Of a DNA stretch of 33,648 nucleotides, positions 1-33,648 are shown piece by piece (the stretch's first letter is position 1; each line of letters opens with the position of its first letter). The position numbers were made by a program, and so were the translations under genes. The DNA is from an uncultured Eubacteriales bacterium (GTDB lineage Bacteria > Bacillota > Clostridia > Oscillospirales > Acutalibacteraceae), in the NCBI GenBank assembly GCA_900314795.1, contig OMWP01000024.1:1-33648 (forward strand). Direction: 5' to 3'. Below the pieces are notes generated by a model. The model saw only the letters and a program-made list of their open reading frames with translations, was not told the DNA's origin and searched no databases.

Positions 1-105
1 TAACAGATCGGAGAGTTTTTGTATAACTTTCGACGCGCACCCGCATAGCGGGTGGTTGTTTGTACCGCTCTGGCGAGCGGCACTGTCTAAAGACATTAAG
101 CACAG
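1..105. other. non-coding DNA at window edge
   Basis: No convincing gene. Two short hairpins are visible: ACCCGC/GCGGGT near 40-53 and CCGCTC/GAGCGG near 65-80. The stretch TGTTTGTACC (about 58-67) also occurs in the tRNA-Pro repeat units around 29350, but ten bases is too little to call homology. This may be the 3-prime region of a gene or RNA lying before the window. Confidence 0.3.
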
Positions 106-134
106 AAAGCCCGATTTCTCATCGGGCTTTTTTT
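106..134 (+). terminator. intrinsic terminator
   Basis: A 10-bp perfect stem AAAGCCCGAT / ATCGGGCTTT (106-115 and 121-130) with loop TTCTC is followed by a T run. It ends a transcript that enters from before the window. Confidence 0.85.
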
Positions 135-192
135 ATGATACAGTCGTATGATTGGGGACATCTACTTATCTTTTATGAAAGGGTCAATGCCG

Positions 193-402
193 ATGAAAAG
201 AAGCTCTATTCTGCGTAATACTTTTTTTGCGCAGCTCATTGCGTTTATTATTTCATCCCTTACGCAATCAATCGGCTCATTGATCGACGGCGTTGAAAAG
301 TACGAGATCGAATTCAACTATAATGGATATGAATACGAATATGATATCGATGCGAAAACCGGTACGATTTTAGAAAAGGGTAAAGAGTTAATCAACGATT
401 AA
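193..402 (+). CDS. small protein with a partial PepSY-like C-terminal domain, probably decayed
   Basis: The C-terminal half (YEIEFNYNGYEYEYDIDAKT) is the second half of a PepSY domain: the YEVEF strand, then YEYDIDAKTG, a pattern common in Clostridia. The first half of the domain (the helix usually rich in A, E and K) is missing and is replaced by a hydrophobic stretch, FFAQLIAFIISSLTQSI. That could be a membrane segment or out-of-frame remains. I chose the ATG at 193 because AAAGGG (178-183) sits nine bases upstream; the frame is open back to an ATG at 148. Strong hairpin terminators stand on both sides, so it would be transcribed alone, and I see no good promoter. It is either a very small membrane-anchored PepSY protein or a pseudogene fragment. 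Confidence 0.4.
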   Translation: MKRSSILRNTFFAQLIAFIISSLTQSIGSLIDGVEKYEIEFNYNGYEYEYDIDAKTGTILEKGKELIND

Positions 403-415
403 CAATATTAGTGCA

Positions 416-467
416 CGGGGCGTATAACCGCTATAGCTGCGGTTATACGCCCCGTTTGACTTTTTTT
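416..467 (+). terminator. strong intrinsic terminator
   Basis: A perfect 16-bp stem (416-431 and 439-454) with a 7-base loop is followed by TTTGACTTTTTTT. The tail also supplies the -35 box of the next promoter. Confidence 0.85.
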
Positions 468-484
468 GTGAAATGGACTATAAT
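456..484 (+). promoter_or_regulatory. sigma-A promoter of the SecB-like gene
   Basis: TTGACT (456-461), a 17-bp spacer and TATAAT (479-484). The -35 box lies in the T-tract of the preceding terminator. The leader to the ATG at 598 is about 105 bases. Confidence 0.75.
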
Positions 485-597
485 ATACCCGAATTCGTAG
501 TTTCATGAGCTGATTGAAATAGAATGGATTCGCCGCAATGCTGTACGTTTGTAATACGTTATGGTATTGACTTTGTTCCAATAAGGAGTAACCCGTT

Positions 598-996
598 ATG
601 TCAACAGTTAATTTACAGGCTTATAAAGTAGATAAAATCGAGTTTGCGAACACCTTGGAGAACGGCACCAAGATATCTTTGGGAAATAAATATTCCTATC
701 AGGTGCAGTATGCCAACAACAAAAACGTAGCAAAGGGCACCTTTGATATCGAAGTCCACGATAAAGAGAATCCCGAGGCGTTCAAGATCCATGTTGTCAT
801 CGTCGGCATTTTTGCGTATAAGGAAGGTGAGAAGAAGGAGCTGATCCACACCGAGACCTTCAAGGCGTTGTTCCCGTATGCCAAGGCGTTGATCACCACC
901 GTGACCGCCAACTGCGGCATCCAGCCGGTCATGATCCCGAATATCGACATCGATAACCAGGAGATCTATCGCATCGATAATCCTGAGAAGCAGTGA
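598..996 (+). CDS. SecB-like chaperone family protein
   Basis: A 132-residue protein with the SecB-type layout: N-terminal beta strands with alternating charged and hydrophobic residues, then a C-terminal signature LFPYAKALITTVTANCGIQP with a following P-N-I-D-I. In SecB this is the LFPYAR...G..P...P.NF segment that packs the helices of the tetramer. SecB keeps preproteins unfolded for SecA in proteobacteria; Gram-positive homologues are usually described as SecB-like chaperones, some tied to toxin-antitoxin systems. No toxin-antitoxin pair is adjacent here: the gene is monocistronic between its own promoter and the terminator at 1063. The start is fixed by AAGGAG (582-587) before the ATG. 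The fold assignment is by motif; the substrate is unknown. Confidence 0.7.
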   Translation: MSTVNLQAYKVDKIEFANTLENGTKISLGNKYSYQVQYANNKNVAKGTFDIEVHDKENPEAFKIHVVIVGIFAYKEGEKKELIHTETFKALFPYAKALITTVTANCGIQPVMIPNIDIDNQEIYRIDNPEKQ

Positions 997-1062
997 TTAA
1001 TTTCATACGATCTGTATGAGTATTCACAAATTATTTCGTTCTTAGTATCTGAATATGTGTAG

Positions 1063-1093
1063 GGGAGGGCATGGTGTCCTCCCTTGTCTTTTT
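1063..1093 (+). terminator. intrinsic terminator
   Basis: A 9-bp stem GGGAGGGCA / TGTCCTCCC (one G-U pair) with loop TGG is followed by TTGTCTTTTT. It ends the SecB-like transcript. Confidence 0.75.
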
Positions 1094-1096
1094 CGA

Positions 1097-1125
1097 TTGA
1101 CAAACTTAAATTGATATGGTATACT
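1097..1125 (+). promoter_or_regulatory. sigma-A promoter of tRNA-Gly
   Basis: TTGACA (1097-1102), a 17-bp spacer, TATACT (1120-1125), ending 13 bases before the tRNA. Confidence 0.85.
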
Positions 1126-1138
1126 ATAACCAAATAAT

Positions 1139-1212
1139 GCAGATGTAGTTTAGTGGTAGAACTTCAGCCTTCCAAGCTGACCGTGTGGGTTCGATTCCCA
1201 TCATCTGCTCCA
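1139..1212 (+). tRNA. tRNA-Gly (anticodon TCC)
   Basis: A full cloverleaf: acceptor GCAGATG / CATCTGC, anticodon stem TCAGC / GCTGA with loop CTTCCAA (TCC), T-loop TTCGATT, discriminator T and encoded CCA. It decodes GGA. It has its own promoter and a UUCG-loop terminator. Confidence 0.95.
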
Positions 1213-1220
1213 TAGAATAA

Positions 1221-1248
1221 GGAGTACCATTCGTGGTGCTCCTTTTTT
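1221..1248 (+). terminator. terminator of tRNA-Gly
   Basis: A 9-bp stem GGAGTACCA / TGGTGCTCC with loop TTCG is followed by TTTTTT. Confidence 0.9.
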
Positions 1249-1264
1249 ATCAAACAATCTAAGG

Positions 1265-1292
1265 TCAGATGATGGAAATCGAAGGCGTATGC
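1265..1292 (+). repeat. inverted copy of the tRNA-Gly 3-prime half (remnant of tRNA-linked element)
   Basis: Bases 1265-1282 (CAGATGATGGAAATCGAA) are the reverse complement of tRNA-Gly bases 1190-1207 with one mismatch in 18. They run directly into GGCGTATGCC, resembling the GGCGACCGTGCC that follows the inverted tRNA copy behind tRNA-Ser (11962) and tRNA-Pro. The rest of the element (core hairpins, direct CCA-end copy) is not visible before the next gene at 1407. Confidence 0.65.
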
Positions 1293-1406
1293 CGACGATT
1301 TAATGCTAATAAATCTTTCTATAATTCCAAATTCGAATTAAAATCTTAACCGCAAATAATATAATACTCTATGGCTTTAATTTACTAAATTGCTAAAGGA
1401 GCGTAT

Positions 1407-2612
1407 ATGATTATGAGTAATGAAAGATTAGTCGGTACCGTTTCCCGCGGTATTCGTTGTCCGATTATCCGTACCGGTGATGATCTTGCGTCCATCGTGA
1501 CCGACAGCGTTCTGGCTGCAGCAGAAAGCGAAGGCTTTTCACTTCGCGACAAAGATGTGATCGCTGTCACCGAGTCGATCGTAGCGCGTGCACAGGGCAA
1601 TTACGCTACCGTGCAGAATATCGCCGATGACGTCAAAGCAAAGCTCGGCGGCGGTACTGTCGGTGTGATTTTTCCGATCCTGTCCCGCAACCGCTTTGCA
1701 ATTTGTCTGCGCGGTATTGCCATGGGCTGCAAAAAGATCGTCCTCATGCTGTCCTATCCGTCCGACGAGGTGGGCAATGAGCTGGTGTCCATCGACAAGA
1801 TCGATGAAGCAGGCGTGAATCCCTACAGCGACGTGCTGACCCTCGAGCGTTATCGTGAGCTGTTTGGTGTCAATAAGCATGAATTCACCGGCGTTGATTA
1901 TGTTGATTACTACGCGAATCTGATTAAAGAGAGCGGGGCAGAGGTAGAGATTATCTTTGCCAACCGCCCCAAGACGATTCTTGACTACACCGATACCGTG
2001 TTGACCTGCGATATCCACACCCGTAAGCGTACCAAGCGTATCCTCAAAGAGGCGGGCGCCAAGATCGTGCTCGGTCTGGACGATATCATGAACGCGCCCG
2101 TAGACGGCTCCGGCTATAACGAGAACTACGGTTTGTTGGGATCCAATAAATCGACCGAAGATACTGTCAAGCTGTTCCCGCAGAATGCTCAGCCGCTGGT
2201 GGAGGATATCCAAGCAAAGGTCAAGACAGCGACCGGTAAAAACGTAGAGGTCATGGTATACGGCGACGGCGCGTTCAAGGATCCTCAGGGTAAGATCTGG
2301 GAGCTTGCCGATCCGGTCGTATCTCCGGCGCATACCTCGGGTCTGGTCGGTACACCCAATGAGCTCAAGCTCAAGTACCTTGCGGATAACGACTTCAAGG
2401 ATCTGAACGGCGAGGAGCTGAAAGCGGCGATCTCTGAGAGTATCAAGACCAAGGACGCGAACCTTGTCGGCAACATGGCTTCTCAGGGCACGACCCCCAG
2501 ACAGCTGACCGATCTGATCGGCTCTCTGTGCGATCTGACCTCCGGCTCCGGCGATAAGGGCACGCCTGTTGTACTGGTGCAGGGCTACTTTGATAACTAC
2601 ACCAACGATTGA
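1407..2612 (+). CDS. CofE-like coenzyme F420-0:L-glutamate ligase family protein
   Basis: A 401-residue protein resembling the CofE/F420-0:gamma-glutamyl ligase family: an N-terminal VGTVSRGIRCPII beta segment, the conserved VTESIVARAQG motif near residue 55, GGTVGVIFPILSRNRF, and a C-terminal part with YGDGAFKDP and ASQGTTPRQLTDLIGSLCDL. CofE enzymes add glutamate to F420-0 using GTP and metal. Most Clostridia do not make F420 and no F420 gene is in this window, so the real substrate may be another acid. AAAGGAG (1395-1401) precedes the ATG at 1407 by five bases; the ATG at 1413 is an alternative start. It is monocistronic, with a double terminator after it. I see only a weak promoter (TATAAT-like near 1366). 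Confidence 0.75.
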   Translation: MIMSNERLVGTVSRGIRCPIIRTGDDLASIVTDSVLAAAESEGFSLRDKDVIAVTESIVARAQGNYATVQNIADDVKAKLGGGTVGVIFPILSRNRFAICLRGIAMGCKKIVLMLSYPSDEVGNELVSIDKIDEAGVNPYSDVLTLERYRELFGVNKHEFTGVDYVDYYANLIKESGAEVEIIFANRPKTILDYTDTVLTCDIHTRKRTKRILKEAGAKIVLGLDDIMNAPVDGSGYNENYGLLGSNKSTEDTVKLFPQNAQPLVEDIQAKVKTATGKNVEVMVYGDGAFKDPQGKIWELADPVVSPAHTSGLVGTPNELKLKYLADNDFKDLNGEELKAAISESIKTKDANLVGNMASQGTTPRQLTDLIGSLCDLTSGSGDKGTPVVLVQGYFDNYTND

Positions 2613-2630
2613 TATATAAAGAGAATAGGG

Positions 2631-2699
2631 GAGGGGCGTGATCTTGTACCATGCCCCTCTTAGTGTTGATGGCTTCCTGTTGAGGGGAGCCTTTTTTTT
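2631..2699 (+). terminator. tandem terminators after the CofE-like gene
   Basis: The first hairpin is GAGGGGCGTG / CATGCCCCTC (2631-2640, 2650-2659) with a poor T-tract. The second is GGCTTCC / GGGAGCC (2671-2677, 2685-2691) followed by eight T. Confidence 0.75.
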
Positions 2700-2720
2700 A
2701 TTTCAATTCTGTCATTCCTA

Positions 2721-2768
2721 TTGACAGAAAAACAAAACTGTGTTACTGTAGTAATACAATAATACAGT
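2721..2768 (+). promoter_or_regulatory. promoter with overlapping palindromic operator of the GntR gene
   Basis: TTGACA (2721-2726), 17 bp, TACTGT (2744-2749). Over the -10 box lies the inverted repeat GTGTTAC-TGTA-GTAATAC (2740-2757). A second nested inverted repeat, ACTGTGTTA / TAATACAGT (2737-2745, 2760-2768), extends it. GTATTAC-type palindromes are typical for YtrA-subfamily GntR repressors, so autoregulation is likely. Confidence 0.65.
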
Positions 2769-2781
2769 TAGGGGGAGTGAG

Positions 2782-3144
2782 ATGGATTGGCGGTTAGATA
2801 AGAAGAGACCGATCTGTCCGCAGATCTGTGAGAAGATCTGTGTATTCATCGCGTCCGGTGAGATCAATGCGGGAGATAGGCTGATGTCTGTGCGTGAAGT
2901 TGCATCAAGCGCTGATGTTACACCAAACACTGTGCAAAAAGCGTATGAGTCTTTAGAACAACAGGGGATTATTTATTCTAAGCGTAGTTCCGGGTGGTAT
3001 GTCAGTGATCGCGTGGATATTGCGAAAGATATCCTCACTAACTTGATTCATACTAAAACAGCTGATTATCTGAACGATATGCAAAACCTTGGCTTGGATA
3101 AAAAAGAGGTCATTGCTATTATTAAGAATCTTCGGTATTCTTAG
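2782..3144 (+). CDS. GntR-family regulator, YtrA subfamily
   Basis: A 120-residue protein with the short YtrA form: a GntR winged helix (ICPQICEKICVFIASGEINA, then GDRLMSVREVA, the recognition helix VTPNTVQKAYESLEQQG, and the wing IIYSKRSSGWYV) at residues about 8-75. A short helical tail follows for dimerisation, with no effector domain. These repressors usually sit in front of an ABC transporter operon and respond to cell-envelope stress. Here no transporter follows; the gene is alone and meets the recombinase gene tail to tail. The start is supported by GGGGGAG (2771-2777). The palindrome over its promoter suggests it represses itself; other targets must be elsewhere. Confidence 0.85.
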   Translation: MDWRLDKKRPICPQICEKICVFIASGEINAGDRLMSVREVASSADVTPNTVQKAYESLEQQGIIYSKRSSGWYVSDRVDIAKDILTNLIHTKTADYLNDMQNLGLDKKEVIAIIKNLRYS

Positions 3145-3145
3145 A

Positions 3146-3178
3146 CAAAAAACCCGCTGTTTTTGCAAACAACGGGGG
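3146..3178 (-). terminator. terminator of the tyrosine recombinase gene
   Basis: On the minus strand CCCGTTGTTT-GCAA-AAACAGCGGG is followed by TTTTTTGT. The plus strand lacks a T-tract, so it serves the minus-strand gene. Confidence 0.75.
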
Positions 3179-3186
3179 ATTATGTT

Positions 3187-4185
3187 TCATTTCCCGGATT
3201 TAGGTTTGACATGCGATAGGGGATTGCTCTTTGCGGCGGCTTCGATCTGGCGTGAATCGAGGTGTGTGTAGATCTCTGTCGTGCTCAGGCTCTCATGACC
3301 CAGCACATCCTTGAGTACGCGGATATCGACATTGCCGTGCTGATACATCAGCGTGGCGGCGGTGTGACGGAGCTTATGCACTGAATATCCCTGTGAGTCC
3401 AGACCGATCTTCTCGATGTATTTATAGACCATTTTCTGCACCATTTCACGCGAAATACGGCGCTTTTGCGCGGAGAGGAACAGCGCATATTTATCATCGG
3501 CGCGTACACCGTCCACAGGGCGCACCTTCATATAGGCTTCATACGCAGCCATACAGGCGTCATTGAGGTAGATGATGCGCTTTTTGCTGCCTTTACCGAT
3601 GATCTGAGCCGTGTGATCCGAGCGGATGTCCGTGTAATCCATCGAGACCAGCTCCGCCAATCGCATTCCGCAGTTCAGGAAAAAGGTCAAAATGCAGTAA
3701 TCGCGCTCTTTGTTTTTACCTTCAACGGCGTTGAGCAGCTCGATGCTTTGTTCGAGCGTCAAATACTTGGGGAGGGGATTCTTCTCGCGGGCGTTCGGAC
3801 GCTCCAGATCCTTGAGCGGATCTACCTGTAATAAATGCTTTTTGTTGGTCAGATAACTGTAGAAAGACTTGATACTGGTTGTTTTACGCGCCCGAGCCGC
3901 TTTATCATTCTTGCGGACGCGGAGCAGATAGTTCATGAACTCATACCCGTCCGTCAGCGTAACGGATGAGATCAGCGCCATATCTACGTCATCAACTTTG
4001 ATATCCTGAAAGGGTGTGTCCGAGGGGACAAGTCGCTTTTGCTTTTTGATAAAGCGAAAAAAAGTTCTTAGGTCATTGAAGTATTCATCCACCGTTGACG
4101 GCGAACGACCCTTGACGGTTTGCAGATAATACAAAAAATCTTTCATCGGCTCAGAGGCTTCGATCGCAAAATTACTTTTACTCAT
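3187..4185 (-). CDS. Xer-type tyrosine recombinase (integrase family)
   Basis: A 332-residue protein. The N-terminal SAM-like core-binding domain (residues about 8-125) carries FLYYLQTVKGRSPSTVDEY. The catalytic domain (about 138-320) has the full set: Arg175 in GMRLAEL, Lys199/Lys201 region GKGSKKR, His270 and Arg273 in HKLRHTAAT, His297 in LGHES, and the nucleophile Tyr306 in EIYTH. Length and layout fit XerC/XerD, which resolve chromosome dimers at dif, but a stand-alone integrase cannot be excluded. The frame is open 13 codons further up; I chose the ATG at 4185 because GGTGATTGT precedes it, the same spacing as cwlD. It is monocistronic with its own terminator. No dif site was recognised beside it. 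Confidence 0.9.
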   Translation of the reverse strand: MSKSNFAIEASEPMKDFLYYLQTVKGRSPSTVDEYFNDLRTFFRFIKKQKRLVPSDTPFQDIKVDDVDMALISSVTLTDGYEFMNYLLRVRKNDKAARARKTTSIKSFYSYLTNKKHLLQVDPLKDLERPNAREKNPLPKYLTLEQSIELLNAVEGKNKERDYCILTFFLNCGMRLAELVSMDYTDIRSDHTAQIIGKGSKKRIIYLNDACMAAYEAYMKVRPVDGVRADDKYALFLSAQKRRISREMVQKMVYKYIEKIGLDSQGYSVHKLRHTAATLMYQHGNVDIRVLKDVLGHESLSTTEIYTHLDSRQIEAAAKSNPLSHVKPKSGK

Positions 4186-4241
4186 ACAATCACCACATAA
4201 TAATATGAAATAGGAAACGCCCAAATTGTTTTGCTGATTTT

Positions 4242-4269
4242 ATTATACAGCAAAAGAGAGGGGCGTAAA
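4242..4269 (-). promoter_or_regulatory. possible promoter of the tyrosine recombinase
   Basis: On the minus strand TTTACG, 16 bp, TATAAT. The -10 box is perfect and the -35 weak. Confidence 0.45.
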
Positions 4270-4868
4270 TTCTTTATTAGAAGTATAAACAAAATTAATA
4301 TTTTATGTAATTTAGGGGAGGGTATTATCCTAGGAATAGCCCGAATACCGCGGCTTTAAGCCGTTTATAAAATAATAAGCGATTTACCGCAATTGCATCA
4401 TAATGTGAATCGCAATGCTTTTTTCTCTCAGTGTTTTAGGATATCTAAATCATCCTAGATTCAGTTTAATGATCTGTGGATTCGGATTTCTTACTGTTAT
4501 CCTTTATAGTTGTTTTATTTTATCGTCTCAGTTTTTTCTGAATGATGTTCTGTTCGTCTGAAAAAAACTGAGACGATAATTCTTTTACTATTTGCAAATG
4601 ATTTGTTGGTGTAGTGATACATCATAATAGTATTTATCAGTTTAAATAATTAAGATCGGCTAAGCCAATTAAATTTAGCCTAGCCGAGATTATTCAGTAA
4701 TATGGGGTTGCTACGTGTATTATTGGTGGTTATTGTTACGAATGCTCGTACATTGCACCGGATATATGATTATCATTGAATCATACCGGAAATTGATCAA
4801 TGATATTTCGATACTTCCAATCATCTCACCCATTCTTTTTTCTGCTGCTCCCCTATATTGTGAAATAT
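4270..4868. other. about 600-bp gene-free region with several hairpins
   Basis: No open reading frame, tRNA or known RNA recognised. It is AT-rich with several inverted repeats: TAGGAT/ATCCTA near 4437-4457, the long repeat at 4520-4580, CGGCTAAGCC/AGCCTAGCCG (4658-4687, good as RNA on the minus strand through G-U pairs), and CCGG-flanked arms near 4758-4790. It lies between two minus-strand genes. Confidence 0.4.
4520..4580. repeat. 61-bp inverted repeat, possible miniature element
   Basis: The arms TTATCGTCTCAGTTTTTTC (4520-4538) and its reverse complement (4560-4579, one extra A) enclose a 21-base loop. The outer ends lie next to TA on both sides, as for a small TA-targeting element. Neither strand has a convincing terminator tail. 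Confidence 0.6.
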
Positions 4869-5564
4869 TTAACAAAATATGATCCCGCCTATATCAGTTA
4901 GGTCATTATCGGATAGACTGACTACATTTGTACCGTATGATTCACAAAAGCTTTTGATCTGTTTTGAGTCTGGATGATGATTGATATTACCGCAGAAATA
5001 CACGGTTTTATTATCACGATCATAGCCCGATGCTCCGCCGAGAAAGCCGTATTCCGCTCCCTCGAGCTGTATACTCCCCTTCCCTATCGGGAGCACATCA
5101 ATATCAGTGTTCCGTAATGTGTTGACGATGCCGTTATCCGCAGTGATGATGGCATTATCCGCGATTGGAACACAGGAGCATTTGGCGTAACCTTGATTGA
5201 CGTTGATCAACTTGATACCATGAATTCGGCAATACTCTTTGACCTTTTCATCCAGTGAAGCGATCCTGCCGATCAGCTTACTGCCGCACTGTACGGCGCT
5301 CAAACAGGTATTATCGGGATATTTTCCGGTGAATCGATCGCCGCACGGTATCAGCCGATAATCGCAGGAAAGTGCATCAATTATCCGTTCACAGCATGAT
5401 AGAACAAATGCTGTATGATCGAGTATCAAACACTGTAAATCGGCGTGATCGCGTTCATACGGCATGTTACACGGTATTGTTTCACTCGGGATGACCTCAT
5501 ACCCGTATTCCCGCAGCTTTGTAGCAAACTGCGGATACTTTTCCGATAAGATCGCTTTATTCAC
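4869..5564 (-). CDS. DUF6873-type protein (predicted GME fold), translationally coupled to radA
   Basis: A 231-residue protein resembling the DUF6873 family, which is thought to have the guanidino-group-modifying-enzyme (pentein) fold. Conserved-looking segments are INVNQGYAKCSCVPIADNAI (with Cys residues), ITADNGI, and the Gly-rich GFLGGASGYD followed by VYFCGNINHHPD. Catalytic residues cannot be assigned from this alone. The start is GTG at 5564, because the reading frame upstream lies inside radA in another frame; the GTG overlaps the radA stop by eight bases (GTGAATAA), which implies translational coupling. A weak GAGG lies just upstream. It is the last gene of the radA transcript. The function is unknown, and a DNA-repair link is only suggested by position. 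Confidence 0.75.
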   Translation of the reverse strand: MNKAILSEKYPQFATKLREYGYEVIPSETIPCNMPYERDHADLQCLILDHTAFVLSCCERIIDALSCDYRLIPCGDRFTGKYPDNTCLSAVQCGSKLIGRIASLDEKVKEYCRIHGIKLINVNQGYAKCSCVPIADNAIITADNGIVNTLRNTDIDVLPIGKGSIQLEGAEYGFLGGASGYDRDNKTVYFCGNINHHPDSKQIKSFCESYGTNVVSLSDNDLTDIGGIIFC

Positions 5565-6921
5565 AGATCGCCTCAAATGCCTGCCGCACGTTTTTGACAG
5601 GGACGATCTCAACGCCGTTGATATCGGCGATATCCTTCCTGTTGTGGGACGGGATGATGATCTTGGTAAAGCCCAGTCGCACCGCCTCGCTGACGCGCTG
5701 TTGTACATGGCTGACGGAGCGGATCTCTCCCGCCAATCCGATCTCACCGAATGCGATCGCATTCTCATTGATGGGAACATCCTTGAGCGAGGAGATCAGC
5801 GCGATCGCGACCGCCAGGTCAACAGCGGTTTCATCCAGTCGGAGACCGCCGACAACATTGATATAAGCATCAGTGTTGTTAAAGTAGTACCCTGCGCGTT
5901 TTTCCAGCACTGCGATGATCATGTTCATGCGGTTGTAGTCAAAGCCCGTGCACATCCTGCGCGGATTACCGAAACCCGTAGAAGCTGCTAACGCTTGTAT
6001 CTCCGCCAAGATCGGACGGGTACCCTCCATCGCGCACGCAATACAGGTACCGCTGACGTTTTTGGGCCTGCCGGAGATCAGCATCAAGGAGGGATTCTCG
6101 ACCTCTTTGAGCCCTTCATCCGTCATCTCAAAAACACCGATCTCATTGGTGGAGCCATAACGGTTCTTGACCGCTCTGAGGATGCGATAGCTCATTTGTC
6201 TGTCACCCTCAAAGTGCAGTACCGCGTCCACCACGTGCTCGAGTACCTTGGGTCCTGCGATGGAGCCTTCTTTATTGACATGACCGACGATGATCATCGG
6301 AATATCCATGCTTTTGGCGGTTCGCATGAAGAAATTGGTCGATTCACGCACCTGAGTGACAGACCCCGGTGAGGAGTTCAGCTCCGAGAGCGACATCGTC
6401 TGGATAGAGTCGATCATCACGATATCGGGCTTGTCCTGTCGGATGGTCTCGCAAACCAGTTCCACATCGGTCTGCGTCAAAATATACAGATTTTCTGAAT
6501 TGACGCCGAGGCGTTCAGCACGCAGTTTTAGCTGTCGTTTGCTTTCCTCACCCGATACATAGAGGATCTTGAGAGCACGACCGAGGTATTCGCAGATCTG
6601 CAACAGGATCGTCGATTTGCCGATACCGGGATCGCCGCCTAAAAGAATCAGACTGCCCTTGACAATACCGCCGCCCATCACGCGGTCGAGCTCCTTGGAG
6701 CCTGTTTGATAGCGGATCTCGTCTGTCGTATCGATCTCACGGATATGCACGGGAGGCGCGTATGCAGTCGCGTGAGAGCGCGACGCGGAAGCGGTCTTAG
6801 TGGTATCCTTGATCTCTTCATTCATGGTGTTCCATTCACCGCAGGACGGGCATTTACCGTACCATTTGGGGCTTTCATAACCACATTCCGAACAGATATA
6901 TACACTTTTGATTTTAGCCAT
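5557..6921 (-). CDS. radA: DNA repair protein RadA
   Basis: A 454-residue protein of normal RadA length. An N-terminal four-cysteine zinc finger (Cys10, 13, 24, 27) is followed by a RecA-like ATPase with Walker A GGDPGIGKST (95-104) and Walker B IVMIDSIQ. The RadA-specific KNRYGS motif (252-257, usually KNRFGS) comes next, then a C-terminal Lon-protease-like domain. RadA is a DnaB-type motor that drives branch migration of recombination intermediates. The frame extends 14 codons upstream; the ATG at 6921 is preferred because AAAAAGGA precedes it and MAKIKSVYICSECGY is the usual family start. The next gene overlaps its stop. A palindromic repeat (6943-6992) separates it from cwlD. Confidence 0.97.
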   Translation of the reverse strand: MAKIKSVYICSECGYESPKWYGKCPSCGEWNTMNEEIKDTTKTASASRSHATAYAPPVHIREIDTTDEIRYQTGSKELDRVMGGGIVKGSLILLGGDPGIGKSTILLQICEYLGRALKILYVSGEESKRQLKLRAERLGVNSENLYILTQTDVELVCETIRQDKPDIVMIDSIQTMSLSELNSSPGSVTQVRESTNFFMRTAKSMDIPMIIVGHVNKEGSIAGPKVLEHVVDAVLHFEGDRQMSYRILRAVKNRYGSTNEIGVFEMTDEGLKEVENPSLMLISGRPKNVSGTCIACAMEGTRPILAEIQALAASTGFGNPRRMCTGFDYNRMNMIIAVLEKRAGYYFNNTDAYINVVGGLRLDETAVDLAVAIALISSLKDVPINENAIAFGEIGLAGEIRSVSHVQQRVSEAVRLGFTKIIIPSHNRKDIADINGVEIVPVKNVRQAFEAICE

Positions 6922-6942
6922 AATTATTATTCCTTTTTGTAT

Positions 6943-6992
6943 TGTCATTGCGAGGGATGACACATGCGTGTCAAGCCTGTAGCAATCTCAAC
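6943..6992. repeat. palindromic dispersed repeat, copy A
   Basis: It starts TGTCATTGCGAGG, has a central GACAC/GTGTC stem and ends GCAATCTCAACC. It is related to the three tandem copies at 8571-8726. The TCATTGCGAGG...GCAATCTC frame is a type of dispersed repeat met in many bacterial genomes. Confidence 0.8.
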
Positions 6993-6995
6993 CTA

Positions 6996-7715
6996 TTATG
7001 ATTTGGATGAGAGTGAATAACTATATTCCAACACGCCCATCGCGATGGCGTATGCCATTTCATTTTGATAGGCATCATTCATCAGCTTTGATCGTTCTTC
7101 CGCATTGGATAAGAACCCGCATTCCACGATGACAGCGGGAACTTCGGCGTGATCCAGCAGATAGATATCGGAGCCCGCAGGTTTTAGCTCACGCGTGTTG
7201 TCCTTTTGCAATAGCGATACTACCGCACTGCGAATATCCTCCGCCAACACCCGACTGTTATCATGATTGGATGAATAGAACAGCTGAGCGCCGCTGTAGG
7301 CGCTGTTATCAAACTTGTTCTGATGGATGCTGACAAGGATATTGTGATCGTTGGCGTTTGTGATCTCTACACGCCGTTTGAGATCGGAGACCTTCTTCTC
7401 TCTGAGCGTTTGCGCGTCACTGTCATAGACAGAGATATCCTCGTCGCGGATCTCTTCGACTCGGCAACCGCAAAGGCGCAGGATATCCGAGAGCTTGCCG
7501 GCGATACTCAGGTTGATATCCTTTTCCAGTACGCCGTCGACCTCGGCTCCCCCGTCTTCTCCGCCGTGACCCGCGTCGATCACGATCGTCGGTTGCTGAT
7601 CAATATTGTCGGTAGCGGTACGCGCGGTGATGTTGGAAAACGCCGAATACATCACAATGCAAAAGATGATCAAAATAACTGCCAATATCATCAGATAAAT
7701 GGTTCTGACTTTCAT
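6996..7715 (-). CDS. cwlD: N-acetylmuramoyl-L-alanine amidase, CwlD type
   Basis: A 239-residue protein: one N-terminal membrane anchor (TIYLMILAVILIIFCIVMY), then an Amidase_3 domain. The zinc ligands and catalytic Glu are visible: IVIDAGHGGEDGG (His), GVLEKD (Glu), SIHQN (His) and VIVECGFLSN (Glu). CwlD strips the peptide from muramic acid so that muramic-delta-lactam can form in the spore cortex; the position next to sigK supports that role. Other membrane-anchored amidases of this family look alike. The start at ATG 7715 is set by GGTGATTGT upstream; the frame runs ten codons further. It has its own promoter at 7753-7780. Confidence 0.88.
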   Translation of the reverse strand: MKVRTIYLMILAVILIIFCIVMYSAFSNITARTATDNIDQQPTIVIDAGHGGEDGGAEVDGVLEKDINLSIAGKLSDILRLCGCRVEEIRDEDISVYDSDAQTLREKKVSDLKRRVEITNANDHNILVSIHQNKFDNSAYSGAQLFYSSNHDNSRVLAEDIRSAVVSLLQKDNTRELKPAGSDIYLLDHAEVPAVIVECGFLSNAEERSKLMNDAYQNEMAYAIAMGVLEYSYSLSSKS

Positions 7716-7752
7716 ACAATCACCGAGATATGTATATGAAAGCACTGCTTTT

Positions 7753-7780
7753 ATTATACTTTAAATTCCGATATAGTCAA
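7753..7780 (-). promoter_or_regulatory. promoter of cwlD
   Basis: On the minus strand TTGACT, 16 bp, TATAAT. This is a vegetative sigma-A type sequence, which is unexpected for a spore-cortex gene. Confidence 0.7.
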
Positions 7781-7822
7781 GATTTATCGATTGTCGGTGT
7801 AAGGGTTCCGTACACGCTCACC

Positions 7823-8509
7823 CTATCCCTGCTCATAACGACTTCGCAGCTTTTCAAGCGCCTTCTTCTCGATACGAGAGATATAGGAGCGTGAGATATT
7901 GAGCTTTTTTGCCAGTTCCCGTTGTGTTTGCACCTTTCCCCCACCGATGCCGTATCGTTTGATAATAACCTCTTTTTCTCTGGGGGTAAGCACCTCATTG
8001 ATGTAGGCGTTCAACACCTCCAGATGGAGCTTAGTATCTACATCCTGAGCCACATCCATATCCGACGCCATGATATCCATCAGCGTCAGCGGATTACCGT
8101 CCTTGTCGGTATCGATCGTATCGTTCAGGGAGACGTCCTGTGACGATTTACGATTGTTGCGGAAGAACATCAATATCTCGTTCTCAATACAGCGTGACGC
8201 GTAACTCGACAGCTTGATGTTCTTGTTGAGATCAAAGGTGTTGATCGCTTTGATCAGACCGATCGTGCCGATGGATACCAGATCATCCTGTCCGCCGTAG
8301 TTCTGATAATACTTCTTGATGATGTGCGCGACAAGTCGCAGATTGTGCTCGACAAGGATATTACGCGCGTTGATATCGCCCTTGGCGGCAAGCTCCAGAT
8401 AATGCTGCTCCTCCGATTTTTTCAACGGCTTCGGAAAGCTCTCTCCATGCGCGATATGAAGAATGAACAGAAAGATATATTGGCTGATATACGATAAAAA
8501 ACCGAACAA
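7823..8509 (-). CDS. sigK: sporulation sigma factor SigK
   Basis: A 228-residue sigma-70 family protein with the SigK layout: a hydrophobic pro-sequence (GFLSYISQYIFLFILHI), then FPKPLKKSEEQHYL, region 2 with DDLVSIGTIGLIKAINTFD, and region 4 with LTPREKEVIIKRYGIGG and a helix-turn-helix RELAKKLNISRSYISRIE. SigK directs late mother-cell genes for cortex and coat. The gene is continuous, with no skin-type insertion. The start is TTG at 8509: no ATG fits, and the family start M-x-GFLS matches. Its AGGTGG binding site (8519-8514) lies inside the 3-prime arm of a 13-bp hairpin followed by five T. It is followed by cwlD. Confidence 0.93.
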   Translation of the reverse strand: MFGFLSYISQYIFLFILHIAHGESFPKPLKKSEEQHYLELAAKGDINARNILVEHNLRLVAHIIKKYYQNYGGQDDLVSIGTIGLIKAINTFDLNKNIKLSSYASRCIENEILMFFRNNRKSSQDVSLNDTIDTDKDGNPLTLMDIMASDMDVAQDVDTKLHLEVLNAYINEVLTPREKEVIIKRYGIGGGKVQTQRELAKKLNISRSYISRIEKKALEKLRSRYEQG

Positions 8510-8544
8510 AAAACCACCTCATGAAATTGTATTCACAAGGTGGT
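8508..8544 (-). terminator. terminator-like hairpin enclosing the sigK ribosome binding site
   Basis: On the minus strand ACCACCTTGTGAA / TTCATGAGGTGGT form 13 consecutive pairs (two G-U) around loop TACAAT, followed by TTTTTG. The 3-prime arm contains the sigK Shine-Dalgarno AGGTGG, and the last T residues are part of its TTG start codon. It can act as the prfC terminator, as an RBS-hiding hairpin for sigK, or as both. Confidence 0.75.
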
Positions 8545-8570
8545 GTTGTTTTGCCTGTCTTTATAAAAAT

Positions 8571-8616
8571 GTCATTGCGAAGGATGACACGCGTGTCTTC
8601 CTGTGATGATCTCAAC
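8571..8616. repeat. palindromic repeat, copy B
   Basis: GTCATTGCGAAGG then the perfect 12-bp palindrome GACACGCGTGTC, ending GATCTCAAC. First of three tandem copies with periods of 56 and 54 bp. Confidence 0.85.
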
Positions 8617-8626
8617 TATATTATTT

Positions 8627-8672
8627 GTCATTGCGAGGACTGACATATGGCTGCCTGTGGCAATCTCATCCA
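8627..8672. repeat. palindromic repeat, copy C
   Basis: GTCATTGCGAGGACTGACATATGGCTGCC...GGCAATCTCATCC. Nearly identical to copy D; the central palindrome has one mismatch. Confidence 0.85.
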
Positions 8673-8680
8673 TATTGTTT

Positions 8681-8726
8681 GTCATTGCGAGGACTGACAT
8701 ATGTCTGCCTGTGGCAATCTCAACCG
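8681..8726. repeat. palindromic repeat, copy D
   Basis: The same frame, with the perfect central palindrome GACATATGTC and outer ATTGC/GCAAT arms. It ends just before the prfC stop codon. Confidence 0.85.
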
Positions 8727-8732
8727 AATCAG

Positions 8733-10319
8733 TTATTCCGCATTACCGAAGTCCTGTAACGCCAAATCTTTATTATGCTCCAACGCCCAGTCGATGCTCC
8801 ACTCCGAGCGGAACAGCAGCAGCTTGTTATCGCGGAAATCCGCTACGACCTTGGTGTCCGACGCCAGATCCAGCGCCTTATAATCCACCTCAGAGGTGAT
8901 CCAGCGGATAAACTGGTACGGTGTATTTTCCATGATGATATCAACATTGTATTCGTTTTCAAGGCGGTATTTCAGCACGTCGAACTGCAGTACGCCGACA
9001 ACGCCGACGATGACCTCTTCCATACCGGATTCGGGTTCGTGGAAGATCTGGATCGCACCTTCCTGCGCAATCTGGTTCATACCCTTGACGAATTGTTTAC
9101 GTTTCATGGTATCCTTCTGACGTACCAGCGCGAAATGCTCCGGCGCGAAGGTCGGGATACCCTTGAACGCGAATTTCTGACCGGGAGATACGATAGTGTC
9201 ACCGATCGAGAACATACCGGGATCAAATACGCCGATAATATCGCCCGCAAAGGCTTCATCGACGACCTCGCGCTCCTGCGCCATGATCTGCTGCGGCTGC
9301 GAGAGCTTCATCTTTCGATCTCCCTGCACATGATATACTTCCATATTCTTGTCAAACTTACCGGAGCAGATACGCATGAACGCCACACGATCACGATGCG
9401 CCTTATTCATGTTTGCCTGAATCTTAAAGACAAACGCGGAGAAAAAGTCGGAGTCGGGTGCGATCATCTCGCCGCCTGCCTCACGCGCCAGCGGCGCTGT
9501 GGTGAGCTGTAAGAACTCCTGCAGGAACGGTTCTACACCGAAGTTGGTGAGTGCTGAGCCGAAGAATACAGGGGTCAGCTGACCGTTTCGAACCATATCA
9601 AGATCAAATTCATTGCCCGCGCCGTCCAACAGATCAATATCGTCAAATAAAGTGTCCTTCTGTCCGTAGAACAGCTTGTTTTCGAGATCGGGATCGTCGA
9701 GCGAGATCTCCTCCTGTTCTACCTCGTGCTGACCGTTGTTAGCGGTATAGGAAAGGATCTTGCCTTTTTTGCGGTCGTATACACCCTTGAATTCCTTACC
9801 TGAGCCGATCGGCCAGTTCATCGGACAGGTATTGATGCCGAGGACGTTCTCGATGTCCTCCAGCAGATCAAAGGGATTTTGTGCGTCACGATCCATCTTA
9901 TTGATAAAGGTGATGATCGGGATATGGCGCATAACGCAGACCTTAAAGAGCTTTTTGGTCTGGTTCTCAACACCCTTAGAGGCGTCGATCACCATCACAG
10001 CGCTGTCTGCCGCCATCAAAGTACGATAGGTATCCTCAGAGAAGTCCTGATGTCCCGGTGTATCCAGGATGTTGATGCAGTAGCCGTTGTATTTGAACTG
10101 TAATACCGAGGATGTGACAGAGATACCTCTTTGTTTTTCGATTTCCATCCAGTCGGATACCGCATGCTTGGAAGTCCTCTTACCCTTTACGGAACCTGCC
10201 AGGTTGATGGCGCCGCCGTATAACAGCAGTTTTTCGGTCAAAGTCGTTTTACCGGCGTCCGGATGGGATATGATCGCAAAGGTGCGACGTTTCTCGATTT
10301 GTTCGGTCAAAGTGCTCAA
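8733..10319 (-). CDS. prfC: peptide chain release factor 3 (RF3)
   Basis: A 528-residue translational GTPase, the normal RF3 length. The G motifs are visible: G1 SHPDAGKTT (18-26), G2 region QRGISVTSS, G3 DTPGHQDF, G4 NKMDRDA. The domain order is GTPase, beta barrel (VAFMRICSGKFDK), and C-terminal domain (VGVVGVLQFDVLKYRLENEY). RF3 recycles RF1/RF2 from the ribosome after termination. I chose the TTG at 10319: ACGGAGG lies six bases upstream and the protein then begins MSTLTEQIEKRRTFAI as in the family. The frame continues eight codons to another TTG at 10343 without a good binding site. It is monocistronic apart from possible read-through into sigK. Confidence 0.96.
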   Translation of the reverse strand: MSTLTEQIEKRRTFAIISHPDAGKTTLTEKLLLYGGAINLAGSVKGKRTSKHAVSDWMEIEKQRGISVTSSVLQFKYNGYCINILDTPGHQDFSEDTYRTLMAADSAVMVIDASKGVENQTKKLFKVCVMRHIPIITFINKMDRDAQNPFDLLEDIENVLGINTCPMNWPIGSGKEFKGVYDRKKGKILSYTANNGQHEVEQEEISLDDPDLENKLFYGQKDTLFDDIDLLDGAGNEFDLDMVRNGQLTPVFFGSALTNFGVEPFLQEFLQLTTAPLAREAGGEMIAPDSDFFSAFVFKIQANMNKAHRDRVAFMRICSGKFDKNMEVYHVQGDRKMKLSQPQQIMAQEREVVDEAFAGDIIGVFDPGMFSIGDTIVSPGQKFAFKGIPTFAPEHFALVRQKDTMKRKQFVKGMNQIAQEGAIQIFHEPESGMEEVIVGVVGVLQFDVLKYRLENEYNVDIIMENTPYQFIRWITSEVDYKALDLASDTKVVADFRDNKLLLFRSEWSIDWALEHNKDLALQDFGNAE

Positions 10320-10405
10320 TTCGTGCCTCCGTGTTTTCGTCAATATGACAATTCCTTAGTGCAATATGCAAAAGGAAAGAGATTGGTTTTTGGTGATACA
10401 CTATA

Positions 10406-10435
10406 ATTTTACTATTATTCTATAGTAAAAGTCAA
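10406..10435 (-). promoter_or_regulatory. prfC promoter with palindrome in the spacer
   Basis: On the minus strand TTGACT, 18 bp, TAAAAT. Between the boxes lies the palindrome TTTACTAT-N6-ATAGTAAA (10408-10429), a candidate operator. Confidence 0.55.
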
Positions 10436-10479
10436 CAACTTTAGGGGTGTTTTTTCTACGGTAAAATAGACAAATGCAC

Positions 10480-10508
10480 TTGACTTTTTTACGATTTTTT
10501 ATTAAAAT
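10480..10508 (+). promoter_or_regulatory. promoter of hemW
   Basis: TTGACT (10480-10485), 17 bp, TAAAAT (10503-10508). It leaves a leader of roughly 130 bases. Confidence 0.6.
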
Positions 10509-10558
10509 AGCTTTACAAACAAGAATTCATCTAAGTTTTTTCATATACCTTCCAAATT

Positions 10559-10586
10559 TGAGGCAGGAACGTAAGTTCCTGCCTCA
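10559..10586 (+). promoter_or_regulatory. hairpin in the hemW leader
   Basis: A perfect 12-bp stem TGAGGCAGGAAC / GTTCCTGCCTCA with a GTAA (GNRA-type) tetraloop, followed only by CCCCTTT. It is a weak terminator or a structured leader element. Confidence 0.6.
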
Positions 10587-10643
10587 CCCCTTTGTGTAGA
10601 GTTTTGTAATAAACTGTGGGTGTTTCCACGTTGAGGAGTAGCT

Positions 10644-11756
10644 ATGGATCCTATCGGACTTTATCTGCATATCCCGTTTTGCGACGGCAAATGCGCTTAT
10701 TGCAATTTCTTTAGCCGTTGTCCGCATACGGGTAGTTCTGAACTAACTGAATATACATCGTATTTGATCGGCAATATCGAAGCATGGAGCAAAAAAATCG
10801 ACCGTCCGGTTGATACTGTCTATTTCGGCGGAGGCACCCCTTCCCTGCTCGGACATGATCGCCTGATTCGTATTCTGGATACTATATATCGCTCTTTTGA
10901 CGTCGTCGATCATGCTGAGATCACGGTGGAGGTCAATCCATCCTCGACGGATGAACTTGATTTTGCACAGATGAAGCGGGCGGGCTTTAATCGCTTATCG
11001 ATCGGTTTGCAGAGTGCCAATGAGAACGAGTTGAAGCGCCTCGGTCGCCGTCACAGTGTGGATGATGCATATCGTACCGTAAAACGTGCGCAAATAGCGG
11101 GATTCGATAATGTTTCGTTAGATGTGATGCTCGCGATTCCCGAGCAAACGATCGCTTCATTGGACAAGACGTTGGAATTCTGCGCGTCCTGTCAGGTGCA
11201 GCATATTTCTTCTTACATTCTGAAAATCGAGGAAGGTACACGATTCTATCATATGAAAGCTCAGCTGTCGCTGTTTGATGACGATGAACAGGCGGCGTTC
11301 TATGAGCATACCGTGCAAAAGCTCGCTGCGTTGGGCTTTGAGCAATATGAGATATCCAACTTCTCCCTAAAGGGTCGTGAGAGCCGTCACAACCTGCATT
11401 ACTGGCGTGATGAAGAATACCTGGGACTCGGACCCTCCGCCCATTCCTTTATCGACGGGAAGCGTTTTTATTATGACAGCGATTTTCAGCGGTTTTATGA
11501 GAACCGGATCTGTGATGAATCCGACGGCGGTGACAGTGACGAATATATCATGCTGGCGCTTAGATTAACGGAAGGTTTGAATTTTATAAAATATCATAAT
11601 CGATTCGGACATGCTGTGAGTGATAAAATGATCTTCGCGGCAAAGAGATTAGAGCAGCAAGGATTATGTATCGTGAATGATTCAGCGATCTCATTGACCG
11701 TAAAAGGTTTTCTTGTTTCCAATGCGGTTATTGCCTATTTGTTAGAAAACACTTGA
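10644..11756 (+). CDS. hemW: radical SAM heme chaperone HemW
   Basis: A 370-residue radical SAM protein of the HemN/HemW group. The start MDPIGLYLHIPFCDGKCAYCNF carries the 4Fe-4S ligands Cys13, Cys17 and Cys20; GGGTPSLL binds SAM; RLSIGLQSANENELKRLGR and NVSLDVMLAIPEQT are typical. The length and the C-terminal HemN-type domain (ISNFSLKGRESRHNLHYW) fit HemW, a heme-binding chaperone, rather than the longer coproporphyrinogen dehydrogenase HemN, which has an extra N-terminal segment. The start follows TTGAGGAGTAGCT. Its stop codon TGA lies inside the -35 box of the tRNA-Ser promoter. Confidence 0.93.
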   Translation: MDPIGLYLHIPFCDGKCAYCNFFSRCPHTGSSELTEYTSYLIGNIEAWSKKIDRPVDTVYFGGGTPSLLGHDRLIRILDTIYRSFDVVDHAEITVEVNPSSTDELDFAQMKRAGFNRLSIGLQSANENELKRLGRRHSVDDAYRTVKRAQIAGFDNVSLDVMLAIPEQTIASLDKTLEFCASCQVQHISSYILKIEEGTRFYHMKAQLSLFDDDEQAAFYEHTVQKLAALGFEQYEISNFSLKGRESRHNLHYWRDEEYLGLGPSAHSFIDGKRFYYDSDFQRFYENRICDESDGGDSDEYIMLALRLTEGLNFIKYHNRFGHAVSDKMIFAAKRLEQQGLCIVNDSAISLTVKGFLVSNAVIAYLLENT

Positions 11757-11781
11757 CATTATCAAAAAAACAAAGTAAAAT
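11753..11781 (+). promoter_or_regulatory. promoter of tRNA-Ser, overlapping the hemW stop codon
   Basis: TTGACA (11753-11758; the TGA at 11754-11756 is the hemW stop), 17 bp, TAAAAT (11776-11781). Confidence 0.8.
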
Positions 11782-11802
11782 ATCATTTGCACAAATGAAT
11801 AC

Positions 11803-11891
11803 GGAAGCGTATCGAAGTGGTCATAACGGGCCTGACTCGAAATCAGGTAGTCCTCACGGGCTCGTGGGTTCGAATCCCACCGCTTCCGCCA
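11803..11891 (+). tRNA. tRNA-Ser (anticodon CGA)
   Basis: Acceptor GGAAGCG / CGCTTCC, anticodon stem CTGA / TCAG around CGA, a long variable arm as in serine tRNAs, T-loop TTCGAAT, discriminator G and encoded CCA. It decodes TCG. Confidence 0.95.
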
Positions 11892-11902
11892 TATCAAATA
11901 AG

Positions 11903-11928
11903 GAGTCGTCCATAGGACGGCTCTTTTT
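11903..11928 (+). terminator. terminator of tRNA-Ser
   Basis: A 9-bp stem GAGTCGTCC / GGACGGCTC, loop ATA, then TTTTTCT. The same sequence recurs at 12131-12158. Confidence 0.9.
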
Positions 11929-11945
11929 CTATCAATATAGCGGAT

Positions 11946-12119
11946 AGCGGTGGGATTCGAAGGCGACCGTGCCAAGATGTAAGCGCAAGCGCACATCGCA
12001 GGTACAAACAGTCCGGCGGACTATTTGTAGGGAGAGCGTAGATCGAGCATATCACTTAGCACAATGTTAATATGCGAAATAAAGCACAAATGAAATGCCA
12101 ACATACACCGCTTCCGCCA
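11946..12119 (+). repeat. tRNA-linked element behind tRNA-Ser, unit S1
   Basis: It begins with a 16-base perfect inverted copy of tRNA-Ser bases 11869-11884 (AGCGGTGGGATTCGAA). The core GGCGACCGTGCCAA follows. Hairpin I is GATGT/ACATC (11976-11980, 11993-11997). Hairpin II is TACAAACAGTCC/GGACTATTTGTA with one mismatch (12003-12029). Then comes GGGAGAGCGTAGATC. It ends with a direct copy of the tRNA 3-prime end CGCTTCCGCCA (12109-12119). The core matches the tRNA-Pro units at 29239-29408 and 29607-29776 in reverse orientation. Confidence 0.85.
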
Positions 12120-12130
12120 TATCAAATAAG

Positions 12131-12158
12131 GAGTCGTCCATAGGACGGCTCTTTTTCT
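12131..12158 (+). terminator. duplicated tRNA-Ser terminator
   Basis: Part of an exact duplication of the segment that runs from the tRNA 3-prime end through the terminator (11880-11934 and 12108-12162). Confidence 0.85.
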
Positions 12159-12166
12159 ATCATATA

Positions 12167-12252
12167 GAGCGTAGATCGAGCATATCACTTAGCACAATGT
12201 TAACATGCGAAATAAAGCACAAATGAAACGCCAACATACACCGCTTCCGCCA
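12167..12252 (+). repeat. tRNA-linked element, partial unit S2
   Basis: It repeats the 3-prime half of S1 at a 133-bp offset (GAGCGTAGATCGAGC through CCGCTTCCGCCA) with two substitutions. It lacks the inverted tRNA copy and core hairpins and ends in a third copy of the tRNA-Ser 3-prime end (12242-12252). Confidence 0.85.
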
Positions 12253-12262
12253 TATGAATCAG

Positions 12263-12295
12263 CACGGAGTTTCAGATAGAAGCTCCGTGTTTTTT
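12263..12295 (+). terminator. terminator closing the tRNA-Ser repeat block
   Basis: Stem CACGGAGTTTC / GAAGCTCCGTG (one G-U), loop AGATA, then TTTTTT. Its sequence differs from the two preceding terminators. Confidence 0.85.
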
Positions 12296-12314
12296 ATATT
12301 TCTTATGAAATCCC

Positions 12315-12343
12315 TTGTGTTAATTGTTGAACTACAGTATAAT
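12315..12343 (+). promoter_or_regulatory. promoter of the dockerin-type gene
   Basis: TTGTGT (12315-12320), 17 bp, TATAAT (12338-12343). Confidence 0.6.
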
Positions 12344-12386
12344 CTGTTTAGATAGAAATTTGTCGAATCATAAGGGGTGAGGTTGG

Positions 12387-13799
12387 ATGAAACGGTTGCT
12401 TTGTATTGTTTTATGTGTCATTTTGTTTGTCTGTACCGCGTTCCCTACCTCTGCCCATACACCGCAGAATTCCCGCACTTATCAAAGCGCTGATGATACG
12501 GGTGTATATGCTGTTCGATTCAACGGAAAGCATGCGGATATCACTCGTTATGCTTCCCATACACTCAGTGCGTATGTTGATGTTTCATTACCGATTCACG
12601 CAGTCTGTGCTTATCGAGGAAAGATCATACTGTTGTGTGATGATGCAAAAAGAAGCCAAGTATCTGTTTATCTATATTATTTGGATACGGATGTTTTAGA
12701 TGGTTTTGTTATCAACAATGCAAAACTGTATCAAAATATTGATTTTGCTTGTGATAACGGTACTATCTATATCGAAAACTCCCGTGATCATCATGAGATA
12801 CTTGCTTATTCTTATGAGGGGTCGTTACTGGGAAGGTATTCATTCAACAGTGAAGTCAATGCGATTTGCGGCGGTTATCGCGGTGGAATATATGTTGTTT
12901 CGGGAGATACCCTGTATACACTGTCATCCGGTCGATTTAAAGCATTCTCGGGCGATTCTGTCGAAACACCCCTCTTCCCTGCCGACAGCAGAACCTTGGT
13001 ATCCGGTTATGGTAATGTATATACTGTGAACGAAGGACGCGTGACGCATCGTTTTAACATCGATACCGATAATGATGCGACGTCTGCTTGCGTCATTGGA
13101 AATACGCTGTATTATCCGAACGGCAAAACCATCAACGCGTATGACCTCGATACAGGAGAAAAGATCGCGTATTACCAAACATCCGGTCAAGTGATCTCCG
13201 TTTATACTGACGGATATTCCATCGTAGCTGTCAGCGATTCTGCTTCTGTTTCGATCGAGCAAAGTGATTTTGCTTCATTGAAAGAACAGGATGATGACTC
13301 CGAGGATACCGGTTCTGCAGGCGGTGAAGATCATCGGAATGATTCCGGAGGCAGCAAAGAGGCTCACGATACGGGCAATGCCGATCAAAAGAGGGCTGAG
13401 TCTTCTTCGATTACATCCAATACATATCAGGTGGATTCCACTCGGTATTATATTTCCGGTATCTCTCCGCAAACAACGGTAGCGGCGTTTAAAAAGAATA
13501 TGGATTATGAGGGATACACCCTCACGATTCATCGTGGAAATGCAGTGAAAAAGAGCGGTAATGTCGGAACATCTATGACCGCGGTTTTTGATTCTGATGA
13601 ATATATCTATACCTACGAATTAGCCGTTACAGGTGATATTACCGGTGAAGGAAACCGTAATTCTCGAGACCTGAATACGTTGATGGATTATATGATCGGT
13701 TCCGCTGATTTTAACGGAGTCTATATGCTTGCGGCAGATGCGTCGAACGACGGAAAAGTTGATGTGTGTGATGTAGCAATACTAAAAAGCATGATATAA
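12387..13799 (+). CDS. secreted beta-propeller-like protein with C-terminal dockerin-like module
   Basis: 470 residues. A signal peptide (1 to about 24, cleavage near TSA-HT) is followed by a region of short beta repeats (about 40-290, such as GTIYIENSRD, GGIYVVSGDTLYTLSSG, GNVYTVNEGRV, GNTLYYPNG) that looks like a beta-propeller. An acidic Ser/Gly/Asp linker (298-345) leads to a beta-rich module (347-415) common before dockerins. The C-terminal dockerin-like pair is GDITGEGNRNSRDLNTLM and AADASNDGKVDVCDVAILKS. The second calcium loop is canonical (D-x-S-x-D...D..D); the first has Thr and Glu in place of the usual Asn and Asp. Dockerins plug proteins into cohesin scaffolds. No catalytic domain is visible, so it may be a binding or structural component. 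Confidence 0.75.
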   Translation: MKRLLCIVLCVILFVCTAFPTSAHTPQNSRTYQSADDTGVYAVRFNGKHADITRYASHTLSAYVDVSLPIHAVCAYRGKIILLCDDAKRSQVSVYLYYLDTDVLDGFVINNAKLYQNIDFACDNGTIYIENSRDHHEILAYSYEGSLLGRYSFNSEVNAICGGYRGGIYVVSGDTLYTLSSGRFKAFSGDSVETPLFPADSRTLVSGYGNVYTVNEGRVTHRFNIDTDNDATSACVIGNTLYYPNGKTINAYDLDTGEKIAYYQTSGQVISVYTDGYSIVAVSDSASVSIEQSDFASLKEQDDDSEDTGSAGGEDHRNDSGGSKEAHDTGNADQKRAESSSITSNTYQVDSTRYYISGISPQTTVAAFKKNMDYEGYTLTIHRGNAVKKSGNVGTSMTAVFDSDEYIYTYELAVTGDITGEGNRNSRDLNTLMDYMIGSADFNGVYMLAADASNDGKVDVCDVAILKSMI

Positions 13800-13802
13800 A
13801 AA

Positions 13803-13838
13803 ACAACCCTGCCTTCACAAAAAGGCGGGGTTGTTTTG
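13803..13838. terminator. bidirectional terminator
   Basis: A 12-bp stem ACAACCCTGCCT / AGGCGGGGTTGT (one G-U) has A residues before it and TTTT after, so it serves the converging genes at 12387 and 14849. Confidence 0.85.
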
Positions 13839-13844
13839 ACTTGC

Positions 13845-14849
13845 TTATTCTGCAGCTTCGGTTACGGCTTCAGCCGCTTGAGTTTCTTGAGTCTGTTCGT
13901 TTGCTTGAGCTTGCTCGTTAGTTTGAGCCTGTTCATTTGCCTGTGCAGTCAGACTCTGTTGATCGGCGGTAGACTTTTCAGCGTCGCTTCCTACGCGCAC
14001 AAAGTTATAGCCCATAAAGTTCATGTAGTCGCCGTCAATTGTGTAATTAAGCGGCACGACTGTTGAGTCGGTCAAATAGTAGGTGAAGTTAATGGTCGAA
14101 CCGTCGATGGTATAAATACCGTTGTATTTTACAGTTGCACCTTGGTTCATTTCCAGAACCATGGAACCGTCTTTGTTAAAGGTAGCTTTGATCACATCGT
14201 AGTTCATATATTTGACGACCCAGCTGCCTGTTAAATTATCATCGGGAGTAAAGTCTTCGGGAAGCTCCAGCGGGCTCTTATCTCTCTTAGCCTGTGTCAT
14301 CGTGAATTCTCTATCTTCACCGTATGAACAAGTCATTTTTTGGTTGCCGAGTATTTTGGAGCCGGTGATGGTATAAGTAGCAGGCATACCTTGGATGAAG
14401 TTGCCGAAGTTTTGATCAATGGCGATACTATTCTTGCCTTCATCATCTTTTGTTTTCTGGAAAGAGCCGATCAGCTCGACGCTTCCAAAGTAACCGGTAT
14501 AGGTTCCGTCAGATTTGAACTCTAAATAAACCTTTGTACCGTTGATCTCGTCAGACCAAGTCACATTCTCGGGCTCTTTCAGGAAGAAAGCGATATAAAC
14601 CAGAAAACCGAGTATAGCTGCCAGTACGATACAGCACGCGATGATGATCGGGGGCTGTAAAAACGGCTTTTTCTTTGCGGGCTTTGCCTCTTCTTCGGAT
14701 TTCTCCGTTTCGGTAATGTCAACATCCGAGACCGTGTTATCTGCTGCTGTAGCGTTATCTTCTACAGTGCTAACAGCCTTTTCTGCGTCCTCGGACGCAG
14801 TGTCAAGGGTTTCTTCGGCGTTTAATTCGGAATTTATCTTTTCACTCAT
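13845..14849 (-). CDS. membrane-anchored protein with tandem lipocalin-like beta domains, unknown function
   Basis: 334 residues. The acidic N-terminal segment (about 1-55) is cytoplasmic, ending in a KPAKKK positive cluster. One membrane helix follows (PIIIACCIVLAAILGFLVYI, about 67-88). Outside are two similar beta-rich modules. The first runs from about residue 95 (TWSDEINGTKVYLEFKSDGT). The second runs from about residue 205 (LTGSWVVKYMN, then ATFNKDGSMVLEM, NGIYTIDGSTINFTYY). The pattern G-x-W-x...F...G resembles DUF5640/lipocalin-like stress domains of Clostridia. The tail (about 300-334) is a low-complexity Gln/Ala/Glu repeat (EQAQTNEQAQANEQTQ). AGGAGG precedes the ATG. It stands alone with its own promoter. 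Confidence 0.65.
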   Translation of the reverse strand: MSEKINSELNAEETLDTASEDAEKAVSTVEDNATAADNTVSDVDITETEKSEEEAKPAKKKPFLQPPIIIACCIVLAAILGFLVYIAFFLKEPENVTWSDEINGTKVYLEFKSDGTYTGYFGSVELIGSFQKTKDDEGKNSIAIDQNFGNFIQGMPATYTITGSKILGNQKMTCSYGEDREFTMTQAKRDKSPLELPEDFTPDDNLTGSWVVKYMNYDVIKATFNKDGSMVLEMNQGATVKYNGIYTIDGSTINFTYYLTDSTVVPLNYTIDGDYMNFMGYNFVRVGSDAEKSTADQQSLTAQANEQAQTNEQAQANEQTQETQAAEAVTEAAE

Positions 14850-14879
14850 ATTTATGCCTCCTATTTTAAGTCAATGTAT

Positions 14880-14908
14880 ATCATACTACAGAATAATTGA
14901 TAAATCAA
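14880..14908 (-). promoter_or_regulatory. promoter of the membrane-anchored protein gene
   Basis: On the minus strand TTGATT, 17 bp, TATGAT. Confidence 0.6.
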
Positions 14909-15051
14909 GACCTTGTTTTTGAATCACACTTTTTTTGTATTATTCGACAGATTTTGGATAACTATGATGAAATGAATTGATACTAATTTGTTGATAATCC
15001 ATATCATCTCTCTGAATTTTTGTTTTTATTGAATAAACTTATCTTTATATA

Positions 15052-15080
15052 TTGTCAATTCGCAGAATTTGTGATATAGT
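15052..15080 (+). promoter_or_regulatory. promoter of the phosphohexomutase gene
   Basis: TTGTCA (15052-15057), 17 bp, TATAGT (15075-15080). Confidence 0.65.
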
Positions 15081-15125
15081 TAAAAAGGTTTATGATATGC
15101 CAAATTTGATCAATAGGGTGATATT

Positions 15126-16841
15126 ATGGAGTATATGGACATTTACCAAGAATGGCTTGAAAAGGCTACCGAAGACGCACAGATCGTGCAGGAACTGGAG
15201 GCTGTCAAGGGTGATAACGACGCGATCTATGACCGCTTTTATACCCCGCTGAAATTCGGCACGGCAGGACTGCGCGGTGTGCTCGGCGCAGGTACCAACA
15301 GAATGAATATTTATGTGGTTCGTCACGCGACACAGGGTCTTGCTAATTATATCAAAAAGAAGTACGGCACCGGCTCTGTGGCGATCTCTCATGATTCGCG
15401 CATCAATTCCGATCTCTTCAAGATCGAGGCGGCGCGTGTTTTGGCGGCAAACGGTATCAAAGCATATATTACCGAAGAGCTCGAGCCCACTCCGGTACTC
15501 AGCTATCTGGTTCGTCATTTAGGTTGTGTTGCCGGTATCATGGTTACGGCAAGTCACAATCCTGCTAAATATAACGGCTATAAGGCATACGGCGAGGACG
15601 GCTGTCAGATGACCGACGTCGCCGCAGGTATGGTGTTCGATGAGATCCAGGCGCTGGATATGTTTGACGACGTCAAGCTCTGCGATTTTGACGAGGCACT
15701 GAAAAACGGTTCCATCGAATATGTCAAGGATGCTGTTTACGACAGCTATCTGGATGAAGTCAAGAAGAATCAGGTCAACGCAGGTATCTGCAAGGGCACC
15801 GATCTGAAGGTCGTTTATACACCGCTCAACGGCGCGGGAAATAAGCTCGTCAGACGTGTTCTGTCCGATGTCGGCATGGAGAATGTTGTGATCGTCAAGG
15901 AGCAGGAGATGCCCGACGGCAACTTTACGACCTGCCCCTTCCCCAACCCCGAGCTGGAAGAAGCACTCGAAAAGGGTCTCGAGTACTGCAAGGCGAACGA
16001 CGCCGATCTGCTGTTAGCGACCGACCCTGACTCCGACCGCGTCAGTATTGCCGCAAAGCGTGCCGACGGCACCTATCGTCTGTATACCGGTAATGAGATC
16101 GGCGCGATGCTCACCGAATATATCCTCAAGAGCCGCAAGGCGCTGGGCAATCTTCCCAAAGATCCCGTTGTCGTCAAGACGATCGTTACCACCAAGATCA
16201 TCGAAGCCATCTGCAAAAAGTATGATTGCGAGCTGAGAAACTGTCTGACCGGCTTCAAATACATCGGTGAGATCATCTTAGGTCTCGAGCAGAAGGGCGA
16301 AGAGGATCGCTTTGTATTCGGCTTTGAGGAGAGCTGTGGTTACCTTGCCGGCACCTATGTAAGAGATAAGGACGCGGTTGTCGCATCCATGCTGATCTGT
16401 GAGATGGCGGCATACTATAAGAAGCAGGGCAAGTCGCTGGTCGATATCATCGACGGCATTTACAATGAATACGGCTACTATCTGAATACCACGCTGAACT
16501 TCTATTTTGAAGGAGCGGAGGGTATGCAGAAGATGGCAGGTATCATGGACAGCCTGCGCGAGAATGCTCCCGCGACGATCGCGGGCTACAAGGTCGTATC
16601 GATTGCTGACTACGATACCCATGTTGCTACCGATCTCGTGACCGGCGCTACCGAAAAGATCGATCTGCCCAAGTCCAACGTGCTTTCCTACACCACCGAG
16701 GGCGGTCACTGTGCGATCGTCAGACCCTCGGGTACCGAGCCGAAGATCAAGATCTATATCACTGCGATCGGCGCTACCGCTGACGAAGCAAAGTCGATCA
16801 CCGATAAGATCGCCGAGGATATGAACGGCTATCTGAAATAA
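15126..16841 (+). CDS. pgcA: alpha-phosphoglucomutase / phosphomannomutase
   Basis: 571 residues with all four alpha-D-phosphohexomutase signatures in order: the phospho-serine loop TASHNPAKYNG (Ser143), the metal loop DPDSDR (Asp300, 302, 304), the sugar-binding loop GFEESCGY (about 398), and the phosphate-binding loop RPSGTEPKIK near the end. The length matches the Firmicutes PgcA group (about 580), which interconverts glucose-1- and glucose-6-phosphate for UDP-glucose and cell-envelope or glycogen synthesis; mannose activity is possible. The start has AGGGTGAT upstream. It is monocistronic with its own promoter and terminator. The symbol is by family resemblance. Confidence 0.92.
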   Translation: MEYMDIYQEWLEKATEDAQIVQELEAVKGDNDAIYDRFYTPLKFGTAGLRGVLGAGTNRMNIYVVRHATQGLANYIKKKYGTGSVAISHDSRINSDLFKIEAARVLAANGIKAYITEELEPTPVLSYLVRHLGCVAGIMVTASHNPAKYNGYKAYGEDGCQMTDVAAGMVFDEIQALDMFDDVKLCDFDEALKNGSIEYVKDAVYDSYLDEVKKNQVNAGICKGTDLKVVYTPLNGAGNKLVRRVLSDVGMENVVIVKEQEMPDGNFTTCPFPNPELEEALEKGLEYCKANDADLLLATDPDSDRVSIAAKRADGTYRLYTGNEIGAMLTEYILKSRKALGNLPKDPVVVKTIVTTKIIEAICKKYDCELRNCLTGFKYIGEIILGLEQKGEEDRFVFGFEESCGYLAGTYVRDKDAVVASMLICEMAAYYKKQGKSLVDIIDGIYNEYGYYLNTTLNFYFEGAEGMQKMAGIMDSLRENAPATIAGYKVVSIADYDTHVATDLVTGATEKIDLPKSNVLSYTTEGGHCAIVRPSGTEPKIKIYITAIGATADEAKSITDKIAEDMNGYLK

Positions 16842-16869
16842 GTCAGACAACGGAATAATGGAAATGAAA

Positions 16870-16902
16870 AAGCCAAGTTCATCTCGAACTTGGCTTTATT
16901 TC
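16870..16902 (+). terminator. terminator of the phosphohexomutase gene
   Basis: An 11-bp perfect stem AAGCCAAGTTC / GAACTTGGCTT, loop ATCTC, then TATTTCTT. The A-rich 5-prime flank could also serve the converging minus-strand gene. Confidence 0.85.
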
Positions 16903-16913
16903 TTAATGATGGA

Positions 16914-17909
16914 TTATTCAGAAGCATCGGGAGCATCCGCTTTGCTCTCCCCTACTTTCTCCTGCTGCTCGCGAATCATTTTGAGGAGCGTGCTTTGCTT
17001 GACCATCTTGCCGTTATGGAAGATATAGTCGTCTGTATCCTTCAATGAACTGATATCGATATCGGAAAAATCGTCTTGTACAGGCTGAGCAGCTTGCGCC
17101 GCTTTCTTATCCTCCTGTTCTTTTAACCCTTTTTCGATCTTCTCGGTCAGCTCGCCGCTGATATCCTCCTTGTTGCGCATGATGTTTGTCATGCCGTCAT
17201 AGGTAAAGAATACGATCATATAGGTAACAGTAGCAGGGATCAGCAAAGCCCACAGCAAAGCGACAACGATCGCCAGTACGGTCGCCGAGCGAATAAACGC
17301 GACGGCGGTGAAGCAGATACCGAATACGATACCGACTGCGATGGTAGCGAAAACATTGTTTTTAAACTCACCGAACGACATCAACAGGCTGTTTTTATAG
17401 ATGTATCTCAGCGGCAGGTCATATGTTACGCTCATAACGGGGATGTAAAAGATCGTGTACAGCAGCAGTAACGCGATGATGATGCTGAAAAACAGCAATA
17501 CATAAAAGAACCATCCCGACGATAAAAACCCCACATAGACCGATACTGCCAAAACGCTGAGTGTTACGATGATGTAGATGACGATACCGTGAACGAGAAA
17601 GTGCAGGAAGTTGTCCTTGATCGCGGAAAAAAAGGTTTTTACAACCGCTACCTTATTGTCCCCTCTCGCGATGTTGCGACATACCAGCACGACGCCGGAA
17701 TAAAACGGGAATAAAAGAATAATCGACGTCAAGGTCAGCGGAAGGCTGATCGCGCCGCGAAATAACGCGTTGTTCAAAGCGTACAGCACGCCGAACACTA
17801 CAGCGGATGGGATTGCAAACAGTAGATTTGTTAACAGGATACGATGAAAATTAGAGAAGTATCGTTCCAGTAATACCTCAAATCGCATCCTTTTTCTTTC
17901 GTTCGTCAT
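16914..17909 (-). CDS. polytopic membrane protein, YesL/DUF624-like
   Basis: 331 residues with about six membrane helices, beginning LERYFSNFHRILLTNLLFAIPSAVVFG as in DUF624/YesL-type proteins, then a cytoplasmic charged tail of about 90 residues (GELTEKIEKGLKEQEDKKAA and IFHNGKMVKQSTLLKMIREQ). The family function is unknown. The start is the ATG at 17909, because CGAGGAATAT precedes it; the frame runs on upstream. It lies ten bases after the SpoIIM-like gene, so the two are cotranscribed. The assignment is by helix pattern and the N-terminal motif only. Confidence 0.6.
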   Translation of the reverse strand: MTNERKRMRFEVLLERYFSNFHRILLTNLLFAIPSAVVFGVLYALNNALFRGAISLPLTLTSIILLFPFYSGVVLVCRNIARGDNKVAVVKTFFSAIKDNFLHFLVHGIVIYIIVTLSVLAVSVYVGFLSSGWFFYVLLFFSIIIALLLLYTIFYIPVMSVTYDLPLRYIYKNSLLMSFGEFKNNVFATIAVGIVFGICFTAVAFIRSATVLAIVVALLWALLIPATVTYMIVFFTYDGMTNIMRNKEDISGELTEKIEKGLKEQEDKKAAQAAQPVQDDFSDIDISSLKDTDDYIFHNGKMVKQSTLLKMIREQQEKVGESKADAPDASE

Positions 17910-17919
17910 ATATTCCTCG

Positions 17920-18597
17920 TTAAAATTGAAATTTGTTCGCAAAAAGGATCCATAGGATCATATCCGTCACTGCACATGCCCCGACGGATAGCAGCGCGAA
18001 CATCGTTTGTTTCAAAAATTGTTTTAAGTATTTTCTCAGTCTTGACTCAGTATCGTTGTTAAATAATGACAGTCGGAAAAAGCATAGCGACATTCTGAAT
18101 CCCTGTGTCGCATAGCGAATCAACGCAAACAGAAACAGTACCGTGCCCGGTAACACGACCAGAATGTAGAAGCCGATCCCTGCCAATTGATATTGTGAAA
18201 AGATAAAAGCGGATGACAGCCCTACCGTAAATCCTTTTAGCGCACTGAGCAGCGGTACGGTCATAAATCCCCATACCGATAACGCTGAGAGGAACACGCA
18301 GAAGATAAACAGAAAGTATGATACAAAGCAGGATATGAAGATATCAAATACACTCATATCCAACCGCGCGTCAATGTTAGTAATGAACAGCAGATCCAGC
18401 TTTTCGAATGTATCGTGGCTGAAGCCTCGTCCGGTTGCGGCGCCGACGATCAATCCGATCAAAAAAGCCGCGGCAAACGCCGATTGGATCCCAAAGCGCG
18501 AGAATAATTGTTTGAGATCATACCCGCGTTTCTTTACGTCAGGCAGAGTCAAAACCTTACGATTGTTATTTCTGAATGTAAATACAAAACCCTTCAT
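17920..18597 (-). CDS. stage II sporulation protein M (SpoIIM)-like membrane protein
   Basis: 225 residues, close to SpoIIM (about 214). The pattern fits: a first helix FAAAFLIGLIVGAATGR, an outside loop, a second helix in FVSYFLFIFCVFLSALS, then WGFMTVPLLSALKGFTVGLS, a Gly/Pro/Lys signature of the family, and two or three further helices. In Bacillus SpoIIM anchors the SpoIID/SpoIIP peptidoglycan machine during engulfment; relatives of this fold also occur outside sporulation. GGGTGAT before ATG 18597 marks the start. It is the first gene of a two-gene transcript with the YesL-like gene. Confidence 0.72.
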   Translation of the reverse strand: MKGFVFTFRNNNRKVLTLPDVKKRGYDLKQLFSRFGIQSAFAAAFLIGLIVGAATGRGFSHDTFEKLDLLFITNIDARLDMSVFDIFISCFVSYFLFIFCVFLSALSVWGFMTVPLLSALKGFTVGLSSAFIFSQYQLAGIGFYILVVLPGTVLFLFALIRYATQGFRMSLCFFRLSLFNNDTESRLRKYLKQFLKQTMFALLSVGACAVTDMILWILFANKFQF

Positions 18598-18676
18598 AGT
18601 ATCACCCAGTCCATCATATGAGGGCTTGTATCATTTTATACGCATCACCATGAAAAAGCAGGATCAAGGATCGGCA

Positions 18677-20644
18677 TTATGTATGGAAGGAAGGATCGTA
18701 GTAACACTCGAATTTGATCGGATACTTGTAGTTGCCGTAATTCGCTTCATAATCGCCGTGGAAGAACATCTCGGTTTCATCAACGCGGCGGTACAACAAG
18801 CCGTAGACACATTTATCGCCTGCGTGATGATACTGACAAAACTTTTCGATAAAATACTGTTTGTTGATATAGTTGAAGTCGCGTTCGTCATTATGCTTGC
18901 AATCCAGTAAAGCGTCGATCAACTCGTTGTCATTAGAAAACGGTCCCGTGCCGTTGTTATATGCAAAGCTTACGAGCGCGTCGAATTGTTGCTGGTTGAA
19001 CTTAATATTATGTTTGATCAAGAAATTGTTGACGTCACTGGCGTAATTTTTGTTGTTCACGTTTTGAACCAAATACGCGTAGGCCTGTGTCTTGGTCAGA
19101 TTATTATAGAACTTTTCACCGGTATAGACTAAGACGCCGTAACCGAGGGTCGGATCATCATCGGTAAGCGTATCGATGTAAACCGAGGATGAGAAGCCCT
19201 CAAAGGTCGCGAGAAGCTTGAGCAGATCATCGGAAGCGCGCCGTCTTGCGTTGACGGTTGTTTTCATATCATTGGAGTTGGTGACGTAGGCTGTCGTTTC
19301 ACCGTCCTTACAGGAATACCAAGCTGTTCCGCCGTCGAATTGAGAATATGCTTTGACATCGTATGTGCCCGCGGACGAGAAGGATGTGGTGCCTTTCCAG
19401 ACATAGGTATTGCCCTCTTGTACCATAGAGGTCGCGTCAACATAGCGATTGTAGGATCCCATATCGATCTCAAAACGCACGCCTGTACGCATGGTGTCGG
19501 TGACGCAGACGAGGGTCACGGTCTGATTCTTGGCGGCACAGTTCGGCGTGGTATAGGCGAACTGTACGGGATAAGAGGATTCAACGGTCACCAGACAGGT
19601 AGCGGCGCCGGACGAAGTCTTGACAGTAAGGACGGCTGTACCGGCTTTAACGCCGTAGACCAAGCCGTAGCCCTTTTTATTGGTTACGGTAGCGACCGAA
19701 GTGTCGGAGCTCGACCATGTAACGCCCGAGGTAGTGCTCTGGAGCATAATGGTCATAAATCGGTCAACCGAACAGGTCTTGTGTGAAAGATTGACGGAGG
19801 ATCCGTTTTTGACCGTGATCGTACAGGTAGCGGATTTGGTAGCGGTGCTCGCCGTGATGGTAACCGTACCCGCCTTTACTGCGGTGACGATACCCGAACT
19901 GTTGACAGTCGCGATGGATGTATTGGAGCTCTTAAAGCTGACAGCCGCATTGGATGTCGCCTTTAAATGATAATAGTTGCCGGTATATATCGTAGCGGTG
20001 CTTGCACTCAGCGAGAGTGACTCGGGAGGCGTAGTCGGTTGCGGCGCGACCGTGGGAGCCTGTGTGGGCTTTTGCGTCGGTGCCTGAGTGGGTTTTTGTG
20101 TGGGAGGCTGCGTCGGCTCAGGCGGATCGGTAGGCTCGTCCGTAGGCGCGACAGTCGGCGCGATCGTGGGAGCAGACTCTTCACCGACGAATACCGTGCA
20201 GGACAGGTTCTCTCCCGAAACACTGTCATATACATTGATTTTTGCGATACCGTTCTTTTTTGCGGTAACAAAACCGGTTGCGTTGACCTCCGCTACAGCG
20301 GTGTCGGTGGAGGTGAATTCCGCTCTGGCGTTGATCGTATGGGAATAAGCATCGGTGACATTCAGGAGAAACCGTTCGTTGATCTTGAGGTAAGCTGTGC
20401 TTTTGCTCAGAAAAATGTGTCTTACGCCGGATTTGATATCGCTGTTGAAACGATCGGGAATCCCTTCAAAAGATATTTTGCGATGGGCATAACCGGTCTC
20501 GGCGAGGTCAGCTTCATAATCCGCACCGCTCGCAATATCGTCGGATTCGGCAGCGGTTGCCGTGGGGTATGCACAGACAAACATCGATATCAGTATTGCC
20601 GCCGTCAAGAGGACAGCAGTGATCAAATCGATTTTTCTTTTCAT
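18677..20644 (-). CDS. secreted Big2-domain protein with GH24 (phage-type) lysozyme domain
   Basis: 655 residues. The signal peptide is 1-32 (cleavage near TATAAE). Three Big2 immunoglobulin-like domains lie at about 75-152, 207-278 and 283-354 (STDTAVAEVNATGFVTAKKN; SSNTSIATVNSSGIVTAVKA; SSDTSVATV). A Pro/Thr repeat linker (about 158-207) separates the first two. A beta domain (about 358-455) is followed by a GH24 lysozyme domain (about 470-620). The lysozyme triad can be placed by the T4-lysozyme pattern: Glu482 in TFEGF, Asp491 in YIDT, Thr499 in PTLGYG; QQQFDALVSFAYNNG is also typical. It should cut peptidoglycan outside the cell while the Big2 and PT parts hold it to the wall. GGTGAGAGT precedes the ATG. 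It is transcribed alone. Confidence 0.85.
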   Translation of the reverse strand: MKRKIDLITAVLLTAAILISMFVCAYPTATAAESDDIASGADYEADLAETGYAHRKISFEGIPDRFNSDIKSGVRHIFLSKSTAYLKINERFLLNVTDAYSHTINARAEFTSTDTAVAEVNATGFVTAKKNGIAKINVYDSVSGENLSCTVFVGEESAPTIAPTVAPTDEPTDPPEPTQPPTQKPTQAPTQKPTQAPTVAPQPTTPPESLSLSASTATIYTGNYYHLKATSNAAVSFKSSNTSIATVNSSGIVTAVKAGTVTITASTATKSATCTITVKNGSSVNLSHKTCSVDRFMTIMLQSTTSGVTWSSSDTSVATVTNKKGYGLVYGVKAGTAVLTVKTSSGAATCLVTVESSYPVQFAYTTPNCAAKNQTVTLVCVTDTMRTGVRFEIDMGSYNRYVDATSMVQEGNTYVWKGTTSFSSAGTYDVKAYSQFDGGTAWYSCKDGETTAYVTNSNDMKTTVNARRRASDDLLKLLATFEGFSSSVYIDTLTDDDPTLGYGVLVYTGEKFYNNLTKTQAYAYLVQNVNNKNYASDVNNFLIKHNIKFNQQQFDALVSFAYNNGTGPFSNDNELIDALLDCKHNDERDFNYINKQYFIEKFCQYHHAGDKCVYGLLYRRVDETEMFFHGDYEANYGNYKYPIKFECYYDPSFHT

Positions 20645-20674
20645 ACTCTCACCGCCTAAAAATTCTTTATCTAT

Positions 20675-20703
20675 ATGATACTATTTTTCGACTGTTATTG
20701 CAA
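20675..20703 (-). promoter_or_regulatory. promoter of the lysozyme gene
   Basis: On the minus strand TTGCAA, 17 bp, TATCAT. Confidence 0.5.
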
Positions 20704-20709
20704 TGTCGG

Positions 20710-21249
20710 TTACAGCTTTGTATTTTTATTCAGCTTATTATGCCATTTTAAGAAGTAAAGTGTTACAAGTCTTGTAACACATAGATCGTATAGCAGAAAA
20801 AACAGATTGCCTAAGATCAAAAATACCCACGGCAAATAGACGCCGAAGAGTGTAAAGCTCTCTTTCGGAATAGATAACAACGTCATGCCGATGAAGAACG
20901 CCGCGATGATACAGACGTTGAACAGGGAGAATTTGACGATATACTGCAAGACTATAGACGGAATACGCTCGATCAGGCTTTTGACGATCGGATAAAAGCC
21001 CAGAAATGCGGTATAGTATAAAGCCGCTTCTTTATCCGACAGCAGTAAAAAGGAGAGGATCGCTGTAATGAAATAAACGGCAAATGCCCAGCGATAGCCC
21101 AGATTGATCACCAATAGCACCAGCAATATGCCGGCGAAGGTCGGGAAAGCGTAGGTGCCGAACGGGATCAAAGAAGTCAAAAACATCAGTACAAGGCTGA
21201 GGGCGGCTACTACGCCGCCCAAAGATACTTTCATTGAGGTTTTCATCAT
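20710..21249 (-). CDS. small polytopic membrane protein of unknown function
   Basis: About 179 residues with five or six membrane helices. The start VSLGGVVAALSLVLMFLTSLIPFGTYAFPTFAGILL resembles ECF-transporter S components and a conserved Clostridia membrane family, but no substrate motif is visible. The ATG at 21249 shares its A with the stop of the J-domain gene (TGATG), so translation is coupled; a second ATG follows directly at 21246. It is the last gene of the DUF5685, J-domain, membrane-protein operon. The function cannot be told from sequence. Confidence 0.7.
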   Translation of the reverse strand: MMKTSMKVSLGGVVAALSLVLMFLTSLIPFGTYAFPTFAGILLVLLVINLGYRWAFAVYFITAILSFLLLSDKEAALYYTAFLGFYPIVKSLIERIPSIVLQYIVKFSLFNVCIIAAFFIGMTLLSIPKESFTLFGVYLPWVFLILGNLFFLLYDLCVTRLVTLYFLKWHNKLNKNTKL

Positions 21250-21854
21250 CAGCACCCGCGAGAACAGCAGTTGCACAGACAGTTAGCGCACAACATACCG
21301 GTGCAGATATCGCAGCCCGAGCAGCCCATCCCCGTCCCCGCTGTATTATAACCGGGATTGTTATACGCGCGGCGGGCATTCATATTGTTGAACGCGGCGC
21401 TGAATTCAGGATTGGAGGGATCCATCTGGTACGCGCGCTGGAAATAGCTATACGCTTGATCGTTCCATCCCTTGCGCGAGAAGATCATCCCCATGAGGAA
21501 ATACCATTCCGCGTCCCGGTTTGTGTCGGGGATGCCGTTGAGCAGCTCCATCGCATCGTCAAGTCGACCGTTCATGATATACTGACGCACATCGGGATAG
21601 GAGGTTCTGGTGTATGAACTGCCTGTACCGTAGGAACCGGTATGGGAAGAACTGCGCGAGCCGTTTCGCCGCATATCACAGATCTGATCATACGCCTCAT
21701 TGACTTCCTTCATCTTCTCTTCCGCAACATCCGCGAGCGGACTGTCGTTATAGTTATCGGGATGATATTTTTTCGCCAAATTACGATATGCGGTTTTGAT
21801 CTCTTCATCGGTAGCGGTCTCGGAAACGCCGAGCACTTCATAAGGATTCTTCAT
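21249..21854 (-). CDS. J-domain protein with TPR-like segment and cysteine-rich tail
   Basis: 201 residues. The J domain (1 to about 65) has the DnaK-stimulating HPD at residues 31-33. A Ser/Gly/Thr linker leads to a TPR-like helical part ([19 protein letters not shown] and [20 protein letters not shown]). The C-terminus has nine cysteines in 24 residues ([17 protein letters not shown]). Canonical DnaJ zinc repeats (CxxCxGxG) are absent, so this is a specialised partner of DnaK. The cysteine tail could bind metal or form disulfides. GGAGG (within GGAGGATTAA) sets the start, and the preceding gene's TAA touches the ATG. It recurs with the two neighbours as a small operon, suggesting that it serves one or both of them. 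Confidence 0.85.
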
Positions 21855-22742
21855 TTAATCCTCCGTTTCATTCTCATTGGTGTATTTGCTGATGATCTTC
21901 TTTTGTATATTCACACAGGATACGCACAGCACATTTTGGATGATGCTGTCATACCTGCCTTTGTCGAGTAAGCCGTAGGATAGCAGCGCGTCGGAGAGTG
22001 CGTGGTTGAGATTTGCTTGCATATAAGCAGGCAGATCCTCTCTGTTATCCAATAAAAAGGGATTGAAATTGTGATGCTTTTGATCCTTTTCGTAGTCGTC
22101 GCAGGCGTCGATCAGATAGATCCAGCGCCCCATCGCGTAGCCCATCGCTTGCAGGATACGTTTCGTTTGTTCCTGATCGAGCGGATCGCGCAGCGGGATC
22201 TTGTCCGCTAACAGTCCGCACATCTCGCTGAGCATCGTTGCGGTCGGGTCTGCCGCTTGATCAAGGACACAGTTTTGATCCTTTTCTGCTGTGAGCTGGC
22301 GATCCATCATTTTGGATACGCTTTCGTCGATCTCGGGATACTTCTTTGCTGCTTTCTTGCGCCAGCCAGAGAAGAACGGTTGTATCAGTCGATATAATAT
22401 TCGCTTATACCACGGTGAGTCCAGTAGATTATCCTTGAGCTTATAATAGGCGGAAATGACCGACAATGCCGCTGCCAAAGAGAATGCCAAGGTCTGTGTG
22501 TCGGCATAATGGCACTTTTTGAAGGGATTGAAGCGACATCTTCCCTCTTGATAACACGGAGGCTCTTCGGCGAGATCCAGCGCCATCATCGCGTAGAAGG
22601 TGCAGTCATAACTGAGGATCAGTCGCGCGAAGATGGAATAATCCTTGCCGAGCTGTCGGCACAGTGTGCAGTATATTCCGTTGTAGGCTTCAAATTCTTT
22701 GCCGAGCAGATTTGCCTGATCAACCTTGATATAACCGAACAA
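21855..22742 (-). CDS. DUF5685 family protein
   Basis: 295 residues, all-helical. Features are YNGIYCTLCRQLGKDYSIFARL (paired Cys), CRFNPFKKCHYADT (second Cys pair), an aromatic basic middle, and the Asp-rich MGRWIYLIDACDDYEKDQ then NFNPFL. It resembles the Clostridia DUF5685 family. The acid cluster D-x-x-D-D-x-x-x-D on a helix recalls metal-binding motifs of prenyl synthases, but that is only a resemblance. I place the start at TTG 22742: GGGGGAG is six bases upstream and the protein then begins MFGYIK, the family's usual start. An ATG five codons earlier has no binding site. It is the first gene of a three-gene operon with a J-domain protein. Confidence 0.75.
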   Translation of the reverse strand: MFGYIKVDQANLLGKEFEAYNGIYCTLCRQLGKDYSIFARLILSYDCTFYAMMALDLAEEPPCYQEGRCRFNPFKKCHYADTQTLAFSLAAALSVISAYYKLKDNLLDSPWYKRILYRLIQPFFSGWRKKAAKKYPEIDESVSKMMDRQLTAEKDQNCVLDQAADPTATMLSEMCGLLADKIPLRDPLDQEQTKRILQAMGYAMGRWIYLIDACDDYEKDQKHHNFNPFLLDNREDLPAYMQANLNHALSDALLSYGLLDKGRYDSIIQNVLCVSCVNIQKKIISKYTNENETED

Positions 22743-22774
22743 GTCCTTCTCCCCCATATTATTTTCATTATTCT

Positions 22775-22804
22775 ATCATATTTTACCATGCGATACATTA
22801 ACAA
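22775..22804 (-). promoter_or_regulatory. possible promoter of the DUF5685 operon
   Basis: On the minus strand TTGTTA, 18 bp, TATGAT. Confidence 0.4.
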
Positions 22805-22830
22805 TATATGAATTTTCCTGCGGTTACGGT

Positions 22831-22859
22831 TGTATTTTTCACCGATCCGCGCTATAATA
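22831..22859 (+). promoter_or_regulatory. promoter of the HAD phosphatase gene
   Basis: TTGTAT (22831-22836), 17 bp, TATAAT (22854-22859). Confidence 0.7.
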
Positions 22860-22901
22860 GAGCCGTTTTAAACAATTCTCGCAATAAAGGAATATAGGAT
22901 C

Positions 22902-23486
22902 ATGAATGTATACGACTTTGATGAAACGATCTATCATGGTGACTCGACGCGCCATTTCTTTTTCTGGTGCTTTCGTCATCACCCGAAATCACTCCTGTAT
23001 CTGCCGCTGATCGGGTATTCTACCCTGCGATACTACGTCTTTCATATCGGCACTAAGACGGAGTTCAAGGAGAGAATGTATCGTTTCCTGAAAGTGATCG
23101 ACGGCGAAGAGGATGTCAAACGCTTTTGGCAGGAAAAGCTCGGCGGTATCAAAGAGTTTTACAAAAAGAATCATCGTGATGATGATGTGATTATTTCCGC
23201 GTCACCCGAATTCCTTCTCAAGCCGCTCGAGGAAAAGCTGCATTTTACAGTGATTGCGTCCAAGGTCGATATCCATACGGGAAAATACGAAGGACTCAAT
23301 TGCTATCACGCCGAGAAGGTCAAGCGATTTCGGCAAATCTACCCCGACGGACACATCGAAGCTTTCTACTCCGACAGTTACTCCGATGAGCCGCTGGCGC
23401 TGTTGGCGGATAAAGCGTATATCGTCAAAGGCGAAGAGCTGATCGACTGGGATTATAACCAACACAAAAAGAATCTGAGAACATAA
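22902..23486 (+). CDS. HAD-family phosphatase (SerB/PSPase-like subfamily)
   Basis: 194 residues with the HAD motifs: motif I YDFDETIYHGD at the N-terminus (Asp5 nucleophile, Asp7), motif II IISASPEF (Ser near 99-101), motif III Lys in YHAEKVKRF, motif IV DSYSDEPLL-like (SDSYSDEPLALLA). The helical cap between motif I and II places it with phosphoserine-phosphatase-like (IB) enzymes. These hydrolyse small phosphate esters; the true substrate is unknown and could be a lipid or sugar phosphate. The start follows AGGAATATAGGAT. It is monocistronic. Confidence 0.88.
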   Translation: MNVYDFDETIYHGDSTRHFFFWCFRHHPKSLLYLPLIGYSTLRYYVFHIGTKTEFKERMYRFLKVIDGEEDVKRFWQEKLGGIKEFYKKNHRDDDVIISASPEFLLKPLEEKLHFTVIASKVDIHTGKYEGLNCYHAEKVKRFRQIYPDGHIEAFYSDSYSDEPLALLADKAYIVKGEELIDWDYNQHKKNLRT

Positions 23487-23491
23487 AAATG

Positions 23492-23521
23492 ACCCTCTTG
23501 CTGTTTGGCAAGAGGGTTCTT
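23492..23521 (+). terminator. terminator of the HAD gene
   Basis: A 10-bp perfect stem ACCCTCTTGC / GCAAGAGGGT, then TCTTTG. Confidence 0.8.
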
Positions 23522-23533
23522 TGATATGAATGA

Positions 23534-24364
23534 CTAATCGTCACATCCGCCACCGCAACTGCCGCCGCTACCGCAGCCGCAGCCGTCGGAATTACTATCG
23601 ATGACATTCGGCGGGAAAAATTCATCTGTCGGAAAGTCGAGGCGTGAGAACATTTCACAGGGGCTGTCGGTCGAGCTTTCGCAGCGCTTTTCGGGAACGC
23701 AGAAATCATAGGACGGAATCAGCATTTGCACATTGCGCAGGAGCTGCACAATAGAGAAAACGCCGAGTGTCGCGAGTACAACACGCTCTCCCCTCTCGCT
23801 GATATTGCCGCCGATCTGTTGGAGTACCGCATTTGGGATCTTGTGACACACCTTGTGACAGGGCTTTTTGTCTTTGACAGTAACAGCCAGCGCGATCGGT
23901 TTTGCTACCTGTACATTTGCTGTCGGCAGACTGCGGACGGGCATGTTCTGTGTGTCATAGTCATCCGCTGTCATATCTGATGAGAATACGCGGACATTGC
24001 CCTCGGAGCCATACAGGATAACCTTTTTATCCGAGATACACAAGCCCTCTACCTGCTGAGGAGCGGTATTGGGAGAGGAAAAGACGTCGAGTGTGACCGA
24101 GAAGAAGAAGGTGATGTCGATGGAATAAAAGCCGCGGTTAAAGGGTACAGGCTCGATATCCAGCATCACGTTCAGCACATCCGCGTTGCGGATGCGGATG
24201 TTGACAGCATTGTCGATCAGCGTTTGTGACGCATCGCTGAGATAAACAGGTAGATCGGAAAGACAATCTTGATCCCCGCAGCTGTCATAGACGCGTCGTG
24301 CATCAATGCAGACCGGTTCACCCTGACGACGGTTTTCTACCGATTCATTTACATTATCAGGCAT
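23534..24364 (-). CDS. conserved Clostridia protein of unknown function with Cys/Gly tail
   Basis: 276 residues, no signal peptide and no membrane helix. Conserved-looking N-terminal motif VCIDARRVYDSCGDQDCLSDL, then NIRIRNADVLNVMLDIEPVP, FNRGFYSIDITFFFSV, and CISDKKVILYGSEGNVRVFSS. The C-terminus is GCGCGSGGSCGGGC. I recall similar uncharacterised proteins in many clostridia but know no function; the soluble beta-rich body with cysteines would fit a spore or envelope structural protein. The start is the ATG at 24364, because GGAGG lies eight bases upstream; an ATG five codons earlier overlaps that binding site. It has no operon partner. Confidence 0.6.
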   Translation of the reverse strand: MPDNVNESVENRRQGEPVCIDARRVYDSCGDQDCLSDLPVYLSDASQTLIDNAVNIRIRNADVLNVMLDIEPVPFNRGFYSIDITFFFSVTLDVFSSPNTAPQQVEGLCISDKKVILYGSEGNVRVFSSDMTADDYDTQNMPVRSLPTANVQVAKPIALAVTVKDKKPCHKVCHKIPNAVLQQIGGNISERGERVVLATLGVFSIVQLLRNVQMLIPSYDFCVPEKRCESSTDSPCEMFSRLDFPTDEFFPPNVIDSNSDGCGCGSGGSCGGGCDD

Positions 24365-24509
24365 AAGTAAAACCTCCAAAAATGTATTTGATGGATTACA
24401 TCATTACATAATACGGAGGTTTTCTTGTTTGGTGCATATTAAAATGTCATTATATAGTCATCAACGCTTGTATTGGTGACTGTGGTTTGATCAATGCCTT
24501 CCTTTTGTC

Positions 24510-26717
24510 TTATTTGATGATCTCCATCTTGGCAAAGTTTGCCATTAGTGTCTTTGTGCCGACCTTGTCGAAGGCGATCTCCAGCATGGTATCGTTGCCC
24601 ATCGGCGTAGCGGTGAGTACCATTCCCGTGCCGAACGCCTTGTGATAAACAGTATTTCCGACGCTGTATTTGTTGGCGGAGGGCTTGGTGACAGGCTTTT
24701 TCTTTGCGAAGGGATCGAACTTCTGCTGTGGCTGATACTCGAATTTGTGGTTAGCATAAACATTTTCGTTGCCTGTTCTGTCGACGAGTTCTCCCGGGAT
24801 CTCCGAAACAAAGCGGGATTCTCGATTATGCGTGGTAGAGCCGAACAGCATACGCTCGCGTGTCTTGATCAGATAGAGCTTTTCCTTGGCACGGGTGATG
24901 CCGACATAAGCTAAGCGGCGTTCTTCATTCAACTCCCCCGCTTCCATAATGGTAGCCATCGACGGGAAAACGCCGTCCTCCATGCCGGGGATGAAGACAA
25001 CGGGGAATTCCAGACCCTTTGCGGAATGGAGCGTCATCATCACAACACTGTCGGTCTCAGCATCATAATTATCAATATCCGTCATCAGGGAGATCTCCTC
25101 AAGGAACGCGCCTAAGGTTGCTTCATCGCCGTAATCCTCCTGGAACTTGATGATATTGGAACTTAACTCGTCAATATTCTCAATACGCTGTTCGTAATCA
25201 TCCTTCTCCGCAATCAGGTAATTCTTATAATCGGTATGCTCTAAAATCAAGTTGTATAATTCCGCAATAGAATAATCGCCCGATTCTGCCGCTTCGATCA
25301 AGCCGTCAAGGAGCTTTGCAAAATTCTCGAGCTTTACCGCGGCACGGGATAAGGTAGGATAATCAGAGGCGTGCTTGATAACAGAATAGACGCTCTCTCC
25401 GATACCTGCGCCGATCTCGGCAACCTTCGTCATGGTCGCGTCCCCGATGGCACGTTTAGGCTTGTTGATGATACGGCGCAGACGGATATCGTCATGCGGA
25501 TTATTGATGACTTGTAGATAGGACGTCATGTCCTTGATCTCTTCACGGTCATAGAAGCGGTGGCCGCCGATCACGCGGTGCGGAATACCTGAGCGTGACA
25601 ATGCCTGTTCGACCGCGTTACTCTGTGCGTTCATACGATAGAGAACCGCGTAGTCGGAAAAACTGTGCCCCTCGGCTACGCCGTCAAGAATGGTACGCGC
25701 GATAAACATCGCCTCTTCCCTCTCGTTTGGCGCGGTATGGACGGTAATGCGCTCACCCTTGGGATTTTGCGTCCATAAGGTTTTGCCCTTACGTTCAGCA
25801 TTGTTCTTGATCACATTATTCGCCGCGTCGAGGATGGTGCCTGTACTGCGGTAATTCTGTTCAAGGCGGATGACGACAGCGCCCTTGAACTCGTTCTCAA
25901 AGCTGAGAATGTTTTCGATCGTCGCGCCGCGGAAGCGGTAGATACTCTGGTCGTCATCACCGACGACACAAAGGTTGTTCCTCGCGCGAGAAAGCTGGCT
26001 GATCAGGCGGTACTGGCTCTTGTTGGTGTCCTGATACTCATCCACCATGATGTATTTGAAGCGGCGCTGATAGTATTCGAGCACATCCTGATTCTGATCG
26101 AACAGCTTGATGGTATTGCAGATCAAATCGTCAAAGTCCATCGCGTCGGAGGTCAGCAAACGCTGTTGATACAGCTCATATGCCTGCGCGATATACTTCA
26201 GTCGACTGTCGTAGGAAGCATCGGTCTTGACGTCCTTGGGCTCCTTCATTTTGTCCTTATACTTCGAGATCTCGTTGAGTACGGTTTTGTGAGAAAGGAA
26301 CTTTTCATCGATGTTCAGTTGCTTTAAGATCTCCTTCATCAAGCGGCGCGAATCATCGGTGTCATATATGGTGAAGTGACTCGTAAACCCGAGGCGATCG
26401 CCCCAGCGCCTGAGGATGCGCGCGCAGGTGGAGTGGAAGGTCGCCGCCCATACTTCTTCAGCGCCCTCACCGCCGACGGCTTCGATCCTCTCCTTGAGTT
26501 CACCCGCCGCCTTGTTGGTAAAGGTGATGGCAAGGATCTGCCACGGCTCGGCAAGTCCTGCCTTGATGATATATGCGATACGGTTGACCAGCACGGTCGT
26601 CTTGCCCGATCCCGCGCCTGCAAGTATCAGAACGGGACCCTCCGTCTGGAAGATCGCCTTTTGCTGCATATCGTTAAGCGAAGAAAACTGCGCTCTTATT
26701 TCATCTAAATTCGTCAT
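24510..26717 (-). CDS. pcrA: ATP-dependent DNA helicase PcrA (UvrD/Rep family)
   Basis: 735 residues, full-length superfamily 1A helicase. N-terminal LNDMQQKAIFQTEGPVLILA is the Q-motif region; Walker A is AGAGSGKTT (33-41); motif Ia TFTNKAAGELKERI; motif II VDEYQDTNKSQY; motif III GDDDQSIYRFRGA; motif IV RLEQNYRST; motif V TLHSAKGLEFPVVFI; motif VI AYVGITRAKEKLYL. The C-terminal tail has the tudor-like segment VGNTVYHKAFGTGMV that binds RNA polymerase in PcrA. The protein unwinds 3-prime tailed DNA and clears RecA and stalled polymerase. AGAGGGATATT precedes the ATG. It is monocistronic. Confidence 0.97.
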   Translation of the reverse strand: MTNLDEIRAQFSSLNDMQQKAIFQTEGPVLILAGAGSGKTTVLVNRIAYIIKAGLAEPWQILAITFTNKAAGELKERIEAVGGEGAEEVWAATFHSTCARILRRWGDRLGFTSHFTIYDTDDSRRLMKEILKQLNIDEKFLSHKTVLNEISKYKDKMKEPKDVKTDASYDSRLKYIAQAYELYQQRLLTSDAMDFDDLICNTIKLFDQNQDVLEYYQRRFKYIMVDEYQDTNKSQYRLISQLSRARNNLCVVGDDDQSIYRFRGATIENILSFENEFKGAVVIRLEQNYRSTGTILDAANNVIKNNAERKGKTLWTQNPKGERITVHTAPNEREEAMFIARTILDGVAEGHSFSDYAVLYRMNAQSNAVEQALSRSGIPHRVIGGHRFYDREEIKDMTSYLQVINNPHDDIRLRRIINKPKRAIGDATMTKVAEIGAGIGESVYSVIKHASDYPTLSRAAVKLENFAKLLDGLIEAAESGDYSIAELYNLILEHTDYKNYLIAEKDDYEQRIENIDELSSNIIKFQEDYGDEATLGAFLEEISLMTDIDNYDAETDSVVMMTLHSAKGLEFPVVFIPGMEDGVFPSMATIMEAGELNEERRLAYVGITRAKEKLYLIKTRERMLFGSTTHNRESRFVSEIPGELVDRTGNENVYANHKFEYQPQQKFDPFAKKKPVTKPSANKYSVGNTVYHKAFGTGMVLTATPMGNDTMLEIAFDKVGTKTLMANFAKMEIIK

Positions 26718-26831
26718 AATATCCCTCTAAATTCAAATTCGTCAAACATTGTAACACATTGAATCCGTTCTATAATTCTCATTGAAAATGATAAAATATC
26801 AATGTTGTAACAAAAAGAGAGCACGAAAGAA

Positions 26832-26860
26832 TTGACTTCGTTTTGTTTCAGTGTTATGAT
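26832..26860 (+). promoter_or_regulatory. promoter of the secreted SGNH hydrolase gene
   Basis: TTGACT (26832-26837), 17 bp, TATGAT (26855-26860). The leader is about 150 bases and holds a small hairpin AATTGACG/CGTCAAATT-type repeat near 26877-26899. Confidence 0.65.
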
Positions 26861-27012
26861 ACCAAATTAGAAGTTAATTGACGTAATTCGTCAAATTAAA
26901 AGAAGAATTTTAGAAATTTTAAAACTTTTTTATCATTATCGGTATCTAATATAATGGTTGTTTTTCTTTTATATCGATTGATCTCAATGTATATCCAAAT
27001 AAGGAGATTATA

Positions 27013-29085
27013 ATGAAGAACTGTTTATCTACTGTGAAGCGTTTTGTTTGTATGATTTTGATCATCATAGGGCTGATTTCTGTTTTTACCGTTTCGTTTG
27101 TGTCTACAGCGATAGCCGCAAGTGTATCTACTCCTGAGTTTAAGTCGATCGAGGCAATTGACGGCGGAATCAAATTCACATGGGACAGTCGAGGAGCCGA
27201 TGTTTTATATCGTATTTATTGGAAGTCAGCGAACGGATGGAAGAGGATGACTACTACCTCAAACACATCGTTTGTTGAACGTGATGTTCACGCCGGTAAG
27301 GGTTACACATATACGATTCGTTGTGTTGATAAAAGCGAATCGTCTTTTATTTCGGATTTTAATTCGTCCGGTTGGTATGTCAGGTATTATGATATGCCTG
27401 TTGTGAGTAAGGTGAACAGCAAGGAAAATAAGGACGGCACCTGTACTTATAGCTTTTCGTGGTCGAATACAGCGCCGAAGTATAATATCGAGATGCGCTA
27501 TGCAGGTGAGAAAACGTGGAGAACTGTTGCCACGAATTATACAGGCACGTCATATGCGCATACTCCGACTTCACCGGAGCTTGGCGATGAAACACGCTTG
27601 CGTACATATCGTGTATACGCAACTGACGGATCATACAAGCTCAGCCCGGAGGGTGTTTCACCATATCATATGACCAAGCGCTATTCAGATACGCTGCAAT
27701 ATCGGCCTATGATAACCGATGCTGCCGGCTGGTATTATGCACTGATGTGGTCGATGGATCTTTATGATACCGATTTCTCGGAGTGCCCGGGGTATAATGG
27801 TGATGATACATCGGTAATGACCCAAGCATATGATGAAGGCTTTTATACTGCGGGAACGCGCGAACGGCTGATTTCGTTGAGGAATGCTGCGCCTACCAGA
27901 CAGTTTATCGCCAACAGTATCAAGCTTGCGTATCAATATCCGACAAAGCCTATCAGTTCAAAGCATAACGCTTCGGTCAATACTTCCATGCTGACAAGAT
28001 CGGGGGACTATTATTATGCTAAGGATACAACCAATCGCAGCATCAATACAGCGGCGCATTACGGCTGGTTCTTGCCGGATTATTACGGAAAGCTGTATCC
28101 GAACCGCTTGGTCACTGCCGATGAGATGGATTATTTGATCGAATGCCTGACGCTCTATAAGAAGTGGCACGGCAAAACGCTGATTGCCTTCGGCGACAGT
28201 ATCATGCACGGCAGCGGCGATCCGATCAACAGCGGTCAAGGCTATATGGATACGCTCGCGGATAATAAACGCAACGATTTCACGGCAAAACGATTCCCCC
28301 GTTATGATTACACACGCTTTGAGGGGCTTTGCGATATGATCGGAACAAAGTTCGGGATGAAGCATCGGGATTATTCCTATCCCGGTGCTACGATAGCGGC
28401 AGAGCTGGTACCTAATACAAGCGGCGTATCATCGGCAAAATGGCAGTTCGCCTATGACGCTCCTTATAAATCTCATGTTGCCAATCAGGTGCGTGCGGCT
28501 ATCAAAGAAGGGCAAAAGGCGGATTTGATCCTCTTCAACGGCGGAACAAACGATACCGGCTTGCCCCATGTCAGTTATTCCACCAACAAAACCGGTCGTG
28601 TTTATGATTATGACTACTGCCCGTCGAACGAATACTCAGGCTGGTCACAAAATACCGCGTACCATAATCAGTATGGACATCAAAAAATACTGTTGCCGAC
28701 TTATTACGAAACCGAAAGCTCATTCCAGTCGGGCTTTATCAAAGCGATGCAGCTGATGACGGGCGCTGACTCCGAGGCGGCGAAAAGCAGGTTTTATAAC
28801 GCGCCTATTATTCATATTCGTTCACAAGAAATGAATTGGGGTACTTTGATTAATCAAAAAATATACGGACAAAAAGGGATTGAATTAGCGCAAAAATACG
28901 GCTGCGGTAAAACATATTCAGTCGATATGTATCGATCGGGCTTTGACGCGAATTATAGTTTTTGTTATAATTATTATATCTCAGATATCAATGCCGAATT
29001 CTCGCGCGGTGTTCATCCTAACAGTCGCGGCTACGCCAAGTTCTTCCTCCCTCAAATCGAAGAGCAGATGTTAAACATAGAATAA
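27013..29085 (+). CDS. secreted FN3-type and SGNH/GDSL hydrolase-like protein
   Basis: 690 residues. The signal peptide is about 1-35 (cleavage at IAA-SV). Two fibronectin-III-like modules follow (about 40-120 and 125-215), then a poorly conserved middle (220-385). The SGNH domain (388-690) has block I IAFGDSIMHGSG (Ser396), block II PGATIA (457-462), block III NGGTNDTG (509-516) and block V GVHPNSRGYAKF (His668). The usual Asp two or three residues before that His is replaced: the text reads EFSRGVHPN, not DGVHPN. Many SGNH enzymes deacetylate or de-esterify polysaccharides outside the cell; substrate unknown. The start follows AAGGAGATTATA. No dockerin is visible. Confidence 0.85.
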   Translation: MKNCLSTVKRFVCMILIIIGLISVFTVSFVSTAIAASVSTPEFKSIEAIDGGIKFTWDSRGADVLYRIYWKSANGWKRMTTTSNTSFVERDVHAGKGYTYTIRCVDKSESSFISDFNSSGWYVRYYDMPVVSKVNSKENKDGTCTYSFSWSNTAPKYNIEMRYAGEKTWRTVATNYTGTSYAHTPTSPELGDETRLRTYRVYATDGSYKLSPEGVSPYHMTKRYSDTLQYRPMITDAAGWYYALMWSMDLYDTDFSECPGYNGDDTSVMTQAYDEGFYTAGTRERLISLRNAAPTRQFIANSIKLAYQYPTKPISSKHNASVNTSMLTRSGDYYYAKDTTNRSINTAAHYGWFLPDYYGKLYPNRLVTADEMDYLIECLTLYKKWHGKTLIAFGDSIMHGSGDPINSGQGYMDTLADNKRNDFTAKRFPRYDYTRFEGLCDMIGTKFGMKHRDYSYPGATIAAELVPNTSGVSSAKWQFAYDAPYKSHVANQVRAAIKEGQKADLILFNGGTNDTGLPHVSYSTNKTGRVYDYDYCPSNEYSGWSQNTAYHNQYGHQKILLPTYYETESSFQSGFIKAMQLMTGADSEAAKSRFYNAPIIHIRSQEMNWGTLINQKIYGQKGIELAQKYGCGKTYSVDMYRSGFDANYSFCYNYYISDINAEFSRGVHPNSRGYAKFFLPQIEEQMLNIE

Positions 29086-29186
29086 CATGGAGGGGCGAAA
29101 TCATTGCTGCGTTTTTGTAGCATAAGTCCGTCAAAACGAATATCTTTTGTTAAGTTTTCTAAAAAATTGTAAAGTTAGGATAATGC

Positions 29187-29236
29187 AAAAAAGCCCGGTA
29201 AACAAGTCGTTTTAACTTGAATACCGGGCTTTTTGA
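29187..29236. terminator. bidirectional terminator between the SGNH gene and the tRNA-Pro repeats
   Basis: Long stem AAAAAGCCCGGTA / TACCGGGCTTTTT with inner CAAGT/ACTTG. T-runs are present on both strands. Confidence 0.85.
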
Positions 29237-29238
29237 TA

Positions 29239-29408
29239 TGGTCGAGGTGACATCCGTTTGATCGTTTGGGTAATATCTACCTCGTCTTCGGATCGACGCT
29301 TCCTGACCAGAGTCTGATCTACGCTCTCCCTACAAACAGTCCACAGGACTGTTTGTACCTGCGCGTCGTCGCTTACGCTTGACGCTTGGCACGGTCGCCT
29401 TCAAATCC
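29239..29408 (-). repeat. tRNA-linked element behind tRNA-Pro, unit P1
   Basis: 170 bp. Read on the minus strand: GGATTTGAA (inverted copy of the tRNA-Pro T-arm), GGCGACCGTGCC, hairpin I GCGTC/GACGC, hairpin II TACAAACAGTCC/GGACTGTTTGTA (perfect, plus coordinates 29331-29357), GGGAGAGCGTAGATC, hairpin GAC-TCTG-GTC, and finally TGTCACCTCGACCA, the exact tRNA-Pro 3-prime end. It differs from P3 at only two adjacent positions, inside a hairpin loop. Confidence 0.88.
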
Positions 29409-29415
29409 TTTTCTG

Positions 29416-29572
29416 TGGTCGAGGTGACGACGTTACATAAGGAGATAGCCGACATATCGCATGACGCACGCTGCTTCTGTCTTACCTTTACCTAGCTCCA
29501 CGGGCTAAAAACAGTCCGCCGGACTGTTTTCTTAACGCCCTTTCAAATCCTGTCACATTCCTATCTCGACCA
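29416..29572 (-). repeat. tRNA-linked element, divergent unit P2
   Basis: 157 bp. Both ends carry tRNA-Pro 3-prime sequence in opposite orientation: TGGTCGAGGTGAC on the left; TTCAAATCCTGTCAC, an 8-base insert, then CTCGACCA on the right. The inside differs from P1/P3 but keeps a perfect hairpin AAAACAGTCC/GGACTGTTTT (29507-29530) like their hairpin II. Confidence 0.8.
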
Positions 29573-29573
29573 A

Positions 29574-29606
29574 ATAAAAAAGACCGCAATAGCGGTCCCT
29601 TTTATT
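29574..29606 (-). terminator. terminator between units P3 and P2
   Basis: On the minus strand GACCGC-TATT-GCGGTC followed by six T. Confidence 0.8.
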
Positions 29607-29776
29607 TGGTCGAGGTGACATCCGTTTGATCGTTTGGGTAATATCTACCTCGTCTTCGGATCGACGCTTCCTGACCGAAGTCTGATCTACGCTCTCCCTA
29701 CAAACAGTCCACAGGACTGTTTGTACCTGCGCGTCGTCGCTTACGCTTGACGCTTGGCACGGTCGCCTTCAAATCC
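29607..29776 (-). repeat. tRNA-linked element behind tRNA-Pro, unit P3
   Basis: 170 bp, 168 identical to P1 at a 368-bp offset. It is the copy nearest the real tRNA-Pro. The two differences change the loop of the GAC...GTC hairpin from TCTG to TTCG. Confidence 0.88.
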
Positions 29777-29800
29777 TCCTCTCCGAATTATGTGGATAAT

Positions 29801-29836
29801 AGAAATAGGGACACCCGAATGAGTGTCCCTATTTCT
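29801..29836 (-). terminator. hairpin directly behind tRNA-Pro
   Basis: A perfect 14-bp stem (29801-29814, 29823-29836) with an 8-base loop. The T-tract is short, so termination may be partial. Confidence 0.65.
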
Positions 29837-29837
29837 A

Positions 29838-29914
<77 letters not shown>

Positions 29915-29915
29915 A

Positions 29916-29942
29916 TAAAACAGCCCCGAAAAATATCGGGGC
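29916..29942 (-). terminator. hairpin between tRNA-Gln and tRNA-Pro
   Basis: On the minus strand GCCCCGA / TCGGGGC followed by TGTTTTA. It is a partial terminator or a processing spacer within a tRNA-Gln/tRNA-Pro transcript. Confidence 0.6.
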
Positions 29943-29945
29943 CAA

Positions 29946-30019
29946 TGGCTGCGGAACTAGGATTCGAACCCAGACATACAGAGTCAGAGTCTGCTGTGCT
30001 ACCCTTACACAATTCCGCA
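29946..30019 (-). tRNA. tRNA-Gln (anticodon CTG)
   Basis: Acceptor TGCGGAA / TTCCGCA (U1-A72 as usual for glutamine), anticodon loop CTCTGAC (CTG), T-loop TTCGAAT, discriminator G and encoded CCA. It decodes CAG. Confidence 0.93.
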
Positions 30020-30032
30020 TTGCACTTCTACT

Positions 30033-30060
30033 ATTATAATCAAAAATTCGGATATGTCAA
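30033..30060 (-). promoter_or_regulatory. promoter of tRNA-Gln (and probably tRNA-Pro)
   Basis: On the minus strand TTGACA, 16 bp, TATAAT, 14 bases before tRNA-Gln. No separate promoter is visible for tRNA-Pro. Confidence 0.8.
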
Positions 30061-30098
30061 GTGGTTTTCACATATTTTATTTTTGATTTTTAAATTAC

Positions 30099-31091
30099 CT
30101 ATTTCATAGCGGTGCGGATATCCTCGCCGATGAAATCGAGCCTGTCACAAGCACCGATCAGGCGTGATACAAAGCGCTGGGAGTAGGTCGTGACCAGTTC
30201 TTCAAGCTGTAGATTGGTGCTGATGATCATCGGTTTATTGGCAAGGATCCGGGAATTGAACAGATTATACACGCAGGAGCGCGTGAAATCTGACACAAAC
30301 TCCGTGCCTAAATCATCTAAAATTAACAGATCGCACTTGAGCAATGAGTTAAAGGTATCCTCCTGCTCGTTATAGCGATAGTTGAAATGCTCGCGTTCGA
30401 GCTTTGAGAGGATCTGCGGAGCGGATGTATAGATGACGGACACGCCCTTTTTGATGACCTCGTTCGCGATAGCAAGGCTCAGATGGGTCTTGCCCAAGCC
30501 TGTACCTCCCTTCATCAATATGCTCTTGCTGTGCACATTGAAGGTATCGGCATAGTTGACGCAGTATTGATAGATATTGGTCATCCTGTTGTACGGGATC
30601 TTGCCGAGCACATCGGGTTCTTTGCTGTAATACTCCGTATTGAAGTTCTCAAACGTGCATTCGTGCAGTGGCAGATCGGCGCTGAGCTGTTCGCTCGCAA
30701 CATCCGCCATCAGCTTTTGCAGACACTCGCACACGACGGTACGATTGTTTTCTTCGATATAACCAGTATCGCCGCATTTTGTGCAGTAGTAATGCGGTTC
30801 TAACACTTCTTTGTTGATATGGTGATCTTCAAGCAGCTTTGATTGCTCGTCCTGCAATCGCAGACTCTTTTCGCTCAGCTCTCTGAGCTTTTTATTCTCA
30901 CCGGGTTTATTGGTGACAACGGCTTTTGCAATCGCCGCGCCGATGCTGAGCAGCTCGCTGTTGATCTCACTCAGGCGCGGGATCTCTTGAAAGAGCTGTT
31001 CACGGTTGAAGTCCGCCATCCTCTGCGCCTGCTGACGGCGTTCGGATAAGCGTTCCTTTGCGATATGATAGATTTCCTGTGAATAAGGCAT
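30099..31091 (-). CDS. DnaC/DnaI-type helicase loader ATPase
   Basis: 330 residues. A helical N-terminal region (1-95) is followed by a zinc-binding segment (Cys103, Cys106, Cys121, Cys123: YYCTKCGDTGY...VVCECL) like the DnaI N-domain. The AAA+ ATPase has Walker A MKGGTGLGKTHLS (193-205), Walker B LLILDDLGTE (about 256), sensor 1 IISTNL and the arginine-finger region RFVSRLIGAC. Loaders of this type place the replicative helicase on DNA. It follows the DnaD-domain gene by 33 bases, the usual Clostridia pair. Start: GAGGTAATGCC then ATG. Confidence 0.9.
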   Translation of the reverse strand: MPYSQEIYHIAKERLSERRQQAQRMADFNREQLFQEIPRLSEINSELLSIGAAIAKAVVTNKPGENKKLRELSEKSLRLQDEQSKLLEDHHINKEVLEPHYYCTKCGDTGYIEENNRTVVCECLQKLMADVASEQLSADLPLHECTFENFNTEYYSKEPDVLGKIPYNRMTNIYQYCVNYADTFNVHSKSILMKGGTGLGKTHLSLAIANEVIKKGVSVIYTSAPQILSKLEREHFNYRYNEQEDTFNSLLKCDLLILDDLGTEFVSDFTRSCVYNLFNSRILANKPMIISTNLQLEELVTTYSQRFVSRLIGACDRLDFIGEDIRTAMK

Positions 31092-31124
31092 GGCATTACC
31101 TCGTTATCATAGATTAGTAAAAAA

Positions 31125-32135
31125 TTAATCGTCGAATAATGATGTGTTCTCGTATTTGCTGACGTCAAAAGAAGCGCCCTCCACCGAGAATACGGAGCCT
31201 TTGCCGCTTTTTGCTTTTGACTTGGGCTTTCTTTGTTTCGCGCTCTCTTCTTTTTGAAGCGTATCGAGGGATTTGATCCCCTTCTCATACCAGCGCTTGA
31301 GGATCGCGTTGATATAGCTGATGTTGTAGGTGCCCTTTGTGTTGACACAGCGCTCATATGCTTCGGTGATCATCTCATCGCTGAACTGCCAGGTGTTGAG
31401 CCAACGATCGGCATTTTCCATCTGCGCTTTAGTGGGATTGCCGACATTGCGGATGCCTAGCAGTGAGGACACTCTCCCCCATGCTTCACGCGACGCTTTC
31501 ATGCGCGCTGTCTCCCGTCCCGCATCGTCAACGGTCTTGATACCTTTATCCGCCCATTGAATACCGTAGCGCTCGATGGCACGCATATTTGCGCTTCCGA
31601 TCGAATCGAGATATGTAATGAGCATCAAGATCACATCGCAGGGAAGCCCGAAGGAATCATACAGCATTACGATGGTGGCGGTGTCTCCCGGGGACAGCGG
31701 TTTGTTCAGGATCCTCTGCACTTCATCCAACAATTCAGCTAAGATGATGTTCTCCTGCAGGAGCTTAGCTACAAACATCGGGTCGGGACGCCGTGCGCGA
31801 GAGATCGTCGTGTGCGGCTTTTTGGCGGGTTCGGCTTTTTCGACGGGTGTATCATGGGATACAGGCTGTGGAGCAGAACAGGGAACCAAGGTGTTATCTT
31901 GTTTTGTGAGCAGATCGCGCTCGATCCAGAAGTCAACAGCGTTTTGCACTTCTTCCGCCGACAAACGCAATGCTTCCCCAATCTGTTCGGCGCTGTTTTC
32001 GTCATCGGACCGGCGCAAAAGATACAACAGAACCTTGAGCTGGGCTTCGGAAGCGATCTTGATATGTTGATCGACAACAGATGAGGGTACGGCAAATACA
32101 CTCTTCCACTGTCCGAGGTTGATTTGATATGACAT
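31125..32135 (-). CDS. DnaD-domain replication initiation protein
   Basis: 336 residues. The N-terminal winged-helix domain (about 1-90: AQLKVLLYLLRRS, AEQIGEALRLSAEEVQNAVDFW, LLTKQ) is followed by a charged Pro/Lys linker. Two DnaD C-terminal domains follow (about 125-205, LSPGDTATIVMLYDSFGLP; about 220-300, ending YNISYINAILKRWYEKGI, the YxxxWYxxG-type motif). The basic tail (KQRKPKSKAKSGKG) probably touches DNA. DnaD remodels DNA with DnaA and brings the helicase loader encoded next. I chose the ATG at 32135: AAGGAT lies seven to eight bases upstream; an ATG three codons earlier would be too close to it. Confidence 0.9.
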   Translation of the reverse strand: MSYQINLGQWKSVFAVPSSVVDQHIKIASEAQLKVLLYLLRRSDDENSAEQIGEALRLSAEEVQNAVDFWIERDLLTKQDNTLVPCSAPQPVSHDTPVEKAEPAKKPHTTISRARRPDPMFVAKLLQENIILAELLDEVQRILNKPLSPGDTATIVMLYDSFGLPCDVILMLITYLDSIGSANMRAIERYGIQWADKGIKTVDDAGRETARMKASREAWGRVSSLLGIRNVGNPTKAQMENADRWLNTWQFSDEMITEAYERCVNTKGTYNISYINAILKRWYEKGIKSLDTLQKEESAKQRKPKSKAKSGKGSVFSVEGASFDVSKYENTSLFDD

Positions 32136-32167
32136 GGTTTTCATCCTTAAAGTCAGATTAAATCATA

Positions 32168-32176
32168 GTATATCAC
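32168..32176 (-). promoter_or_regulatory. possible extended -10 promoter of the dnaD-dnaC pair
   Basis: On the minus strand TGATATACT, an extended -10 box (TGn-TATACT), with no good -35 box. Confidence 0.4.
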
Positions 32177-32233
32177 AAAATTTCTTGAATTTCTACCACT
32201 ATTGGAAATATAAAAGATATTTTGTCGGCTTGC

Positions 32234-32262
32234 TTGACTTCAATCTCGATTCGTATTATACT
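32234..32262 (+). promoter_or_regulatory. promoter of tRNA-Gly(CCC)
   Basis: TTGACT (32234-32239), 17 bp, TATACT (32257-32262), 13 bases before the tRNA, the same geometry as at tRNA-Gly(TCC). Confidence 0.8.
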
Positions 32263-32275
32263 AACAATAGTAAAT

Positions 32276-32350
32276 GCGGATGTAGTTCAATGGTAGAGCG
32301 CAACCTTCCCAAGGTTGATGTTGCGGGTTCGAGCCCCGTTATCCGCTCCA
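32276..32350 (+). tRNA. tRNA-Gly (anticodon CCC)
   Basis: Acceptor GCGGATG / TATCCGC (one G-U), anticodon stem CAACC / GGTTG with loop TTCCCAA (CCC), T-loop TTCGAGC, discriminator T and encoded CCA. It decodes GGG. No inverted or direct copy of its 3-prime half follows. Confidence 0.94.
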
Positions 32351-32351
32351 A

Positions 32352-32375
32352 AGGTTCGCTCAGGCGAGCCTTTTT
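32352..32375 (+). terminator. terminator of tRNA-Gly(CCC)
   Basis: An 8-bp stem AGGTTCGC / GCGAGCCT (one G-U), loop TCAG, then TTTT. Confidence 0.8.
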
Positions 32376-32402
32376 CATTATTCCAGATTTGAGGTGTTAT
32401 CA

Positions 32403-32651
32403 ATGAAATATACATATATCCCCCGCGGCGTATGCTCGCGTATGATCGAGCTCGAGATCGAGGATGACGTGATCAAGAGCTGTCGTTTTTTAGGCGGCTG
32501 TAACGGCAATTTACAGGGCATCGGCAAACTGGTGCAGGGTATGGACGTGGATGAAGCGATCGAGCGCTTAGAGGGGATCGACTGCGCCGGCAGGGGTACT
32601 TCCTGTCCCGATCAGCTCGCGCACGCGCTCAGAGCGGCACAGGAGTCATAA
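32403..32651 (+). CDS. TSCPD domain-containing protein (TIGR03905-type)
   Basis: 82 residues, consisting of one small domain with GVCSRMIELEIEDD, FLGGCNGNLQGI, and the name-giving RGTSCPDQLAHAL. The same domain occurs at the end of class II ribonucleotide reductases; stand-alone forms are common in Clostridia and of unknown function, possibly metal or nucleotide binding through the three cysteines. The start is the ATG at 32403 after GAGGTG; an in-frame GTG at 32394 lies inside that binding site. Its TAA overlaps the next ATG by one base, so the YdcF gene is translationally coupled. Confidence 0.88.
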   Translation: MKYTYIPRGVCSRMIELEIEDDVIKSCRFLGGCNGNLQGIGKLVQGMDVDEAIERLEGIDCAGRGTSCPDQLAHALRAAQES

Positions 32652-33472
32652 TGCCGACTGCACTGAGGATCATTGCGATTGTGATCGCGACCGTGATCGA
32701 AGTCTTCTTTCTGCTGTGGTTCCTCCTCCCCATTCGCTACCGCATCTTTAAAGCCGGCAATATGCTGGGCGTTCTGATTTGCCTGATCGCGTTGTTTCGA
32801 ACCGCTTTCAGCACTCTCTATCATCAGCTGGACGCCTACATGTTGCAAAACACTTTCACCAAGATCGTATGGCTGATTATCAAATACGGTTGTGTTTTAT
32901 TTGTAATCTACGCCATAGTTGTCAGTATCTGTATGATCATCGCGATGAAGAGGAAGCCAAAGAAGAACGCGACGGCGGTCGTCTTAGGCGCACAGGTCAA
33001 GCCTTGGGGCGCGAGCCGACTGCTAAAACAACGGATCAAAGCAGCTGAGACTTATCTTGACCAAAATCCCGACGTGAAAGCGATCGCAAGCGGCGGTCAG
33101 GGAGCGAACGAGCCGATGAGTGAAGCGGCGTGTATCTATGTGAATATGGTCAAGGATGGTGTGAATGCCGAGAGGATCCTGATCGAGGATCAAAGCGTGA
33201 ATACCGAACAAAACCTGCTCTATTCCGTCAAGCTCATCAAGGAGAGTCACCTCGGTGATGATATCGCGATCGTGTCCGACAGTTACCATCAATTGCGGGC
33301 GCGGATCATTGCATATAAGATCGACCGCAAGCTATGTGTCGGCGCGATCAATACTGTCAACACGCGATTCGGATGGTTTATTTATCCATCGTTCTTTGTG
33401 CGGGAATGGATCGCCATCCCGGTTGAGATCGTTAAAAAGCTCGGCAGACCCGCTCGACATCGGAAGTTTTAG
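32651..33472 (+). CDS. YdcF/ElyC/SanA-family (DUF218) membrane protein
   Basis: 273 residues. Two or three N-terminal membrane helices (about 5-28, 38-55, 72-98) are followed by a basic KRKPKK junction. The DUF218 domain (about 106-265) has AVVLGAQVKPWGASRLLKQRI, AIASGGQGANEPMSEA, the pair IEDQSVNTEQNLLYS, and IVSDSYHQLRARIIA. Members (ElyC, SanA) affect envelope integrity in enterobacteria and are thought to act on lipid carriers; the reaction is not settled. AGGAG (32641-32645) and overlap with the TSCPD gene fix the start. I see no convincing terminator after it. Confidence 0.88.
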   Translation: MPTALRIIAIVIATVIEVFFLLWFLLPIRYRIFKAGNMLGVLICLIALFRTAFSTLYHQLDAYMLQNTFTKIVWLIIKYGCVLFVIYAIVVSICMIIAMKRKPKKNATAVVLGAQVKPWGASRLLKQRIKAAETYLDQNPDVKAIASGGQGANEPMSEAACIYVNMVKDGVNAERILIEDQSVNTEQNLLYSVKLIKESHLGDDIAIVSDSYHQLRARIIAYKIDRKLCVGAINTVNTRFGWFIYPSFFVREWIAIPVEIVKKLGRPARHRKF

Positions 33473-33648
33473 CAGGGGTGATTCGATTTAGTGCGTAATA
33501 GGCTCCTGCAAGGATCGATATTTGAACGAAAAAACAGCCTTCCCGATCGGTGAACCGCACCATTTTGTGTAGACAGCACAGAAACAGCGTACTAAGGCAG
33601 AAATGAAAGATTAAGCAACATACTGACATCGTTTTTCGAGCGGTGTCA
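33473..33648. other. non-coding end of the window
   Basis: No convincing gene. A minus-strand frame of 65 codons (33432-33629) overlaps the end of the YdcF gene and has no good ribosome binding site. GCAGG / CCTGC (33472-33476, 33505-33509) could form a weak hairpin. Confidence 0.3.

Follow-up and report, generated by a model that had tools for sequence, protein, structure and literature searches.

Structured units behind bacterial tRNA genes carry an inverted arm that follows the T-arm of their own tRNA

Why does the DNA behind a tRNA gene begin with an inverted copy of the 3´ half of that same tRNA? The question is raised by a contig of an uncultured Eubacteriales bacterium (OMWP01000024.1), of which positions 1 to 33,648 form the window analysed here. 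Behind tRNA-Ser, the 16 nt at 11946-11961 are exactly the reverse complement of 11869-11884, as a preliminary description of this DNA had it. That description also holds for tRNA-Pro(cgg), where matches of 10 nt (29768-29777 and 29400-29409 with 29851-29860) and 15 nt (29542-29556 with 29846-29860) were observed, and for the GGCG that directly follows the arm in the Ser, Gly, P1 and P3 units. At tRNA-Gly(tcc), the match of 17 of 18 bases to 1190-1207 was recovered, with its position shifted by one base to 1266-1283. Two parts had been overlooked, namely a palindrome (H1) between the tRNA and the unit, and a terminal direct copy of the tRNA end, including CCA, in the Ser and Pro units. The observation is real, extends beyond the window and is not due to chance.

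From 5´ to 3´, the layout comprises the tRNA or tmRNA gene, the palindrome H1, the inverted arm (A´), a structured body, a direct copy (A) and a terminator (Table 1). A´ is the complement of its own tRNA from T54 to about C74, and copy A corresponds to the last 14 nt of the tRNA (63-76). Three units stand behind tRNA-Pro in the window, and one plus a truncated second, which has neither A´ nor the 5´ module, behind tRNA-Ser. The Gly(tcc) unit is a remnant, in which no copy A was seen in the window sequence. The A´ match of P2 resumes upstream after 8 extra bases. Open frames run antisense to the tRNAs at 11742-11996 (minus strand) and 29747-30109 (plus strand), and are likely spurious.

Table 1. 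Positions of the tRNA genes and of the parts of their trailing units in the window.
Feature	Position	Strand	Basis or detail
tRNA-Ser(cga)	11803-11891	+	54-74 = 11869-11889; 63-76 = 11878-11891
H1 behind tRNA-Ser, palindrome/terminator-like hairpin before the unit	11892-11937	+	sequence; hairpin in predicted fold
A´ of Ser unit, inverted own 3´ half	11940-11961	+	16 nt exact at 11946-11961; match continues with one extra base
Ser unit body, 5´ module with three covarying helices	11962-12105	+	covariance model R1 match 11953-12043
Copy A of Ser unit = own tRNA 63-76 (CACCGCTTCCGCCA), CCA included	12106-12119	+	direct repeat
Second Ser unit, truncated: H1 copy, 3´ half of body, A copy 12239-12252	12120-12252	+	direct repeats
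Terminator-like hairpin T2 past the Ser array	12262-12300	+	sequence
tRNA-Gly(tcc)	1139-1212	+	
Decayed Gly(tcc) unit, A´ 17/18, then remnant GGCGTATGCCGACG	1266-1283	+	H1 ~1213-1250
tRNA-Pro(cgg)	29838-29914	-	
H1 behind tRNA-Pro	29799-29837	-	inverted repeat
Pro unit P1	29607-29788	-	A´ 29768-29777 (10 nt), body, A copy 29607-29620
Pro unit P2 and terminator-like hairpin, body shorter	29416-29606	-	A´ 29542-29556 (15 nt); A copy of 13 nt, 29416-29428
Pro unit P3	29239-29415	-	A´ 29400-29409 (10 nt), body, A copy 29239-29252

In this genome, the same layout was found behind Arg(acg), Leu(caa), Leu(tag) and Ser(gga); remnants lie behind Pro(tgg), Ala(ggc) and Gly(tcc), and many other tRNAs carry no unit. 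A covariance model of the 5´ module (R1), which was built from 10 copies of this genome (9 distinct), finds 14 copies here and matches 31 of the 36 genomes of the genus, this one included; the other five gave no match to the model. Outside the genus, the model matches 1 of 23 genomes. Among 197 genomes drawn from the order, 12 match, this one included, and the others are weak (best E 3.6e-8, the rest 1e-5 to 1e-3). Four of the 11 loci from these order matches have an upstream tRNA and its own inverted T-arm at 11/13 or better (L415, L418, L424 and L425). Two of 66 tRNAs at 29 further loci of the order reach 12/13, a Tyr with a unit (L393) and a Val with none (L413). L415, L418, L424, L425 and L393 are units in other families of the order.

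The units stand behind 27 isoacceptors, as counted over the 107 units with an ARAGORN tRNA upstream. The tmRNA genes of three genomes (G012, G022 and G020), recognised by eye, also carry units, and the arm there mirrors the tmRNA 3´ end. A pattern scan of genome contigs returned at least 119 stretches, on 56 of which R1 was run (17 of the first 80, chosen by title, and the last 39). Units are present in 18 of these 56 among the matches listed, all of them in records titled Ruminococcus, Ruminococcaceae, Clostridiales, Clostridia or Oscillospiraceae; unit-bearing records have titles such as uncultured Ruminococcus, Clostridiales or Clostridia, and come from rumen or gut samples. None of 61 pattern matches in viral contigs is a unit. 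The set for quantitative comparison started from 93 and 87 rows; 12 of the 93 were dropped as places under a second locus id, and the 168 entered gave 162 distinct units in 29 genomes, 107 of which have an ARAGORN tRNA within 900 nt. Three without an anchor were dropped, which left 104 units in 28 genomes. Reading of the loci by eye covered part of the units.

A´ matches the tRNA that it sits behind, rather than tRNAs in general. In this genome, 7 of the 37 CCA-ending tRNAs (a set that excludes the Ser of the window) have their own inverted 54-66 within 150 nt at 12/13 or better; shuffled tRNA assignments in the same test gave a mean of 0.36 and a maximum of 3 in 2000 shuffles, and 22 tRNAs in unrelated loci reached at most 10/13. 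Across the 104 units from 28 genomes, A´ agrees with its own tRNA at 16.57 of the 21 positions 54-74, and with other tRNAs at 11.40. The preliminary description had proposed comparing own with shuffled assignments once the common T-loop is set aside, and own matches also win at the variable T-loop positions (4.81/5 versus 3.44 shuffled, maximum 3.65 in 1000 shuffles) and at 62-74 (8.72/13 versus 4.97, maximum 5.53 in 1000). Position 57 of A´ fits its own tRNA in 97% and other tRNAs in 50%, and position 59 in 94% and 34%, respectively. No other tRNA matches as well as the own one in 66 of the 104 units, and none matches better in 81. The remaining 23 lose the match mainly at 64-74 (8.26 of 11 mismatched) and little at 54-63 (0.83 of 10). 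The gapped match by position is 0.93-1.00 at 54-63, 0.64-0.90 at 64-74 and 0.21-0.30 at 75-76.

The match also changes with the tRNA between species. For isoacceptors whose sequence varies from species to species, 256 position comparisons were made: A´ fits its own tRNA in 230, the other tRNA in 17 and neither of them in 9. At positions 57, 59, 60 and 62, it fits the tRNA of its own species in 69 of 72 genome-tRNA-position cases. These results strongly support both the claim that the match tracks the individual tRNA and the proposal that the arm is selected to pair with it. Mismatches have no G-U preference, either between A´ and the tRNA (21 wobble versus 31 A-C) or between A´ and copy A (26 versus 39), which suggests that the fading part of the arm reflects drift. 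Pairing with the tRNA is the best-supported reason for the co-evolution of A´ with its T-arm, and we infer that A´ is kept by selection for this pairing, most simply within a shared precursor.

The body has features of a folded RNA. Among the 9 distinct sequences of the 5´ module, both sides have changed in 13 of the 19 helix pairs, and 96.5% of cells are paired. Over the 72 full units that were aligned, G-U pairs outnumber A-C by 51 to 1 in helix S1, most of this signal being one conserved G-U pair, and by 10 to 1 in helix S0; helix S3 has no such preference (4 G-U, 5 A-C). G-U is thus tolerated and A-C is not in two of the three helices, which favours an RNA of the sense strand and points to a unit body that would be read from that strand. 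Several bodies are modified. A domain of about 110-150 nt (GACGAGAACGACCGCCGCC...) is inserted near the body start at L150, L151, L176, L179 and L210, in several genomes. At L049 (1253-1436, Leu(tag)), a long insert in the S1/S2 region looks like another dispersed repeat. The two Ser(gga) units of L051 differ in their 5´ modules and have nearly identical 3´ halves, a case of module exchange between units.

Copy A was found within 260 nt in 74 of the 104 units (9-of-10 criterion). It starts exactly at base 63 in 46 of these 74, so that the commonest duplication is 63-76, or 14 nt, and by eye it is often preceded by an AAACRTA-like end. The other 30 units comprise 7 that end with the contig, 4 with a match further on and 19 in which copy A is degenerate or absent, indicating that it is not indispensable. 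A´ and copy A can pair with each other (421 Watson-Crick and 26 G-U of 573 cells); the prediction for the whole transcript pairs A´ with the tRNA instead.

This prediction was made at equilibrium for 58 first units with a complete tRNA and copy. The mean probability of the native acceptor stem is 0.91 for the tRNA alone and 0.84 with H1; it falls to 0.03 once A´ is added and to 0.00 in the whole transcript, where tRNA bases 1-7 are predicted to pair with copy A at 0.90 and A´ to hold 54-62 at 0.94. A´ is predicted to take over the T-arm in all 58 transcripts, in agreement with the earlier suggestion of an RNA that opens the T-arm, and copy A to re-form the acceptor stem in 56; as predictions rather than proof, these outcomes are mostly a consequence of the repeats and of equilibrium energies, and the tRNA folds before A´ is synthesised. 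Among the five units from other families, L418, L424 and L425 are predicted to fold alike; in L393 and L415, the predicted partner of A´ lies downstream, and the tRNA is predicted to be kept.

The preliminary description knew of no named element of this kind, which is not quite right. RtT RNA, or rttR (Rfam RF00391), consists of 178-bp repeats behind E. coli tyrT and tyrV and is a stable RNA released from the tRNA precursor. This old, little-understood curiosity resembles the units in its layout, which comprises a tRNA, a spacer, an inverted T-arm, a structured body with a 3-nt-loop hairpin and a direct copy of the tRNA's own 3´ end, in tandem. Each tyrV repeat ends in a 19-nt direct tRNA copy (58-76). 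After the spacer, the tyrV arm (GGGGAAGGAT-GA-GAA) matches its own inverted 54-66 at 11/13. When the first 160 nt behind tyrV are shuffled by mononucleotide, 31 of 20000 shuffles reach this score. The inverted arm of the unit between tyrT and tyrV has one base different. The outer stem of the Rfam RtT model is formed by the inverted arm and the direct copy. The predicted fold of tyrV with its first RtT unit, like that of the units here, pairs the arm with the tRNA and the acceptor 5´ strand with the copy. In contrast to RtT, which follows E. coli Tyr alone, the units of the genus stand behind many tRNAs and tmRNA, have a palindrome after CCA, match T-loop 54-56 too and have a copy that mostly starts at 63. 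No match to RF00391 was found in the window, in L051, L101, L122 and L131 (E up to 5) or in L415 and L418 (E up to 1), whereas the E. coli control scores 137.5 bits. Because they fail the RtT model, the window units are filed as a variant of the RtT kind and not as members. Rfam searches of the window at the gathering threshold, and of L051, L101, L122 and L131 at E up to 5, returned nothing sensible besides tRNA, and in the open-access literature searched, neither such units nor RtT were found described.

The units represent a family of tRNA-trailing structured RNAs that are RtT-like in this sense; it is genus-wide and has relatives elsewhere in the order, in other families. We give an even chance to the reading that they are RtT-like tRNA-trailer RNAs in full, i.e. 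non-coding modules that follow tRNA and tmRNA genes on the same strand and need their arm to pair with the T-arm. The leading mechanism is a cis switch in the precursor. The unit would most likely be transcribed by read-through from the tRNA. A stop at H1 would leave the normal tRNA fold; because H1 is often terminator-like, the unit may be little transcribed. After read-through past H1, both the T-arm and the native strand of the acceptor would be captured by A´, and the acceptor stem with its CCA end would be rebuilt by copy A, enclosing the inserted body. In this way, the unit would be an RNA switch or processing module that rides on the tRNA transcript, and the family must have spread among the 27 isoacceptors and tmRNA, each time gaining a matching A´ and A. 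If this is true, E. coli RtT, an oddity behind one tRNA, becomes one case of a wide RNA class that carries a co-evolving complement of its own tRNA's T-arm; the layout suggests such a broader class of tRNA-pairing RNAs. An address that changes with its target, together with the co-variation of tRNA and module, would make the function directly testable by paired mutations.

Other readings of the same repeats explain part of these data. In group I and group II introns, a guide pairs with the exon, and A´ likewise lies near the 5´ end and is complementary to both sides of a junction, best at 54-63. It is possible, although we consider it unlikely, that the unit is a guide-bearing, intron-like or homing RNA, with A´ as an internal guide over 62|63, 54-62 as the upstream exon and 63-74, repeated in copy A, as the downstream exon; such a unit would insert at 62|63 and may be excised from RNA. 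The frequent start of copy A at 63 (46/74, often after the AAACRTA-like end seen by eye) is consistent with this, as are the predicted whole fold, which puts tRNA 1-7 on copy A, and the copies at 27 isoacceptors and tmRNA that each carry a guide to their own site. However, 63-76 is intact upstream in the ARAGORN tRNAs, which makes splicing unnecessary, no tRNA 1-62 runs straight into a unit without 63-76 in the loci inspected by eye, no Rfam group I or II intron model matches the window or L051, L101, L122 and L131, and copy A is degenerate or absent in 19 of the 104 units. The bodies also bear on both sides of this reading. Pairs with at least 90% identity are found in 9 of 268 comparisons within a genome between different tRNAs, 7 of 191 between genomes at the same tRNA and 7 of 4870 between genomes and tRNAs. 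Nevertheless, the nearest body neighbour lies in another genome behind another tRNA for 64 of the 104 units and in the same genome for 25, which suggests that recent spread is visible in few pairs. No partner protein was identified either: a reverse-transcriptase domain (RVT_1) is present in 15 of 40 genus genomes (2 matches in this one) and an IS110-type transposase in 5 of 40. Still less probable, in our view, is the boldest form of this idea, in which the tRNA is regenerated either by cutting the RNA out between 62 and the copy or by an insertion that the guide directs to 62|63, and the arm is a reprogrammable address that carried the family to 27 isoacceptors and tmRNA. The arm would then hold tRNA 54-62 beside 63-74 of the copy, and bases 1-7 would pair with the copy; if the element moves, the arm would provide a new case of a target site set by base-pairing.

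A retroviral primer-binding site is the complement of a tRNA 3´ half, as A´ is, and tRNA-primed reverse transcription was one of two origins that the preliminary description offered for the arm. This is now very improbable, since the arm skips the last two CCA bases, where the 3´ end of a primer would sit: the ungapped match is 0.16 at 75 and 0.32 at 76, equal to the background (0.16 and 0.32; 104 units). Moreover, no reverse-transcriptase domain was found in several unit-rich genomes (G008, G020, G006, G022 and G016), and the own match is equally good in the 52 units of genomes without a match to the domain and the 52 with one (0.96 versus 0.98 at 57; 0.92 versus 0.96 at 59). Neutral upkeep, by template switching or gene conversion between the arms of a quasi-palindrome, requires no partner gene, and A-H1-A´ does form a long interrupted palindrome. 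We find it improbable; the match peaks far from the centre of the palindrome, stops at T54 beside conserved non-matching bases and at 74|75, and the conserved, covarying body is left unexplained. Of the only three remnants seen in this genome, too few to weigh, two have mismatches in 54-62 by eye. A similarly small chance attaches to the units being DNA satellites of tyrosine-recombinase elements, with the 14-nt copy as a displaced tRNA fragment and A´ as part of an attachment site. Genomic islands that tyrosine integrases insert in tRNA and tmRNA genes leave an intact tRNA and a displaced fragment downstream, and this combination of a regenerated target with a displaced fragment is their mark (PMC4383910); the units likewise have an intact tRNA with a 63-76 copy downstream. 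Displaced tRNA halves at L107, L120, L139, L095 and L255, by eye, suggest that integrases are active in the genus. The units, however, have no integrase or cargo, and their A´-to-A length of 142-188 nt (72 aligned; units above 230 nt left out) has no room for an integrase gene. Protein recognition would leave the tracking of bases 57 and 59 of each tRNA by A´ unexplained, and the inverted tRNA copy and covarying RNA helices with G-U pairs set the units apart from islands. Casposons duplicate a 14-15 bp target near the 3´ end of a tRNA gene (PMC6977970), and the commonest duplication of the units is likewise 14 nt at the tRNA 3´ end (46/74). The units differ in having no genes and no terminal inverted repeats of the casposon kind, and their duplication lies wholly inside the tRNA (63-76), whereas that of the M. 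mazei example overlaps only the last 4 bp of the tRNA (PMC6977970).

That units stand behind so many tRNAs, each with an arm and a copy A that match, implies that the family spread and that the arm was re-made or re-selected. The bodies of the Gly(gcc) and Thr(cgt) units of G020 are 95% alike and the arms differ, that of Thr matching its own tRNA to about 73 and that of Gly at the T-loop end. The body tree requires 54 changes for genome labels and 70 for tRNA labels at fewest, a comparison without a shuffled control that carries no weight. Reverse transcriptase and the IS110-type transposase were rejected as unit partners, as their presence does not track the units. Orphan units were likewise rejected as proof of mobility, as the unit and its tRNA seem to have been separated by the arrival of other elements. 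Several orphans sit behind displaced tRNA 3´ halves that start at the anticodon and probably record the integration of other elements in the anticodon loop. Such halves still carry a unit at L107, L120 (Leu(cag)), L139, L095 (Thr(ggt)) and L255 (Pro(tgg)). At L057 (G000 C28, ~66,000), a unit with an Ile-like arm follows the end of an open frame that by eye resembles a large serine recombinase; CCACCATAT is present on both sides, and we take this to be an element that entered between the tRNA and the unit.

A second kind of repeat was observed behind tRNAs at L046 (Met(cat)), L022 (Thr(cgt)) and L024 (Asn, after a stretch that is 5S-like by eye). Here the 3´ part of the tRNA is copied with an AAAGGTC-like stretch in place of the T-loop; terminator-like sequence separates the copies, which are in tandem behind Met. 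At L229, tRNA-Arg(acg) has no encoded CCA (GGCGCGCTTTT), and CCA is present in the downstream copy behind another unit of the same locus.
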